A stretch of DNA of 64,000 nucleotides from an uncultured SAR86 cluster bacterium. Lineage in GTDB: Bacteria; Pseudomonadota; Gammaproteobacteria; Magnimaribacterales; D2472. The notes below the pieces were generated by a model. It searched no databases. It saw only the letters and a program-made list of their open reading frames with translations, and was not told where the DNA came from. Every line of letters starts with the position of its first letter. Position 1 is the stretch's first letter. This document shows, one piece after another, positions 1 to 64,000 of the stretch. Both the position numbers and the translations under genes were made by a program. The stretch spans positions 47,083-111,082 of the forward strand of contig CACJKN010000001.1 in the NCBI GenBank assembly GCA_902594005.1, written 5' to 3'.

Positions 1-1070
1 TTAGACCTATAAAGCACAGCTGAATCTTGATAGAGTTCACCTTTTTCCATCCAATCCTTTACAACACCAGCTACAAACCTTGCCTCCTCTTGTTCATTGA
101 ATGCTTGATACAAAATTAAATTTTCTCCCTCAAGCTCCTCCGTCCAAAGATTCTTCCCAAGTCTATCAGCGTTGTAATCTATCAAAGCATTAGCAGCAGA
201 TAGGATTTTGCTTGTTGACCTATAGTTCTGCTCTAATTTAACAACACTTACCTTTTTGAACTCTTTTATATAAGCGTCTACATTCTCAACTTTTGCTCCT
301 CTCCATCCATATATAGATTGATCATCATCTCCAACAGCTGTTGTAAGTGCATCCTTAGAGGTTATTTCCTTCAGCCACTTATATTGAATGGTATTGGTAT
401 CTTGAAACTCATCAATCAAAACAGATCTAAACCTTTTGTGAAAATAACTTTTAACGGAGGCATTTTTCCTAATGAGCTCATAAGATTTTAGTATCAACTC
501 CGCAAAATCTACCAAACTGTCATTTCTACAAAGCTCTTCGTATTCTGTATAGACTCCTTTAATTATTTTTCTATAAAAGTCTCCTCTGTCTCTTATTGAT
601 TTAGCTCTTTTTCCAGAGTCCTTCCAACTATTTATTTGCCATTGTGTTTGTCGATATGGAAACTTTGCTTCATCAATGCCTTGTTCTTTAGACAGCCTTT
701 TTATAATTCTTAACTGATCATCAGCATCAAGGATTGTAAAACCTGAAGATAGCTCAGCTTCTTTGTTAAACCTTCTTAAGATTCTATGAGAGAGGCTATG
801 AAAGGTCCCACACCAAATCTCAGGAGATGGATGCTGAAGAAGATCTTCAATTCTTGATCTCATTTCATTGGCCGCTTTGTTTGTAAAAGTCACTGCCATA
901 ATTGAGCCAGGTGAAAAGCTAAGCGCCTCCACTTGCCAAGCTACTTTATGAACAAGCACCCTAGTTTTACCTGATCCAGCTCCTGCTAAAACCATAATAT
1001 TTTGGTCTTCGGAGGTGACGGCATGCCGTTGTTGATCGTTTAGATTTTCAAGTATGTGGGATACGTCCAT
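1..1070 (-). CDS. uvrD: UvrD/PcrA-family DNA helicase II, 3' end truncated by window edge
   Basis: Own translation of minus strand from ATG at 1070: MDVSHILENLNDQQRHAVTSEDQNIMVLAGAGSGKTRVLVHKVAWQVEAL...; Walker A GAGSGKT, DEFQDTN, GDDDQSIYGWRGA. Not in ORF track because it is open at the edge. Confidence 0.95.
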   Translation of the reverse strand, partial: MDVSHILENLNDQQRHAVTSEDQNIMVLAGAGSGKTRVLVHKVAWQVEALSFSPGSIMAVTFTNKAANEMRSRIEDLLQHPSPEIWCGTFHSLSHRILRRFNKEAELSSGFTILDADDQLRIIKRLSKEQGIDEAKFPYRQTQWQINSWKDSGKRAKSIRDRGDFYRKIIKGVYTEYEELCRNDSLVDFAELILKSYELIRKNASVKSYFHKRFRSVLIDEFQDTNTIQYKWLKEITSKDALTTAVGDDDQSIYGWRGAKVENVDAYIKEFKKVSVVKLEQNYRSTSKILSAANALIDYNADRLGKNLWTEELEGENLILYQAFNEQEEARFVAGVVKDWMEKGELYQDSAVLYRS

Positions 1071-1123
1071 ATGATTGTTTTAGTATATATTGAAACTAAT
1101 CATGTGGGTGTTAATATAATTTT

Positions 1124-2053
1124 ATGAACAAAGTTATGGAACATCTAGGCAGTAAGTACCCAATTATTCAAGCGCCAATGGGATGGATTGCAAGAAGTAA
1201 ACTTGCTTCTGCCGTCTCAAATGCAGGCGGGTTTGGAATAATAGAAACCTCATCTGGAGAGGTTGATGCTTGCAAAGAAGAAATCAAAAAAATGGCAGAG
1301 TTAACTGACAAACCTTTTGGAGTAAATCTGCCTTTATTGTTCTTAAGTGATTCGACAATGGTAGATTTTATTGTTGAACATGATGTTAATTTTGTTACAA
1401 CGTCTGCTGGAGATCCAGGAAAATACATAGATGTTCTAAAATCGGCAGATATTACCGTTTACCATGCGGTTCCAAGTTTGGCTGGAGCAAAGAAAGCCTT
1501 TGAAGCTGGTGTTGATGGGTTAGTTGTAGAAGGAACCGAAGGTGGCGGTTTTAAAAGTCCTGAGGAGGTTGGTTTGTTTGTTTTAATTCAAGCAATTAAG
1601 AATGAAATTGACTTACCAATAGTAGCCGCTGGCGGAATTGTAGATGGAGTTGGGATGGCAGCTGCGTTTGCTGCCGGCGCTGAAGGCATCCAAATGGGAA
1701 CAAGATTTGTTTCAAGCAAAGAGAGCCCTGTTCATAATAACTTCAAAAATACAATTGTTGGATCAGAAACAAATGGAACTTTAATTCTTAATAAAAAATC
1801 AAAGCCCTGCATACGAGCACTTAAAACAAACCTAACAAATGCAATTTATGAGAAAGGTGTTATGGAAATGTCCGAAATGATGGGCATTAAGAATTTATAT
1901 TTTGATGGAGACATGGAAGCAGCTCCAGCACTTGCAGGACAATCAGTGGGTTTAATTGATAAAGTAAAGTCAGTTGAAGAAATAATTAATGAAACTATTG
2001 TTGAGTTCAATCAAACAGTTTCTAGGCTAAATGAGAGTAAATTTAATGAGTAA
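1124..2053 (+). CDS. Nitronate monooxygenase / 2-nitropropane dioxygenase-like FMN protein
   Basis: ORF; PIIQAPMGWIA, VEGTEGGGF, AAGGIVDGVGMAAAFAAGAEGIQMGTRF motifs. Confidence 0.88.
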   Translation: MNKVMEHLGSKYPIIQAPMGWIARSKLASAVSNAGGFGIIETSSGEVDACKEEIKKMAELTDKPFGVNLPLLFLSDSTMVDFIVEHDVNFVTTSAGDPGKYIDVLKSADITVYHAVPSLAGAKKAFEAGVDGLVVEGTEGGGFKSPEEVGLFVLIQAIKNEIDLPIVAAGGIVDGVGMAAAFAAGAEGIQMGTRFVSSKESPVHNNFKNTIVGSETNGTLILNKKSKPCIRALKTNLTNAIYEKGVMEMSEMMGIKNLYFDGDMEAAPALAGQSVGLIDKVKSVEEIINETIVEFNQTVSRLNESKFNE

Positions 2054-2462
2054 TGAAATAAAAGATTTTTTTAAAACGTATTCAGACTTTGTCACTAAAG
2101 TAACTAGTGATCCTAGTCTTGATCTTGATGCATTAATGGAAAGATTAAAGGAGGTTGATGCTTCCTCTGATATTAAATCCGCAAGGTTGTTAACTGCTGC
2201 AATGGGCCTTGGAAGCGAGACTGGGGAATTTGTTGAGATTGTAAAGAAAATGTATCTTCAAGGTAAGCCTGCTTCAGAGGAGAACATCTTTCATATGAAA
2301 AGAGAGCTAGGCGACATAATGTGGTATTGGGCTACAGCATGTGCAGCTCTTGATTTAGATCCACATGAGGTAATTGCTGAAAATCAAAAAAAGTTAGAGG
2401 CAAGATATGGTGAACAATTTGAAGTGCAAAGGAGTGAGGTCAGAAAAGAAGGCGATCTTTAA
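2046..2462 (+). CDS. MazG-like nucleotide pyrophosphohydrolase family protein
   Basis: ORF (start moved to MSNEIKDFF); ETGEFVEIVKK...KRELGDIMWYWA resembles MazG-type ExxE...D motif. Confidence 0.75.
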   Translation: MSNEIKDFFKTYSDFVTKVTSDPSLDLDALMERLKEVDASSDIKSARLLTAAMGLGSETGEFVEIVKKMYLQGKPASEENIFHMKRELGDIMWYWATACAALDLDPHEVIAENQKKLEARYGEQFEVQRSEVRKEGDL

Positions 2463-2809
2463 TGGTTGAAAATATAGTTGCTTATATTTATTCAATTACT
2501 GGCTTAATATTTTTTATTGCGTGGCAAATGAATTACAGCCTTACAAAATACTTTATAAAAGAGAAAAATTTTACTAAGACATTGTACTTAGAGCTCTTTT
2601 TCTTAATCATTATTATGGTTTCTTATTACCTAAGTAGCTCAGCTTTCTTTATTTTGTTATTCATAATCCATGCAGCTAATATCTTTACAATTATTTTCCT
2701 AAAAGATCAGATCTTAGATTCTTCAGAAATTTTTGATTCGCAGATTATGGAGATAACAACAGTTTCTTATTACATAGTTGTTGGATTCTTGCTCGTGTTT
2801 TTTGCTTAA
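2462..2809 (+). CDS. Hypothetical small multi-pass membrane protein
   Basis: ORF overlapping preceding stop; hydrophobic segments. Confidence 0.6.
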   Translation: MVENIVAYIYSITGLIFFIAWQMNYSLTKYFIKEKNFTKTLYLELFFLIIIMVSYYLSSSAFFILLFIIHAANIFTIIFLKDQILDSSEIFDSQIMEITTVSYYIVVGFLLVFFA

Positions 2810-4159
2810 CTATTCAATAGCTTGAGTAATTAGATCATAAAAACCAGAGGAATAAAAATTACTATTTATGTTGGCTCCTGCAGCACGAGGTAAAGTCAAA
2901 ATCCAGTTTGATTGAGATAAATCGTTCGGAATTAATTTCATCTTCCTATCATTGGATGCATTTAGGATTGGTTCATATAGGCTAGACCTTACTACAACGA
3001 TATTACGAGCAAAATCAATCATTATATATTGCCCATCAAAACCTATTGTTGAATGAATAAAACTATTGTTTGGACAATTACCATTTTCATCATGAGTTTT
3101 TGCACAGATTTTCCAAAACTGAAGTCCGTAACTTTCGAGATTTCTTATCCTGCTTACATAAGAATTATAACTTAAGGAATTTCCTTCCCAGATTCCTCCC
3201 AAAAGCAGCATATAACCGAACTTGGCATAATCTCTTGCTGTTGCATCCAGACAACAATATGAAAGAATGTTGCCATTTGAATGTCCAAAATTCTGAAAAT
3301 CTTTCCACCAAATGGCATTCATATTGATCTTTGAAAAAAGGTAATAGTCTGCGAAAGTTTGAGGGTCCTGCCCCGTTGCTCTAAAAATAATTTCGCCTAA
3401 AACATTAGTATCGCAATTGGAATACTGAAAATCTCCTCTTTCATAAATTTCTGTTTCTGAAAACCATGGCTGAATAACTCCGCTTTCAGCTAAATCTCTA
3501 TTTATGCAACCGGTAAGCTGATCATCTGAATAAATAATATTTCCTCCTGAAGATGAATCAACCAAGTTTGAGCAAACTTTTAATCCCTGACTATCCGAAT
3601 CAAAACACATTGGCGTTAATCCTGATCTCATATCTAGTATATCTTTAATTGTGATGCTTGCCCTGTCATCATTTGCCCATTCTGAAATATATATTGAGGC
3701 TGAATCATTAATTGAAGAAATAAACCCCTCTGATTCTGCTATTCCAATTAAGAAGCTTGCAAAAGATTTTGCGCTTGACCATGACGAAGAGTAGCTTGAC
3801 TGATCTCTATCACCAAATTGAAGTTGGAGTAGTTCAGCATCAATTCCTGTTAGGTTTGATAAATTTGTTTTCTCTCCTTCTAAGATGCCTCTATATCTCT
3901 CATAAACCAACTTTCCATCTTTAATCACTATTGCTGATTGGGTGAAAGTTCCATCTGCAAAAGCAGAATCAAAGGCTTCTTTTAGTTTGTTCTCGTTCAT
4001 GCTTACGGAGCTTGGAGAGACAACCTCCCAAACTAACGGATGCACAGGTGAGGAAGAAGATACAGGCAAATCATAGCTAGGAGAGCTAGATCCTCCACTA
4101 CAAGAAACAATAAAAAATATTATAAAAGTTAACGTAAAAAGATTAGTTATCTTTCTCAT
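2810..4159 (-). CDS. Serine hydrolase lipoprotein, beta-lactamase (class C/PBP4*) fold
   Basis: Lipobox-like FFIVSCSGG; SSAKS (SxxK) and YSN-type motifs. Confidence 0.82.
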   Translation of the reverse strand: MRKITNLFTLTFIIFFIVSCSGGSSSPSYDLPVSSSSPVHPLVWEVVSPSSVSMNENKLKEAFDSAFADGTFTQSAIVIKDGKLVYERYRGILEGEKTNLSNLTGIDAELLQLQFGDRDQSSYSSSWSSAKSFASFLIGIAESEGFISSINDSASIYISEWANDDRASITIKDILDMRSGLTPMCFDSDSQGLKVCSNLVDSSSGGNIIYSDDQLTGCINRDLAESGVIQPWFSETEIYERGDFQYSNCDTNVLGEIIFRATGQDPQTFADYYLFSKINMNAIWWKDFQNFGHSNGNILSYCCLDATARDYAKFGYMLLLGGIWEGNSLSYNSYVSRIRNLESYGLQFWKICAKTHDENGNCPNNSFIHSTIGFDGQYIMIDFARNIVVVRSSLYEPILNASNDRKMKLIPNDLSQSNWILTLPRAAGANINSNFYSSGFYDLITQAIE

Positions 4160-5015
4160 CTAAACGTTTTAGTAAACTTGAGGTATCAAGTCTGCCTGCC
4201 CCCATGTTTTGTAATTCTTTGTAATATGATTTTATCACCTCAGTTGTAGAAATGTTGGCACCAATCTTTTTTGAGAACTTTGAAACTATTTCAAGGTCTT
4301 TAACCATTAAATCTACTGCAAAACCAAAGTCATATTCATCATCAATCATTGACTCCCATCTGTTTTCCATTTGCCAAGATTGTGCTGCGCCTCTTGAAAT
4401 GACATCTAAAACTTCTTTTGATGAGATGCCAGACTTTTTAGCAAAGCTAGCTGCCTCGGCTAAAGCCTGAATTAGTCCAGCGATACATATTTGATTAATC
4501 ATTTTTGTTAATTGTCCATTACCTGATGGCCCCATATATTTGTGGAAAGCTGAATAACAATCAAGAATTGGAGATATTTGTTTGTAAGCTGAGTTGTCTC
4601 CCCCTATCATAACTGAGAGTGAGCCATTTTGTGCTCCAGCCTCACCCCCTGAGACAGGGGCATCCAAAAAAATAGAATCTTTTTTTAAAATCTCTTTGCT
4701 TATTAAAGTCGCCGTATCAACAGAGGTTGTTGAATGATCAACTACTATGGTTCCCTCATTTATATGTTCCAAGATTCCATCACTACCTAAAACAACTTCT
4801 TCAATATCTCTATCTTCACTGAGGCATAGAAAGATTACCTTAGATTTTAAAGCAAGGTCTTTTACAGATTCACATGTCTCCCCTTCAAATTCGGAAGTCC
4901 ATTTTTGTGATTTGTTTGTTGTTCTATTAAATACTAGAGTTTGGTAAGATTTTGATATGTGGCCTGCAATCGGAAATCCCATAGTCCCAAGACCTATAAA
5001 TCCAACTTTTAGCAT
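4143..5015 (-). CDS. NAD(P)-dependent oxidoreductase, 3-hydroxyisobutyrate dehydrogenase family
   Basis: GFIGLGTMGFPIAGHI Rossmann start; DAPVSGGEAGAQNGSLSVMIGG; GQLTKMINQ. Confidence 0.92.
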   Translation of the reverse strand: MLKVGFIGLGTMGFPIAGHISKSYQTLVFNRTTNKSQKWTSEFEGETCESVKDLALKSKVIFLCLSEDRDIEEVVLGSDGILEHINEGTIVVDHSTTSVDTATLISKEILKKDSIFLDAPVSGGEAGAQNGSLSVMIGGDNSAYKQISPILDCYSAFHKYMGPSGNGQLTKMINQICIAGLIQALAEAASFAKKSGISSKEVLDVISRGAAQSWQMENRWESMIDDEYDFGFAVDLMVKDLEIVSKFSKKIGANISTTEVIKSYYKELQNMGAGRLDTSSLLKRLDEKDN

Positions 5016-5019
5016 CTAG

Positions 5020-5667
5020 TTATCTTTCTTTAAGTCCGTTTTCTTTGAGAGTTTTCATTATTTTATCAAATTGGTCCTGCCCGAAAAAATGCTTGTCTCC
5101 AATAACCGTTAAAGGGACGCCATGATGTCCTGCATTCAATTGATCAACCTGGTTTTGTTTTATTTGTCCAATGATTTCTTCTTCATGGACGTTTATGCTA
5201 TCCCTTAGTTGATTTAGATCTAGCCCAACCTTCTTGGCAGCTTCTGATAGATTTTCATCAGTATTCCAGTTCTCAACTCCTCCGAAGATTAAGCTTGATA
5301 CCTCAAAAGCAAACTCCATACCAACACCTTTCATTTGTGCCATTTGTCCTAAATGACAAATATCAAATATATAAGGTTGATGGCTTGATATTTTCCCAGT
5401 CATAATATTTTGTCTAATAGGGTCTGGTTTGAGCTTTGATGTAAAAGGGATACCGAGCTTTTTTGCTTGTAGCCTCATATCTATCATTTTAAAAAAGAAA
5501 AATGTAAAAAAATTCTTACCTTCAAACCACTCAGGCATTCTGATGGCTATTGGATAAACAACCTTAAAGTTTATTTCAATATCATACTTTTCTTTAAGCT
5601 TAAGCATTCTAGGGAGTATCAAATATGAATAGGGACTTCTATATGAAAAATATAGATCTATTTTCAT
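5020..5667 (-). CDS. DsbA-like / 2-hydroxychromene-2-carboxylate isomerase family protein
   Basis: IDLYFSYRSPYSYL N-terminus and GVPLTVIGDKHFFGQDQ C-terminal motif. Confidence 0.8.
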   Translation of the reverse strand: MKIDLYFSYRSPYSYLILPRMLKLKEKYDIEINFKVVYPIAIRMPEWFEGKNFFTFFFFKMIDMRLQAKKLGIPFTSKLKPDPIRQNIMTGKISSHQPYIFDICHLGQMAQMKGVGMEFAFEVSSLIFGGVENWNTDENLSEAAKKVGLDLNQLRDSINVHEEEIIGQIKQNQVDQLNAGHHGVPLTVIGDKHFFGQDQFDKIMKTLKENGLKER

Positions 5668-6641
5668 GAGATTTTTGCTTTATTATTAAAATCTGAAGTA
5701 GCCTCACTAAACTCAGCTCTTATTCTTTCAACTAAAGATTCAACAGTTGGAGCGTCCTCTATGAGACCAATTCCCTGACCAGACCCCCAAATATCTTTCC
5801 ATGCCTTCGAATCTGTATTCCCACCAGAGCCGAAGTTCATTGCAGATTTATCTGCAGTTGGAAGATTATCTGGATCAAGACCAGCATTTTGAATAGAAGG
5901 TTTAAGGTAGTTCCCTAGGACACCAGTAAATAAGTTTGAATACACGATATCGTTAGCGGAGCTTTCAATTAACATCTGTTTATATTCTGGCTCAGCATTT
6001 GCTTCATGTGTTGCAATAAATCTTGTGCCTAGATAAGCAAAATCAGCACCGAGTGCCAGCGCAGATGCAACGGAATAACCGTCTCCTATGGAGCCTGACA
6101 AAATAATAGTTCCATCGAACCAAGATTTTACTTCTCTTAGAAGAGCAAAAGGAGATAATGCCCCTGCATGACCTCCTGCTCCAGCGCAAACTAAAATTAA
6201 GCCATCGACGCCCATATCAGCAGCTTTTTTTGCATGCCTTACATTAATAACGTCGTGAAAAACCAAACCTCCATAACTATGGGCTGCCTCAACAACTTCT
6301 GCGGGTGGTCTCAATGAAGTAATGATTATTGGCACTTCATGCTTTACGCAAATCTCCATATCGCCTTGTAATCTATCGTTTGATCCATGGCAGATTTGGT
6401 TTACTGCAAAGGGTGCTACCTTTTTGTCCGGATTTTGTTCTTGGTACTCTTTTAATTCTGTTTTAATTCTTACAATCCATTCCTCTAGCACATGCTGTGG
6501 TCGTGCGTTAAGTGCTGGAAAAGATCCAATTATCCCAGCTTTACATTGTGCAATTACCAAATCGGGAACAGAGATAAGAAACAAAGGCGCTCCAATGACA
6601 GGTATAGAAATATTATCTTTTATTGAATCTGGTATAGGCAT
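5664..6641 (-). CDS. Nitronate monooxygenase family protein
   Basis: PVIGAPLFLIS, VCAGAGGHAG, SGSIGDGYSVASALALGADFAYLGTRF. Confidence 0.9.
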   Translation of the reverse strand: MPIPDSIKDNISIPVIGAPLFLISVPDLVIAQCKAGIIGSFPALNARPQHVLEEWIVRIKTELKEYQEQNPDKKVAPFAVNQICHGSNDRLQGDMEICVKHEVPIIITSLRPPAEVVEAAHSYGGLVFHDVINVRHAKKAADMGVDGLILVCAGAGGHAGALSPFALLREVKSWFDGTIILSGSIGDGYSVASALALGADFAYLGTRFIATHEANAEPEYKQMLIESSANDIVYSNLFTGVLGNYLKPSIQNAGLDPDNLPTADKSAMNFGSGGNTDSKAWKDIWGSGQGIGLIEDAPTVESLVERIRAEFSEATSDFNNKAKIS

Positions 6642-6686
6642 ATAAGCTCCTAAGTAATAGAATTAAAAAACTTAATATACCAGTAA

Positions 6687-7319
6687 ATGAATAACCGTTT
6701 TAATCTATTTTTAATTTTTTTTTCTATTCTCCTATCTTCTTGCTCGCAGGAAAAAGAAAATCAAACATGCTTAGTATATGAAAGCCAAGAAGAAGAATTT
6801 GCTTATGTCCAGATTGTTGGAGAAAAAGATATTAATTTAGATTTTTCTTCGTTCATAGCTACCTACCAAACTAGAGGAGAGTTTAGTGGCTCTTTAGGAG
6901 ATCTTGCTGAACACGAGGGCTTGGATTTATTCAATATTGATAAAGATTTATCTGATATACCCATACAAACAATAGCTAAAGGAGTTGTCGTTTATGCAAG
7001 GACTGGGTGTCCATCAAGTACACAGTTTTCGGATAATACAATGTTGCGGGAGTGTGGTGCAGGCTGGGGCAATCATTTAGTAATAGATCATGGAGATAAT
7101 ATTTACTCAAGATATGGTCACATGAGGTTTGATGGAGTTTATAAAAGAGTTGGGGATAAAGTTAATAAAGATGAAATTATTGGGCTGATGGGCAACTCTG
7201 GAAGAAGTGAGGGAAGACATCTCCATCTAGAAATAGGATATTATTCAGGTGATTTTGATAGCTGTGAGCCTTCTAAGTCTTTTGACTTTGTTGTTAATCC
7301 AGCTGCTTATGGATTTTAG
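6687..7319 (+). CDS. M23-family (LytM-like) peptidase lipoprotein
   Basis: Lipobox LLSSCSQ; GNHLVIDHGDNIYSRYGHM...VGDKVNKDEIIGLMGNSGRSEGRHLHLEI. Confidence 0.88.
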   Translation: MNNRFNLFLIFFSILLSSCSQEKENQTCLVYESQEEEFAYVQIVGEKDINLDFSSFIATYQTRGEFSGSLGDLAEHEGLDLFNIDKDLSDIPIQTIAKGVVVYARTGCPSSTQFSDNTMLRECGAGWGNHLVIDHGDNIYSRYGHMRFDGVYKRVGDKVNKDEIIGLMGNSGRSEGRHLHLEIGYYSGDFDSCEPSKSFDFVVNPAAYGF

Positions 7320-8608
7320 TTGTTGCTTGCGTAATCTAGAGCTAAATAAACCATTGCTTTAACTCCTTCATCTAAAGCTCGATCATCTATTTTAAAGAAT
7401 GGAGTGTGATTTCCAGGAGCTACATCAACACCTGGCTCGTTTACACCTAACCAAAAATACATACCTGGTATTTGTTGAGAAAAGAAAGAAAAATCCTCAG
7501 CGCCTGTAGTAGGTTTATCAAGAATAAAAAATTTCCCATCAGCAGCTTCTGACAACGTCTGCGAATATTTATTTGTTAATTCTACGTTGTTAAAAGTGAC
7601 TGGATAAAAACCTCCGACATCAAACTCTACATCAACCTTTGTTCCAGTTCCTTCTGCAACTCCTCGAGCTATCTGCCTAATCTCATCATAAATCTCTGCA
7701 CGCAAGTCTGGATCAAATGTTCTGATCGTTCCTGTAATTTGTGATTTATCAGGGATAATATTGTTCCTAGTTCCAGCTTGAACCATTCCTACTGAAATTA
7801 CTGCAGGATTGTTAATGATATTTATTCTTCTACTTACAACTGTATTTAATGATTCAATTAATTGTGCTGTAGCCATAATTGGATCGATGCTATCCCATGG
7901 CCTTGATCCATGCGCTTGAACGCCATTAACAGTGATTCTGTAAGAAGATGCAGCGGCCATTGCTGGTCCAGGCAGGACACCAAGATGACCATGTCGTGAA
8001 TTAGTGACATGAAGTCCGAATATTACTTCAGGCTTATATCTATCAAATATTCCCTCAGCAAGCATAAGTTCAGCTCCACCGCCCTCACCCTCAGGTGCAC
8101 CCTCTTCAGCTGGCTGAAATATAAGCATTATATTTCCTTTTAGATTCTTTTTATTTTTAGCAAGAAACTCAGCAGCTCCCATCAAGATAGCAACATGAGC
8201 ATCATGACCACATGCATGCATAACTCCGACATCTTGACCTAAATATGTTGTTCTTTGCTTCGATGCGAATGGCAGTCCCGTTTGCTCAGTAACCGGAAGT
8301 GCGTCCATATCTGCTCTTAGGGCTATTGTTGGTCCAGGTTTGCCGCCTCTTATTAATCCAACAACTCCGGTGTAAGCAATTCCAGTTTCCACCTCTACGC
8401 CAAGGGATACTAAGTGCTCAGCAACTTTTTTTGAAGTTCTAAACTCTCTATTGCCTAGCTCGGGAAACTCATGGATATCATGACGCCATTCAATAACTTT
8501 TTCCATTAAAGGATCTAAATCAGCTTGAAGTTTCTCTTTAAGGTCTTGAGCAGCCAAAAACCCCGAGATGAGAATTGTTGGTATAAATAAATATTTCGTT
8601 ATTTGCAT
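7316..8608 (-). CDS. M20-family amidohydrolase/peptidase (hippurate hydrolase-like)
   Basis: RHDIHEFPELGNREFRTS, ALRADMDALPVTE, VMHACGHDAHVAILMGAAEFL; start set at MQITKYLF (ORF open to 8644). Confidence 0.93.
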   Translation of the reverse strand: MQITKYLFIPTILISGFLAAQDLKEKLQADLDPLMEKVIEWRHDIHEFPELGNREFRTSKKVAEHLVSLGVEVETGIAYTGVVGLIRGGKPGPTIALRADMDALPVTEQTGLPFASKQRTTYLGQDVGVMHACGHDAHVAILMGAAEFLAKNKKNLKGNIMLIFQPAEEGAPEGEGGGAELMLAEGIFDRYKPEVIFGLHVTNSRHGHLGVLPGPAMAAASSYRITVNGVQAHGSRPWDSIDPIMATAQLIESLNTVVSRRINIINNPAVISVGMVQAGTRNNIIPDKSQITGTIRTFDPDLRAEIYDEIRQIARGVAEGTGTKVDVEFDVGGFYPVTFNNVELTNKYSQTLSEAADGKFFILDKPTTGAEDFSFFSQQIPGMYFWLGVNEPGVDVAPGNHTPFFKIDDRALDEGVKAMVYLALDYASNN

Positions 8609-8671
8609 ACTTAAAAGTTTACAAAAAAGGTTTTGGATTGTCATTTTTATGACGACTTGGTATTGAAGTCA

Positions 8672-9361
8672 CTAATCTAGATTAATGTTATCTGCTACCC
8701 AACTAATTGACCAAAGATGTCCTAATCTTTTTCCTCTATATTGACGTGGAAGCCTAACAACGCTGGATTCTTTAAAATCTATTAACTGAGGATCATAATC
8801 AAAGCTATTAAAAGCATAATCTAGTTTTTTAATCGTTCTCCATTGGTAGTAGGAAACATTATTATTTTTTGATGTTGGATGTTCATAGCCGCAATATTTT
8901 TTTAAGTCACTACTACCTAAAGGTGCGGCTATAACATGTATCTCTGTTTCTATAGCCTCTATCTCATTTAGTAATAATGAAGAAAGTATGCCTCCATAAC
9001 TATGTCCCAGAATTGTAATCTTTTCGATATCTTTCATTGCTGATATTTCTTTCATAAGGATTAGAATGGTTTTTTGTGGACATTTTGTTGTATCCCATCG
9101 AAAAAAATAAGTCTTTGTAACTTCACTATCTATGGTCTGAAGTGGATAGATCCATTCAAATCCTCTGCTATCCCGGCCATGGATGCTAATCAGGATTTCT
9201 TTGCCTATTTGGCTGGCTTCAAGATCATGAAGACCAAAATCGAGATCCATAAGCTTCTGACCAGATTTAAGATATTCCTTATCAGGGTCTAGCTCATAAA
9301 GATTTAAAGAAAGTAATTCTAATGGAGTTATTAAAAGGGCAAACAAAAGATAAAACTTCAT
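8672..9361 (-). CDS. Alpha/beta-hydrolase-like secreted protein
   Basis: Signal-peptide-like N-terminus; ILGHSYGGILSSLLL nucleophile elbow. Confidence 0.65.
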   Translation of the reverse strand: MKFYLLFALLITPLELLSLNLYELDPDKEYLKSGQKLMDLDFGLHDLEASQIGKEILISIHGRDSRGFEWIYPLQTIDSEVTKTYFFRWDTTKCPQKTILILMKEISAMKDIEKITILGHSYGGILSSLLLNEIEAIETEIHVIAAPLGSSDLKKYCGYEHPTSKNNNVSYYQWRTIKKLDYAFNSFDYDPQLIDFKESSVVRLPRQYRGKRLGHLWSISWVADNINLD

Positions 9362-9367
9362 AATCTT

Positions 9368-10444
9368 TTATTCTTCAACAAAACCTTGCCATCTCTGCAT
9401 ATATTTTATGAAGGTTTCACTTAGGCCTTCTTGGGTCAGATGCTCTTTAGAAACGGGTAGCTCTATTGGTTCAAACCTTTCATCTGCTATCACTCTCCTG
9501 GGGAAGTCATGATGAAGTATGCCAGCTCTTCCGACTGTTACAAAATCAACATCCTTTTCTAATATTTTCATTACACTTTCGCCTGATCTTATGTTGCCGG
9601 CTACTGTAAGCATTGTGTTGCCAAAATCCATGTCTGTGAAATGCTGTAATAAATTTTTTCCTTTATATTCTTCTTCATTTGGGTCTTTAAATGAATCCCA
9701 AAGTGACATATCTAAGAAATCAATATTATTTAAGGCAATAAGCTCCTGACATACCTCTTTTATCTCTCCAAGCTTTAATCCAAATCCTTCTGGTGAAAGT
9801 CGAACCCCTAGAACAAAATCTTTGCCACAGTTATTTCTTATGCCCTCAACTATCTCAAAAATAATCCTCGATCTATTTTCATTAGAGCCACCGTATTCAT
9901 CCTGACGTCTATTAATTTCGGATGATAAAAATTGAGAAAGTATATAACCATGAGCTCCGTGTATTTCAACTCCTTGATAGCCAGATTTTTTAGCCCTGAC
10001 CGCTGCAGCTATAAAGTCTTCTCGAAGTTGTATAACTTCTTCAAAAGATAAACTTCTTGCGCCTGTATTGCTGTCATCTGATGGGCATACAGGTTGAGTA
10101 TTTATAAGGTCTTTCGGTGAACGCATTCCGGCATGATGTAGTTGAGCAATTGCTAAGCTTTCATGCTTTTTAATTTTGGAGGTAAGCTTTGTTAAACCAT
10201 CGATATGCTTGTCATCAAAAATTCCAAGCTGTCCAGGAAATCCTTTGCCTATATCTTGAACATGAGATGCACAAGACATAGTTATACCAAAGCCACCTTC
10301 TGCCCTCTTTGTCAGCCAATGATATTCATCATCCGAAAGCACTCCATCTTCATGGCTTTGTGTATTAGTGAGGGGCGCAAGCATAAATCTATTTTTCATT
10401 TGATGACCAGAAGCAAAAGTTAACTTGTCATTGAGTGATTTCAT
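9368..10444 (-). CDS. NADH:flavin oxidoreductase, Old Yellow Enzyme family
   Basis: MKNRFMLAPLTNTQS, AIAQLHHAGMRS, GVEIHGAHGYILSQFLS. Confidence 0.93.
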   Translation of the reverse strand: MKSLNDKLTFASGHQMKNRFMLAPLTNTQSHEDGVLSDDEYHWLTKRAEGGFGITMSCASHVQDIGKGFPGQLGIFDDKHIDGLTKLTSKIKKHESLAIAQLHHAGMRSPKDLINTQPVCPSDDSNTGARSLSFEEVIQLREDFIAAAVRAKKSGYQGVEIHGAHGYILSQFLSSEINRRQDEYGGSNENRSRIIFEIVEGIRNNCGKDFVLGVRLSPEGFGLKLGEIKEVCQELIALNNIDFLDMSLWDSFKDPNEEEYKGKNLLQHFTDMDFGNTMLTVAGNIRSGESVMKILEKDVDFVTVGRAGILHHDFPRRVIADERFEPIELPVSKEHLTQEGLSETFIKYMQRWQGFVEE

Positions 10445-11397
10445 GTCAGTCTTAGGCTCCTAAAATAAAAGAAGAAAAATAATGTAGCTATTGAGGAAAG
10501 AATATGCCACAAAGCATGTGCCTGCACTAAAGAGTCTGGATTACAGAAGTCCGTTTCAGGATAGCCCTGAAGCCAAATTACAAAGGCTGTCAGATACGTA
10601 AACATTCCGAACCAAAACCATCGAAATCTAGTCTTTCTCATGAGTGATTTCTTATTAATAAATATTGCTGGTATCCAAAATAAGATAGTCCACCAGTACT
10701 CGCTAAGATTTGCAAAAATCTCACTGGGGAAGACCCCAAAGACTGCTGCAACAAGAAAGCCTATAAAACCTGATAACAATCTAAGTAGTGGTGAATAAAA
10801 GTGCTGCAATGATTCCGTAATTACCCATAAAGCTATTGATAAAAACCATAAATTTAGACCAATGCCAAGGTCATTTCCAAAATTCCAACTTATCAATGCA
10901 TAAATTGTGATGTAAGAGACATAAGTCTTCGCAAAAACATTTTCTGAATAATCCTTAATTACAAAAATGTTTACAAGCCAGGGAATTGAAATAAACATGA
11001 TCATGCTTAACCAATCAGCCCACTGCCCCCATGCAGTATGAGTTCCATGCATAAGCAGTGATCCTGGACCCAAAAATAACGCAGCGGTTGCAAATATTAT
11101 GGCCGTTGGTGAAGCGCCATGAAATCTTGATTTGCCTCTCGACTCTCTTGATAGAATCCAGAACATTATTAGACCGGTAGTAATAAATCCTATATTTGAA
11201 AGAGCATTACTTGGCTCCCGAAAGTAACCACCACTGATCCTCTCACACCATCGTGAAACATCATTAATGCTATAGCCTGGCTCTACAGATAGAAAGCTCC
11301 CCGTTTGAGCCAATAAAAGATAGACAACAAAAAAAAGAATGGAAGCAGTCAGTGGTATGAGAAAAACTTTTTTATTCATTAAAAAACTCAGTCCCAA
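10441..11397 (-). CDS. Ceramidase-like (CREST superfamily) membrane protein
   Basis: CERISGGYFREPSNALSNIGF, MHGTHTAWGQWADWLSM, HALWHILSSIA motifs. Confidence 0.65.
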   Translation of the reverse strand: MGLSFLMNKKVFLIPLTASILFFVVYLLLAQTGSFLSVEPGYSINDVSRWCERISGGYFREPSNALSNIGFITTGLIMFWILSRESRGKSRFHGASPTAIIFATAALFLGPGSLLMHGTHTAWGQWADWLSMIMFISIPWLVNIFVIKDYSENVFAKTYVSYITIYALISWNFGNDLGIGLNLWFLSIALWVITESLQHFYSPLLRLLSGFIGFLVAAVFGVFPSEIFANLSEYWWTILFWIPAIFINKKSLMRKTRFRWFWFGMFTYLTAFVIWLQGYPETDFCNPDSLVQAHALWHILSSIATLFFFFYFRSLRLT

Positions 11398-11948
11398 ATG
11401 GAAATATAGTCATTAGTGTTCATCTCAGGTAATGATTTCTTCTTACCTGCAGGAGTACCTATATAGATATATCCGATAATCGTTTGGTTTTCATTTAAGC
11501 CAAATTTCTCCGAAATCTTATTATTAAATGCAAAACTGCCAGTTCTCCAAATTGCTCCATATCCTAATGCGCTTAATGCAAGCATAATGTTTTGTCCTGC
11601 CGTTCCTGTTGATATTATTTGCTCCATTTCTGGTACTTTTGGATGATCTTTTTTTGTAGACACGAGCACCACGATTAATGGAGCCCTAAAAGGAGCATTT
11701 CTATATTTTTCTATTCTCTCTTCTGTTAGATCATCAAAGTTTTCTTCAGCAAAATCAACAAATATATCTGAAAGTTTTTGGAGGCCGCCCCCGCTTATCT
11801 GAATGAAGCTTGAAGGTCTTAGCCATGCATGATCAGGGGCTCTTAAAGCAGCCTGAAAAACTTTCTCCATTTCATCTTTTGATGGAATAGGCTCGACCAA
11901 GTTACGATGTGAGTTTCTTTCTAAAATGTTTTTGAGTGCTTCATTCAT
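11388..11948 (-). CDS. Nitroreductase family protein (YdjA-like)
   Basis: RNSHRNLVEPIPSKDEMEKVFQAALRAPDHAWLRP; ALGYGAIWRTG. Confidence 0.88.
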   Translation of the reverse strand: MNEALKNILERNSHRNLVEPIPSKDEMEKVFQAALRAPDHAWLRPSSFIQISGGGLQKLSDIFVDFAEENFDDLTEERIEKYRNAPFRAPLIVVLVSTKKDHPKVPEMEQIISTGTAGQNIMLALSALGYGAIWRTGSFAFNNKISEKFGLNENQTIIGYIYIGTPAGKKKSLPEMNTNDYISIWD

Positions 11949-11951
11949 GGA

Positions 11952-12398
11952 TTACATAAATGATTTAAGGACTGTTTTAATATTTTCAAATAGATTTGGA
12001 TTTTGATTAAAGCTCTTAATATGGTCATCAGGCTTATTCCAGTCATCAGCTGATTCAGTAAAGTAGTTTGAATCTATAGTAACCCAGCTGGAATCATCTA
12101 GTGTGCCTGCCTTTATAAATATTACTCTATCAAGCTCTTTAGCAAAGCTTAGAATTCCTGACCCGCATTTTTCACAAAACCCTCTATTTATATGCATACC
12201 TTGATTGCCAACACTTTCAAAGTATTTTGGTTCGCCGCTTATTGAGAGATTTTTCTTTGAAATGACTAAAATAGTAGCTTTTCCAGACCCTGTGGCTCTC
12301 TGGCAATCTTTGCAGTGACAATGATGTCCAGAAATAATTTTGTCTCTTTCAAACGAATACTCAATCTCTCCGCACTGACAGCGTCCGCTCTCTGTCAT
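11952..12398 (-). CDS. GFA (glutathione-dependent formaldehyde-activating enzyme-like) family protein
   Basis: CQCGEIEYSF, HCHCKDCQRATGSG, FCEKCGSGI zinc-cysteine pattern. Confidence 0.9.
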   Translation of the reverse strand: MTESGRCQCGEIEYSFERDKIISGHHCHCKDCQRATGSGKATILVISKKNLSISGEPKYFESVGNQGMHINRGFCEKCGSGILSFAKELDRVIFIKAGTLDDSSWVTIDSNYFTESADDWNKPDDHIKSFNQNPNLFENIKTVLKSFM

Positions 12399-14086
12399 TA
12401 AGAACTTGCCCAGTCTTGTAAGATCATATCAGAGGCTTTTTCACCAATCATTATGGTTGGTGCATTAGTGTTGCCTCCAATTAGAGTTGGCATAATTGAT
12501 GCGTCAACAACCCTTAAACCTTCAACCTTATGAACTTTTAGTCTTTGATTGACGACAGCCTCATCGTCATTGCCCATCTTGCATGTTCCTACGGGATGAT
12601 AGACAGTGTCTGCTCCTTCACGAATAGCCTTTTCAATGTCAGCATCATCATTTATATCAATCGGTCTTTGACAGTGCTGTTTTATATACTTATTTACTGG
12701 TTCCATATTTAAGATCCCCATCATCTTTTTGTATCCTTCGATCATATCTTTCATATCATCAGGGTGAGATAAAAACTTTGGGTCTATCAAAGGATCTTCC
12801 ATTGGGTCTGCAGACTTTAGTGTAACTGTTCCCCTAGACTTCGGTCTCAACAAACAACTATGACAGCTAAATCCATGTCCCCATACTTGTGTTCTGCCAT
12901 GATCGACAACCATAGCAGGCGCAAAGTGAAGCTGTATGTCTGGAATTTCTTTTGCCTCATTAGATTTTATAAAACCACCTGCTTCTGCAATGGTCGAGGT
13001 GAATAACCCAGTTTTCTTTAATATGTACTTTAATACCTCAATTGGATATTTTATTAAGAATGCTTTTATGGAGGTTCCAATAAACTGCATAGAGTTATAT
13101 TTGTGCACAGTAAGATAGTCAATGTGATCTTGAAGGTTTTTTCCTACCCCAGGAAGATCTACCTTGTGCTCTATACCATGTTTTTCAATTTCTTCTCTTG
13201 GTCCTACCCCAGATCTCAACAATATTTGAGGAGAACCAAAAGCGCCTGAACAAAGAAGTACTTCTTTTGAGGCTGATATGATGTGAGATTCTCCTTCTGC
13301 ATCTATATATTCAACTCCAGAAGCCTTGTTATTATCAATTAGGATCTTGTTTACATTTGCTTCAGTAATCACAGTCAAATTCGGTCTATCTAAAGCAGGC
13401 ACTAAATATGCTTTCGCGGCACTGCATCTTTTGCCGTCTTTTTGTGTGGTTTGGTAGAAGCCTATGCCCTCTTGCTCACCGCCATTAAAGTCTTCATTTT
13501 GTTTGTAAAGTTTTGACCCAGCTTCAACAAAGTCTTTTGTTGGTTTGTTTTCATGTCTTATCTTTGAAACATTAAGTGGGCCTCCTTGTCCATGAAACTC
13601 ATCATCAAACGTTTCATTATGTTCTGCCTTCTTAAAATATTTTAGGATCTCATCATATGACCATCCCTCATTTCCAAGACTAGCCCAGTGATCATAGTCC
13701 CATCTGTGACCTCGAACATATAGCATTGCATTTATTGAACTTGAGCCGCCAAGTGTTTTTCCTCTTGGTTGTGCGCCACGCCTATGTTCTTTAACTTCTT
13801 GCTTGATTGAGTGAACACCTCCAGCTGTATCAACAACCTCAGCTGCTGGTTCAGCTACTGTCACCTCCTCAAATTCTTTTTGAGGAACTGTCTCATAATT
13901 CCAACTAACAGGATTATCTGGACCAAAGAATGCAAAACCTATTGGTATATGGATTCTTGGATCTGTATCTTTTTTTCCAGCTTCCATAATACAAACTTTA
14001 GTATTTGGATCAGCACTAAGTCTGTTAGCTAAAACGCACCCTGCAGAACCTGCTCCTATAATTACAAAATCATATATTTTATCCAT
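12398..14086 (-). CDS. GMC oxidoreductase, choline dehydrogenase-like
   Basis: DFVIIGAGSAGCVLANRLS, GGSSSINAMLYVRGH, HPVGTCKMG, VVDASIMPTLIGGNTNAPTIMIGEKASDMI. Confidence 0.95.
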   Translation of the reverse strand: MDKIYDFVIIGAGSAGCVLANRLSADPNTKVCIMEAGKKDTDPRIHIPIGFAFFGPDNPVSWNYETVPQKEFEEVTVAEPAAEVVDTAGGVHSIKQEVKEHRRGAQPRGKTLGGSSSINAMLYVRGHRWDYDHWASLGNEGWSYDEILKYFKKAEHNETFDDEFHGQGGPLNVSKIRHENKPTKDFVEAGSKLYKQNEDFNGGEQEGIGFYQTTQKDGKRCSAAKAYLVPALDRPNLTVITEANVNKILIDNNKASGVEYIDAEGESHIISASKEVLLCSGAFGSPQILLRSGVGPREEIEKHGIEHKVDLPGVGKNLQDHIDYLTVHKYNSMQFIGTSIKAFLIKYPIEVLKYILKKTGLFTSTIAEAGGFIKSNEAKEIPDIQLHFAPAMVVDHGRTQVWGHGFSCHSCLLRPKSRGTVTLKSADPMEDPLIDPKFLSHPDDMKDMIEGYKKMMGILNMEPVNKYIKQHCQRPIDINDDADIEKAIREGADTVYHPVGTCKMGNDDEAVVNQRLKVHKVEGLRVVDASIMPTLIGGNTNAPTIMIGEKASDMILQDWASS

Positions 14087-14164
14087 ATGAACATATTAAC
14101 ATCTATCAGATTGCATGTTGATAGCTTGACCATTAGAATAACCACCTAGTTTACGAGGTAGAAA

Positions 14165-16597
14165 ATGAAAAATATCAGTTATTTATTAGGTTTATTATTA
14201 GCATTTTCCTGTGTTTCTTTTGCAGACGAAGAAGTCAAAGAAGCTCCTAAAGAATCAGAAGAAGCTATAGAAGATGTTGCTGAAGAGCCAGCGGATGAGG
14301 AAGCTGAAGAAGATAAAGAGCCAACTATCAGTGAATTCATTGAAGAGGGAGAATTTGAAGTCATTGAGGGTATGATCGATATTTATTATGAAACAGAAGA
14401 AGACACCTACTACACAATTCTTGAAGAAGAAAATCTCTCAAAGGAATTTATTTATTTTTACTACATTATAAGTGGTGCTCAAGCAGGAGGAGCAAGTGGT
14501 GGAGATATGGGAGATAGTTCTGTATTAGAGTTTAGAAAATTTAAGGATGACATAGCCCTTTATAAGAAAAATACTGTCTTTAACTATGATGACTCTAACA
14601 ATATCTCAAAATCTACTTTAACAAACATACTGGAATCATTTGTTGGTAGGTTTGAAGTAAAGATAGAAGAGGAAGGAAGATACCTAATAAATATAGATAA
14701 GTTATTTCTAGGTGAAATGCTTGTTGGGCTTACCCCACCGAAAGAATATGCGGAGTATTACAGTCTTATTCTTGGAAGAATTGATGATAAAAAGACTTAT
14801 ATTAGCAGAGTGAAAAACTATCCAAAAAATACCTCAGTAGAGGTGACTTATGGATTCTTTAATCCTAGCCCAAAGGGTTCAGTTGATGCAGTGCCCGATG
14901 CAAGATATTCAAGTATCGTAGCTAGGCACATGTTTGTCGAAATGCCAGATAACAATTATGAGCCAAGAGTTGCTGATCAACGAGTAGGATATTTCTCAAC
15001 AAAAATTACTGATTTAAGCACTTATGACTATTTTAAGGGCAAGGATCTAATTAATAGATGGCGTTTAATAAAAAAGGATCCAACAGCAGAGATTTCTGAG
15101 CCAATAAATCCTATCGTTTTCTGGGTAGAAAACTCAACACCTGAAGAAATTAAACCATTTGTTGTTGAAGCAATTGAGCTTTGGAATATTGCCTTTGAGA
15201 AAGCAGGATTTAAAAATGCAGTTGTTGCAAAAATCCAACCAGATGATGCTGAATGGGATGCTGGTGATGTTCAATACAATGTTATTCGTTGGGCTTCAAC
15301 TCCCTCCCCTAGATATTCTGGATATGGTCCAAGTGTTGCTAACCCAAGAACTGGAGAAATGATAGCTGCTGATATAGTCCAAGAATTTAATTCCATTAGT
15401 TACGGATACAGACTTAGGAAGATCTGGGGTTATGATGAAGAAAATGATCCTTTAAGACAGTGGATTGTATCCTTAACGCTTCATGAAATTGGTCATACTC
15501 TAGGTCTCCGACATAACTTTAAAGCAAGTTGGCTATATGGGCCTACTGAAATTCATGACAAAAGTGTAACTGGTAAGAATCATATTGGTTCTGTTATGGA
15601 TTATGATCCAATCAATTTAGCTCCTGAGGGTGTCGAGCAAGGAAATTACTTCCCAACGGAGCCTGGTTTTTATGACATTTGGGCTATTGCTTTTGGCTAT
15701 ACCCCAAAGATGACGGAACAGCAAAGAAATGATTTGTTGGCTCAATCTACAAAACCTGAACTTATATTTGGTACCGATGACGATGCTATGGGTTCCCCTG
15801 GAAGAAATACTGATCCAAGAAATAAAAGGTATGACATGTCAAATGATCCAATAACTTATACAGTTCAAAGGATTCAAACAATTGACAAGAAGATTGCTGA
15901 ATTGCCAGAAATCTTTAATGAGCCTGGGTCAACTTACTCTGAACTCAAAGGTACATTTGATAGTCTAGTTAGAGATAAGGGTAGATTTCTTGAGTCTGTT
16001 GCAATTCAAATTGGAGGAGTTTACTCCAACAGGCTTGTTGTAGGACAAGATGAAAACATGACACCTTTTGAGGTGGTCCCATATAGCGAACAAAAAAGGG
16101 CAATGAAAGTCTTAAATGCTGAACTTTTTGCAAACGATGCTTTTACGTTTGATCCAGAGATATTAAGACTTCTTCAATCAGAAAAAAGAGCTGCAAGTTA
16201 TGGAAACTCTGATAATGATCCTAAGATTCATGATCTTGTTCTACGAATGCAGATGAGTTCACTTAGCTTTATTCTTCATCCAAGAGTAATGAAGAGACTT
16301 ACAGATAGCTCTCAGTATGGTAATGAATATTTACCAAATGAAGTCTTAGAAGATATTTTTACTGGCATCTTTGTGCCGAGAGAGATACCTGGTACATTTA
16401 AGATGAATCTTCAATCAGCTTATGTTGATGGCTTAATCGAAGCTATGGATGATGGAAGCTATGATGAAGTATCAAGAGCAGCTATCTTTAGCTCACTAAA
16501 CAAAATAAAGAACTTTACGAATTCAGCATATGGCAACGATATGGTGAAGGGGCACTTTGATTATTTAAATTGGAAAATAAACGACGCCCTCGATTGA
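14165..16597 (+). CDS. Secreted zinc-dependent metalloprotease
   Basis: Signal peptide, acidic low-complexity N-terminus, HEIGHTLGLRHNFKAS zinc site. Confidence 0.85.
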   Translation: MKNISYLLGLLLAFSCVSFADEEVKEAPKESEEAIEDVAEEPADEEAEEDKEPTISEFIEEGEFEVIEGMIDIYYETEEDTYYTILEEENLSKEFIYFYYIISGAQAGGASGGDMGDSSVLEFRKFKDDIALYKKNTVFNYDDSNNISKSTLTNILESFVGRFEVKIEEEGRYLINIDKLFLGEMLVGLTPPKEYAEYYSLILGRIDDKKTYISRVKNYPKNTSVEVTYGFFNPSPKGSVDAVPDARYSSIVARHMFVEMPDNNYEPRVADQRVGYFSTKITDLSTYDYFKGKDLINRWRLIKKDPTAEISEPINPIVFWVENSTPEEIKPFVVEAIELWNIAFEKAGFKNAVVAKIQPDDAEWDAGDVQYNVIRWASTPSPRYSGYGPSVANPRTGEMIAADIVQEFNSISYGYRLRKIWGYDEENDPLRQWIVSLTLHEIGHTLGLRHNFKASWLYGPTEIHDKSVTGKNHIGSVMDYDPINLAPEGVEQGNYFPTEPGFYDIWAIAFGYTPKMTEQQRNDLLAQSTKPELIFGTDDDAMGSPGRNTDPRNKRYDMSNDPITYTVQRIQTIDKKIAELPEIFNEPGSTYSELKGTFDSLVRDKGRFLESVAIQIGGVYSNRLVVGQDENMTPFEVVPYSEQKRAMKVLNAELFANDAFTFDPEILRLLQSEKRAASYGNSDNDPKIHDLVLRMQMSSLSFILHPRVMKRLTDSSQYGNEYLPNEVLEDIFTGIFVPREIPGTFKMNLQSAYVDGLIEAMDDGSYDEVSRAAIFSSLNKIKNFTNSAYGNDMVKGHFDYLNWKINDALD

Positions 16598-17446
16598 TTA
16601 AAATGAGCCGCCTCTTAATTTAGTATTTGGCGGCCCAAATATCAGCGATAAAGCTTCTTTCGCCGTTTTTGCTTTTCTAATATCTTTAAAGATTGCGCTC
16701 CACCCCATAAAGGTAATCTTTACAGGATTAAATGTATTAACATTATTAACTAATCCATATTTGACCGGTGCTTTCTCAGGCTCAAATGTTCCGAACATCT
16801 TGTCCCAAATAATAAAAAGATTCCCATAATTTTTATCAATATACTCTTTATTAGCTCCATGATGGACTCTGTGATGAGAGGGTGTATTAAAAATAATTTC
16901 TAGTGGTCCAAGCTTGTCAACTATTTGGGTGTGTCCAACTACGCCCCAAAGTGTGCTTATAACTCCTGCAATAACAAGAATGGTTGGATCCATTCCTAGT
17001 AAAGGGAGTACTGCAAAAAAGGGAAGCTTTGACAGTGGCGCAAACCATGCCTGTCGGAGAGATACTGCAAAGTTCATTTCCTCACTGGAGTGGTGACTCA
17101 TATGGATAGCCCACAGAAATCTTACTCTGTGTGAAAGCCTGTGATAAATATAAAAAACTAAATCTATCAACACAAAAGCTAACACCCACATAAGCCATAG
17201 AGGTATGAGATTAGCTAAATCTATAAATCTAAACTGGTAAAGGAAAATGTGAACTGCAAAAGATAGACCTTTTGCGGCTGATCCTATCAATATATTTCCA
17301 ATAAGTAAGCCGGCAGTACATAAAGTATCATCAAGCCTATAAAAGGACTTATTTGTAAGGGATGAAAACATTGCTTCCAAAGCAATCATTCCATAGATAA
17401 TAGGAAGACCAATTGCGTAAACTTCTGCAACCGTTAGATTTGTCAT
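16598..17446 (-). CDS. Sterol desaturase / fatty acid hydroxylase family protein
   Basis: HRLSHR, HMSHHSSEEMN, HRVHHG histidine boxes. Confidence 0.92.
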   Translation of the reverse strand: MTNLTVAEVYAIGLPIIYGMIALEAMFSSLTNKSFYRLDDTLCTAGLLIGNILIGSAAKGLSFAVHIFLYQFRFIDLANLIPLWLMWVLAFVLIDLVFYIYHRLSHRVRFLWAIHMSHHSSEEMNFAVSLRQAWFAPLSKLPFFAVLPLLGMDPTILVIAGVISTLWGVVGHTQIVDKLGPLEIIFNTPSHHRVHHGANKEYIDKNYGNLFIIWDKMFGTFEPEKAPVKYGLVNNVNTFNPVKITFMGWSAIFKDIRKAKTAKEALSLIFGPPNTKLRGGSF

Positions 17447-18012
17447 TTGGATTTTAACGCTTCGATATGCTCAACTAAAGATTGCAGCTCTGGTTTATTA
17501 GCTTTTATCTCATCCATTGAAAGTCCTTGAAGCTCGTGCGGAAATACAAGCCACTGATCAGTCTCATGAATATGATAATCTGGAACTCTGTCAGTTTTAT
17601 TTTTTCCTGGCTTGAAGTATGGTGTAGCAATTCTTATTTCGGGTGTGTTCTTTTTACAAGCTGACTTAAGGTCAGTTATTACTTTGTTAATAGACATGCC
17701 TGTGTCATAGACATCATCAACAATTAAAAGCGAATCTTCTGATTCTAACTTTCTTATAACATAATTAAGCCCATATACTTGGACCTCATCCCTTCTTGAA
17801 TCAATTCCCGAATAGTATGAAGTTCTAATTGCAATATGATCGGAGGGGACACCAAGGAAATCTAGAAACTCTTGAACTGCTATGCCTATTGGAGCCCCGC
17901 CTCTCCAAACACCAATAATATAGTTTGGTTTAAAACCGCTTTCGAAGATTTTCCAGGCTAGGTTATACGAGTCCTTTAATAATTGGTCTGCTTGGATAAA
18001 ATGCTTTTCCAT
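17443..18012 (-). CDS. Phosphoribosyltransferase (hypoxanthine/xanthine PRTase-like)
   Basis: IIGVWRGGAPIG and LLIVDDVYDTGMS PRPP loop. Confidence 0.88.
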   Translation of the reverse strand: MEKHFIQADQLLKDSYNLAWKIFESGFKPNYIIGVWRGGAPIGIAVQEFLDFLGVPSDHIAIRTSYYSGIDSRRDEVQVYGLNYVIRKLESEDSLLIVDDVYDTGMSINKVITDLKSACKKNTPEIRIATPYFKPGKNKTDRVPDYHIHETDQWLVFPHELQGLSMDEIKANKPELQSLVEHIEALKSK

Positions 18013-18071
18013 AAAGCGTATATTACTCCAAACAGACCCAATATATAAACTAGCAGCGCTTAAATGCTTTA

Positions 18072-20411
18072 CTAGAAGCTATATCTTAACCTCGTCATAA
18101 CTTGTCTTGGCGGAATAAGCTCGAGCCCCGTTGCAGCAACACCAAATACGTCTGTCATACTTGAATTCACGCCGCTTTCATCAGTTACATTAAGAACCAT
18201 GAAGTCTACAGCTAGGCTGTCGCTAAAACCAATACTCGTTGTTAGATTGCCGATTGTATAAGCTTTTATGTCATCAACAATTGGGTTATTAGAGACGCGT
18301 TGCTGGAACTCTCCTCTTCTAACATATTGAGCTGTTGTGGTTAATGAATTTCCAGAAGGTAAATTAGTTTCATGTTTAATTAAAATGTCTGCGGTGAATT
18401 CAGGCGTTTTAGCTAACTGATTTCCTCTGACATTCTCTCTTAGTCCATATCTTAAATCTTCTTGGCCAAAGAAATATTGATATGCATCTACGTTATCAAG
18501 AACCTCATAGTCAGAAGTCACTTCCGACTCCAAGAATGCTAAGTTCATATCTATACTTAGGGAGTCTGTTACAAATCCAGTAAATTCTATCTCTAAACCA
18601 GACATTTCAGATTCCGGTATATTCGCTACGCCTCCTCTATATGGATCTGGATCAGTAGCTTGAAACTGTAGATTTTCATAAGTATAAGAAAACGCCGCTA
18701 AATTCGCTCTAGCTTTTCCATCTGCAAAAGTAGATTTGAGTCCAAGCTCAACTGACTCTACTGTTTCACTTTCAAAAGTTGGAAATACTAGCGCAGGAGC
18801 AATGGGTCTGCCTGCAATTGCATCTTCTTCTTCAGTGAATCCGAATGTTAAGTTACTTCCACCAGGTTTGAAGCCTCTTGCTAGGGCAACATAAAGCATT
18901 GTGTCCTCAGACAGATCAAACTCTCCTACAACTCTTGATGTAACCTCATCAGTCGTTCCTTCCTCTTGAAAGCTTTCAACGTTTAAAAAGTTTGTTACAT
19001 CGGTTGTAAAGGTGTCTTCTGAATATCGAAGTCCTGAAACGATTCTGAATGTATCACTAACATAAAGTGTGGTTTGTCCATAAATAGAAAATGATTCTCT
19101 TCCTGGGTTAGCATCTGTGAAGAAGTCAACTTCTGCAGCTGGTCCAAAAATATCAAATCTTCCTGGAATGCCATAGTCATGGTCATAACAATAGCTTGGG
19201 TCAGCAAAAGATTCATCACATAAATATTTTATTCTTCCATCCAAGTCATCATCTCTATAGCCTCTAATGACGTTCTCAATTTCATGGTCCATATAAAACA
19301 TTCCTACGGTCCAATCCAATCTATCTTCAATAGGCTGATTAGAGATTAAATTTATTTCTAAGGTTGTTGTATCAACAAGTGAAGTTTCTGGTGTAAATTC
19401 AGCTCTTTGGTAGGTTGCGCCTGCTCCAAGGCCAGGTATAGATAAAACTGGATCTAAATAGTTATGTCTATCATTATCTCTAACAACCAACACATCATCT
19501 TCTTGCACACTGGCAATTGCTTTTAAATTAGCAAAACCTAAATCAGATTCATATATAGCTGCTAGAACCCATGATGATAGTTCATGCTGGGAAATCGTAT
19601 CTTGAGAAAGTTTTCTCATTCCTGAAGTCTGATCATCGATACCTCTTATAGCAGCACCATTTCTATCAACTTTAAAGTATTGTCCAAACACTCTGAGGCT
19701 TGATGTGTCATTTAAATTGAACATCCAGTCAGTTCTGAAACTTTTACTATTATCATCATCAAGATCTTGGCCTGTATAAATATTCTTTGTGAACCCGTCA
19801 CGAGTTGATGAAGATAGAGAGAATCTAGTTGCGATCTTGTCATTCACAACAAAATTGTTTGAAGCACTAACTTTACGGAGATTATAGTCACCAAAAGTTA
19901 CATTCATTCTTCCTGAGCCGCCATCCATAGAAGGTGCTTTACTTATAACATTTACAGCACCACCAGTTGAGTTTTGACCAAACAATGTCCCCTGAGGCCC
20001 TCTTAAAACCTCAATTCTTTCGACATCTAAAAAGTCTGTGCCAAGTGCAAAAGGTGAAGCTATAAAAACTCCATCCATATGAAATGCTACAGAAGGTGCA
20101 GCAATTGCATTCTGATTGGTTTCGTTACCGACTCCTCTAATTGAGATGATAGTCTTGTAGCCTTCATTTTTTGCTACAGTCACGCCTGGAACAATTGCAC
20201 TCAAGTCTACAAAACTTGTAATGTTCTTTTCTTCAATGTCAGATTCTGTCAATGCAGTAACGGCTTGAGAAATATCTTGGAGGTTTTCAGAACGCTTTTC
20301 AGCTGTAACTACAACTTCCTCAATTTCCTGAGCTACTAAAGATAGGCCAAAAGAGCCAACAAATGAAGCTAGAACAATTTTTTTAAATAAAATATTTACA
20401 TAATTTTTCAT
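18072..20411 (-). CDS. TonB-dependent receptor
   Basis: EEVVVTAEKRSENLQDI TonB-box/plug region, RGPQGTLFGQNSTGGAVN, C-terminal ..MTRLRYSF; start set at MKNYVN with upstream GGGGA (ORF open to 20444). Confidence 0.95.
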   Translation of the reverse strand: MKNYVNILFKKIVLASFVGSFGLSLVAQEIEEVVVTAEKRSENLQDISQAVTALTESDIEEKNITSFVDLSAIVPGVTVAKNEGYKTIISIRGVGNETNQNAIAAPSVAFHMDGVFIASPFALGTDFLDVERIEVLRGPQGTLFGQNSTGGAVNVISKAPSMDGGSGRMNVTFGDYNLRKVSASNNFVVNDKIATRFSLSSSTRDGFTKNIYTGQDLDDDNSKSFRTDWMFNLNDTSSLRVFGQYFKVDRNGAAIRGIDDQTSGMRKLSQDTISQHELSSWVLAAIYESDLGFANLKAIASVQEDDVLVVRDNDRHNYLDPVLSIPGLGAGATYQRAEFTPETSLVDTTTLEINLISNQPIEDRLDWTVGMFYMDHEIENVIRGYRDDDLDGRIKYLCDESFADPSYCYDHDYGIPGRFDIFGPAAEVDFFTDANPGRESFSIYGQTTLYVSDTFRIVSGLRYSEDTFTTDVTNFLNVESFQEEGTTDEVTSRVVGEFDLSEDTMLYVALARGFKPGGSNLTFGFTEEEDAIAGRPIAPALVFPTFESETVESVELGLKSTFADGKARANLAAFSYTYENLQFQATDPDPYRGGVANIPESEMSGLEIEFTGFVTDSLSIDMNLAFLESEVTSDYEVLDNVDAYQYFFGQEDLRYGLRENVRGNQLAKTPEFTADILIKHETNLPSGNSLTTTAQYVRRGEFQQRVSNNPIVDDIKAYTIGNLTTSIGFSDSLAVDFMVLNVTDESGVNSSMTDVFGVAATGLELIPPRQVMTRLRYSF

Positions 20412-20486
20412 AAAATTTCCCCGTAAAGTTTTTTTATTTTGCAATTTGTCTGCAGGACAATTGAAGCTAAACTCGACCAGTTTAAC

Positions 20487-20540
20487 GGTGGCGTTCCTTC
20501 GGTTTTCACCTACTTCCGTCTCCTAAGAGATGAACGATTA
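20487..20540 (-). ncRNA. Glutamine (glnA-type) riboswitch aptamer, copy 2 (TonB-receptor-proximal)
   Basis: Minus-strand RNA: UAAUCGUUCA-UCUC-UUAG-GAGA-CGGAAGUA-GGU-GAAA-ACC-GAAGGAACGC-CACC; P1 CGUUC/GAACG, P2 UCUC/GAGA, P3 GGU/ACC, conserved CGGAAGUA and GAAGGAACGC segments. Confidence 0.85.
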
Positions 20541-20590
20541 GCGCGTTCCTTCAGCTTTCGCTTACTTCCGACTCCGAAGAGTTGAACGAT
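20541..20590 (-). ncRNA. Glutamine (glnA-type) riboswitch aptamer, copy 1 (promoter-proximal)
   Basis: Minus-strand RNA: AUCGUUCA-ACUC-UUCG-GAGU-CGGAAGUA-AGC-GAAA-GCU-GAAGGAACGCGC; same P1/P2/P3 with compensatory differences against copy 2. Confidence 0.87.
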
Positions 20591-20781
20591 TTTAACTCAC
20601 TTACACTCAATCACTTGAGCTCCTTTTTAACCATGGAGATGGTGCAAATTAAATCACAATGTAAAATAATACTTTTTAAAAATTAAGTTAACAAGATAGA
20701 AATCAATATTTGAAGGCATTTTTTGTTTTTTTTTGCATTAAAAACTAAATTAATGTCTTTAAAGCTGTAAAATTTATCAAA

Positions 20782-22071
20782 ATGCTAGAAAAAATATTCA
20801 AACTTGAATCAAATAACACCTCAATCGGTAAAGAGATCTTAGCTGGAGTTACCACATTTGTAACAATGGCATACATCATCTTTGTAAATCCGCAGATGAT
20901 GGCTGTTAGTGGTATGGATTTAGGTGCTAGTTTTGTAGGGACATGTCTTGCAGCATCTCTAGCCTGCATAATTATGGGTGTATATTCTAATTGGCCGGTA
21001 AGCTTGGCGCCCGGCATGGGTCTAAATGCTTTTTTTACTTATACCGTTGTAGGTGAAATGGGATATTCTTGGGAAGTCGCTCTTGGTGCTGTTTTCTTGG
21101 CAGGGGTTTTGTTTTTTATAATGAGTATTACCAGATTAAGAAGATGGATGCTTGATAGTATTCCTCTAAATCTTCGCATTGCTATGGGTGCTGGTGTAGG
21201 GCTATTTATTGGCTTTATTGGTTTGAAAAACGGTGGATTGATTGTTTCTAATAATGCCACCTTCCTTAGTCTAGGAGACTTCACCAATATAGAAACATTA
21301 TTGGCTGCCTTGGGTTTTCTTACAATTTGTTCTTTATCGGTCAGAAATATCCCAGGAGCTATTCTGATTGGTGTAATCCTGGTTACAGTATGCTCTATAT
21401 TCCTTGATTTAATTGAGTTTGGTGGCTTAGTCTCTATGCCTCCCAGTGTTGCTCCAACTCTGATGAAAATGGATATCTTGGGTGCTTTAGATATTGCGAT
21501 GCTTAGTGTGGTTATGTCTTTCCTTTTTGTTAATTTATTTGATACTGCGGGGACGCTGCTAGGTGTTGCTACAAGAGCAAAAATAACCGATGAATATGGT
21601 AATGCAAAGAACTTTGATAAAGCTCTAAAAGCTGATAGCAGTTCTAGTATCTTTGGAACCTTTTTTGGGTGCTCTCCAGTAACAAGCTATGTTGAGAGTT
21701 CTGCTGGAGTTGAGGCTGGAGGTAGAACAGGATTAACAACTGTTGTTGTTGGGCTTTTATTTTTAGTTGCTATTTTCTTTTCACCATTAGCTGCAATTGT
21801 TCCAGCATATGCAACCGCTGGAGCCTTAATTTATGTTTCTATCCTAATGATGAGCGGTATGGAAAAACTTAATTGGTCTGATTCAACAGAGCTTTTACCA
21901 GCTCTGGTAATTATCGTAATGATTCCTCTCACCTTTTCAATTGCAAATGGGATTGCCCTCGGATTCTTGGCATATGTTGTGCTAAAGGTCTCTAATGGTG
22001 AAGTTAAAAATATTTCCTCTGGAGCTTGGTTCTTAACTGCTGTTTTTGTTTCAAAGTTTCTTTTTTTATAA
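20782..22071 (+). CDS. NCS2-family purine (guanine/hypoxanthine) permease, AzgA-like
   Basis: LEKIFKLESNNTSIGKEILAGVTTFVTMAYIIFVNP; APGMGLNAFFTY; FDTAGTLLGV; TSYVESSAGVEAGGRTGLT. Confidence 0.95.
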   Translation: MLEKIFKLESNNTSIGKEILAGVTTFVTMAYIIFVNPQMMAVSGMDLGASFVGTCLAASLACIIMGVYSNWPVSLAPGMGLNAFFTYTVVGEMGYSWEVALGAVFLAGVLFFIMSITRLRRWMLDSIPLNLRIAMGAGVGLFIGFIGLKNGGLIVSNNATFLSLGDFTNIETLLAALGFLTICSLSVRNIPGAILIGVILVTVCSIFLDLIEFGGLVSMPPSVAPTLMKMDILGALDIAMLSVVMSFLFVNLFDTAGTLLGVATRAKITDEYGNAKNFDKALKADSSSSIFGTFFGCSPVTSYVESSAGVEAGGRTGLTTVVVGLLFLVAIFFSPLAAIVPAYATAGALIYVSILMMSGMEKLNWSDSTELLPALVIIVMIPLTFSIANGIALGFLAYVVLKVSNGEVKNISSGAWFLTAVFVSKFLFL

Positions 22072-22073
22072 AA

Positions 22074-23600
22074 ATGTCCCAAAACTTTTTCAGGATTTTT
22101 ATTGTCCTTTTTGCTATTGGTATTCAAGGATCAACAGATCATCAACCAACAATATTTATCAAAGATACTAAACTCATAGGGAGCTTGCATCAGAACAATG
22201 AGGTAGAGATGTTTCTTGGGTTACCTTTTGCTGTTCCGCCAATAGGTGACTTGAGATGGGAAAAGCCTATTCCTTGGATTCCAGAATTAAATAAAAAGAT
22301 TGTCGCTAATGAATTTAAACCTGCATGTATTCAAAACCAAAGAATTGTTAATTGGTATAAAAGGTTAATTCTTGACTTCGGCGGCGACCCGAAAACCTTT
22401 GATGTTCCAGCGTTTAGTGAAGACTGCTTGTATTTGAATTTATGGAAACCAAAGGACGAAAAAAATGATTTACCTGTAATTGTGTATATACATGGTGGGA
22501 GTAACAAAGCTGGATGGTCATATGAGCCTAATTATCTTGGTCATAATATTGCTAACAAAGGCTATATATTAATAAGTATTCCGTATCGTCTGGGTGTGTT
22601 TGGTTTTTTTTCTCATCCAGATATTAAAAATCCTAATATAGCTTTATATGATCAGATTATGGCTCTTGAATGGATACAGGAATATATTTCTTTCTTTGGT
22701 GGAGATCCATCAAATATTACTTTAGTTGGTGAGTCAGCTGGCGCCGGAGGTATAAGTCATTTAATAGCTTCGCCATTGAGCAAAGATTTATTTCATAAAG
22801 CAATCCATCAAAGTGGTGGCTCTTCTTTTACTTATCCAACTTCAAGCTCAAATGTTAAAAAGCTAGCAAATAACTTTGCAAATTCTTTTAAAGATCCATC
22901 AATTAAGCATTTAAAAAGTATTAGCGCAGAGGAAATACTTGCTGTTTCTGAAGAAGTTTATGCTGAGCACTACTTTAATTATGTTGACGATAATTTATCT
23001 ATAACCGAAAACTTATCTGATATCTATAAAAGTGAGAATGTTCAAAATGTAGATCTTGTAATTGGGTCTAATAATGATGAATGGTCCTTATATTTTGATG
23101 GTAATGTAAATATTGGTTTATGGCTTGATCAAGAAACAACTCCTGAGAAAAAAATAAAACTTTTAGAACTTCTTGATGATATTAAAGATCCTATTAGAAA
23201 AATGGATTTATTGATTACAGCTAAAAACTTTGTCTGTCCTTCCTTGTTTATGGCTGATGAGTTAGGGAAAAAAGGAGGTAAAGCCTGGGTATATCAATTT
23301 AACAGAGTTAGAGATGATAAGTTGGCAAAAAAATATGGGGCTTTTCATGGCGCAGAGCTTCCTTATGTTTTTGATACTCATGATGAGTGGCTGCCAACAA
23401 ATGAAAAAGACAGAGAGCTTACCAGAGAGATTCAATCTTATTGGTTATCTTTTGCTAAGACTGGAAATCCCAATAATGGCGATGCTGTAATATGGCCAGA
23501 ATATGATTCGTACAATGATTCAACTCTTGTTTTAGATGATGAGATATATCAAAGAAAACATGAGAGTTCTGAGATTTGTAAAATAATGGATTTATTTTAG
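22074..23600 (+). CDS. Type-B carboxylesterase/lipase
   Basis: FLGLPFAVPPIGDLRW, EDCLYLNLW, VYIHGGSNKAG, GGDPSNITLVGESAGAGGISHL; start placed at MSQNFF. Confidence 0.93.
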   Translation: MSQNFFRIFIVLFAIGIQGSTDHQPTIFIKDTKLIGSLHQNNEVEMFLGLPFAVPPIGDLRWEKPIPWIPELNKKIVANEFKPACIQNQRIVNWYKRLILDFGGDPKTFDVPAFSEDCLYLNLWKPKDEKNDLPVIVYIHGGSNKAGWSYEPNYLGHNIANKGYILISIPYRLGVFGFFSHPDIKNPNIALYDQIMALEWIQEYISFFGGDPSNITLVGESAGAGGISHLIASPLSKDLFHKAIHQSGGSSFTYPTSSSNVKKLANNFANSFKDPSIKHLKSISAEEILAVSEEVYAEHYFNYVDDNLSITENLSDIYKSENVQNVDLVIGSNNDEWSLYFDGNVNIGLWLDQETTPEKKIKLLELLDDIKDPIRKMDLLITAKNFVCPSLFMADELGKKGGKAWVYQFNRVRDDKLAKKYGAFHGAELPYVFDTHDEWLPTNEKDRELTREIQSYWLSFAKTGNPNNGDAVIWPEYDSYNDSTLVLDDEIYQRKHESSEICKIMDLF

Positions 23601-24187
23601 AAGTTGGCTGGGTTTTTTGGTGTAAAGGTATTGTAGTATTCTCTAATACTTAAGATATCCTGCTTATCGTCGCCAGTTGGCATAAACTCTTTACCAAAAA
23701 CTAACTCCTTCTTAAGGAAGTCTAGTGAAACCAGAACAACTCCTGAATTAAGCTCTCTAGCAATTCTTAAGAATCCTGTTTTCCACTCACCAACTTTCGA
23801 TCTTGTGCCTTCCGGCGCAAGACCAATGAGCCCATTCTTTTTATCTTCTACTTGCCTCAGTAAGTCTTTTATAAGTCCACCTGGTTTTGATCTATCAACA
23901 GGAATGCCTCCCATGTATTTCATGAATTTTCCTAATATGCCGGTAAAGACTGTATGTTTGCCTATGAAATATACTTTTAAGTCAACCGCTGCAATAGCTG
24001 CCAGGCCTACTACTGCATCCCAGTTTGATGTGTGAGGTGCAACAATAGCTACAAACTTCTTGTTTTCATAAAGATCTGATATTTGTCCTTTTATTTTCCA
24101 TCCTGAAAGTTTCATTAATACTTTTCCAAGCCACTGAAATGGTTTGGGTCTGTTAGCCTTATAACTATTTGGAAATTTAAAATTCAT
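23597..24187 (-). CDS. 1-acyl-sn-glycerol-3-phosphate acyltransferase-like protein
   Basis: VAIVAPHTSNWDAVVG, GGIPVDRS, GLIGLAPEGTRSK. Confidence 0.88.
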   Translation of the reverse strand: MNFKFPNSYKANRPKPFQWLGKVLMKLSGWKIKGQISDLYENKKFVAIVAPHTSNWDAVVGLAAIAAVDLKVYFIGKHTVFTGILGKFMKYMGGIPVDRSKPGGLIKDLLRQVEDKKNGLIGLAPEGTRSKVGEWKTGFLRIARELNSGVVLVSLDFLKKELVFGKEFMPTGDDKQDILSIREYYNTFTPKNPANF

Positions 24188-24190
24188 GGG

Positions 24191-24478
24191 TCACATTATA
24201 ATGCTATTTGAAGAGATTCCCTCTTTTTTTAAGAGTTTGCGCTTTGTGGAAGGCCCACCTTTGCCACTATATCCTCCTAGATACCCATCAGATCTAATCA
24301 CCCTATGACACGGTATTTCAATTGGTCTTGGGTTTTTTCCACATGCGTTTGCAACCGCGCGAGCAGAGTTTGGTTTTCCAATAGCAATTGCAATTTCTTT
24401 ATAAGTCCTAACTTCACCTTTTGGGATCTTTTTTAACTCATTCCAAACCATAATCTGAAAACTTGTTCCTTTTAGCAT
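24191..24478 (-). CDS. MGMT-family methylated-DNA--protein-cysteine methyltransferase
   Basis: GTSFQIMVWNELKKIPKGEVRTYKEIA...IEIPCHRVIRSDGYLGGYSG. Confidence 0.93.
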   Translation of the reverse strand: MLKGTSFQIMVWNELKKIPKGEVRTYKEIAIAIGKPNSARAVANACGKNPRPIEIPCHRVIRSDGYLGGYSGKGGPSTKRKLLKKEGISSNSIIM

Positions 24479-25318
24479 TTATTTCAGGTGCTCAATTAAT
24501 AGTGTTGGTACATTACAAGTATGAGATTTAATAGTAGCTACCAAAGTCCCTTTCTTAAGCCCATCTTTTATTGGTGTTACTTCAACGTTATTGCTAACCA
24601 ATCTTTTGCAGGCATCCTCAATTGAATCTACTTCCCAAGCGAGCCCCCAGAGCTCATCAGCTGATTCTTTTTTATCTTTATCTTCAATAACCTCGATTGT
24701 TGTAGCATTTGTTCTAAAAAATAGCATTCTTCTCTTCCAATGCTCTATAGTTTTATCTAATGCTAATCTTATTTTATAAACATCTCTATAAATGCTTATA
24801 AAGCTATCTGCATCCTGTGTATTTATTACTACATGGTCAAGTTTTTTTACTTTTGAGGGATCTTGATTTTCATACTTTGAGAGACCTCCCTCAGTATGTT
24901 CAATGATAAAGATAAATAACTCTCTGCTGAGAGCACTTGGCAAAAAAATATTTTTCCATCTTCTTATCTTTCCATCTTTCTCGTTGACTGTCTCACCCGA
25001 ACTTATCTCAACTGCATGCCCATTCTTATTTAATGCTTCTTTAGTGTGTTCTATATTTTTTGTTCCAAGGACGATCCCTGCTAAATGATCACCATTCTCT
25101 GCAAGTAAAGTATTAACAAGCTCTGTTCCGGGCCCTACATCACATGGCGAAAGTAGCTCCAAGTATGTATTCTCAAAATTAAATAGAGCATTTCTTGTTC
25201 CTAGCTCATTGTGCTTACCTTTCCAGCAGGGGGTAATGCCAAGAATTTTTTCATAGTCACTTATAGCCTGATCTAGATCTTTCACTGCGATTATTAAGTG
25301 GTCTACCGAAGAAATCAT
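24479..25318 (-). CDS. VOC/glyoxalase-like domain protein
   Basis: DHLIIAVKDLDQAISDYEKILGITPCWKGKH; two VOC-like halves. Confidence 0.8.
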   Translation of the reverse strand: MISSVDHLIIAVKDLDQAISDYEKILGITPCWKGKHNELGTRNALFNFENTYLELLSPCDVGPGTELVNTLLAENGDHLAGIVLGTKNIEHTKEALNKNGHAVEISSGETVNEKDGKIRRWKNIFLPSALSRELFIFIIEHTEGGLSKYENQDPSKVKKLDHVVINTQDADSFISIYRDVYKIRLALDKTIEHWKRRMLFFRTNATTIEVIEDKDKKESADELWGLAWEVDSIEDACKRLVSNNVEVTPIKDGLKKGTLVATIKSHTCNVPTLLIEHLK

Positions 25319-25325
25319 TTTTATA

Positions 25326-25859
25326 TTAATCCTCCAAGTTACTTATTTTTTTAATGAATAGCTTTGCACCAAGCGAAACATTATCGACCCAATCATCCTT
25401 TGCTTCATTGTCAGCATTATCAGAAATAAACTTAAAACATCTAAAATCAATATTTTTTAATTTGCATACTTTTGCGATGGCAAAGGCTTCCATATCAACG
25501 ATATCTGTTTTTAGAGTTGGTGTGCTGGTGACGAACTTATCGCCAGTGCCGCATGTCACTCCCTCTCTTCCAAAGGTTATCTCGATATCTTCTTCAAATG
25601 GAGTTTGTCCCACCTCAAAACCAAGCGGTGAAGCATCCATATCTCTTTGAAAGAAGCTTGAAACCTCAACAAGTCCTGTTATTTTTTCATAAAGGGATCC
25701 GGCTGTTCCAAAATTTATTATTTGTTTTGGTGAGTGTTTTTCTATTGCATTTAAAGTATTGAAGACGGCATTCACTTTACCAACGCCGATGTATTCTATT
25801 TTATGATCAGGGAGGTCAGATCTTTTAAGCTCATCTTCAATTGCAACCAAAATAAGCAT
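25326..25859 (-). CDS. Nucleoside phosphorylase / MTA-SAH nucleosidase-like protein
   Basis: IINFGTAGSL, TCGTGDKFV, VDMEAFAIAKVC. Confidence 0.8.
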   Translation of the reverse strand: MLILVAIEDELKRSDLPDHKIEYIGVGKVNAVFNTLNAIEKHSPKQIINFGTAGSLYEKITGLVEVSSFFQRDMDASPLGFEVGQTPFEEDIEITFGREGVTCGTGDKFVTSTPTLKTDIVDMEAFAIAKVCKLKNIDFRCFKFISDNADNEAKDDWVDNVSLGAKLFIKKISNLED

Positions 25860-25912
25860 TCTTACTTCCAGCTTCCTTTTCTATTAACTTCTTCAAGACT
25901 AATCATCTTCTT

Positions 25913-26239
25913 TTAATTAATTGATTTATTAATATTTACAATCGTAACACCGATTACAACAAGGAAAAGTCCAACAACAGATTGCCAGTTAAGAGCTTGC
26001 TTGTAAAAAATATAACTAAGCAAAGCTATCGTAAAGACTCCTATACCTGACCAGCTAGCATAAACAATTGATAGGGGCAGTTTCTGCGTAACTATAGCAA
26101 GGAAGTAAAATGATATGCCATAAGAAAAAAGTAAGATTGAGGTTGGAATTAATTTTGTGAAATTTTGCGATGCTGGAAGAAGCATCGTACCCAGCACCTC
26201 AAATATTATTGCTAAAAAAAGAACAATATAGGGGTTCAT
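25913..26239 (-). CDS. SMR (EmrE-like) small multidrug transporter
   Basis: ILFLAIIFEVLGT..., LPLSIVYASWSGIGV. Confidence 0.9.
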   Translation of the reverse strand: MNPYIVLFLAIIFEVLGTMLLPASQNFTKLIPTSILLFSYGISFYFLAIVTQKLPLSIVYASWSGIGVFTIALLSYIFYKQALNWQSVVGLFLVVIGVTIVNINKSIN

Positions 26240-26257
26240 TAAAATTAAAGGTCTTTG

Positions 26258-26656
26258 CTAAACAACATCGTGGCAATCACAATCAAGCTCTTTACATAGC
26301 TGAAAGTTTTTTGTGTGCGCATAAACTACAAGAATAGATCCCATCAATGTAAAAATAATTACAGATGTTTCTGTTAAAAAGCTTTCCGATAATGCTGTAG
26401 CTGTGAGAACACCTAAACCTGCCAGACCAACTAAAAATACAGCATAATCATTATGGTTTGAAACACCAGTAATTAGCGCATAAACACTTATTGGGATAGC
26501 TAGAAATAAAATAGCCCAATGAATTAGCTCATTATCTATGGAGAGTGCCAACGCTCCTGAGGTAACAATTAAAAAAGAGGGTACCAACAAACAATGCAAT
26601 GCACATGCTATTGATAATCCAGCAGCGAACTTATCAGTAATTGGATGAGTTTTCAT
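26258..26656 (-). CDS. MerC-domain membrane protein
   Basis: DKFAAGLSIACALHCLLVPSFLIV; C-terminal CDCHDV. Confidence 0.8.
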   Translation of the reverse strand: MKTHPITDKFAAGLSIACALHCLLVPSFLIVTSGALALSIDNELIHWAILFLAIPISVYALITGVSNHNDYAVFLVGLAGLGVLTATALSESFLTETSVIIFTLMGSILVVYAHTKNFQLCKELDCDCHDVV

Positions 26657-26756
26657 AGTTAAGATAATTATACAATACTTGTCAATTATTCATTGTAACC
26701 TTTACTTCTCATTATAAAGATGATAAGTTTGCGTTACATTTTTTTAGGAGAGATTT

Positions 26757-27152
26757 ATGGGTCAAGGATTAATAGTGCCAGTATTAGGAATTATGACGGG
26801 AATTATAGTTCCTGTAGCAGTTTTTGTTTGGTTATATTTTGAAAGCAAAGATAAGAACAAAACAATATTAGAGATATCAAGAAATATAGATGATCCCTCA
26901 AAAGTAGAGGATTTAATAGGGTTGCTTGATGAAAGAAAAAAAGAGCCAATTGATTATAGAAGAACAGGGGTAGTAACTTTATTTGTTGGAATTGGTTTAT
27001 TTCTATTTGGAGTTTTCTTTCTAGGCTCACTTTTAAAGGGAGTTGGTGCATTAGTGGCTGCAATTGGTGTTGGTCAAATTATTGCCGGCTACTTATATCC
27101 AAATACTTCTGGAGAAATTAATAAAGCCGTAGAGGATTTTGAGACGAATTAG
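26757..27152 (+). CDS. Hypothetical membrane protein (DUF6249-like)
   Basis: ORF with hydrophobic segments, immediately followed by HTH gene. Confidence 0.6.
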   Translation: MGQGLIVPVLGIMTGIIVPVAVFVWLYFESKDKNKTILEISRNIDDPSKVEDLIGLLDERKKEPIDYRRTGVVTLFVGIGLFLFGVFFLGSLLKGVGALVAAIGVGQIIAGYLYPNTSGEINKAVEDFETN

Positions 27153-27368
27153 GTGGGAAAGGATCACGCAAAACTTCTTAATCGCCTGCAAGAATTAAGG
27201 AAGCAAGCTGGATTAACTCAAGAAGAATTGTCTAATAGCGCAGAAGTTTCCAGAAAAAGTATAAATGCAATTGAGAATGGTGTTTATGTGCCCTCCACTG
27301 TACTTGCCTTAAAAATTGCTAGAACACTTAAATGCAAAGTAGAAGATCTTTTTAGGCTTCCTAATTGA
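27153..27368 (+). CDS. XRE-family HTH transcriptional regulator
   Basis: NRLQELRKQAGLTQEELSNSAEVSRKSINAIENGVYVPSTVLALKIARTL; GTG start. Confidence 0.93.
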   Translation: MGKDHAKLLNRLQELRKQAGLTQEELSNSAEVSRKSINAIENGVYVPSTVLALKIARTLKCKVEDLFRLPN

Positions 27369-27428
27369 AGGATAGCTTTGACTTAGAGTAATATCTAAGT
27401 TTTATAATATTTTAAGTTTGGAGAATTT

Positions 27429-27584
27429 ATGAATAAAAAATCTAAATCTTCTTGGAATACTGGAACACTAATTGCAGTTGGTGTAGCTATAGGGGCAGGA
27501 CTGTTTGCTGCAACAAGTGAACCACTATGGATAGCTGTTGGCATCGGAATAGGTGCGGCTCTGAGTTTGAGGAATAGAAGGTAA
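27429..27584 (+). CDS. 51-aa small membrane protein
   Basis: Own translation (below ORF-track cutoff): MNKKSKSSWNTGTLIAVGVAIGAGLFAATSEPLWIAVGIGIGAALSLRNRR*. Confidence 0.6.
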   Translation: MNKKSKSSWNTGTLIAVGVAIGAGLFAATSEPLWIAVGIGIGAALSLRNRR

Positions 27585-27589
27585 TAAAA

Positions 27590-27685
27590 ATGCAAACGCA
27601 TGTAAAAAGCTTTATTAGATCGATTGTTGTTAATGCAATTATGTGGGGCGTTATTTTTTATTTCTTTTTTGAGTTTATTTTTTGA
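27590..27685 (+). CDS. 31-aa single-TM small protein
   Basis: Own translation: MQTHVKSFIRSIVVNAIMWGVIFYFFFEFIF*. Confidence 0.4.
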   Translation: MQTHVKSFIRSIVVNAIMWGVIFYFFFEFIF

Positions 27686-27688
27686 TCG

Positions 27689-28162
27689 TTGAATAGTTTT
27701 AGATTTAATTTTTTTTGCTCAATATTTGTTTTATCTTCATGTGTATCAAATACAGTAAATGTAAAACCAAATACTGAAGAGTATTCACAACTAGTTGGTA
27801 CGCCAGTATATATAAAAAGATCATCCGATAAAGATATTAATACTTTTGAGGATGAGTTAGATGAATGTATAAAAACATCTAATACTAGAGTAAATAGGTC
27901 TTCAAAAGTTGGCATTGGTTTTGGGTCGTATTTGGCATTAGGAGGGCTTTATATGATTGCAACTGCAAGTGGAGTCTTTGCTCCTATTTATGTTGCGGCA
28001 GGTACTGTAGGGGGCGTCTTGGGAGGCTCAACAATTTTTGTTACAAGGGCGACTAAGGAATTTAGAGAGTATTCCAGTCTTGAGAGTTGCTTAGAAAAAC
28101 AAGGACATGATGTTGTTTTTTATGATGATGGTAAAGCAAAAAAAGATAAAAGTGATCTTTAG
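27689..28162 (+). CDS. Hypothetical lipoprotein/membrane protein
   Basis: Non-ATG (TTG) start; lipobox-like VLSSCVSN. Confidence 0.5.
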   Translation: MNSFRFNFFCSIFVLSSCVSNTVNVKPNTEEYSQLVGTPVYIKRSSDKDINTFEDELDECIKTSNTRVNRSSKVGIGFGSYLALGGLYMIATASGVFAPIYVAAGTVGGVLGGSTIFVTRATKEFREYSSLESCLEKQGHDVVFYDDGKAKKDKSDL

Positions 28163-29196
28163 TTTGGTAATTGAGTGATCCACTCTCTTACCATCTCAAC
28201 TGCTTCCTGATGGGTTAAAGCCCTGCCAGACTCTGGCATCATAATTCCAGGATCCATTGATTCCATTCTATAGAGCAAAATAGATTCATCAGGTTTGCCT
28301 GGGACTATAGAGTATTTGTTACCCCCGCTGCCCCTTCCTGTTGCTACAGGTTTTTTATAAATGCCTAAATTTATATCTCTTGTCTCTACTAAGCTTAGAT
28401 AAAGCCCGGTTGAGTTTGCATTGCCTGTTGGTGAGTGGCAGTGGCCACAATTTACATCTAGATAAGACCTTGCTCTATCATTAATATCTTTAGTTTCATC
28501 TCTCCAATCAACTGGTGATACTAAATCCTCCGGGAAACTATCAATTATTTCTTTTTTCATCCAATAGGCTAGCTGGTTAAAATCTCCTTCTTTAAAGCTA
28601 AAATCTTTATTTATGTTTTTTGCTTTTGGCCCTATTGGAGTAATTGCATCTTTAGCAGCATGGCATTCTTTACATTGATTAACGTTTGGGACTCTATATC
28701 GCACCTGCCTTTCGTCGCCCATAAAGTCTACCCAAGATGCATTAATAGTTTTTCCAGCTATTTTTTTATAGGCTTCATTTTGTTGCTCATTCCAAGCATA
28801 AGAAACCGCTTCCCAACCATCTTTTTTTCTCAACAGGAGCCGCGTCTCTAAAAGCTGTTTCCCAAGATCTGGATTCCTTTCATCAACTGGGTAATAAAAA
28901 GTTTTTATTAGTGCAGATCCTTCTGGAAAATTGAAAACCCAGTCTTTCACATATGATGCTTTGGTATTATTAGGAACATATACCCATCGTTGCTTATAAG
29001 AATAATCAGAAAATAATGTTGAAATCAGTTCATATGGAATAACTTTTTCATGTGGTTCTTGAGCGGAATCATCAAGAAAAAACTCAAATTCTGATAATTT
29101 ATCAGGAAAGGAGTCAGCTAAAATTAAATTATTATTAACTGAGAAAGTATTGGCGCTGAATATTAATAAAAATAAACAGCAAACTGCGTTTCTCAT
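28159..29196 (-). CDS. Diheme c-type cytochrome-like protein (SO_2930 / TIGR03806-like)
   Basis: CKECH and CGHCH heme motifs, signal peptide; adjacent to beta-helix protein. Confidence 0.8.
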   Translation of the reverse strand: MRNAVCCLFLLIFSANTFSVNNNLILADSFPDKLSEFEFFLDDSAQEPHEKVIPYELISTLFSDYSYKQRWVYVPNNTKASYVKDWVFNFPEGSALIKTFYYPVDERNPDLGKQLLETRLLLRKKDGWEAVSYAWNEQQNEAYKKIAGKTINASWVDFMGDERQVRYRVPNVNQCKECHAAKDAITPIGPKAKNINKDFSFKEGDFNQLAYWMKKEIIDSFPEDLVSPVDWRDETKDINDRARSYLDVNCGHCHSPTGNANSTGLYLSLVETRDINLGIYKKPVATGRGSGGNKYSIVPGKPDESILLYRMESMDPGIMMPESGRALTHQEAVEMVREWITQLPN

Positions 29197-29201
29197 TTTT
29201 A

Positions 29202-30419
29202 TTAAAATGTTTCTATATTTATCTCTTTAAGAGGAGATATCTCTCCTTTAAAGTCATCTTTGTTTGTATTGGTTGGGTCAGAAAATCCGAGCATATATTT
29301 AATTGGCTTAATTGTAAGAAAGCTTGCATCCTCCTCAACAACAACAAGCTTCTCATCTTCTGGTTGACCAAATATTATTTGTGGCAGAGGAACAATGCCA
29401 TCCCAGAAGATATCTGGCATTTTTCCACCACTGATTTCATACAATGCTTTTGCTAAGTCACCTGTCTCAATATCGGGATCAAAGCCACTTGGTCCATAAG
29501 TATTTCCATGAACCTGAATATTTTTTGGGTGGGGATAATAGTTGGAATCATCTGTCTCATCACCATAAGAAACAATTGATAGGTTTACAGTTCCATTACC
29601 GCTCATAAGATTATTAAAAATTTCAACATCTGAATTTGCCATGATAATAATTCCTGTCCCTCTTGGAACCTCGCCAACAATATTTCCTTCGGGTGCAAAA
29701 TTATCTGTATCGTTATCAATAGATTTATTATCAAAGACTCTTATGTGATGCCCACCTTGTTGGGGCAGGTCTGGCAAGTCAAAAACTAAGATGCCGCCAG
29801 TGTTGTGGGAAGCTATATTGTTATATACATCTGCATAATATGAATTTTCAATCTCAATACCTGCTACGTTATATTGGGCAATGCTGTTTCTAACAATTAT
29901 ATTTTTTGATTGGCCTACATATATACCAGCATCTGAAGCTCCAATTGCAACACAACCATCAATTAGAACATCCTCTGATTCAACCGGATAAAACCCATAA
30001 GCTCCATTTGTGCTTTTAGGTCCACCAGTCCATTCAGTTTTAAGGTTTATCATGTTAATGCCTTTAGCCCCTATTACTTTTAGAGCATCTCCTTTTGCAT
30101 CGAGTATTGAAAAATCCCTGAGGGTAACTCTGTCTGACGTAACGAGTAAGCCTTGAGCACCAGATTGTTGATTTTTAAAATCTAAAATTGTGTTGACGAT
30201 ACCCTCACCTTTTACAATAACGCCATTTACATCAAGAGATAATCCGTCTTCAAGCTCATAATAGCCACTTCTGATTGTTAAAGTGTCGCCCTCTTCCATT
30301 AGAATCAATGCTTCCTGCAGTCTTTCTTGAGCATTGGGGCCTGGCTCTATATAAACGTCTTTTGCATAAAGGTTAAGAGCAAATAATAAAGGAATAGAAA
30401 AGAAGAGAACTCTTTTCAT
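29202..30419 (-). CDS. Parallel beta-helix repeat protein (TIGR03805-like)
   Basis: Right-handed beta-helix-like repeats (GIYVGQSKNIIVRNSIAQYNVAGIEIENSYYADVYNNIASHNTGGILVFDLPDLPQQGGHHIRVF); start set at MKRVLFFS. Confidence 0.85.
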   Translation of the reverse strand: MKRVLFFSIPLLFALNLYAKDVYIEPGPNAQERLQEALILMEEGDTLTIRSGYYELEDGLSLDVNGVIVKGEGIVNTILDFKNQQSGAQGLLVTSDRVTLRDFSILDAKGDALKVIGAKGINMINLKTEWTGGPKSTNGAYGFYPVESEDVLIDGCVAIGASDAGIYVGQSKNIIVRNSIAQYNVAGIEIENSYYADVYNNIASHNTGGILVFDLPDLPQQGGHHIRVFDNKSIDNDTDNFAPEGNIVGEVPRGTGIIIMANSDVEIFNNLMSGNGTVNLSIVSYGDETDDSNYYPHPKNIQVHGNTYGPSGFDPDIETGDLAKALYEISGGKMPDIFWDGIVPLPQIIFGQPEDEKLVVVEEDASFLTIKPIKYMLGFSDPTNTNKDDFKGEISPLKEINIETF

Positions 30420-30432
30420 GTTTTTCAAATTT

Positions 30433-30480
30433 TTACTTTGAGCAGCAGGAGCACTCGCAGCAATCGCAACAATCACACAT
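30433..30480 (-). CDS. 15-aa cysteine-rich micro-ORF
   Basis: Own translation: MCDCCDCCECSCCSK*; TATAAT 8 nt upstream of ATG on minus strand. Confidence 0.4.
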   Translation of the reverse strand: MCDCCDCCECSCCSK

Positions 30481-30503
30481 GGTTGAATTATATACTAACT
30501 TGG

Positions 30504-30992
30504 TTATGTATTGAACGCTTCTCTTTTGCTTGTGATCAAATAGTAAATAACAGATAAGATAAGGGCTGATAACATAACTTGTGGGCCTATTAGCTCGAAC
30601 AAAGTAAAGGTACATGCTCCTAAAATAAATAAATAACCTATTTCTTTTTTGCTTCCAATTAAGCCCTGTCTAAGCGCAGCCTTAAAAATAAAATAATTTA
30701 CAGGCAAATATAGCAAAACTCCTGTTATGGCTCCCGGGCTAAAATCTAAGAAGTAGAAACTGAAAAAAACATGAAAGAAAGCATTAACTATCTGCGTGGT
30801 CATCAAAAAAAATAGAATAATATGTGCGCTCGGCTTATTTCTCTTAATAGAGTGCAAAAAAATCATTATCAACAAGACTGTTAAAAGCCTTATAAGGACT
30901 TCTTCTGTTGATAAAGGATTGTTATCTAGAAAGTATGAAAGCCGCCATTGTCTGAAATTAAAAATTATATGTTCTTCAAAATGATGAATCAC
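30504..30992 (-). CDS. Hypothetical multi-pass membrane protein
   Basis: ORF with hydrophobic segments. Confidence 0.5.
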   Translation of the reverse strand: MIHHFEEHIIFNFRQWRLSYFLDNNPLSTEEVLIRLLTVLLIMIFLHSIKRNKPSAHIILFFLMTTQIVNAFFHVFFSFYFLDFSPGAITGVLLYLPVNYFIFKAALRQGLIGSKKEIGYLFILGACTFTLFELIGPQVMLSALILSVIYYLITSKREAFNT

Positions 30993-31033
30993 ATATACAA
31001 GAGGGCTTAATATTATAAGGTTTTTAAATTCTT

Positions 31034-31471
31034 TTATTGATCTTTTCTCTTAAAATAAAGCTTCATTGATCGGCCATCTTCTTCAGAAGGCGTTTCCCAA
31101 ACTAGAAACCCATTTTCAATACTTATCGGCAAGGGTTCTGAATTGTTATTGTCACAAGTGAAGGTGCCAGCACTTGGGTTGATTGAACACATGGTTTTTT
31201 CACCAAAAGCTTCTATCTCGACTTTGTTGTCTACAATGTCTAAGATAGGGATCATGTTTGCGATCATTCCACACATTGCGGAGCCCATTCCCATAGCAAG
31301 AGCAGCACCAAATGGATTTTCATCCAAATCATCTGTCACATCTGCCATCATTGTGCTTTGGCATGACTGAGTCGTTAGCTCATTATCAATAACCCAAAGC
31401 CCCTCATAAGGAGAACTGTTTGAGCAGCCAAGAATTGAAAAGCTTATTATGATTGCTAATATTTTTTTCAT
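31034..31471 (-). CDS. Hypothetical lipoprotein
   Basis: MKKILAIIISFSILGCSNSS lipobox. Confidence 0.65.
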   Translation of the reverse strand: MKKILAIIISFSILGCSNSSPYEGLWVIDNELTTQSCQSTMMADVTDDLDENPFGAALAMGMGSAMCGMIANMIPILDIVDNKVEIEAFGEKTMCSINPSAGTFTCDNNNSEPLPISIENGFLVWETPSEEDGRSMKLYFKRKDQ

Positions 31472-31539
31472 TTTGTGACTATAACTAATTTTTGCTGAAA
31501 ATTCACTTCAGTCTTTAGAAGCAAAGCTTTAATTGAATT

Positions 31540-31992
31540 TCAATCAGCTTTTATGGTCTGGGCACCAACATCTGCAGCAATAGAGTTTGGAACAAGCATA
31601 GTTAAAGCATAGTGAGTTATTTTCCATTCTCCGCTTATTAGATGAACAACGCCCGTGCCTCTGCAATGTCCCAACTTTTCATTAAAAAGTATTTCATCAA
31701 ACCAACGAATATCGCCGCCTCCTTCCCAATTGCGCTCGATGACTTCGTAAGTCCAGCCGTGTCCATCTGCAAAGGCTGGTTTAGCGTAGGATTTAAATTC
31801 TTGTATATTCCAGCGTTCGGTTTTGTCTGTACCTAAAAACACAGCATCTAAACTATAACGATCAAAATATGCCTCAAAATTTCCCTTATGTGCATCTTCG
31901 TGGAGACCATCTAACAATGCATCGATATTTGTCTGATCTTCTGCATTAGTATTAAAAACTATTAAAAAACTTACTAATATTAATTGTTTCAT
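31540..31992 (-). CDS. Secreted SnoaL/NTF2-like (DUF4440-type) protein
   Basis: Signal peptide; LLDGLHEDAHKGNFEAYFDRYSLDAVFLGTDKTERW. Confidence 0.75.
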   Translation of the reverse strand: MKQLILVSFLIVFNTNAEDQTNIDALLDGLHEDAHKGNFEAYFDRYSLDAVFLGTDKTERWNIQEFKSYAKPAFADGHGWTYEVIERNWEGGGDIRWFDEILFNEKLGHCRGTGVVHLISGEWKITHYALTMLVPNSIAADVGAQTIKAD

Positions 31993-31999
31993 TTTCTGT

Positions 32000-32287
32000 T
32001 TAAGTTATTAATTTAGGTATTATCCCCAATTGGGAAAGGATGCCAAAAATAATTAATAATATAATGCTAGCGGGTATTTGAAGATTTTTCTTTTCCACCC
32101 AATCAAATGAGTATTCTGTTAGTTTTCTTATCCATTTATCAGCTTTATCCATTAACTTTATAGCTTTTCTTGTCCATTTGTCGGTCGCATCAATTAGTAG
32201 CAGAGAAAGTACAGCGATGATAAGCCAGATAAACCCATTTAAGATCATGTCTATAATCCAACCAACTGCTATCCAATTCATTTCCAT
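32000..32287 (-). CDS. Hypothetical membrane protein
   Basis: ORF, two hydrophobic segments. Confidence 0.5.
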   Translation of the reverse strand: MEMNWIAVGWIIDMILNGFIWLIIAVLSLLLIDATDKWTRKAIKLMDKADKWIRKLTEYSFDWVEKKNLQIPASIILLIIFGILSQLGIIPKLIT

Positions 32288-32328
32288 TATCAGATTATGG
32301 CATAAGTTAAAATAACTGAATGTTAAAT

Positions 32329-32346
32329 CTATTCGACGGTGACGGA
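32329..32346 (-). repeat. glmS 3'-end copy 4 (TCC GTC ACC GTC GAA TAG = SVTVE*)
   Basis: Reverse complement of ctattcgacggtgacgga. Confidence 0.75.
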
Positions 32347-32371
32347 TTGTTTTCGTCGTGTCGTGATCATG

Positions 32372-33070
32372 CTAACGCTCGTAACCCATTGCATCGAACT
32401 CGATCCTGCAGTTCTTATATATTTGGTCCTTTACTTTCTGCGACAACAGCTCGGATGCAGGCCTTCTGTTAGTTCGGAATTTGTGTTTGGTTTGTGGATA
32501 GTGCGCGACAATATCAAATTCAAGCCTGTCGCCGAGAGTTGTGAGGTCTTCCTGCATATTGTCAAAATTGACAATGAAATCGACAATAGGTTTTTCACCG
32601 TCTGAATAGGTTGGGTAATTGACGTAATACTTCTTCTTCAGAACACGCTCAAGCTCCTTGTCAAAACTCCAGTTCTTTTTTCCGCGCGCATGATAATAGA
32701 TATGTGATACAACCTTTTCGTACGGATGCCTTTCGATCGAAAAAGTGAAGTAATCATCGTAAGTTTTTTTGCCGACGTACTCGCGAATCGCAACAGCCGG
32801 CATATGATTGAAAAACTTGCCACGGCGTCTGGCGCGTAAAAATTTCATCTTGCGTGCCTTTATCATATCGCGATATCGCTGCTCTCCAAGACCACCGTAG
32901 TTCTGAGGTAACGTGCCGCCCATGTCCAGCCTGACGAGTTCGTCTTCAAACGATATCGGAGTGATGATGTCATCGGGACCACAGACTTGGCTCAGACTAA
33001 CCTCCATGCTTGTGCCCGAGGTTTTACGGGTCTTTACGAAAATAAACTTCTTTGCATGGCTAACGATCAT
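32372..33070 (-). CDS. Sulfotransferase family protein (family 2-like)
   Basis: KKFIFVKTRKTSGTSMEVSLS 5'-phosphosulfate-loop-like motif; FSIERHPYEKVVSHIYYH. Confidence 0.8.
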   Translation of the reverse strand: MIVSHAKKFIFVKTRKTSGTSMEVSLSQVCGPDDIITPISFEDELVRLDMGGTLPQNYGGLGEQRYRDMIKARKMKFLRARRRGKFFNHMPAVAIREYVGKKTYDDYFTFSIERHPYEKVVSHIYYHARGKKNWSFDKELERVLKKKYYVNYPTYSDGEKPIVDFIVNFDNMQEDLTTLGDRLEFDIVAHYPQTKHKFRTNRRPASELLSQKVKDQIYKNCRIEFDAMGYER

Positions 33071-33866
33071 TGGTTGCTCTGCTGATTCGACTAAGTCCTT
33101 TCTTGCGCCGATAGATAGCTATTTTTCTCGAAGCATCAATGGGTTGCGAAATTCTCTGCCAAAAACGTTTTTTCTCCGGATACCAACTGTTAGATTTATC
33201 CGGTAAAACGCCGTCCAGAACAACTTCCCAATCCGGCGATGATTCGTATCCACAACCGACCAGATCTGGTGTCATTGTGCCGTGGATTGACTGCTGTTGA
33301 ACGATGCGACCGAGATGTTTTCGCCAGACACCGACACTGGTCGGCTCAATAGGACGGACGCCACGCATTGCAACCTTTGACTTTTCAGACACTTGCGCGT
33401 GTTCATGGTACTCAGAAAATTTGTGTTGTTTCTCAAGCCATGGAAATTTTGCAGTGATTTGGCTTTGTGTGGCGTCAGGGTTATTTACGAAATCCTCGTA
33501 CCGGATATTGAGAAAACGATCGTGGCCGAACAATGGGCGTGCACAGGCATGCAATTCACGCCAAAGCCTAATGTTCGAGTAGTACATATCCTTGCTCTTA
33601 CCGTGCCGGCTAACGATGACATCACGCGGATCGCGCGTTACGTAAATGACATAGAGATTAGGATCGTCGATGACTCCTGGCATGTACAACGTATCTTTGG
33701 GTCGTTTCGTGATAACCACATCGTTGTTTTTTGCGGTTACGAGGTGAAAGCGAATCTCATGGTCATAATGCTTGTTTGTCCGAAAACAGGTGACCATCGC
33801 CTCGTGCAAGAGAGTAGTACCGGATCGCGGCGAGCAGGCAACAATGTGAATGTGCTTAAATATACG
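33060..33866 (-). CDS. Sulfotransferase domain protein (start uncertain, possible 5' lesion)
   Basis: ORF track starts at a TTG at 33809 but the same frame is open to 33866 and encodes KHIHIVACSPRSGTTLLHEAM (PAPS loop); VIYVTRDPRDVIVSRHG. Confidence 0.8.
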   Translation of the reverse strand, partial: RIFKHIHIVACSPRSGTTLLHEAMVTCFRTNKHYDHEIRFHLVTAKNNDVVITKRPKDTLYMPGVIDDPNLYVIYVTRDPRDVIVSRHGKSKDMYYSNIRLWRELHACARPLFGHDRFLNIRYEDFVNNPDATQSQITAKFPWLEKQHKFSEYHEHAQVSEKSKVAMRGVRPIEPTSVGVWRKHLGRIVQQQSIHGTMTPDLVGCGYESSPDWEVVLDGVLPDKSNSWYPEKKRFWQRISQPIDASRKIAIYRRKKGLSRISRATNDR

Positions 33867-33930
33867 TCAACTCCCTAGTGCGCCGTAACAGAGTGGAATT
33901 AACCCGACCCTCATTTGTATTCATTTTTAT

Positions 33931-33948
33931 TCATTCAACAGTAACGGA
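33931..33948 (-). repeat. glmS 3'-end copy 3 (TCC GTT ACT GTT GAA TGA = SVTVE*)
   Basis: Reverse complement of tcattcaacagtaacgga. Confidence 0.75.
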
Positions 33949-34020
33949 GTAAGGTGAACCGATCTTCCATTCATCACTTTTTCTGCGGTGTTTTAAAGAA
34001 TCTATATTTGATTGCATATC

Positions 34021-34248
34021 TTACCCGTCAGCCCCAAAGAAACCATCACCATCGTCACTATCATCACTTGATTCACCCTCTTCATCTATTCTATTTTCAA
34101 TATCTCTGTCGTCTTGAAAGATATTAGTGGCGATTATGGTTGTTATTGCTAGCATTGGCATGGTGTAAACCATGGCATTAGTCATAATTGCAATTGCATA
34201 TGTTGGTATCGCAATTATTAAAACTTTTTTTATAAGATTTTTTTTCAT
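34021..34248 (-). CDS. Hypothetical small membrane protein
   Basis: ORF; hydrophobic N-half, acidic C-terminus. Confidence 0.5.
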   Translation of the reverse strand: MKKNLIKKVLIIAIPTYAIAIMTNAMVYTMPMLAITTIIATNIFQDDRDIENRIDEEGESSDDSDDGDGFFGADG

Positions 34249-34254
34249 ACTTTA

Positions 34255-34944
34255 TTATAAATTCTTAATTTCAGAATGATGTATTAATTTTATATCATTT
34301 GCTTCAGCAAGTTTTTTTGCACTATTAGTGAAACCTGCATTTGATATCACCACTCCAATATTTGCTCCATAATATCCCATTCCAGCAACCACTTCTTGAA
34401 CTGCGCTATTACCTACAGGTTTTTGATATTTTTTGCATTGTCCAACAAGATAATCATTGCCCTTCTTGGCAATTACATCAACTCCTTGATCCGATGAACC
34501 AGATGTTGCATTTGCTTCATCCCAACCACACTTTAAAAACTGATTTGCGCAGTAGTGTTCATAGTCATATGGATCCATGTCTTCAGTGAAATCTTCAGAT
34601 AAAGAATACCCCTCTATAACTTCTTCAATCTTATATATTGTTTCATCAGGAATCTGAAAGTCTCCTAGTTCGGTTGCATACTCAATAACTTCTTTTGATT
34701 CAGTATTATCTAAAAGATATTCGATTAGTTCTTTTTTAAATTTTGTATAGTTTTTTTTACCAAAGCTATTACTTGAAACGCTATTTCTGTATGCAGTTGC
34801 TACCAATGAGGTGTTATTCATCATTAAGTTACTTAATTCATCTTCAAGCGACCTAATTGCTTTTTCTTTAGTATTTTTTTTTCCAAGCCATTTAACACCC
34901 AGGTAAAGACAGTAAATCCCAAAAATTGCCAACAGCCATTCCAT
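34255..34944 (-). CDS. Mrr-like restriction endonuclease domain membrane-anchored protein
   Basis: GWDEANATSGSSDQGVDVIAKKGNDYLVGQCKKY (D-x(n)-QxK PD-(D/E)XK signature), N-terminal TM. Confidence 0.85.
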   Translation of the reverse strand: MEWLLAIFGIYCLYLGVKWLGKKNTKEKAIRSLEDELSNLMMNNTSLVATAYRNSVSSNSFGKKNYTKFKKELIEYLLDNTESKEVIEYATELGDFQIPDETIYKIEEVIEGYSLSEDFTEDMDPYDYEHYCANQFLKCGWDEANATSGSSDQGVDVIAKKGNDYLVGQCKKYQKPVGNSAVQEVVAGMGYYGANIGVVISNAGFTNSAKKLAEANDIKLIHHSEIKNL

Positions 34945-34951
34945 AAAAATA

Positions 34952-35977
34952 TTAAACTTGCTTTAATGCTGAATCAACTAGCTTTTTCTTATATTTGCTA
35001 AGTTCAAATGTTGATACCTTTTCTAGGTTGTATGAAACACCATCAATGACGATTGAATTTGTTGTAGTAGATAGAGTTAGGTGGCAAATCTCTTTTGATG
35101 GCATATCATCAACAAGAATTTTAAACTGGCCTTTGTAGTCTTTATAACCAAACCTATCACAATGAATTTTGAGTCTTGGATTCATAACTAAGATTGTCTT
35201 TATGATTTGGAATGACTTTTGCTCTTCTGCTGTTGTAAAGATACCAGATGAAGATTGTCTTCCTTCTAAAACTTTAATTTTTTCAATAGCCTCATGGAGA
35301 GAAACTGAATTTAATAATTTTCTAAGTCGTTTATTTTTTGATTCTGTTGCTCTTTTTCCTCCCATGTTTTGATATATCATTTTTAATAGCCCATCACTTG
35401 CTGGAAAGAGGGTTTTTGTCAGAGCAATATTAAAATCATTTAAAAAATAGGTTTCTTCAGAAATTTCTAAAATATCCTTCACGTTAAAAAGTTGTAAATG
35501 GAAATTCGCAATATCTTCTAGATCCGATCTTGTGAAGTCTCTCAAATCAAATACAAGAAATGGTTCTTCGCATAATGATTTACTGTTATTCCATTTCACA
35601 GTGTAGAACTCATACACAACTCCATTGGTTAAGATGCCGATCTTTGACTCTTTATGATGATCAAAATATTTAGATAGTTGTTTAAAGTGAGATTTAGTTA
35701 GGTTTGAAGTTGCTTTTTTACACTCTATTAACATTATGGGATTTTTCCTATTAAGGGTAACCACCATATCTACTTTTCTTACACTTCCTTTGGTATTTCT
35801 TAAACTATATTCATGTGAATAATGATCCATTTTGTTATAGCCCAATAAATTAAAAAATGGTTCTATTAGGTAATCTCTTGTCTTGGACTCGTTGTCGCTC
35901 AACTTGATTGCCTTTTTATAATCCCATTTATCAAATGATTTTTCTAAAAGACTACCAATCTGTTTTATTGTTGCCAT
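34952..35977 (-). CDS. Type I restriction HsdR N-terminal-like nuclease domain protein
   Basis: SKTRDYLIEPFFNLLGYN...VRKVDMVVTLNRKNPIMLIECKKA (PD-(D/E)XK: D...ECKK). Confidence 0.8.
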   Translation of the reverse strand: MATIKQIGSLLEKSFDKWDYKKAIKLSDNESKTRDYLIEPFFNLLGYNKMDHYSHEYSLRNTKGSVRKVDMVVTLNRKNPIMLIECKKATSNLTKSHFKQLSKYFDHHKESKIGILTNGVVYEFYTVKWNNSKSLCEEPFLVFDLRDFTRSDLEDIANFHLQLFNVKDILEISEETYFLNDFNIALTKTLFPASDGLLKMIYQNMGGKRATESKNKRLRKLLNSVSLHEAIEKIKVLEGRQSSSGIFTTAEEQKSFQIIKTILVMNPRLKIHCDRFGYKDYKGQFKILVDDMPSKEICHLTLSTTTNSIVIDGVSYNLEKVSTFELSKYKKKLVDSALKQV

Positions 35978-36176
35978 AAAAATATTCTGCCATAACTCTC
36001 TTTAAATGTCCTATGAATACACATAAGAGACCGCAACAAGTCATATCAACACCTTATGACTTACGCTAACACGAAAAAATAGGTGAAATTTTTAGGGTAG
36101 TTTTTAGTGGGGTTAAATTTTAGCGATTTTTGAAACCCCAGCAGAATGCGAGGTTAAAACTGATTGTCTTCCAAAC

Positions 36177-36194
36177 TTACTCGACCGTGACGAA
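36177..36194 (-). repeat. glmS 3'-end copy 2 (TTC GTC ACG GTC GAG TAA = F-VTVE*)
   Basis: Reverse complement of ttactcgaccgtgacgaa. Confidence 0.7.
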
Positions 36195-36214
36195 ATAAGT
36201 GCGAGTAGTGATTT
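36194..36214. repeat. 21-bp inverted repeat, left arm
   Basis: aataagtgcgagtagtgattt; perfect reverse complement of 36722-36742. Confidence 0.95.
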
Positions 36215-36224
36215 GGTAAATGTA

Positions 36225-36554
36225 TTAGATAACGTTTTTAGTTTCAACAATTCGACATTTACCTAACTTGAACTCACCATTATCAAACTCAAGATTTTCT
36301 CTATCTACATTGAACGGTTGACTGAAGTCTGCATAGGGATTTTTGCAAGACCAATTTATATAGGAACTTGTGAAAGTCACATCACACCTTTGAGAATATC
36401 CATTACTTCGCTCCATAGAACCAATATCTTTATTTTTATCAGCAGTTAATTTAATCCATTTATCATTATTATCGTAATCACATTTAAGAAATATTTCTGA
36501 GGCAGCAATATTGGTAGAAATAAGAAAAAGGACTGCGAGCGTTAATTGTTTCAT
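36225..36554 (-). CDS. Hypothetical small secreted protein
   Basis: Signal peptide MKQLTLAVLFLISTNIAAS; four Cys in mature part. Confidence 0.6.
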   Translation of the reverse strand: MKQLTLAVLFLISTNIAASEIFLKCDYDNNDKWIKLTADKNKDIGSMERSNGYSQRCDVTFTSSYINWSCKNPYADFSQPFNVDRENLEFDNGEFKLGKCRIVETKNVI

Positions 36555-36721
36555 AATTTTAAGAGTTATTAATTTGTTTTATTTTTACACATTAAATAAC
36601 AAATTTCATCCTTAAAAGTTTTGTCTTGTATGTTTTTTGTTCTTTTTGAGGGTAAGCAACTAAATAATCACTTCTGCAATGAAGAATAAAAGTTAAATAT
36701 GTGTCTTTGTTGCGTAATGCG

Positions 36722-36742
36722 AAATCACTACTCGCACTTATT
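36722..36742. repeat. 21-bp inverted repeat, right arm (overlaps glmS stop codon)
   Basis: aaatcactactcgcacttatt. Confidence 0.95.
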
Positions 36743-38564
36743 CCACAGTCACTGATTTAGCTAAATTTCTTGGTTGGTCTAAGTCTGTTCCCCTTAGGCA
36801 AGCTACCTCATAAGCCAATATCTGAAGGGGTATGGTGTAAACAATTGGAGCATTAAAATCGCCACATTCAGGCATATTGATGAATTTTCCTTTTTTTATT
36901 TCAATCGTTGAACTAGAGTTTCCAAAAACATACAGAGTTCCGCCTCTTGCCTTAACTTCTTCAAGGTTTGATAGTAGTTTCTCAACTAAGCTATCTTCTG
37001 GAGCTAATGCTATAACTGGAATAGTTTCATCAACTAGGGCTAGTGGCCCATGCTTTAACTCACCTGCTGGATAAGCTTCCGCATGGATATAAGAAATTTC
37101 TTTGAGTTTAAGTGCGCCCTCTTGAGCAATTGAGAAATACATTCCTCTTCCTAAAAAGAGGGCATTATCGTTTGATGAAATATTATTTGTGATTGAGTTA
37201 ATTTCATCTTTTAGCTTGAAGGCTTTTTCTATTAGGGCGGGAGTCTCCCTTAAATCTTGAGCCGCTTGTTTGCGCTTTTCAGGATTTTTTTCCTGACTTT
37301 TTGCAATAGATAGAGCAAGAATTAATAGCGCCGCAAGTTGTGTTGTAAAGGCTTTTGTGGAGGCCACTCCGATCTCAGGGCCTGCATTTGTGAAGACTTT
37401 CCAATCTGATTCTCTTGCCATTGTGCTAGTAGGCACATTACATATTGAGACGATGCCAATATATTTTTCTTCCTTCGCATAATTTAATGCAGCAAGCGTA
37501 TCTGCGGTTTCACCTGACTGAGAAATAGTCACAAAAAGAGTATTGTTTTCAACAATGGGGTTTCTGTACCTATATTCACTGGCAAAATCTATATAACAAG
37601 GAATTTCGCAAATATCCTCAAACCATTTTCTTGCAGTTTTTGCTGCATGTAAGCTTGTTCCACATGCTACAAAGTGTATTCTCTTAACCTCTCTAAATGC
37701 ATCAGATGAGCCTAACCCAAAAACATTATCCAATACATCGTTTTCACCGAGCCTACCATTTATGGTGTTTCCAATACACTCAGGCTGTTCATAAATCTCT
37801 TTTTCCATAAAATGCTTATAATCACCTTTTGTTGTTGCAGTTGCGGTTGCTTCAATCTTTAACTCATCTCGATCAACCTTTGCTCCTGTATTATCAAAAA
37901 TGACCGCATCATCTTTTGTTATAACTGAGAAGTCGCCGTCTTCGAGCATATGGAATTTTTCTGTAATATTTACGATTGCTAAAGGATCAGAGGCTATAAA
38001 ATTTTCTTCAATGCCTATGCCAACAAGTAGTGGGCTTTTTTGTCTAGCAGCGTAGACTTTGCCCTTTTCTTTTTGTGATACAGCAGCTATTGAATATGCT
38101 CCTTTAAGATCTTTTGTTGCTCGCATTAAGGCTTTAAGCGTGTCTTTTGTATCTTTATTATAGAAATGAATTAAGTGAGCGATAAGCTCTGAATCGGTTT
38201 CTGATGTAACTTCATAACTTTCTTTTCTTAAAAAATCTCTTATCTCTTCATGATTCTCAATTATGCCGTTATGAACAATAAAAATATCATCATGTGACCC
38301 GTGCGGATGAGCATTTTCTTCAGATGGAGCTCCGTGAGTAGCCCAACGAGTATGGGCTATACCTGATAGCGCTCTAGGTTTTTTGGAGATCATTAAGTCT
38401 TCTAATTTAGAAACCTTTCCTAGCGATCTAAGTCTTAAAATCTCCTCTTCTTTGTTGAGAACAACTCCCGCTGAGTCATAGCCTCTATATTCCATGAGCT
38501 GGAGTCCTTTTATTAGGATTTTTCCAACGCTTCTAGATGAAGCGGCTCCAATTATTCCGCACAT
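36738..38564 (-). CDS. glmS: Glutamine--fructose-6-phosphate aminotransferase (isomerizing)
   Basis: MCGIIGAASSRSVGKILIKGLQLMEYRGYDSAG; SQSGETADTLAAL; C-terminus DLDQPRNLAKSVTVE. Confidence 0.98.
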   Translation of the reverse strand: MCGIIGAASSRSVGKILIKGLQLMEYRGYDSAGVVLNKEEEILRLRSLGKVSKLEDLMISKKPRALSGIAHTRWATHGAPSEENAHPHGSHDDIFIVHNGIIENHEEIRDFLRKESYEVTSETDSELIAHLIHFYNKDTKDTLKALMRATKDLKGAYSIAAVSQKEKGKVYAARQKSPLLVGIGIEENFIASDPLAIVNITEKFHMLEDGDFSVITKDDAVIFDNTGAKVDRDELKIEATATATTKGDYKHFMEKEIYEQPECIGNTINGRLGENDVLDNVFGLGSSDAFREVKRIHFVACGTSLHAAKTARKWFEDICEIPCYIDFASEYRYRNPIVENNTLFVTISQSGETADTLAALNYAKEEKYIGIVSICNVPTSTMARESDWKVFTNAGPEIGVASTKAFTTQLAALLILALSIAKSQEKNPEKRKQAAQDLRETPALIEKAFKLKDEINSITNNISSNDNALFLGRGMYFSIAQEGALKLKEISYIHAEAYPAGELKHGPLALVDETIPVIALAPEDSLVEKLLSNLEEVKARGGTLYVFGNSSSTIEIKKGKFINMPECGDFNAPIVYTIPLQILAYEVACLRGTDLDQPRNLAKSVTVE

Positions 38565-38567
38565 TTT

Positions 38568-39920
38568 TTATTTTTTTTCCTTTGACCAGTTTTCTTTGTT
38601 TATTTGTTTGCTTCTGCCAACTCCTAAAGCATTATCAGGTATGTCCTTGGTGATTGTTGATCCTGCTCCCACATATGCATTTTTACCAATATTGATTGGC
38701 GCAACCAGTGATGAGTTTGTTCCTACAAATGAGCCTTCGCCTATTTTGGTTTTATGTTTGTCTTTTCCATCATAATTGCAAGTAATGGTTCCTGCACCAA
38801 TATTCACACTATCGCCAATTTCTGCATCACCTAAGTAAGAAAAATGATTAGCTTTTGAGGACTTACCAATTGTTGTTTTTTTTGTCTCAACAAAGTTTCC
38901 AATTTTTGCTCCATTTTCTATGGTGCTGCCTTCTCGCAATCTGGCGTATGGGCCAATTAAGCAGTCCTTCCCAATATTGGATGAGACTATATGTGAAAAA
39001 GGTAAAATTTTTGTGTCGTTATTGATTTTTGTATCACATATAACAGTGTTTGCACCAATTTCAACATTGTCTCCTAATTCAATATTACCCTCGAAAATAA
39101 CGTTTACATCTATAGTGCAATCAGCACCAACTTTTACATTGCCGCGAATGTCAACTCTTGTTTTATCAACTAATGTTGCGCCTGCATTTAATAGATCATC
39201 AGCGTTCATGTTTCTTAAAACTCTCTCAAGCTCCTCCTGCTCAAAGCGGTTGTTGGCTCCCTTTGTCTCGTTATTAGGGGAGTCTAGTGCATTAATTTTA
39301 AACCCTTTTTCACTTGCAATGCTAATTAAGTCAGTTAAGTAATACTCTTTAGCTGCATTTTTATTATCGATTAAGGGAATAAGCTCTTTCAGAGCCTTTC
39401 CTGAAGCAACTAATATGCCTGTGAAAATCTCATTTATTCCTTTTTGTGAATCTGTGGCATCTTTTTCCTCAACAATTCCAGTTACATAGCTATTAGAGCC
39501 TTTAATAACCCTTCCATAGCCTGTAGGATTTTTTAGGAGAGTGGTTAAAATTGTTATATCGCCCTCATTAGCACACAGGCTGTCTAACGTGGAAGTTTTT
39601 ATTAAAGGAACATCTCCGTATAAAATTAAAACTTTCTCAGTATCAGTTATTTCATTAATTACTGTTTTTACTGCATCAGCTGTTCCGATTTGCTTTTTTT
39701 GTAAGAAAGTTTGCGCCTTTAATGATAGGCGTGATATCTCTTTTTCAACATCGTCCTTATTAAACCCAACTACAACAGATATTTTGTCAGAAACTTTGTT
39801 TGCTTTGATAAGCAAGTGTTGGAGCATTGTTTTGCCAGCAAGTTTTTGTAACACCTTGGCTTTCTGTGAAAGCATCCTGGTGCCTTTACCGCCGGCTAAT
39901 ATAATTGTGTGAATATTCAA
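38568..39920 (-). CDS. glmU: Bifunctional UDP-GlcNAc pyrophosphorylase/GlcN-1-P acetyltransferase
   Basis: IILAGGKGTRML; left-handed beta-helix hexapeptides; AGTITCNYDGKDKHKTKIG. Confidence 0.97.
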   Translation of the reverse strand: MNIHTIILAGGKGTRMLSQKAKVLQKLAGKTMLQHLLIKANKVSDKISVVVGFNKDDVEKEISRLSLKAQTFLQKKQIGTADAVKTVINEITDTEKVLILYGDVPLIKTSTLDSLCANEGDITILTTLLKNPTGYGRVIKGSNSYVTGIVEEKDATDSQKGINEIFTGILVASGKALKELIPLIDNKNAAKEYYLTDLISIASEKGFKINALDSPNNETKGANNRFEQEELERVLRNMNADDLLNAGATLVDKTRVDIRGNVKVGADCTIDVNVIFEGNIELGDNVEIGANTVICDTKINNDTKILPFSHIVSSNIGKDCLIGPYARLREGSTIENGAKIGNFVETKKTTIGKSSKANHFSYLGDAEIGDSVNIGAGTITCNYDGKDKHKTKIGEGSFVGTNSSLVAPINIGKNAYVGAGSTITKDIPDNALGVGRSKQINKENWSKEKK

Positions 39921-39943
39921 TTTAATAGGTCTTTTAACCTATG

Positions 39944-40356
39944 CTAAATCTTTTTACGAAGTTTTTGAATAGTTTTGAGTCTTGCTGCCGCCTCTGCTAG
40001 TTGAGAAGCAGCTTTTGCAAAATCAACGTTATCTTTGTTGTCAGCTAAATCTTTTTCTGCTTGCTCTTTTGCAGCAATAGCTTTTGCTTCATCCATACTA
40101 TCAGCTCTTTCAGCTACATCTGATAAAACTGTTACAACATCTGGTTGGACTTCTATGAATCCTCCGCTGCAAAAGAAAGTTTCTTCTTTATCTTCATTAC
40201 AAACTCTAACTGGGCCAGGCATTAAGCCTGTTAAAAGAGGTGAGTGGCCTGGAGCAATTCCTATCTCGCCAAGCGATCCAGTTGCATAAAGCATATCAGC
40301 CGTGCCTGAAAATATTTCCTCGTTTGATGAAACGATACTTACTTTAAATTCACTCA

Positions 40357-40357
<1 letters not shown>
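39944..40357 (-). CDS. atpC: F0F1 ATP synthase subunit epsilon
   Basis: Operon position; GEIGIAPGHSPLLTGL. Confidence 0.96.
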
Positions 40358-42611
<2,254 letters not shown>

Positions 42612-42614
42612 CTT

Positions 42615-44159
42615 TTAATATGTTTGTGTTTTCTTAAAGTCTTCGACTAATTCCTTAAACTGGTTTTCAATATCGTCATCCCAATCTCCGGTATCATTAA
42701 TTTGCTTTTTTAAATCAGATTTTTCTGATTCAAAGTAAGCTAATAAAGCTGACTCAAAGTCACCCACTTTATCTATATCTACATCTTTCATATACCCTTT
42801 ATCAGCTGCATACAAGCTCATAGCTTGATCAGCAACACTCATTGGAGAATATTGTTTTTGTTTTAGAAGCTCTGTAATTCGTTTACCGTGTTCTAATTGT
42901 TCTTTTGTTGCGTCATCTAGATCAGAAGCAAACTGTGAGAATGCTGCAAGCTCTCTGTATTGAGCAAGATCTGTTCTAATTCCACCACTAAGCTTTTTAA
43001 TTATCTTGGTTTGTGCAGCTCCACCAACTCTTGATACAGAAAGTCCTGGATCAATAGCTGGCCTGATGCCTGAATTAAAAAGATCTGTTTCTAGAAATAT
43101 CTGCCCGTCAGTAATTGAAATTACATTTGTTGGAACAAAAGCAGATACATCTCCGGCTTGCGTTTCAATAATCGGTAAGGCTGTCAAAGATCCTGTTTTA
43201 CCCTTTACCTTTCCTTCTGTAATTTTTTCTACATATTCCGCGTTTACTCTAGCTGCTCTCTCTAAAAGCCTAGAGTGAAGATAAAAAACATCTCCAGGGA
43301 AAGCTTCTCTTCCTGGAGGCCTTCTGAGTAATAGTGATATCTCTCTATAAGCAACTGCTTGTTTTGATAAATCATCGTAAACAATTAATGCATCCTGCCC
43401 TGTGTCTCTAAAATACTCTCCCATTGCACAACCTGAATATGCTGAGAGGTATTGCATCGCAGCTGGATCAGCTGCGGCCGCTGAAACAACAATTGTGTGC
43501 TCCATTGCCCCATACTCTTCGAGTTTTGCTACGACGTTAGCTATTGTCGATTGTTTTTGGCCAATAGCCACATAAATACATTTAATTCCTGTGCCTTTTT
43601 GATTAATTATTGCATCGATTGCTACAGCTGTTTTTCCGGTTTGTCTGTCACCAATAATGAGCTCTCTTTGACCTCTTCCTATTGGAACCATTGCATCAAT
43701 TGATTTAAGTCCAATTTGTACTGGCTGATCAACTGATTGCCTAGCTATAACCCCTGGTGCAACTACTTCAATGGGGGCAGTTTGTTTTGTTTTGAGCTCG
43801 CCTTTTCCATCGATTGGGTTTCCTAAAGCATCAACAACTCGCCCAAGCATTTCCTCGCCGACAGGAACCTCTAAGATCTTTCCTGTACAGGTAACTTTTT
43901 GCCCTTCGCTTAGCCCAAGGTAGTCACCAAGGACAACAACACCAACAGAGTCTTGCTCTAGGTTAAGTGCGAGTCCAAAAACTCCATTTTCAAACTCTAC
44001 AAGCTCACCATACATAACATCGCCCATTCCGTGTATTCTGATAATTCCATCAGAAACATTGACGATTGTTCCTTCGTTTTTGGTTTCAGCTTTTAGATCA
44101 AGCCCTGAAATTTTGTCCTTGAGAACACTTGAAATTTCAGATGGGTTTAGTCCGCTCAT
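42615..44159 (-). CDS. atpA: F0F1 ATP synthase subunit alpha
   Basis: [23 protein letters not shown]. Confidence 0.98.
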
Positions 44160-44168
44160 ATTTTCACC

Positions 44169-44702
44169 TTATATGTTTAATTGATTAATTAATTTTTTGA
44201 TTCTTCCTTTTATGGATAAGTCCAGCACCTCGTCTCCGATCTTTACAACAAACCCTGCTTTTAAATCTGAATCATTTGTAAAGGATATGGTTGAGCCGTC
44301 TCCATGTTTTTCTTGTAATTTATTAAGGATAATTTCCTTTGTTGCGTCTGAGACATTGTTGGGAGTTGCAACCTCTATAACTTTGCTTTCATTGTGTTTG
44401 AGCATTAAATCCTCATAAATCTCAGCAACAGCTGCAAGTAAGTTTAGTCTGTCATTCTCTCCAAGAATATCTAACAAGTTTTCAGTAAGTTTAACTGGTT
44501 GGTTGGAGAATAAACCTTTTAGAGTTGATACAACTACTGATTTTTCTTCTGGGCTTTCAATAAGTTTATTGATACTTGAATCTGAACAAGCCTCAGAAAG
44601 AACTTTTAAATCACCAAACATCTCTTTTATTTGACCCTCTTCCACTGCTGCAAGAAATGCTGCTTTTGCATAAGGTCTTGCTTGTGGCTTTAGGTCGTAC
44701 AT
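44169..44702 (-). CDS. atpH: F0F1 ATP synthase subunit delta
   Basis: Operon position; ARPYAKAAF. Confidence 0.95.
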   Translation of the reverse strand: MYDLKPQARPYAKAAFLAAVEEGQIKEMFGDLKVLSEACSDSSINKLIESPEEKSVVVSTLKGLFSNQPVKLTENLLDILGENDRLNLLAAVAEIYEDLMLKHNESKVIEVATPNNVSDATKEIILNKLQEKHGDGSTISFTNDSDLKAGFVVKIGDEVLDLSIKGRIKKLINQLNI

Positions 44703-45173
44703 TTAAATTTCCTCGGCTGCTTTTTTAATAATGTTTTCGTGTTTTTTCTCATCGATTTCTTCATCGATTATTTTTGATGCAGTCTCGACCACGATAGAAG
44801 AAAGTTGTTGTTTTAGTTCTTCTCGTGTTTTGTTTGCTTCATTTTCAAGCTTTTTGGAGCCTGATTCAATAATCTTTTCAGCCTCAGCCTCAGCTTTTAC
44901 TTTGGCATCGTTTAAGATTTGTGAAGATCTTTTATTGGCTTTTTCGACAATATTTGCAGCTTCTTCTTTGGCTTCTTTTAACTCTTTTTCATAGGTTAGT
45001 TTAGCTTCCTCGAGGGAGTCGTCAGCCTGCTTTGCAGCTTCAAGACCTGCGGCCATTTTATTTTCCCTCTCCTCCATAGTAGAAAGAATTGGGGGCCAGA
45101 TATATTTGTAACAAATGTAAACAAACACTGCAAAAATCAATGCTTGTGAAATTAATGTAGCGTTTATATTCAT
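44703..45173 (-). CDS. atpF: F0F1 ATP synthase subunit b
   Basis: Operon position; N-terminal TM then coiled coil. Confidence 0.96.
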   Translation of the reverse strand: MNINATLISQALIFAVFVYICYKYIWPPILSTMEERENKMAAGLEAAKQADDSLEEAKLTYEKELKEAKEEAANIVEKANKRSSQILNDAKVKAEAEAEKIIESGSKKLENEANKTREELKQQLSSIVVETASKIIDEEIDEKKHENIIKKAAEEI

Positions 45174-45179
45174 TTGTGA

Positions 45180-45419
<240 letters not shown>

Positions 45420-45439
45420 TTAAAATATAAATTATAAAC

Positions 45440-46333
<894 letters not shown>

Positions 46334-46369
46334 TTATAGAAAGATAATTGTTATGAAACAAGGATAATT

Positions 46370-47206
46370 CTAAAGTTTAAGAAGTTTTTGAATTATAGTC
46401 TCCAACTCATCTGGTGAATGGTAAAAAATTGATACTTTGCCGGCGCTGGTTGTTTTTGTTTCTATTTCTGTTTTGTGCCCAAAATTTCCACTAATTTCAT
46501 CTTCTATGTTTAGTGTGTCTCTATCTTTTTCTTTTGTTTTTGTTGTTTTTTTAGCTGGTTTTAGTAATGCCTCAGCTTGTCTCACGGTGAGTTTTTTTTG
46601 CGAAATTACTTCTGCTAGTTGCTCTGATTTTGTGGTCTCTAAGCCTGACAGAATTTTTGCATGTCCTTTCTCTAAAAATCCTTGAGAAATCATATCTAAT
46701 ATTTTTGATGACAAAGAAAGTATTCTCATAGAGTTTGCTATTGTGCTTCTTGCTTTGCCGGTTGCTTTAGCGATTTCGTCTTGTGTTAATTCAAACTCTC
46801 TTTTCAATCGGTCATAACCTCTGGCTTCTTCAACTGGGTTTAGGTCTTCTCTCTGCAGGTTTTCAATAAGCGCAGCTTCAAGGGCTTCTTGGTCTTCTTT
46901 TTGGTTAACAAGAGAAGGAATTGTTTTTAGGCCTGCAATTTTTGAGGCTCTGACTCTCCTCTCTCCAGCTATGACTTCAAACTTACCAAGTCCAACCTCT
47001 CGAACCAAGATTGGAGATAAAACCCCATGTTTTTTGATTGAGTCAGCAAGTTCTTGGATTTTCACATCATCAAACTCTTGTCGTGGCTGATACCTTCCAG
47101 CTGTTATTTTTTCTAGGTCGATTTCTTTTGTTGTTGTAGTAAGTTTTTGATCGCCTAAGAGGGCGTCAAGTCCGCGGTTTAAGGATTTGTTGTCACTCAT
47201 TTTCAA
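46370..47206 (-). CDS. parB: Chromosome partitioning protein ParB
   Basis: GRYQPRQEFDD, VIAGERRVRASKIAGL, ENLQREDLNPVEEA. Confidence 0.97.
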   Translation of the reverse strand: MKMSDNKSLNRGLDALLGDQKLTTTTKEIDLEKITAGRYQPRQEFDDVKIQELADSIKKHGVLSPILVREVGLGKFEVIAGERRVRASKIAGLKTIPSLVNQKEDQEALEAALIENLQREDLNPVEEARGYDRLKREFELTQDEIAKATGKARSTIANSMRILSLSSKILDMISQGFLEKGHAKILSGLETTKSEQLAEVISQKKLTVRQAEALLKPAKKTTKTKEKDRDTLNIEDEISGNFGHKTEIETKTTSAGKVSIFYHSPDELETIIQKLLKL

Positions 47207-47954
47207 CTCTTCTTATAAGCTCACCGGCCAGAGCTAGGTAAGCCATTGCACCAAAAGAATCTGCTTTGTGTTGTAGCGCAGAAATTCCGAAGCTTGGGGC
47301 TTCAGCAAGTTTAACATTTCTTGGTATTAGTGTATTAAATAAAACTTTCTCGAAATGTGTCTCAAGCTCTCGCGAAACCTCTTTTGCTAAGTTGTTTCTC
47401 ATATCCACCATTGTTCTAATAATACCAATCACCCTGTTGTTGGTGTTGGTTTTGGATGATAGTGCGTTTATGGTATTAATTAGGTCAGTTAGCCCCTCAA
47501 GTGAATAATACTCACACTGTAATGGTATTAGCGTTCCTGCTGATGAAAGCAAGGCTTCTGTCGTTAGTTGGTTTAAGGTTGGTGGGGTATCAATTATTGT
47601 ATAGTCATATGTGTTTTGGACTTCGTTAAGTTGTGACGCGAGAAAGCCTTGTTTGTGGTTATCTCTTATATCAACATCAAGCGCAATTAGCTCCTGTCCC
47701 CCGGGGACAATTGAATACCCGTCTCTGCTTTCTTTGATTACATCTTTGATGCTTTTCCCCTCGAAATAGGTTGCATAAAGGGTGTCTGTCTTGTTTTTGG
47801 TAACCCCTGCTGCGGATGTGGCGTTTCCTTGTGGGTCCATATCGATCAAGAGGGTTTTTCTGCCGGTTGCTGCTAAGCTTGCAGCTAGGTTTACAGCTGT
47901 TGTTGTTTTTCCTACGCCTCCTTTTTGGTTTGCAATGGCAAGGGTTTTATTCAT
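47193..47954 (-). CDS. parA: Chromosome partitioning ATPase ParA
   Basis: AIANQKGGVGKTTTAVNLAASLA; TLLIDMDPQGNAT. Confidence 0.98.
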   Translation of the reverse strand: MNKTLAIANQKGGVGKTTTAVNLAASLAATGRKTLLIDMDPQGNATSAAGVTKNKTDTLYATYFEGKSIKDVIKESRDGYSIVPGGQELIALDVDIRDNHKQGFLASQLNEVQNTYDYTIIDTPPTLNQLTTEALLSSAGTLIPLQCEYYSLEGLTDLINTINALSSKTNTNNRVIGIIRTMVDMRNNLAKEVSRELETHFEKVLFNTLIPRNVKLAEAPSFGISALQHKADSFGAMAYLALAGELIRRVENE

Positions 47955-48510
47955 TTTGTATTTTTAGTATGTGTTTTTCTTTTTCGTTTTCTATTTTTAT
48001 TATTTCATAGTTTTCTTTTGATATGTTGGCTTCTGCGATCTCTTTGTTGATGGTTTTAAGCTTTCCTTTTAATAGCATTAAGGTAAAAGGCTTTTCTAAA
48101 AAACTATTAGCTATATCTATTGTTTTTTTTGTAGAGGCAAACGCTTTGGTGACAACACAATCTACTTTTTTATTTATTTTTGTTTTTTTGTTGGCGCTTC
48201 CTATAGTTGTTGCGTTTTCTATTTCGAGCAGCTTAATTGTTTTTTTTAGATGATAGTTTTTTTTGTTGTTTTTTTCAGATAAATATATGTTTTTATTTTC
48301 GTTAAAAATTGCAAGAGGTATGCCGGGGAGTCCGCTCCCTGTTCCTATATCTAAAATGTTTTTATGTTGTTTTAGGTGTTTTGTAAGAGCAGTCGCTTCT
48401 TCGATTGCCTCGTCTATTATTTTCTCTGTGTTTTTTCTTGATATTAGATTGTGCTTGCTGTTGAACTTAATTGTTTCTTCTTTAAAGAGCTCTATTTTGT
48501 CGTTATGTGA
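47947..48510 (-). CDS. rsmG: 16S rRNA (guanine(527)-N(7))-methyltransferase
   Basis: LDIGTGSGLPGIPLAIFN; position between mnmG and parA; start set at MSHNDKIELF. Confidence 0.95.
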   Translation of the reverse strand, partial: SHNDKIELFKEETIKFNSKHNLISRKNTEKIIDEAIEEATALTKHLKQHKNILDIGTGSGLPGIPLAIFNENKNIYLSEKNNKKNYHLKKTIKLLEIENATTIGSANKKTKINKKVDCVVTKAFASTKKTIDIANSFLEKPFTLMLLKGKLKTINKEIAEANISKENYEIIKIENEKEKHILKIQNE

Positions 48511-50323
48511 CATCACTATTTCTATTTTTGGCAATTGCCACAGTAATTAAGCTTATTGCAGCCGGTGTTATTCCCTCTATTCTGGAGGCGTCGCCGATTG
48601 TTTTTGGCCTGCTTGCAGAGAGTTTTTCTTTTACTTCGGCTGATAGCCCCTCTATCTCTACGAAATTTATTGTCTCGGGTATAAGTTTTTTTAGATTTTT
48701 TTCGTTCCTTTTAATTTCTCGTAGTTGTTTCTTTATATAGCCTTCGTACTTACACTCGTTCGCAAGTCGCTCGAGGTTTTCTTGGTCTTTAGTTTTTATT
48801 AGTTTGGCAACTTTTTTTAAGTCTGGGTTTGGTTTTTTTAAAAAGTCTTTTAGTTGTTGTTTTTTGTTTTCCGTTTGTATTGTTTTTAATTCGTTAAGCT
48901 TTTTGAAGTTTTTATATGCTTCTTCCTGCTCTGAATATCTATTATATTGCGCGCTTTCGACAAACCCTTTTTTGTAAAATTTCTCTATAAGTCTCTGTTC
49001 AGCGTTATCCTGTGAAAACATTAGTCTATGTTCCGCTCTACTAGTAAACATCCTGTATGGTTCTGTCACGCCAAGGTTTGTAAGGTCGTCTATTAGTACG
49101 CCTATATAGCCATCATGTCTTTCCAGTATAAGGCTTTCCTCGTTGCATATTTTTAGGCTTGCATTCACCCCAGCCATTAGGCCTTGCGCAGCTGCTTCCT
49201 CGTATCCTGTGGTTCCGTTTATTTGGCCTGCTAAGTACAGATTCTCAACATCTATAAGCTCGAGCGTTTTGTTAAGAGCTCTCGGATCTACAAAATCATA
49301 CTCTACGGCATAGCCGTATTCCGTTATTTCAGCAGCCTCCATGCCTTTTATTGTTTGTATAAATCTTTTTTGGTTTTCTTCGGGGAGGCTTGTTGATATT
49401 CCGTTCGGGTAAATAAGATCTACATCAACCCCTTCTGGCTCAATGAAGATTTGATGGCTTTCTTTTAGTGGAAATTTATGGATTTTATCCTCTATTGACG
49501 GACAATATCTTGGTCCTATACCGACTATGTTTCCAGAATACATAGCAGATTTTTTGATATTGTCTGAGATTTCTTTATGCGTCTCGGGGTTGGTTCTTGT
49601 TATATAGCAACTTATCTGCTTTATGTGTTTGTTGTTTTTGCCTTTTTTTGACATCCATGGTGTTGGTTCCTCGCCCGGCTGCTCATCCATGCTTTCCAAA
49701 TCAAGCGATGTTAGCTTTATTCTTGCTGGGGTTCCTGTTTTTAGTCTCCCCATGGGTAGTTTTAAAGAATAAAGTTTGTTGGCCAGCTTTACTGAAGCTT
49801 TATCACCGACTCTACCTCCTTCGGTTTTTTTGTCGCCTTTATACATTACCCCTTTTAAGAAAGTTCCAGTGGTTAAAATTATCGCCTTACCATTTATTCT
49901 TTTTCCGCTATTTAGTAGGACAGCTTCTGCTTTGCCGTTGTTTATTTCAATATCCTCAACCTCTGCTTCTATGACTTCAATATCAGTCCCTTTTATTATT
50001 TTTTGAACAGCCTCTTTATATTTGTCTCTGTCGCACTGAACTCTTAGTGATCGAACAGTTTGCCCTTTTCTTGTGTTTAAAGTCCTGTACTGGATTCCAG
50101 AAGCGTCGGTTGCTTCTGCCATAATGCCGCCAGCTGCATCAATTTCTTTAACAAGATGTGTTTTTCCTAAGCCTCCAATTGCGGGATTACAAGACATCTG
50201 ACCTATGGATCTTTCTGATATGCTAATCAGGCAAGTTTTAAGTTTTTTTCTTTGCGCAGCGTGGGCGGCTTCACATCCTGCATGTCCTCCGCCAATAACA
50301 ATTACGTCATATTTATTATTCAT
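48503..50323 (-). CDS. mnmG: tRNA uridine-5-carboxymethylaminomethyl modification enzyme MnmG
   Basis: YDVIVIGGGHAGCEAAHAA; SCNPAIGGLGKTHLVKEIDAAGG. Confidence 0.98.
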   Translation of the reverse strand: MNNKYDVIVIGGGHAGCEAAHAAQRKKLKTCLISISERSIGQMSCNPAIGGLGKTHLVKEIDAAGGIMAEATDASGIQYRTLNTRKGQTVRSLRVQCDRDKYKEAVQKIIKGTDIEVIEAEVEDIEINNGKAEAVLLNSGKRINGKAIILTTGTFLKGVMYKGDKKTEGGRVGDKASVKLANKLYSLKLPMGRLKTGTPARIKLTSLDLESMDEQPGEEPTPWMSKKGKNNKHIKQISCYITRTNPETHKEISDNIKKSAMYSGNIVGIGPRYCPSIEDKIHKFPLKESHQIFIEPEGVDVDLIYPNGISTSLPEENQKRFIQTIKGMEAAEITEYGYAVEYDFVDPRALNKTLELIDVENLYLAGQINGTTGYEEAAAQGLMAGVNASLKICNEESLILERHDGYIGVLIDDLTNLGVTEPYRMFTSRAEHRLMFSQDNAEQRLIEKFYKKGFVESAQYNRYSEQEEAYKNFKKLNELKTIQTENKKQQLKDFLKKPNPDLKKVAKLIKTKDQENLERLANECKYEGYIKKQLREIKRNEKNLKKLIPETINFVEIEGLSAEVKEKLSASRPKTIGDASRIEGITPAAISLITVAIAKNRNSDVT

Positions 50324-50531
50324 AATAATATTAATTATATATATTTATTGTTGTTATTATTAGGCATACAAAAAACTGTTGATAAGCCATCAAAAGCTAT
50401 TTAAATAAGGGCTTTGTGGCTTCTAATAAGCATGTGTAGAAACCCTTAATTTAGAAGAAACAAAGTGGTTGAAATCTTGTGCATAAAAAACAACACCAAA
50501 AACAACTAACAATTTATCAACAAACAATTAA
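50324..50531. other. Candidate replication origin (oriC-like intergenic region)
   Basis: AT-rich tract ataataatattaattatatatatttattg; TTATGCACA (50478-50486, minus), TTATCAACA at 50377-50385 (minus) and 50514-50522 (plus); strand-composition switch across it. Confidence 0.55.
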
Positions 50532-51851
50532 CTACTTTCCAATACAAAAACTAGAAAAAATTTCACCCAAAAGCTCATCACTCGTTTTTATACCAACGAC
50601 CTCAGCTAACAAATCTCTGCAAGCTTTTAAGTTTTCAGCAACAACATCAAGTGATTCGTTTGCTTTAATCGAAGATGATATAAGGTCTAATCTAGAGGAA
50701 ACTTCAGAAAAAATATTCACATGTCTTTCCCTGACCAAATAAGTAAGATCTTTTTCACTTTTACCAACCGACAACCTCTCATCTAAAGTTTTACGCAGGG
50801 CGCCCAAGCCATCCATTTCTTTTGCTGACACAAATAAATCAAACCCCGACGGCCTTTTATCTGACACATCTATCTTGTTATAAATCAAAAGGTGCTCTTG
50901 TTCATCAAGCAGCTCTTTAAAAAAAGAAACAGAACCTCTAGTTTCTTCATCAAAAACAAGAATTACCAAATCAGATTTTTTTATTTCACCAAAACTAATG
51001 TTAATACCAGCACCCTCTATAAGGTCATCGGTGTTTCTGACACCAGCACTATCGCCCAGGGTTAACACTATATTTTGGAGAACAAGCTCTGAATCTATAA
51101 GATCTCTTGTGGTGCCAGCTATCGAAGATACGATTGACCTGTCCCTGCTCAACAAAGCGTTAAACAAAGAGGATTTCCCAGAATTGGGTGGACCAGCAAT
51201 CAAAACTCGCGGCTTGTTAAGACCGTCCTTCGTTGAAGAGCAGGCGCCCGCAAAGCTTGAAAACTCAACTGAAAGGCGGGACACATCACTCCCAAGCTCT
51301 TCTAGGTTTTGAACAAAGACCTCGTCTTCATCGGTAAAATCAATTTCACCCTCAACCAAAACTCGAAGAGCATCTAACCGCCCAGAAAAATCAAAAACCT
51401 TGCTTTCAAAGTCACCACGAAGAACCAAGGAAACCTTCGACGCCTCTTCTTTGGAAGAAGCTGAAATTAGATCACTAACAGCTTCGGCCTGACTCAAGGA
51501 CATTTTATTGTTTAAGAAAGCCCTCTTCGAAAACTCACCCGGCTCAGCTTCCTCAAAACCAACACCATCAAAGGCTTCTACAACCTTACTCATTACCGCA
51601 AGACCTCCGTGAGCGTAAACCTCAAAACTATCCTCACCAGTAAAGCTTTTAGGCCCTTTAAAAAAAACAACCGCTACTGAATCAACAAAATCTCCCTTGC
51701 TCAGCATTTCAGTTTTATAAAAATAGCGCGGCTCAACAAGTTGTGAGTTAAAGAGCTCAGGGAGAGCGTCAAGACAACCTTTTCCCGAAACCCTGAAAAC
51801 ACAAATTGCGGATTGCGCCGGTGGCGTGGCAAGCGCGTAAATTACAGACAT
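50532..51851 (-). CDS. mnmE: tRNA modification GTPase MnmE
   Basis: IYALATPPAQSAICVFRVSG; AGPPNSGKSSLFNALL; C-terminal FCIGK. Confidence 0.98.
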   Translation of the reverse strand: MSVIYALATPPAQSAICVFRVSGKGCLDALPELFNSQLVEPRYFYKTEMLSKGDFVDSVAVVFFKGPKSFTGEDSFEVYAHGGLAVMSKVVEAFDGVGFEEAEPGEFSKRAFLNNKMSLSQAEAVSDLISASSKEEASKVSLVLRGDFESKVFDFSGRLDALRVLVEGEIDFTDEDEVFVQNLEELGSDVSRLSVEFSSFAGACSSTKDGLNKPRVLIAGPPNSGKSSLFNALLSRDRSIVSSIAGTTRDLIDSELVLQNIVLTLGDSAGVRNTDDLIEGAGINISFGEIKKSDLVILVFDEETRGSVSFFKELLDEQEHLLIYNKIDVSDKRPSGFDLFVSAKEMDGLGALRKTLDERLSVGKSEKDLTYLVRERHVNIFSEVSSRLDLISSSIKANESLDVVAENLKACRDLLAEVVGIKTSDELLGEIFSSFCIGK

Positions 51852-53387
51852 CTATTTATCTTCTAAAGCGCCAAGCTCCCTGTAAAGCATTGTCTGTTGA
51901 ATAAGCTGAACGCCAGAGTTGGCAACCGAGTATAAAACAAGCCCAGAAGGGAAAAACACAAACAACACCGATATACCAATTGGCATAAACTTCATAACAG
52001 CGACCTGTGTTGGATCGGCATTCGGCGGAGTTGGGTTAAGGCGAGTTGTTAAGTACATAAGAGCCGCCATTAGCACAGGAAGAACAAAAAACGGGTCAGG
52101 CGCAGAAAGATCCTGTAGCCACAAACCAAAAGGCGCATGTCTTAACTCAAGACTCTCCCTTAAAACAAAAAATAAAGCTATAAAAAATGGAAAAGATGCC
52201 AACATAGGCAAACAGCCGCCCATAGGATTAACACCCTCTTTCCTATATAAAGTCATCATTTCCATGCTTAATTTCTGGCGATCGTTTTTATAACGCTCCT
52301 GTATCCTCTGCATTTCTGGCTGAACACGCCTCATATTAGCCATCGATCTAAACCCTTTTCCGGTTAGTGGCCAAAAAACAACCTTAATAAGAATAGTTAA
52401 TGCAATTATTGAGAGCCCCCAATTATTAACAAAACCATTAATAACAGTAAGAAGAGCGGCTAAAGGCTGGGCTAAAAACCAAAACCACCCCATATCTATT
52501 GTGAGCTCCAAATCTTCAGCAACAGCAAGGAGGTCTTTCCTGATTTTAGGGCCTATATAAAGCCTATGCTCAAAAGAGTTGTTGTTTGATGACTCAACAA
52601 TATAACCAAAACTATATATATCAGAGCCATCAGACGGCTCGCGAGCAAAATATCTGTAAAGGTTTTCCTGGGAACCAATTAGAGCAGCTAAAAAATATTT
52701 CTGAACCGAAGCAACCCAACCGCCGCGCTCATCAAAACTTACGTTGTCGATGTTTCTGAAACGGTAAGACACATATGGATCATCTTTGGTGTTAAAAGCA
52801 ACACCAACATAAGAGCTGCGAGAGATAAACATATCATCTAGGTCAAAACCCCTGCCCGTGGTTCTCAACATTTGGGCATAAGGTTTTAAAACAACCGAAG
52901 AATCAAGAGAGTCTTTAATGTAAATTTCATAACCCTCAGACAGGGTTATTGTTTTTGATAAACCGCCAGACTTTAGAACAACCTTTTCTTTGCCTGACTC
53001 CACAACAGAGAAGTTTGGTTTGTTTGGAAGGCCGGCGCTCTCAAGATCTGCAAAACCTGAGGACATGTAAAATCTCATTTGCTCACCATCACTATCAAGA
53101 CCCGAGCCAAGAACCCTAACACCACCATCAGATCCAGGCACAACCGGATAGTCTTTTAGTCTAGAGCTCAATATGTTTCCATTCACTGTATCAACAACTA
53201 TCTCTAGAAGTGAGTTTTCTAGTATATGAATTTGGGACTCATTAAAACCAGCTAAATAGTTAGTGCTTACTTCTTCTTGATCTACTGCATTTGAAATGTT
53301 TTGCTCGCTTGTGTATGAGTAAAACAACAGGTACCCAAACAAAGCAACAAAGAACAAATATAAAAACCTTAAGTTAAAATTTTTCAT
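51852..53387 (-). CDS. yidC: Membrane protein insertase YidC
   Basis: NWGLSIIALTILIKVVFWPLTGKGFRSMANMRRVQPEMQRIQERYKNDRQKLSMEMMTLYRKEGVNPMGGCLP. Confidence 0.98.
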   Translation of the reverse strand: MKNFNLRFLYLFFVALFGYLLFYSYTSEQNISNAVDQEEVSTNYLAGFNESQIHILENSLLEIVVDTVNGNILSSRLKDYPVVPGSDGGVRVLGSGLDSDGEQMRFYMSSGFADLESAGLPNKPNFSVVESGKEKVVLKSGGLSKTITLSEGYEIYIKDSLDSSVVLKPYAQMLRTTGRGFDLDDMFISRSSYVGVAFNTKDDPYVSYRFRNIDNVSFDERGGWVASVQKYFLAALIGSQENLYRYFAREPSDGSDIYSFGYIVESSNNNSFEHRLYIGPKIRKDLLAVAEDLELTIDMGWFWFLAQPLAALLTVINGFVNNWGLSIIALTILIKVVFWPLTGKGFRSMANMRRVQPEMQRIQERYKNDRQKLSMEMMTLYRKEGVNPMGGCLPMLASFPFFIALFFVLRESLELRHAPFGLWLQDLSAPDPFFVLPVLMAALMYLTTRLNPTPPNADPTQVAVMKFMPIGISVLFVFFPSGLVLYSVANSGVQLIQQTMLYRELGALEDK

Positions 53388-53666
53388 TTATAAAACTGCC
53401 TTTTTTATTACTGCGCTAATTTCATTATAAGCTTCTTTATAATTAAGAGCTAAAAAATCCTCCCTTACAATTAACTTAACCCCAAAAGAAGCGGAGTCAA
53501 AACCCGTATCAAAAATAATAGATTTGATCCTTCTCTTAATTTTGTTCCTATCAACAGCCTTAGGAAAAATATTTTTAGGTGTAGAGATAAAAACACCAGA
53601 CTTTTCAGTTAAAGACGCAGCTACAAAATTACTTGAATAGATCTTTTTTAGTTGTTTTAAAGACAA
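53388..53666 (-). CDS. rnpA: Ribonuclease P protein component
   Basis: PKAVDRNKIKRRIKSI motif; start probably TTG at 53666 just after rpmH stop (ORF frame open to 53756, antisense-free but overlapping rpmH). Confidence 0.88.
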   Translation of the reverse strand: MSLKQLKKIYSSNFVAASLTEKSGVFISTPKNIFPKAVDRNKIKRRIKSIIFDTGFDSASFGVKLIVREDFLALNYKEAYNEISAVIKKAVL

Positions 53667-53667
53667 G

Positions 53668-53802
53668 TTACGCAGACAAAACTTTTCTACCCTTTCTTCT
53701 TCTTCTAGAGATAACTGCGCGTCCAGCCTTGGTTGCCATACGAGCTCGAAAGCCATGAGTTCTTTTTCTCTTAAGGTTGCTTGGTTGAAAAGTTCTTTTC
53801 AT
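53668..53802 (-). CDS. rpmH: 50S ribosomal protein L34
   Basis: Own translation (missed by ORF track): [44 protein letters not shown]. Confidence 0.97.
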
Positions 53803-53876
53803 GGTTGGTAGTAAAAATTAGAGATGCATTATACATAAAATAAACTAAATTATGTCAAAAAAAGAAGATAAAGTTA

Positions 53877-53904
53877 TTGACAAGTTATCCACAGGAAATA
53901 CTAT
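53877..53904 (+). promoter_or_regulatory. Putative dnaA promoter with embedded DnaA box
   Basis: TTGACA (53877-53882) - 16 nt - TACTAT; perfect TTATCCACA at 53885-53893 in the spacer. Confidence 0.6.
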
Positions 53905-53962
53905 TAGTTATTCTGTAGATATCTTGTTAATTTTTGCTAGACTACAGCCAAGAGGATAGAAA

Positions 53963-55258
53963 TTGAAGACCTGGAACCAAATATCAAAAAAACTTGAAAA
54001 AAAGCTTAGCCAAGATGAGTTTAATACTTGGATAAGGCCTCTTCAAGGAGAGTTTAAAGAAAACTCATTAGAAATTTCCGCCCCCAATGACTTTGTACTA
54101 AATTATGTTTCAAATAACCTAAAAAACCATATTTATGAAATTCTAGCCTCCAAAGATACAAAAATAATATTTAAAGACAAGAATAATTCAACATTTGTCG
54201 ATAAATATGTTGAAAAACCCTCTACTAAAAGAAAAAACAACCCGGGCCTTGTTGAGTCTTTTGTCTTTGATACCTTTGTAGAGGGAAAATCAAATCATCT
54301 GGCTTTGGCGGCTTCAAAACAAGTTGCACAAAACCCGACAGGTGACTACAACCCCCTATTTATATATGGCGGTGTTGGTTTGGGAAAAACACACCTTATG
54401 CACGCTGTAGGCAATGAGATTCTTAATCAAGATCCATCTAAGAGGGTGATATATGTTCATTCAGAGAAATTCGTTGCTGATATGGTAAAGGCCCTTCAAC
54501 TTAACGCAATAAATGAGTTCAAAAACTTCTATAGAACAGCAGATGCTCTTTTAATTGACGATATTCAGTTTTTTGCAGGAAAAGAGCAATCACAAGAAGA
54601 GTTTTTCCACACCTTCAATGCACTACTAGATAGAAATAATCAAATGGTGTTAACTTGTGATAAATACCCAAAAGAAATAGACGGCCTGGAAGAGAGATTA
54701 AAATCAAGACTTGGTTGGGGGCTGCCAGTTGTTATAGATCCACCAGAACTTGAAACCAGAGCAGCAGTATTACTTGCCAAAGCTTCATCGATGGGTTGTC
54801 ACTTACCTAATGAGTGCGCGATATATATAGCTCAAAGAATTAGATCAAACATAAGAGAGCTTGAAGGAGCCTTAAAACGAGTGATCGCTAACGCTAAGTT
54901 TACAAACCAAGAAATAGATATACCCTTAGTTAAGGATGCTCTTAAAGACTTATTTGTTATATCTGCAAAAATGGTTAGCATTGATAATATTCAAAAAACT
55001 GTTGCAGAATATTACAATATCAAGCTTTCAGATCTGCTTTCAAAAAGAAGAAGCCGCTCTATTACCAGGCCAAGACAGCTAGCAATGTCGCTTACAAAAA
55101 GGCTAACAAATCACAGTCTGCCAGAAATTGGTGAAGCTTTTAATGGAAGAGATCACACAACCGTAATACATGCATGCAACAAAATTAAGGAACTTAGGGT
55201 GGAAAACAGCTCCCTTGAAGAGGATTACAAAAACTTAATAAGGTCCCTTACAAACTAA
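53963..55258 (+). CDS. dnaA: Chromosomal replication initiator DnaA (TTG start)
   Basis: [64 protein letters not shown]. Confidence 0.98.
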
Positions 55259-56361
55259 TGAAATTTACAGTTAGCAAAACAGAGATTGTTAAAGCTTTGT
55301 CCCCAACTCTTGGAGTTGTTGAAAAAAGGCAGGCACTACCAATTCTCTCTAATGTCCTTTTAACAGTCGAAGATAACAATATTTCTATTACTGCCACCGA
55401 TCTTGAATCAGAAGTACAAACAACATGTACACCAACCAGTGTTGAAAGTACCGGTTCAACAACAGCACCTGCAAAAAAACTTAATGAACTCTGCAGGCTT
55501 TTACCTGACGGATCAGAGATTTCTATTTTCTTGAATGGCGACAAGCTATCTGTAGAATCTGGCTCAGGAAAGTACTCTATTTCAACTCTTCCTGGTGAGG
55601 ATTTTCCCGTTTTTGATGTGGTAAGTGAAAATACAGAATTTACTATTTTGGGTTCCGTGTTAAGAAACCTTATAAGCAAAACGTCTTTTGCTATGGGTAA
55701 TCAGGATTGGAGACATTACCTTAATGGAATGTATCTAAACATTGAAGACAAAAACATTACAGTGGTTACAACTGACGCTCACAGGCTTGCTATATCAACA
55801 AACTCAACAACGAAAAGTATCTCAGGCGAAATATCAGGAATAATACCGAGAAAATCAATTAACGAAATGGGGAAGCTGTTGTCTGACTCATCTGAAGAAG
55901 TAACCCTTTCTTTGGGGTCAAACACCGTTATGCTAAAAACAGATTCAACATCTTTTGTAAGTAAGTTAATCGAAGGCAAATTCCCAAACTATGAACAAGT
56001 CCTTCCATCTGGTGAGAGCTCAGTTTTATCAGTAAATACCAAACAACTTTCTGAAATATTAAGTAGAGTAAGCGTCCTTTCAAGTGATAAATTTAAAGGC
56101 ATTAAATTAAACATTAAATCAAATGAAGTTTTAGTTTCAGCAAATAATCCAGAGCAGGAAGAGGGCGAAGAAAGCTTTAAATCAAACTACAGTGGAGAAG
56201 ATATGGAGATCGCCTTCAATGTGAACTATATCCAAGAGGTTTTATCTAACATTGACTCAAATGATTGCAATATAAATCTATATGGCTCTGACAAAAGCTG
56301 TCTTATAAGCCCATCTGACGACCCAGATTTAAAATATGTAGTGATGCCGCTTTTAATTTAA
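55258..56361 (+). CDS. dnaN: DNA polymerase III beta sliding clamp
   Basis: Synteny; ATDLESEVQTT; C-terminal YVVMPLLI. Confidence 0.97.
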   Translation: MKFTVSKTEIVKALSPTLGVVEKRQALPILSNVLLTVEDNNISITATDLESEVQTTCTPTSVESTGSTTAPAKKLNELCRLLPDGSEISIFLNGDKLSVESGSGKYSISTLPGEDFPVFDVVSENTEFTILGSVLRNLISKTSFAMGNQDWRHYLNGMYLNIEDKNITVVTTDAHRLAISTNSTTKSISGEISGIIPRKSINEMGKLLSDSSEEVTLSLGSNTVMLKTDSTSFVSKLIEGKFPNYEQVLPSGESSVLSVNTKQLSEILSRVSVLSSDKFKGIKLNIKSNEVLVSANNPEQEEGEESFKSNYSGEDMEIAFNVNYIQEVLSNIDSNDCNINLYGSDKSCLISPSDDPDLKYVVMPLLI

Positions 56362-56364
56362 AAA

Positions 56365-59362
<2,998 letters not shown>

Positions 59363-59380
59363 GTTTTTGTACCCATAGAA

Positions 59381-60094
59381 CTATTCTGTACCCATAGAAG
59401 CTTTTTTATTCATCCAATCTACCAAGTTTTTTGTCATTTCAGATGAATCTTTTCCTTGAATAGGAGTGCCTATAATCACCTTAACAGTCCCAGGCAATTT
59501 TATAAACTTTTTATTTTTCCAATAAAGACCTGAATCGTGATAAATTGGTATTAAATCAACATTATTCTTTATTGCTAAATCAGCAGCGCTTCTTGCAAAT
59601 TTACCAACCTGCTTTCCTGGAATTTTTCTAGTTCCTTCGGGAAATAAAAGAATAGAAAAACCATTACGAAGCTTTTGGCTTCCACTTATTATCACTTTTT
59701 TTGCTGATTGAATCTTCTTTGATCTGTTAATCTTAATTGGATTAAGAAGATTAAGCGACCAACCAAAAAAAGGTACATAAAGTAGTTCTTTCTTTATAAT
59801 TGTGGTTAAAGGGTTCGCAAGGGTTTGTAAATAAAATGATTCCCAAAGACCTTGGTGGTTCGAGGCTATAACAACCGGTTTTTTACCCAAAATATCACCT
59901 CTAACCTCCCAATCGATTCGACAGAGAAACTTTAAAACCAACAACAGCGTCGATATATACCGACTCGTTAAACCATATCTTTTTTTTAGTCCAATAAACG
60001 GGGAGATAACAACAAAAAACACTGAAAACACTATTACCGAGATGTAGAAGTAAAGACTAAATAATAAGCTTCTAAGAAATAATATTAAAACCAA
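59381..60094 (-). CDS. 1-acyl-sn-glycerol-3-phosphate acyltransferase
   Basis: ASNHQGLWES; ILLFPEGTRK. Confidence 0.92.
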   Translation of the reverse strand: MVLILFLRSLLFSLYFYISVIVFSVFFVVISPFIGLKKRYGLTSRYISTLLLVLKFLCRIDWEVRGDILGKKPVVIASNHQGLWESFYLQTLANPLTTIIKKELLYVPFFGWSLNLLNPIKINRSKKIQSAKKVIISGSQKLRNGFSILLFPEGTRKIPGKQVGKFARSAADLAIKNNVDLIPIYHDSGLYWKNKKFIKLPGTVKVIIGTPIQGKDSSEMTKNLVDWMNKKASMGTE

Positions 60095-60096
60095 AA

Positions 60097-61458
60097 CTAC
60101 TTTACTAACAGATTTTTTAAAAGATCATCTAAATTTTCAACTTTTACCCTCTTTTGCTCCATTGAATCTCTATCTCTGACAGTAACTGTTTTATCTTCAA
60201 GGGTGTCAAAATCAATCGTTATGCAGATCGGAGTGCCAATTTCGTCGTGTTTACGATAACTTTTACCAATATTTCCTGTATTTTCCAAAACAACTCTACC
60301 TAGGCCCAGTTTTTGCAAGTTATCCTTAATTTGTTTTGAAAAGTCGACAATTGTCGAATCATTCTTTTTTATTGGTATAACAGCAGCTTTGATTGGTGAG
60401 AGGTGAGGTTTTAAAGCTAATACAACTCTATTTTTCCCATTTTCAAGGGTTTCCTCCTTATACGACTCATTCAATATGGCCAGCACACCCCTATCTACAC
60501 CTGCTGATGGTTCAATTACATATGGCACTTCCCATTCCTTTGAATCAATATTTTGAATAGCTAGCCTTGCATTTGAATCTTTATTTTTAAGGACATCAGC
60601 TTCTATATTAAGATCTTGTTGGTTTTTTGAATGTGAACCAAGGTCAAAATCAGTTCTATTTGCAATTCCTTCTAACTCCTCCACACCATGAGGGAATTCA
60701 TACATTAGATCTATAGTTGCTTTAGAGTAGTGTGATAGTTCATCTTGTGGAACATTTAAAATTTCAATTTTCTTTTTATTAACTCCCTGCTGGACCCACC
60801 AATTTATTCTTTCTTCAATCCAGTATTTGTGCCATTCCTCATCTTCACCTTTTTTAACAAAGAACTCTAATTCCATCTGTTCAAACTCTCTCACTCTAAA
60901 AATAAAGTTTCTCGGAGTAATTTCATTTCTAAACGCCTTACCAATTTGGGCAATACCAAAAGGTATAGATTTTGATGTTGAGTCAACTACATTCTTGAAG
61001 TTAGTAAATATTTGTTGGGCTGTTTCAGGTCTTAAATATGCATAAGATTCATCGTCAGCAACAGGGCCAATGTTTGTTTTAAACATCAGATTAAACGGTC
61101 TAGGTTCAGTTAGGTTTGTTGATCCACAATGTAAGCACTTACTATCTTTTAAATGATCTGCTCTCATGCGATTATTACAGTCCTTACAATCAACTAGTGG
61201 ATCTGTAAAGGTATCCTCGTGACCCGAATATTTAAGAACTTTTTTATTAGTAAGTATAGAGGCATCAAGACCTTCAACATCATCTCTCGAGTAGACCATT
61301 GCCGCCCACCAAGACCTCTTTAAGTTTTCCTTTAACTCAACACCTAAAGGCCCATAATCATAGACACCCTGAAGACCACCATAAATTTCATTTGTTTGAA
61401 AAATAAACCCTCTCCTTTTACACAAAGATACTAATTGTTCCATTGATTGAGCTGGCAT
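60097..61458 (-). CDS. glyS: Glycyl-tRNA synthetase (single-chain class II type)
   Basis: [76 protein letters not shown]. Confidence 0.97.
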
Positions 61459-61530
61459 TTTTTTCTAGACGTATATCCTCTCATGAAGATATTAATATAT
61501 TATTAACAATATCGTAAGCAATATCTGACA

Positions 61531-62388
61531 ATGAGATTATTTTTTTATTTACTTTCTCCATTTAGTCTAAGGCTCGGATATGTTTTTTGTGACTTCATCA
61601 CTTTAGTAGCTTTAGCTTTAAATACGAAAATTGTAAAAATTTCAAAAATTAATATAAATATTGCCTATTCTTCAAAAAACAAAGAATACAGAGAGTCTTT
61701 ACTTAAAAGATCGATTAAGCAAAGCATAAGATCCTATTATGAGACACTATTTTGCTTGTCAAGAAGTCAAAAGATACTGAATAAAAGTATCTTCAAAGTC
61801 GAAAACCGTTTTCTTTATTCACAAACCAACAGAGACTTTGGACTAATTCTTCTTTCTACCCACAACAGAAGCGTTGATTTGTTGTTAAATCAAGTAACAA
61901 ACCAGGAAGATGTTACAGCCATTTTCAAACCGATAAAAATAAAAGCACTTAACGAATATGTCAGAAAAAATAGACAAAAAAGTGGTTCAAGTGTATTTGA
62001 AACAAATTTCACCGGGGTTAAAGAGTTATTTTCGGCACTAAAAAGGGGTGAAGCTGTAGCGATGGCTGCAGATCAGGTTCCAGCTAAAAATATGGGTGTT
62101 TATGAAAACTTTTTTGGAAGAAAAGTTTATACAACAAATCTAATTCCATCTCTGCATTCTAAAACAAAAGCACCAATTGTTTCTGTGGCTATCCATTCTG
62201 ACAGTCTCACTAACCAGCTTTATATTAGATATGGATCTAAGAGCGCCTACAAAGAAAAATCACAATATAATGCAAAAACAATGAATAAAGAGATTGAAAA
62301 CATTATCAACATTAATCCCGAAGACTATAATTGGGAGTACAAAAGATTCAAAAAACAGGAGGTTGAAGACAAGTCTATTTATAAATAG
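61531..62388 (+). CDS. LpxL/HtrB-like lipid A biosynthesis acyltransferase
   Basis: LLSTHNRSVDLLLN; ALKRGEAVAMAADQVPAKNMGVYENFFGRKVYTT. Confidence 0.85.
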   Translation: MRLFFYLLSPFSLRLGYVFCDFITLVALALNTKIVKISKININIAYSSKNKEYRESLLKRSIKQSIRSYYETLFCLSRSQKILNKSIFKVENRFLYSQTNRDFGLILLSTHNRSVDLLLNQVTNQEDVTAIFKPIKIKALNEYVRKNRQKSGSSVFETNFTGVKELFSALKRGEAVAMAADQVPAKNMGVYENFFGRKVYTTNLIPSLHSKTKAPIVSVAIHSDSLTNQLYIRYGSKSAYKEKSQYNAKTMNKEIENIININPEDYNWEYKRFKKQEVEDKSIYK

Positions 62389-63819
62389 CTATCTTCTCCA
62401 AAAAGCTGGCATCAACACAACAAGAAATGTAAAAATCTCAAGTCTGCCTAATATCATCGCAAAAGAAAGCAATAGTTTTGTGGTTGAAGGAATATTTGCA
62501 TAATTAGATGAGATTTCACCCAGTCCTGGACCAAGGTTATTCAGGCATGCACCTACGGCAGAAAAAGCACTTATAAAATCTAGGCCCGTTGCAAGAACAA
62601 GTAAAAATAAAATCATAAAAGATATAATGTATATAGAAAAGAATCCCCACACAGCCTCAGATACATTGCTGTCCACAACCTTCTTACCTAACTTAATAGT
62701 ATTAATGGAATCAGGATGTATTATCTTAAAGATTTGCTTGTAAGCATGCTTCAACATAATCAAAATCCGCCAAGACTTAATACCACCTCCAACAGAGCCA
62801 GAGCAGGCACCAATAAACGCACCAACTAACAACATAAAACTTATATAGGCTGGCCAACTCGAATATTCATCAGTTAGAAAGCCAGTTGTTGTTAGGATTG
62901 ATACTGTTTGGAAAAGACCGCTTCTAATTGGGTTATCAATATCATTGGCAAATAATGATAGGCATACCAGACCGAGGATAACTATTAATAGAGAGACAAA
63001 AAATCTTAATTCAGGATCATAAAAGTATTTAAGAACTTGTTTTCTATATATGGCACTGTAATGAACTGCAAAACTCATAGCAGAGAGCAACATAAAAGTT
63101 ATACAAACAATTTCAATAGAAAGGCTATCAAAGAATCCTATACTCAAATCATGTGTTGAGAACCCCCCAATAGAAACTGTACTGAAAGCATGACTAACAG
63201 CATCAAAATAACTCATTCCAGCCAAACGGTAAGCAAAGATACACAAAACTGTAAGAACAAAATAAATAGACCAAAGAGCTCTTGCTGTAGAGGTAATCCG
63301 TGGTGTTAACCTTTGTTCACTCATAGGGCCAGGCGTTTGTGTTTTAAATAACTGACCACCACCTATACCTAATAGCGGCATAACAGCAATTGCCAATACA
63401 ATTAAACCCATCCCACCAAGCCACTGCAAAAGCTGCCTATAAATTAATAATGATTTTGGGAGATCATCTAGACCAGCGATAACAGTTGCACCTGTCGTAG
63501 TTATCCCTGACATCGACTCAAAAAACGAATCAACAACACCGAAACCAAATAAGATAAAAGGAATTGATCCAGAAACAGACAAAACAATCCAAAAAAGAAC
63601 AGTTATAACAAAACCATCACTTAGAGAAAGTTCTTGTTTATTATCTTTAGTAAAAAACCAACTTAGAAAACCCATTAGAACAAGAATAGACATGCCCAGT
63701 CCAAAAACCCTTATAAGACTCTCACCATAAAAAATAGCAACAAATAAAGGAATGGCAAAAGATATGCCAAACATAATTAACAAAAGACCAAAGAAGTTTA
63801 AAACTTTAGCTTGATTCAA
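62389..63819 (-). CDS. trkH: Trk-type potassium uptake protein TrkH (TTG start)
   Basis: FFESMSGITTTGATV, LQWLGGMGLIVLAIA, GACSGSVGGGIKSWRI, LGRLEIFTFLVVLMPAFWRR. Confidence 0.97.
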   Translation of the reverse strand: MNQAKVLNFFGLLLIMFGISFAIPLFVAIFYGESLIRVFGLGMSILVLMGFLSWFFTKDNKQELSLSDGFVITVLFWIVLSVSGSIPFILFGFGVVDSFFESMSGITTTGATVIAGLDDLPKSLLIYRQLLQWLGGMGLIVLAIAVMPLLGIGGGQLFKTQTPGPMSEQRLTPRITSTARALWSIYFVLTVLCIFAYRLAGMSYFDAVSHAFSTVSIGGFSTHDLSIGFFDSLSIEIVCITFMLLSAMSFAVHYSAIYRKQVLKYFYDPELRFFVSLLIVILGLVCLSLFANDIDNPIRSGLFQTVSILTTTGFLTDEYSSWPAYISFMLLVGAFIGACSGSVGGGIKSWRILIMLKHAYKQIFKIIHPDSINTIKLGKKVVDSNVSEAVWGFFSIYIISFMILFLLVLATGLDFISAFSAVGACLNNLGPGLGEISSNYANIPSTTKLLLSFAMILGRLEIFTFLVVLMPAFWRR

Positions 63820-64000
63820 TTAAACCTCTCTAAAATAGTTTTCTATTTCAGGTATAGCTTGCTTATCTGTAAAGAATACAATTAAGTGATCATCAATACT
63901 CAACATAAGATCATTTGAGGGCATTAAGATTTTCTCATCTCTTACAATTGCACCAATGCTTGCTTCTTCAGGTATGGGCAAATCAACCACCGGCTTCCCA
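63820..64000 (-). CDS. trkA: TrkA potassium uptake regulator, C-terminal part (truncated by window edge)
   Basis: Own translation: ..GKPVVDLPIPEEASIGAIVRDEKILMPSNDLMLSIDDHLIVFFTDKQAIPEIENYFREV*. Confidence 0.93.
   Translation of the reverse strand, partial: GKPVVDLPIPEEASIGAIVRDEKILMPSNDLMLSIDDHLIVFFTDKQAIPEIENYFREV

Follow-up and report, generated by a model that had tools for sequence, protein, structure and literature searches.

A TonB-dependent receptor operon of a SAR86 cluster bacterium is preceded by two tandem RF01739 elements, that is, type-1 glutamine aptamers, for which binding of L-glutamine by the RNA itself is inferred. We consider it likely that these aptamers form a translational OFF riboswitch setting a purine-uptake receptor operon, and that this switch took over from NtrBC/sigma-54 control in the same genus and in two other SAR86 genera; the ligand response, the OFF direction, the masking of the Shine-Dalgarno (SD) sequence, and the exact substrate are inferred. 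SAR86 are abundant uncultured bacteria of the surface ocean. In what follows, the window is the whole 64-kb stretch of DNA that was analyzed, g1 is its genus (10 genomes), and g22 is a genus of another SAR86 family.

Two tandem glutamine aptamers lie in the leader of a TonB-dependent receptor gene

The original prediction had described two repeats with a common P1 helix (CGUUC/GAACG), P2 and P3 helices that are specific to each copy yet paired, and the invariant segments CGGAAGUA and GAAGGAACGC, and it had read them as tandem type-1 glutamine aptamers. When the window was searched with cmscan against all 4227 Rfam families, two matches to RF01739 were the only ones at gathering level, both well above the cutoff of 35 bits (Table 1). 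Both span model positions 1 to 53 of 53 without truncation, and their alignments reproduce every one of these features, with the P1/P2/P3 junction and the conserved joining segments CGGAAGUA and GAAGGAACG in place. The Glutamine-II model (RF01704, Downstream-peptide) reached 16.5 bits at the aptamer site, which is under its cutoff of 33.

The pair occupies 20488-20590 of the minus strand, 76 nt upstream of the ATG at 20411 and on the same strand as the receptor gene. It thus lies in the 5' untranslated region of a nitrogen-related unit (purine-salvage operon and nitrogen regulon), on its coding strand. This ATG is the favored start, a TTG at 20444 where the open reading frame begins being less likely; GGGGA at a spacing of 6 to 7 nt from the ATG was found in 8/8 receptor orthologs. 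As had been anticipated, the downstream gene, which heads an operon, encodes a TonB receptor (Plug and beta-barrel domains), and the supposed gammaproteobacterial host proved to belong to the SAR86 cluster, from whose genomes the nearest named relatives of the receptor come. Upstream, a sigma-70-like promoter would, judging by its position, set the transcript start near 20659, ahead of both aptamers. Its hexamers and 17-nt spacing are identical in 8/8 orthologs, and the site by itself is no better than chance.

A survey of other genomes, which had been suggested together with the original prediction, recovered the tandem pair before the receptor in seven other g1 genomes, hence in eight with the window. 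That the aptamers are a chance look-alike or a dead relic deserves hardly any weight, given E values of about 1e-12 obtained twice, compensating paired changes between the two copies, and their retention in these eight genomes while the flanks diverge. The response of the leader RNA to glutamine nevertheless stays inferred, because there are no binding or expression data.

Table 1. Features of the receptor locus and its leader (positions in the window)
Feature	Position	Strand	Remarks
Sigma-70-like promoter TTGTTA-17-TATTAT	20666..20694	-	Putative; one site found, 1.5 expected by chance
P0 closing helix, 5' strand UUGUGAUUUAAUUUGCA	20643..20659	-	Pairs with 20439-20454
5' H-type pseudoknot: S1 ACCAU/AUGGU, crossing S2 CUCC/GGAG, A-rich loop	20620..20643	-	Pairing conservation
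Hairpin CUCAA-GUGA-UUGAG	20606..20619	-	CCCAU/AUGGG or CCCUU/AAGGG in relatives
Glutamine aptamer 1 (RF01739)	20540-20590	-	66.2 bits, E 1.8e-12
Glutamine aptamer 2 (RF01739)	20488-20538	-	65.5 bits, E 2.9e-12
Platform hairpin GUUAAACU-GGUCG-AGUUUAGC	20466..20486	-	Folded computationally
Candidate anti-SD segment CUUCAAUUGUCC	20455..20466	-	Complementary to SD
P0 closing helix, 3' strand UGCAGACAAAUUGCAA	20439..20454	-	Pairs with 20643-20659
SD-like GGGGA	20418..20422	-	6 nt upstream of ATG 20411
TonB-dependent receptor, 779 aa	18072..20411	-	PF07715 + PF00593
Purine-type phosphoribosyltransferase (PRT), 189 aa	17443..18012	-	PF00156
Fatty-acid hydroxylase superfamily protein	16598..17446	-	PF04116; 4-nt overlap with PRT gene
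NCS2/AZG-type purine permease, divergent	20782..22071	+	PF00860

Purine salvage is the best-supported role of the operon

The PRT encoded after the receptor has the purine PRT 1vdm as its best solved relative (4e-14), and the divergently encoded permease matches the plant purine permeases AZG1 (5e-65) and AZG2 (4e-48) in the PDB. The permease-receptor-PRT core is kept together across the SAR86 orthologs fetched, wherever the contig reaches far enough, and the three proteins show 66 to 77% identity across SAR86. In several relatives (e.g., L104 and L105), guaB (IMP dehydrogenase) and/or guaA (GMP synthase) adjoin this core. The criteria for a purine uptake and salvage module, namely an AZG/NCS2 permease, homology to purine PRTs, and neighbors from the GMP pathway, are thus met, which bears out the earlier idea of a link to the uptake of a nitrogen-rich substrate. 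Because the core adjoins guaB or guaA in these relatives, purine salvage is the best-supported role of the operon and the permease, the substrate of the receptor itself being inferred.

The substrate of a TonB receptor cannot be told from sequence alone, and the nearest solved relatives of this one bind colicin, pesticin, and siderophores, with weak similarity that is mostly confined to the plug region. The receptor could therefore import another nitrogen-rich compound (a nucleoside, peptide, or chelate) and the purine genes could be mere neighbors. We regard this as possible but doubtful in view of the conserved togetherness of the permease, receptor, and PRT genes and of guaB and/or guaA alongside them.

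Purine salvage could serve different ends. PurL was found in 10/10 genomes of g1, indicating de novo purine synthesis, while xanthine dehydrogenase (PF02738) was found in 0/10. Together, these two observations favor salvage over the breakdown of purines for nitrogen, and the idea that purines serve as a general nitrogen source via xanthine dehydrogenase was rejected on the latter ground; glutamine-sparing salvage is the more likely role.

The third gene of the operon, at 16598-17446, was found in this position only in g1 among the SAR86 orthologs compared. It is not obvious what the hydroxylase that it encodes would contribute to purine uptake.

The same type of leader precedes nitrogen-assimilation genes

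RF01739 was detected in 10/10 genomes of g1, in 51/108 of its family, and in 96/204 of its order. Among 387 genomes sampled evenly across the class, a single one outside the order has the element, before glutamate synthase-type genes. In g1, the leader fronts three unrelated units: the receptor operon (unit A), a glnII-type glutamine synthetase (GS) gene (unit B), and TorF-AmtB (unit C), i.e., a Gcw_chp/TorF-type outer-membrane protein and an ammonium transporter, the latter unit often with three aptamers. In g22 it precedes GSII, GSI, and TorF-AmtB, and in genus g12 the aptamer precedes gltB. Gene names are based on Pfam where it gave coverage and otherwise on inspection of the protein sequence. 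Since the same leader type fronts glnII and torF-amtB within the genus, and GSII, GSI, and torF-amtB in another family, the receptor is part of a regulon for nitrogen assimilation.

Genera that keep sigma-54 carry the aptamer before circularly permuted ATP-grasp proteins, small peptides (some DUF4278-like), and amino-acid permease clusters. At L077, at L079-L088 except L082 (genera g7 and g8), and at L095 (g9), it lies directly 5' of a circularly permuted ATP-grasp type 2 gene, which is followed by a second gene. At most loci of genus g4 (L055-L072), a single aptamer is followed by a gene for a 71-aa DUF4177-like peptide and then by genes for a membrane protein, an APC-type permease, a dimethylargininase-like protein, and a Rieske dioxygenase. 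This looks like a nitrogen-substrate cluster, with the reservation that all names except DUF4177 were assigned by eye.

Two small peptides with YRG repeats were also observed, one at L065 (+342 from the aptamers; DUF4278, 29.4 bits, over the cutoff) and one at L078 (+94 from the aptamers; 21.8 bits, slightly under it). DUF4278 is a partner domain of the glutamine riboswitch in cyanobacteria and forms part of the GS inactivating factor. By virtue of this tie, SAR86 may hold peptides resembling GS inhibitors.

The leader stands where relatives carry a sigma-54 promoter

Among the 18 SAR86 receptor orthologs without a riboswitch, 17 have a sigma-54 promoter upstream (TGGCAY-N5-TTGCW, with TTGCG at one locus), L106 being the exception. 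By contrast, no such promoter (TGGCA-N6-TTGC) was found in the seven riboswitch-bearing orthologs fetched (L097-L103), nor, by inspection, in the leader of the window. The difference between 17/18 and 0/8 corresponds to a Fisher p of 6e-6, with a background expectation of 0.007 per locus; this p value overstates independence because the receptor orthologs are related. Compared at the level of sequence, the aptamer leader occupies the spot where the receptor of the relatives has its sigma-54 promoter, and we infer that NtrBC-sigma-54 governs the same receptor in riboswitch-free SAR86.

The regulatory proteins follow a matching pattern. The sigma-54 DNA-binding domain (PF04552) is present in 126/204 genomes of the order and was found in 0/10 genomes of g1 and in none of g12 (9 genomes) or g22 (21). 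Full-length NtrC was likewise not detected in genomes of these three genera, several g12 genomes retaining only the first 154 positions. The riboswitch, on the other hand, is present in 10/10, 7/9, and 20/21 genomes of g1, g12, and g22, respectively. Most genomes are incomplete (78 to 93% in g1), which weakens single absences but not the overall pattern, so that the absences carry weight only when taken together. The glnII gene occurs throughout SAR86, and in many of the genomes with both genes its distance to ntrC is about 1 kb. An exact sigma-54 promoter lies upstream of glnII in 9/20 relatives tested, and none of the glnII loci checked in g1 or g22 has one. P-II was detected in just 2/10 genomes of g1. 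Because sigma-54 and NtrC are undetected where the riboswitch fronts receptor, GS, ammonium transporter, or glutamate synthase genes, it is most likely that the riboswitch replaced NtrBC/sigma-54 control in g1 and in the two other genera.

Two possible signs of this control in g1 were discarded. The TTTGCAC region of the window's own leader resembles a sigma-54 promoter, but the spacing is wrong and the genus lacks detectable sigma-54. Matches to PF00158 did not represent NtrC-like proteins either: they were partial and mostly located in frames of about 749 aa that read as ClpA-type ATPases, and the NtrC model had no full-length match in the genus.

Other arrangements were seen elsewhere in SAR86. 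Genera g11, g13, and g14 (family f2) have full-length NtrC, but sigma-54 was either undetected or represented only by short C-terminal fragments (open reading frames of about 80 aa); their sigma-54 is either highly diverged or reduced. At L113/L054 (genome G013), tandem aptamers lie past the 3' end of the purine permease gene and face away from the receptor, which keeps its sigma-54 promoter.

The leader contains conserved elements beyond the aptamers

The 103 bp of aptamers are the core of a conserved leader of roughly 250 nt, the elements of which are largely common to two SAR86 families and to unrelated genes. Within one genome, the leaders of units A, B, and C are homologous (A-C, 87 to 91% identity; A-B, 79 to 83%), and the g1 and g22 cassettes are mostly 75 to 86% identical. 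Apart from the aptamers, the extended leader had no Rfam match at gathering level.

A long-range closing helix, P0, joins the 5' leader (...UUUGCA) to the platform (UGCAGA...). In 14 representative leaders, cognate P0 strands gave a mean of -13.8 kcal/mol versus -11.9 kcal/mol for permuted strands (p about 0.0009); the torF leaders of g22 have neither strand. The platform hairpin itself (GUUAAAC/GUUUAAC), 3' of the last aptamer, recurs in the TonB receptor, glnII, torF/amtB, and GSI leaders of two SAR86 families. Between the P0 3' strand and the aptamers sits the candidate anti-SD segment (CUUC...), whose complementarity to the cognate SD exceeded that of permuted pairings in 18 leaders (p about 0.007). 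Neither permutation test was corrected for relatedness. The glnII leaders of g22 have extended, matched anti-SD/SD pairs (CUUCUAUAG/CUAUAGGAG and GCUUCUAAA/UUUUAGGAGC); the pairing in the window's leader is weak (CUUC with GGGG).

The 5' part of the leader harbors a pseudoknot, in which 97% of cells are paired as compared to 24 to 43% in slid controls (18 distinct sequences). Compensatory changes were found in both stems, from C-G to U-A in S2 of glnII leaders and from A-U to C-G in S1 of g22 torF leaders. This covariation support is real but thin, because most pairs never vary. The g22 leaders L127 and L136 keep S2 and not S1. In the fetched SAR86 loci, the pseudoknot always lay 5' of glutamine aptamers, and it is missing from most torF leaders of g1 and from one deletion allele. 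No exact match to it was found in IMG/VR viral contigs. An alternative reading of this region as an upstream open reading frame encoding a leader peptide, ATGGTTAAAAAGGAG (MVKKE...), was dismissed: L127 and L136 have lost the ATGG and kept the CUCC/GGAG pairing, so that RNA structure better explains the conservation.

The deletion allele (L043, genome G006) comes from the nearest relative of the window. About 31 nt are deleted between TTTGCAC and TTGGGTG, which removes the whole 5' pseudoknot, and both aptamers and the platform are nevertheless retained. Upstream of torF at L124, L130, and L139, two successive pseudoknot-like elements about 50 nt apart are followed by one glutamine aptamer.

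We put forward only tentatively, as a possibility rather than an expectation, that the leader is a composite regulator, in which the pseudoknot would act beside the glutamine aptamers, within a helix-closed structure, as a second domain for sensing or protein binding, and that copying of this cassette between genes rebuilt a nitrogen regulon after the loss of NtrC and sigma-54.

A translational OFF switch is the preferred mechanism

In the mechanism that we favor, intracellular L-glutamine would set translation of the receptor-PRT-hydroxylase operon through the leader. With abundant glutamine, both aptamers would close and the platform hairpin that follows the last aptamer would form; this would free the anti-SD segment to mask the ribosome-binding site, and translation would fall. 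With low glutamine, the 3' strand of P1 and the platform are predicted to pair (AACG with CGUU), the anti-SD segment would be held elsewhere, and the operon would be translated, these pairings having been read from the sequence. The receptor, made when glutamine is scarce, would carry purines (guanine, hypoxanthine or xanthine, or nucleosides thereof) across the outer membrane, the divergent permease would carry them across the inner membrane, and the PRT would trap them as nucleotides. Imported purines may in this way save glutamine that is otherwise spent by PurF, PurL, and GuaA.

Computation does not show the direction of the switch. When the aptamers were forced in folding of 34 leaders, SD accessibility never gained more than 0.02 and dropped by at least 0.1 in six, and forbidding P1 had a similar effect. 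We prefer OFF because GSII, GSI, and AmtB are under this cassette as well, so that an ON switch would amount to positive feedback on nitrogen assimilation, and because the receptor of the relatives is under a sigma-54 promoter. Promoters of this kind typically serve genes that are switched on when nitrogen is limiting. With no modeled leader gaining SD access when its aptamers fold, it seems unlikely to us that glutamine binding instead increases translation of the operon, perhaps so that purine uptake keeps pace with rich conditions, even though P0 forms in several bound-state folds and could leave the SD free with the aptamers folded. Such an ON response would have precedent, since the glutamine riboswitches that have been tested are activators, the characterized type-1 and type-2 switches of cyanobacteria among them (PMC6316151). 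Because the cyanobacterial type-1 switches are ON, the OFF direction is inferred only.

The weak thermodynamics of SD masking in the window's leader would also be compatible with control by transcription termination or RNA decay. Such control is improbable, however, as no intrinsic terminator was found in 20380-20800 and as other leaders show covariation between the anti-SD segment and the SD. We thus retain translational OFF control by SD masking as the preferred reading.

Comparison with known systems

The aptamer class was already known. New within the literature searched are its occurrence upstream of a TonB receptor gene, the SAR86 nitrogen regulon, the exchange of a sigma-54 promoter for a riboswitch, and the extended leader; a search of titles and abstracts, with subscription papers outside it, returned nothing relevant that joins glutamine riboswitches with TonB, SAR86 with NtrC, or SAR86 with purines and TonB. 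These loci appear to be a clean natural case of a glutamine RNA sensor replacing a whole protein system (NtrBC and sigma-54), with promoter and riboswitch swapped on the same gene. They also point to purine scavenging as a glutamine-saving route in the nitrogen-poor ocean.

The closest characterized relative is the type-1 riboswitch of Synechocystis gifB (glnA motif, RF01739), with which the SAR86 leader shares the aptamer sequence, the three-way junction, and an association with nitrogen-status genes. Unlike the SAR86 leader, the gifB riboswitch is ON and controls a glutamine synthetase inactivating factor (PMC6316151); the SAR86 aptamers are in tandem, precede an uptake operon, are accompanied by extra conserved leader domains, and are expected to act as OFF switches. 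The same aptamer and tandem arrangement, before the same nitrogen gene classes (GS, PII, GOGAT, and ammonium transporters), have been described for glnA RNAs in environmental, unassigned marine sequence (Weinberg 2010, PMC2864571). A 2018 review considered glutamine riboswitches common in and restricted to cyanobacteria, the GS and ammonium transporter loci coming from uncultured strains (PMC6316151). Such loci are here found in SAR86, which helps to answer where the glnA riboswitches before GS and ammonium transporter genes, formerly known only from unassigned environmental DNA, originate.

The Glutamine-II riboswitch (Downstream-peptide, RF01704) has the same ligand class, some common motifs, and a pseudoknot (PMC6698751), whereas the pseudoknot of the SAR86 leader is located 5' of the aptamers and is not part of them. 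NtrBC-sigma-54 nitrogen control is similar in its targets, being inferred to act on the same receptor in riboswitch-free SAR86 and having promoters before glnII too, and differs in that its sigma-54 DNA-binding domain and full-length NtrC are undetected in g1, g12, and g22. Finally, the cobalamin riboswitches before btuB (PMC9004378) likewise lie upstream of the gene for an outer-membrane receptor. The SAR86 switch would, unlike these, sense a signal of nitrogen status and not the transported substrate, a logic that is thereby added to the regulation of TonB receptors.

What the first reader, a model, noticed from the sequence alone, without database searches (positions are those of the whole stretch)
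32329..36755. Ladder of four glmS C-terminal ends (SVTVE-stop) delimiting three co-oriented cassettes
Seen: glmS ends TCA GTG ACT GTG GAA TAA (S V T V E *). Three further copies follow downstream in the same orientation: 36177 GTC ACG GTC GAG TAA, 33931 TCC GTT ACT GTT GAA TGA, 32329 TCC GTC ACC GTC GAA TAG. Within VTVE all differences are at third codon positions, and the stop codon varies too, so each looks derived from a working glmS terminus rather than being a simple repeat. Between copies lie three blocks (~0.55, ~2.2 and ~1.6 kb) whose genes all point the same way as glmS. Established: the glmS 3' end is the target recognised by Tn7 TnsD/TniQ, but Tn7 inserts downstream of the stop and does not duplicate the coding end. 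Inference: serial insertion of elements that cut within VTVE and supply their own replacement C-terminus, pushing earlier ends outward (like tRNA-gene islands). No transposase or integrase is visible, so mobilisation would be in trans, or the elements are decayed. This could be an undescribed glmS-targeting cassette system.
Basis: partly seen in the sequence, partly recalled or inferred. Interest (0 to 1): 0.88.

Follow-up and report, generated by a model that had tools for sequence, protein, structure and literature searches.

The report
glmS-tail gene cassette arrays in SAR86
In the abundant ocean bacteria called SAR86, small mobile genes stack up one after another at the end of an essential gene (glmS), each carrying a fresh copy of that gene's last few codons so the gene keeps working; this looks like an undescribed integron-like gene-collecting system, probably run by a serine recombinase.

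Summary
The four VTVE-stop copies are the only ones in the 0.99-Mb genome (0.02 expected per 64 kb). The organism is SAR86. Same-orientation ladders of up to 11 copies lie downstream of glmS throughout that order. In 365 other Gammaproteobacteria the motif is typically glmS alone, never more than twice. I delimited 245 cassettes (median 655 b) in 85 arrays; ORFs are mostly co-oriented with glmS, and many cargo genes are restriction-modification or defence genes. The same cassettes recur with different neighbours. A relative has glmS joined directly to the window's second cassette, the exact empty site for the first.

The exchange point maps to the AC of GTN|AC|NGTNGARTRR. Cassette terminal inverted repeats are centred on that dinucleotide in 99 of 104 cases. 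Each incoming cassette therefore supplies T-V-E-stop of glmS.

One array carries a 6-kb element with a large serine recombinase ending next to the distal site. Its 16-base arms recur identically at both ends of a recombinase-less cassette in another genome. Best explanation: serine-recombinase-mediated, mostly non-autonomous cassettes, SCC-like chemistry with integron-like architecture. Array and mobility are shown; recombinase identity is inferred from one element. I found no description in the literature searched.

The parts
36738..38564 (-). glmS (608 aa), host target gene; its last codons T-V-E-stop are supplied by the most recently inserted cassette
   Evidence: ORF; flanks aligned; crossover mapping
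36738..36752 (-). site A: GTGACTGTGGAATAA, glmS end / junction glmS|cassette 1; inferred crossover dinucleotide AC at 36748-36749
36188..36749 (-). cassette 1 (561 b), one 109-aa predicted secreted protein (36225-36554); absent in relative G008, where glmS is joined directly to cassette 2
36722..36742 (-). proximal terminal arm of cassette 1, AATAAGTGCGAGTAGTGATTT
   Evidence: dyad centred on the AC dinucleotide
36194..36214 (-). distal terminal arm of cassette 1, perfect inverted copy (AAATCACTACTCGCACTTATT on the - strand)
   Evidence: folding of the joined ends
36177..36191 (-). site B: GTCACGGTCGAGTAA, junction cassette 1|cassette 2; AC at 36187-36188
33942..36188 (-). cassette 2 (2,246 b): HSDR_N_2 restriction-like protein (34952-35977), Mrr-like restriction endonuclease (34255-34944), small 75-aa protein; shared cassette leader with terminator-like stem
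33931..33945 (-). site C: GTTACTGTTGAATGA; AC at 33941-33942
33875..33889 (-). site C': decayed copy GTTACGGCGCACTAG (2 mismatches) marking a 56-b cassette remnant; probably the true 5' end of the sulfotransferase cassette
   Evidence: variants of the same cassette start in L070, L067, L092, L071
32340..33942 (-). cassette 3 (1,602 b incl. the remnant): sulfotransferase-like protein (32372-33070, Sulfotransfer_2) and a second sulfotransferase-like ORF (33060-33809, no significant family match); same cassette in 10 other arrays
32329..32343 (-). site D: GTCACCGTCGAATAG, outermost recognisable glmS-type end; AC at 32339-32340
   Evidence: its left half is near-constant and its right half differs in 7 other arrays
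32000..32287 (-). 95-aa membrane protein just outside site D, similar to a cassette protein in other arrays: probably a further cassette whose outer site has decayed

Best explanation
This is a mobile gene-cassette array anchored in the 3' end of glmS. A cassette is a DNA segment running from the AC dinucleotide of one site to the AC of the next, with one or a few genes read in the glmS direction and its own pair of inverted terminal arms. As a circle its joined ends form a roughly 50-base dyad (arm - AnTCNGTN - AC - NGTNGARTRR - arm), i.e. an attP-like site. A large serine recombinase exchanges it with the same core in glmS (K-S-V|T-V-E-stop; attB-like) or at an internal boundary. The left half of the target stays with the upstream DNA. 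The right half (T-V-E-stop) of the new gene end comes from the cassette, and the old end is displaced outward. glmS stays intact because every cassette's 5' end encodes T-V-E-stop. Most cassettes carry no recombinase and would be moved in trans by recombinases on elements such as the 6-kb G084 element (large serine recombinase plus rolling-circle Rep); different arm families would be the specificities of different related recombinases. Shown: array, precise boundaries, crossover point, dyad, shuffling, empty/filled sites, one recombinase-bearing member with arms identical to a recombinase-less cassette. Inferred: catalysis by the recombinase, trans mobilisation, circular intermediate.
For: Ladders order-wide and absent from 365 other Gammaproteobacteria. 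Directional site counts 166/69/41 vs 1/0/6. Crossover: same cassette 3' end, pos 2 conserved 0.85 but pos 5 0.31; same 5' end, pos 2 0.28, pos 11 0.96. Inverted arms match within a cassette (mean score 19.0 vs 12.5 swapped vs 11.4 inner), centred on A|C in 99 of 104, the geometry expected of serine-recombinase att sites (dyad symmetry called characteristic of them in PMC6222049). Precise empty/filled pairs at glmS and internally. G084 element: 551-aa recombinase, PF00239 6e-24, PF07508 1e-11, phage integrase family 3e-78, catalytic-Ser region YTRVST and DRLSR aligned to TP901-1 integrase, gene ending about 30 b from the distal site. Its arms recur 16/16 and 16/16 on a recombinase-less HNH cassette in G078, and 16/16 and 15/16 in G079. 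It is the only integrase-family match seen among 140 representative cassette proteins.
Against: Only one of 85 arrays carries the recombinase, and serine recombinases occur in only 3 of 106 family genomes, so the enzyme acting on most arm families is unseen. Some arms are long perfect repeats that could equally be folded hairpins. About half of the cassettes lack clear matching arms, including window cassettes 2 and 3. Third bases at pos 5 and 8 vary more than a pure cut at AC predicts. No free circular or viral form was found in viral contigs.
Confidence: 0.72

Rival explanations
1. Integron-type system: a tyrosine recombinase acts on single-strand hairpins formed by the joined cassette arms, with glmS as the attI-like entry site.
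For: Small, co-oriented, mostly single-gene cassettes in arrays; arms vary in sequence but match within a cassette; joined ends of window cassette 1 fold into a 21-23 bp hairpin, z = -7.8.
Against: No integron integrase above cut-off in 106 genomes; most genomes have just two tyrosine recombinases, attributed to XerC and XerD; no GTTRRRY core; arms fall into recurring sequence families, which structure-only recognition would not require; a serine recombinase, not a tyrosine one, sits in the array.
Confidence: 0.12
2. Xer-dependent modules (like pdif modules): host XerC/XerD recombine the boundaries, so no dedicated enzyme is needed.
For: XerC/XerD-type recombinases are in nearly every genome and no recombinase is present in most arrays.
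Against: SAR86 dif is CGCATAATATATATTATGTTAAAT, with no resemblance to the array core or arms; arms differ among cassettes.
Confidence: 0.06
3. The array is old and now shuffled only by homologous recombination between flanking host genes and shared cassettes.
For: glmS and downstream genes could serve as anchors; some runs of cassettes are shared in order.
Against: Exchange boundaries are at the dinucleotide in many combinations; shared homology at boundaries is only about 15 bases; it does not explain arms centred on that dinucleotide.
Confidence: 0.06
4. Tn7-like, TniQ/TnsD-guided insertion next to glmS.
For: Tn7 recognises the glmS 3' end (established knowledge).
Against: Exchange is inside the coding end, not downstream of the stop; no target-site duplication pattern; no TniQ in 106 genomes (but its control was uninformative) and no transposase among the cassette families listed.
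Confidence: 0.02

Closest known systems
Staphylococcal / enterococcal cassette chromosome (SCC, ECC; CcrAB large serine recombinases, target 3' end of rlmH)
   Same: Large serine recombinase; target is the 3' coding end of a conserved housekeeping gene; att sites have dyad symmetry; several attR copies can mark composite islands (PMC6222049).
   Different: Target is glmS; units are about 0.2-2 kb rather than the 21-78 kb given for ECC; most units lack a recombinase; long arrays are the rule; arms come in many families; Gammaproteobacteria.
Integrons (IntI, attI, attC gene cassettes)
   Same: Arrays of small co-oriented gene cassettes, each with an imperfect palindromic end site; single-point exchange; shuffling; many unknown and defence-type cargo genes.
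   Different: No IntI, no attI/Pc platform, no GTTRRRY core; entry site is an essential gene's coding end; the linked recombinase is of the serine type.
Additive flexible genomic islands with repeated tRNA-gene ends in pelagic bacteria (e.g. Methylophilaceae fGI-2, PMC10872708) and tycheposons
   Same: Streamlined pelagic bacteria gather variable blocks bounded by repeats of a gene's 3' end.
   Different: Those use tRNA genes (tycheposons with tyrosine recombinases); here a protein-coding end with synonymous variation and serine-type att geometry.
Tn7 and Tn7-like elements at attTn7
   Same: Use the glmS 3' end.
   Different: Tn7 inserts downstream of the stop and leaves the coding end untouched; no Tns proteins seen here.
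PLE satellites of Vibrio cholerae (large serine recombinase Int)
   Same: Serine-recombinase-driven mobile defence element (PMC6002521).
   Different: Single large element with its own recombinase, excision triggered by a phage protein; no cassette ladder in a gene end.

Membership tests
Large serine recombinase (G084 element protein) | N-terminal resolvase domain with catalytic Ser and Arg motifs | tested here: met
   PF00239 6e-24; YTRVST and DRLSR aligned to TP901-1 integrase
Large serine recombinase (G084 element protein) | Recombinase domain PF07508 | tested here: met
   PF07508 1e-11, above cut-off
Large serine recombinase (G084 element protein) | Zinc ribbon and coiled coil in the C-terminal part | tested here: inconclusive
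   Zinc ribbon 21.7 bits, below its 25.3 cut-off; coiled coil not tested
Large serine recombinase (G084 element protein) | Recombines attP x attB at a central dinucleotide | not testable with these tools
   Only indirect: dyad centred on AC and crossover at AC
SCC/ECC cassette chromosome | Insertion in the 3' end of rlmH | tested here: not met
   Insertion is in the glmS end
SCC/ECC cassette chromosome | Carries ccr serine recombinases | tested here: not met
   Most cassettes carry no recombinase; the single one found was not typed as Ccr
SCC/ECC cassette chromosome | Element end restores the target gene's coding end; att dyad | tested here: met
Integron | IntI integrase | tested here: not met
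   TIGR02249 none above cut-off in 106 genomes
Integron | attC sites with GTTRRRY core | tested here: not met
   Core is GTNACNGTNGARTRR
Integron | Array of small co-oriented cassettes that shuffle | tested here: met
   245 cassettes, median 655 b, longest ORF 202:26 co-oriented, shuffled
Tn7-like transposon | TniQ/TnsD with TnsABC | tested here: inconclusive
   No TniQ in 106 genomes, but the control rang nowhere; TnsABC not searched on their own
Tn7-like transposon | Insertion downstream of the glmS stop with target duplication | tested here: not met
   Exchange within the V-T codons
Xer (pdif) module | Boundary resembles dif | tested here: not met
   SAR86 dif sequence does not resemble the site
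Tycheposon / tRNA additive island | tRNA 3' end target, tyrosine recombinase | tested here: not met
   Protein-gene target; no third tyrosine recombinase in most genomes

The most novel reading that the evidence does not exclude
SAR86 bacteria possess an order-wide cassette-collecting system of a new type: non-autonomous gene cassettes with interchangeable arm specificities, moved in trans by large serine recombinases on small rolling-circle replicating elements, that insert into and rebuild the coding end of glmS and serve as a shared pool of defence and niche genes.
Probability: 0.6. Interest if true: 0.88.

Novelty: new variant of a known kind. Interest (0 to 1): 0.83.

Why it matters
SAR86 is among the most abundant surface-ocean bacteria, with streamlined genomes and few known mobile elements (general knowledge). 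A dedicated, order-wide cassette array would explain how such genomes exchange single genes, including restriction systems, and would be a natural case of a serine recombinase doing what IntI does for integrons. It gives a boundary code (GTN|AC|NGTNGARTRR plus arms) that can be searched in any metagenome to list the mobile gene pool, and possibly a set of orthogonal serine-recombinase sites.

Tried and rejected
Chance or coding repeat: rejected by counts and direction. Tyrosine recombinase in most genomes: only two hits; further hits in 14 genomes were followed up and none lies in an array. Integron integrase: none above cut-off. Xer: dif differs. TniQ: no hit, control uninformative. The other two SAR86 large serine recombinases (G079, G088) lie away from glmS and read into tRNA-like tails. 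Viral contigs: no recombinase relative, no Rep relative, no arm patterns; the recombinase has only distant relatives (<60% identity) in phage and plasmid records, the Rep none in phages. Rfam: no RNA family at the locus. Site decay rises only slightly with distance (0.22 to 0.35 mismatches), so strict first-in, last-out order is not shown; internal insertions exist. Literature searches found no description; subscription papers and preprints were not covered.
Full report
Observation. A fifth, decayed copy is at 33875-33889.

It is order-wide. The closest named loci are SAR86 cluster bacteria. Of 107 genomes of the window's family, 90 carry the motif, mostly as several copies on one strand of one contig (up to 11), while the reversed control pattern gives 0-2. 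Same-strand ladders also occur in two further families of the order. In 365 non-SAR86 Gammaproteobacteria the longer motif typically occurs once, as expected for glmS itself, and never more than twice on a strand. I fetched about 85 arrays and checked that nearly all begin at a glmS end reading R-N-L-A-K-S-V-T-V-E.

Statistics of the site. Scanning 598 kb downstream of glmS for 12 fixed positions (A-5, T-3, C-2 and the invariant codon bases) gives 166, 69 and 41 sites with 0, 1 and 2 mismatches in sense, and 1, 0 and 6 in antisense. A-5 and T-3 were not part of the original search pattern and are conserved in 97% of distal sites.

Cassettes. Cutting at the sites gives 245 cassettes in 85 arrays, median 655 b, in 179 sequence clusters; the longest ORF runs with glmS in 202 of 228. 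The same cassette appears with different neighbours, for example the window's sulfotransferase cassette in 11 arrays, a 1,104-b cassette in five and a 541-b cassette in three. Empty and filled versions are found both at glmS and internally. Most directly, genome G008 has glmS joined to the window's cassette 2, while the window has cassette 1 in between. Cargo includes a whole type I restriction-modification system (L125), a C5 methyltransferase, SRA-HNH and MrcB-N-HNH nucleases, other HNH proteins, and in the window an HSDR_N and an Mrr-like protein plus sulfotransferases. Many cargo proteins have no family match.

Where exchange happens. When two sites share the upstream cassette but not the downstream one, the third base of the first Val codon agrees in 85% and the third base of the Thr codon in 31% (about random). 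When they share the downstream cassette only, the first agrees in 28%, the Glu third base in 96%. Exchange is therefore inside the invariant AC of GTN|AC|N. The incoming cassette supplies T-V-E-stop, and the host keeps ...K-S-V. glmS sites have their own bias at the first Val codon (63% GTC) but much the same distribution as distal sites from the Thr codon on.

Arms. Cassette ends carry inverted arms outside the core: own-end score 19.0 against 12.5 for swapped partners and 11.4 for inner control stretches. In 99 of 104 clear cases the dyad is centred exactly between A and C. Arms come in families (AACAGTGATTT, AACAGAGAATTA, TGCAGAATTA, GTCGGTCTTTC and others). A shared cassette backbone can bear different arms that tend to match within the cassette.

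The recombinase. Most SAR86 genomes have only two tyrosine recombinase hits, attributed to XerC and XerD, and no integron integrase above cut-off. Serine recombinases are in 3 of 106 family genomes. One of them, in G084, is inside the first element of that genome's glmS array. That element is 6,047 b, with a 551-aa large serine recombinase and a rolling-circle Rep-like protein. The recombinase gene ends about 30 b before the distal site. Catalytic motifs align to TP901-1 integrase. Its arms, GTTTAGTCGGTCTTTC and GTTTAATCGGTCTTTC, recur base for base at both ends of a recombinase-less HNH cassette in G078, and nearly so in G079. This is the strongest sign of mobilisation in trans. A 2-bp exchange at the centre of a dyad is how large serine recombinases work (established knowledge; [quoted passage not shown]

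Shown and inferred. Shown: ladder, boundaries, exchange point, dyad, shuffling, empty sites, one recombinase-bearing member. Inferred: that this recombinase family catalyses all of it, that most cassettes move in trans, and that circles are the intermediate. Unexplained: third bases at the Thr and second Val codons (right of the cut) differ in about 40% of pairs of otherwise near-identical cassette starts. Mismatch repair of exchanged ends, mutation bias or diversifying selection are possible.

Known comparisons. In chemistry and target type it works like SCC/ECC elements; in architecture it works like an integron. It is a member of neither by the tests tabulated. The tRNA-end repeats of additive islands in other pelagic bacteria (PMC10872708) are the nearest ecological parallel. 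No paper in the searched library describes it.

Limits. Arrays may be cut at contig ends. Cassette counts depend on allowing one mismatch per site, and missed decayed sites fuse cassettes. Pairs used in crossover statistics are not fully independent.

Noticed in passing
L196 (G550) 1433-2413: A non-SAR86 Gammaproteobacterium of about 1 Mb has a glmS end and one 980-b block with a 309-aa ORF that ends in a second GTAACAGTGGAATAA: a possible one-cassette case outside the order, without clear arms.
   Followed up: partly
window 27689-28162 (+): Protein similar to that of the 541-b cassette (L139_c4 and others), here outside the array, on the opposite strand and without a good att-like site nearby.
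   Followed up: partly
L079_c2, L081_c2, L093_c1, L097_c1, L100_c1, L103_c1, L125_c7: Small 64-89-aa proteins, those scanned matching part of the PF07508 recombinase DNA-binding domain, mostly 120-160 b from a cassette's start; they could be accessory or directionality factors.
   Followed up: partly
L180, L181 (G079, G088): Two other large serine recombinases whose reading frames run into tRNA-like tails (GIEPPTSC...), i.e. probably tRNA-targeting elements.
   Followed up: no
sites throughout, motif positions 5 and 8: Third codon positions just right of the crossover vary far more than the adjoining cassette DNA.
   Followed up: partly
window_c2, L069_c1, L113_c2, L125_c1, L126_c2, L145_c4 and others (16 in all): A cassette class sharing a terminator-like stem and/or a leader (TTAGCGnAAGTCATAAGG...ATG) at the 5' end and mostly a common 3' segment, with different arms.
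   Followed up: partly
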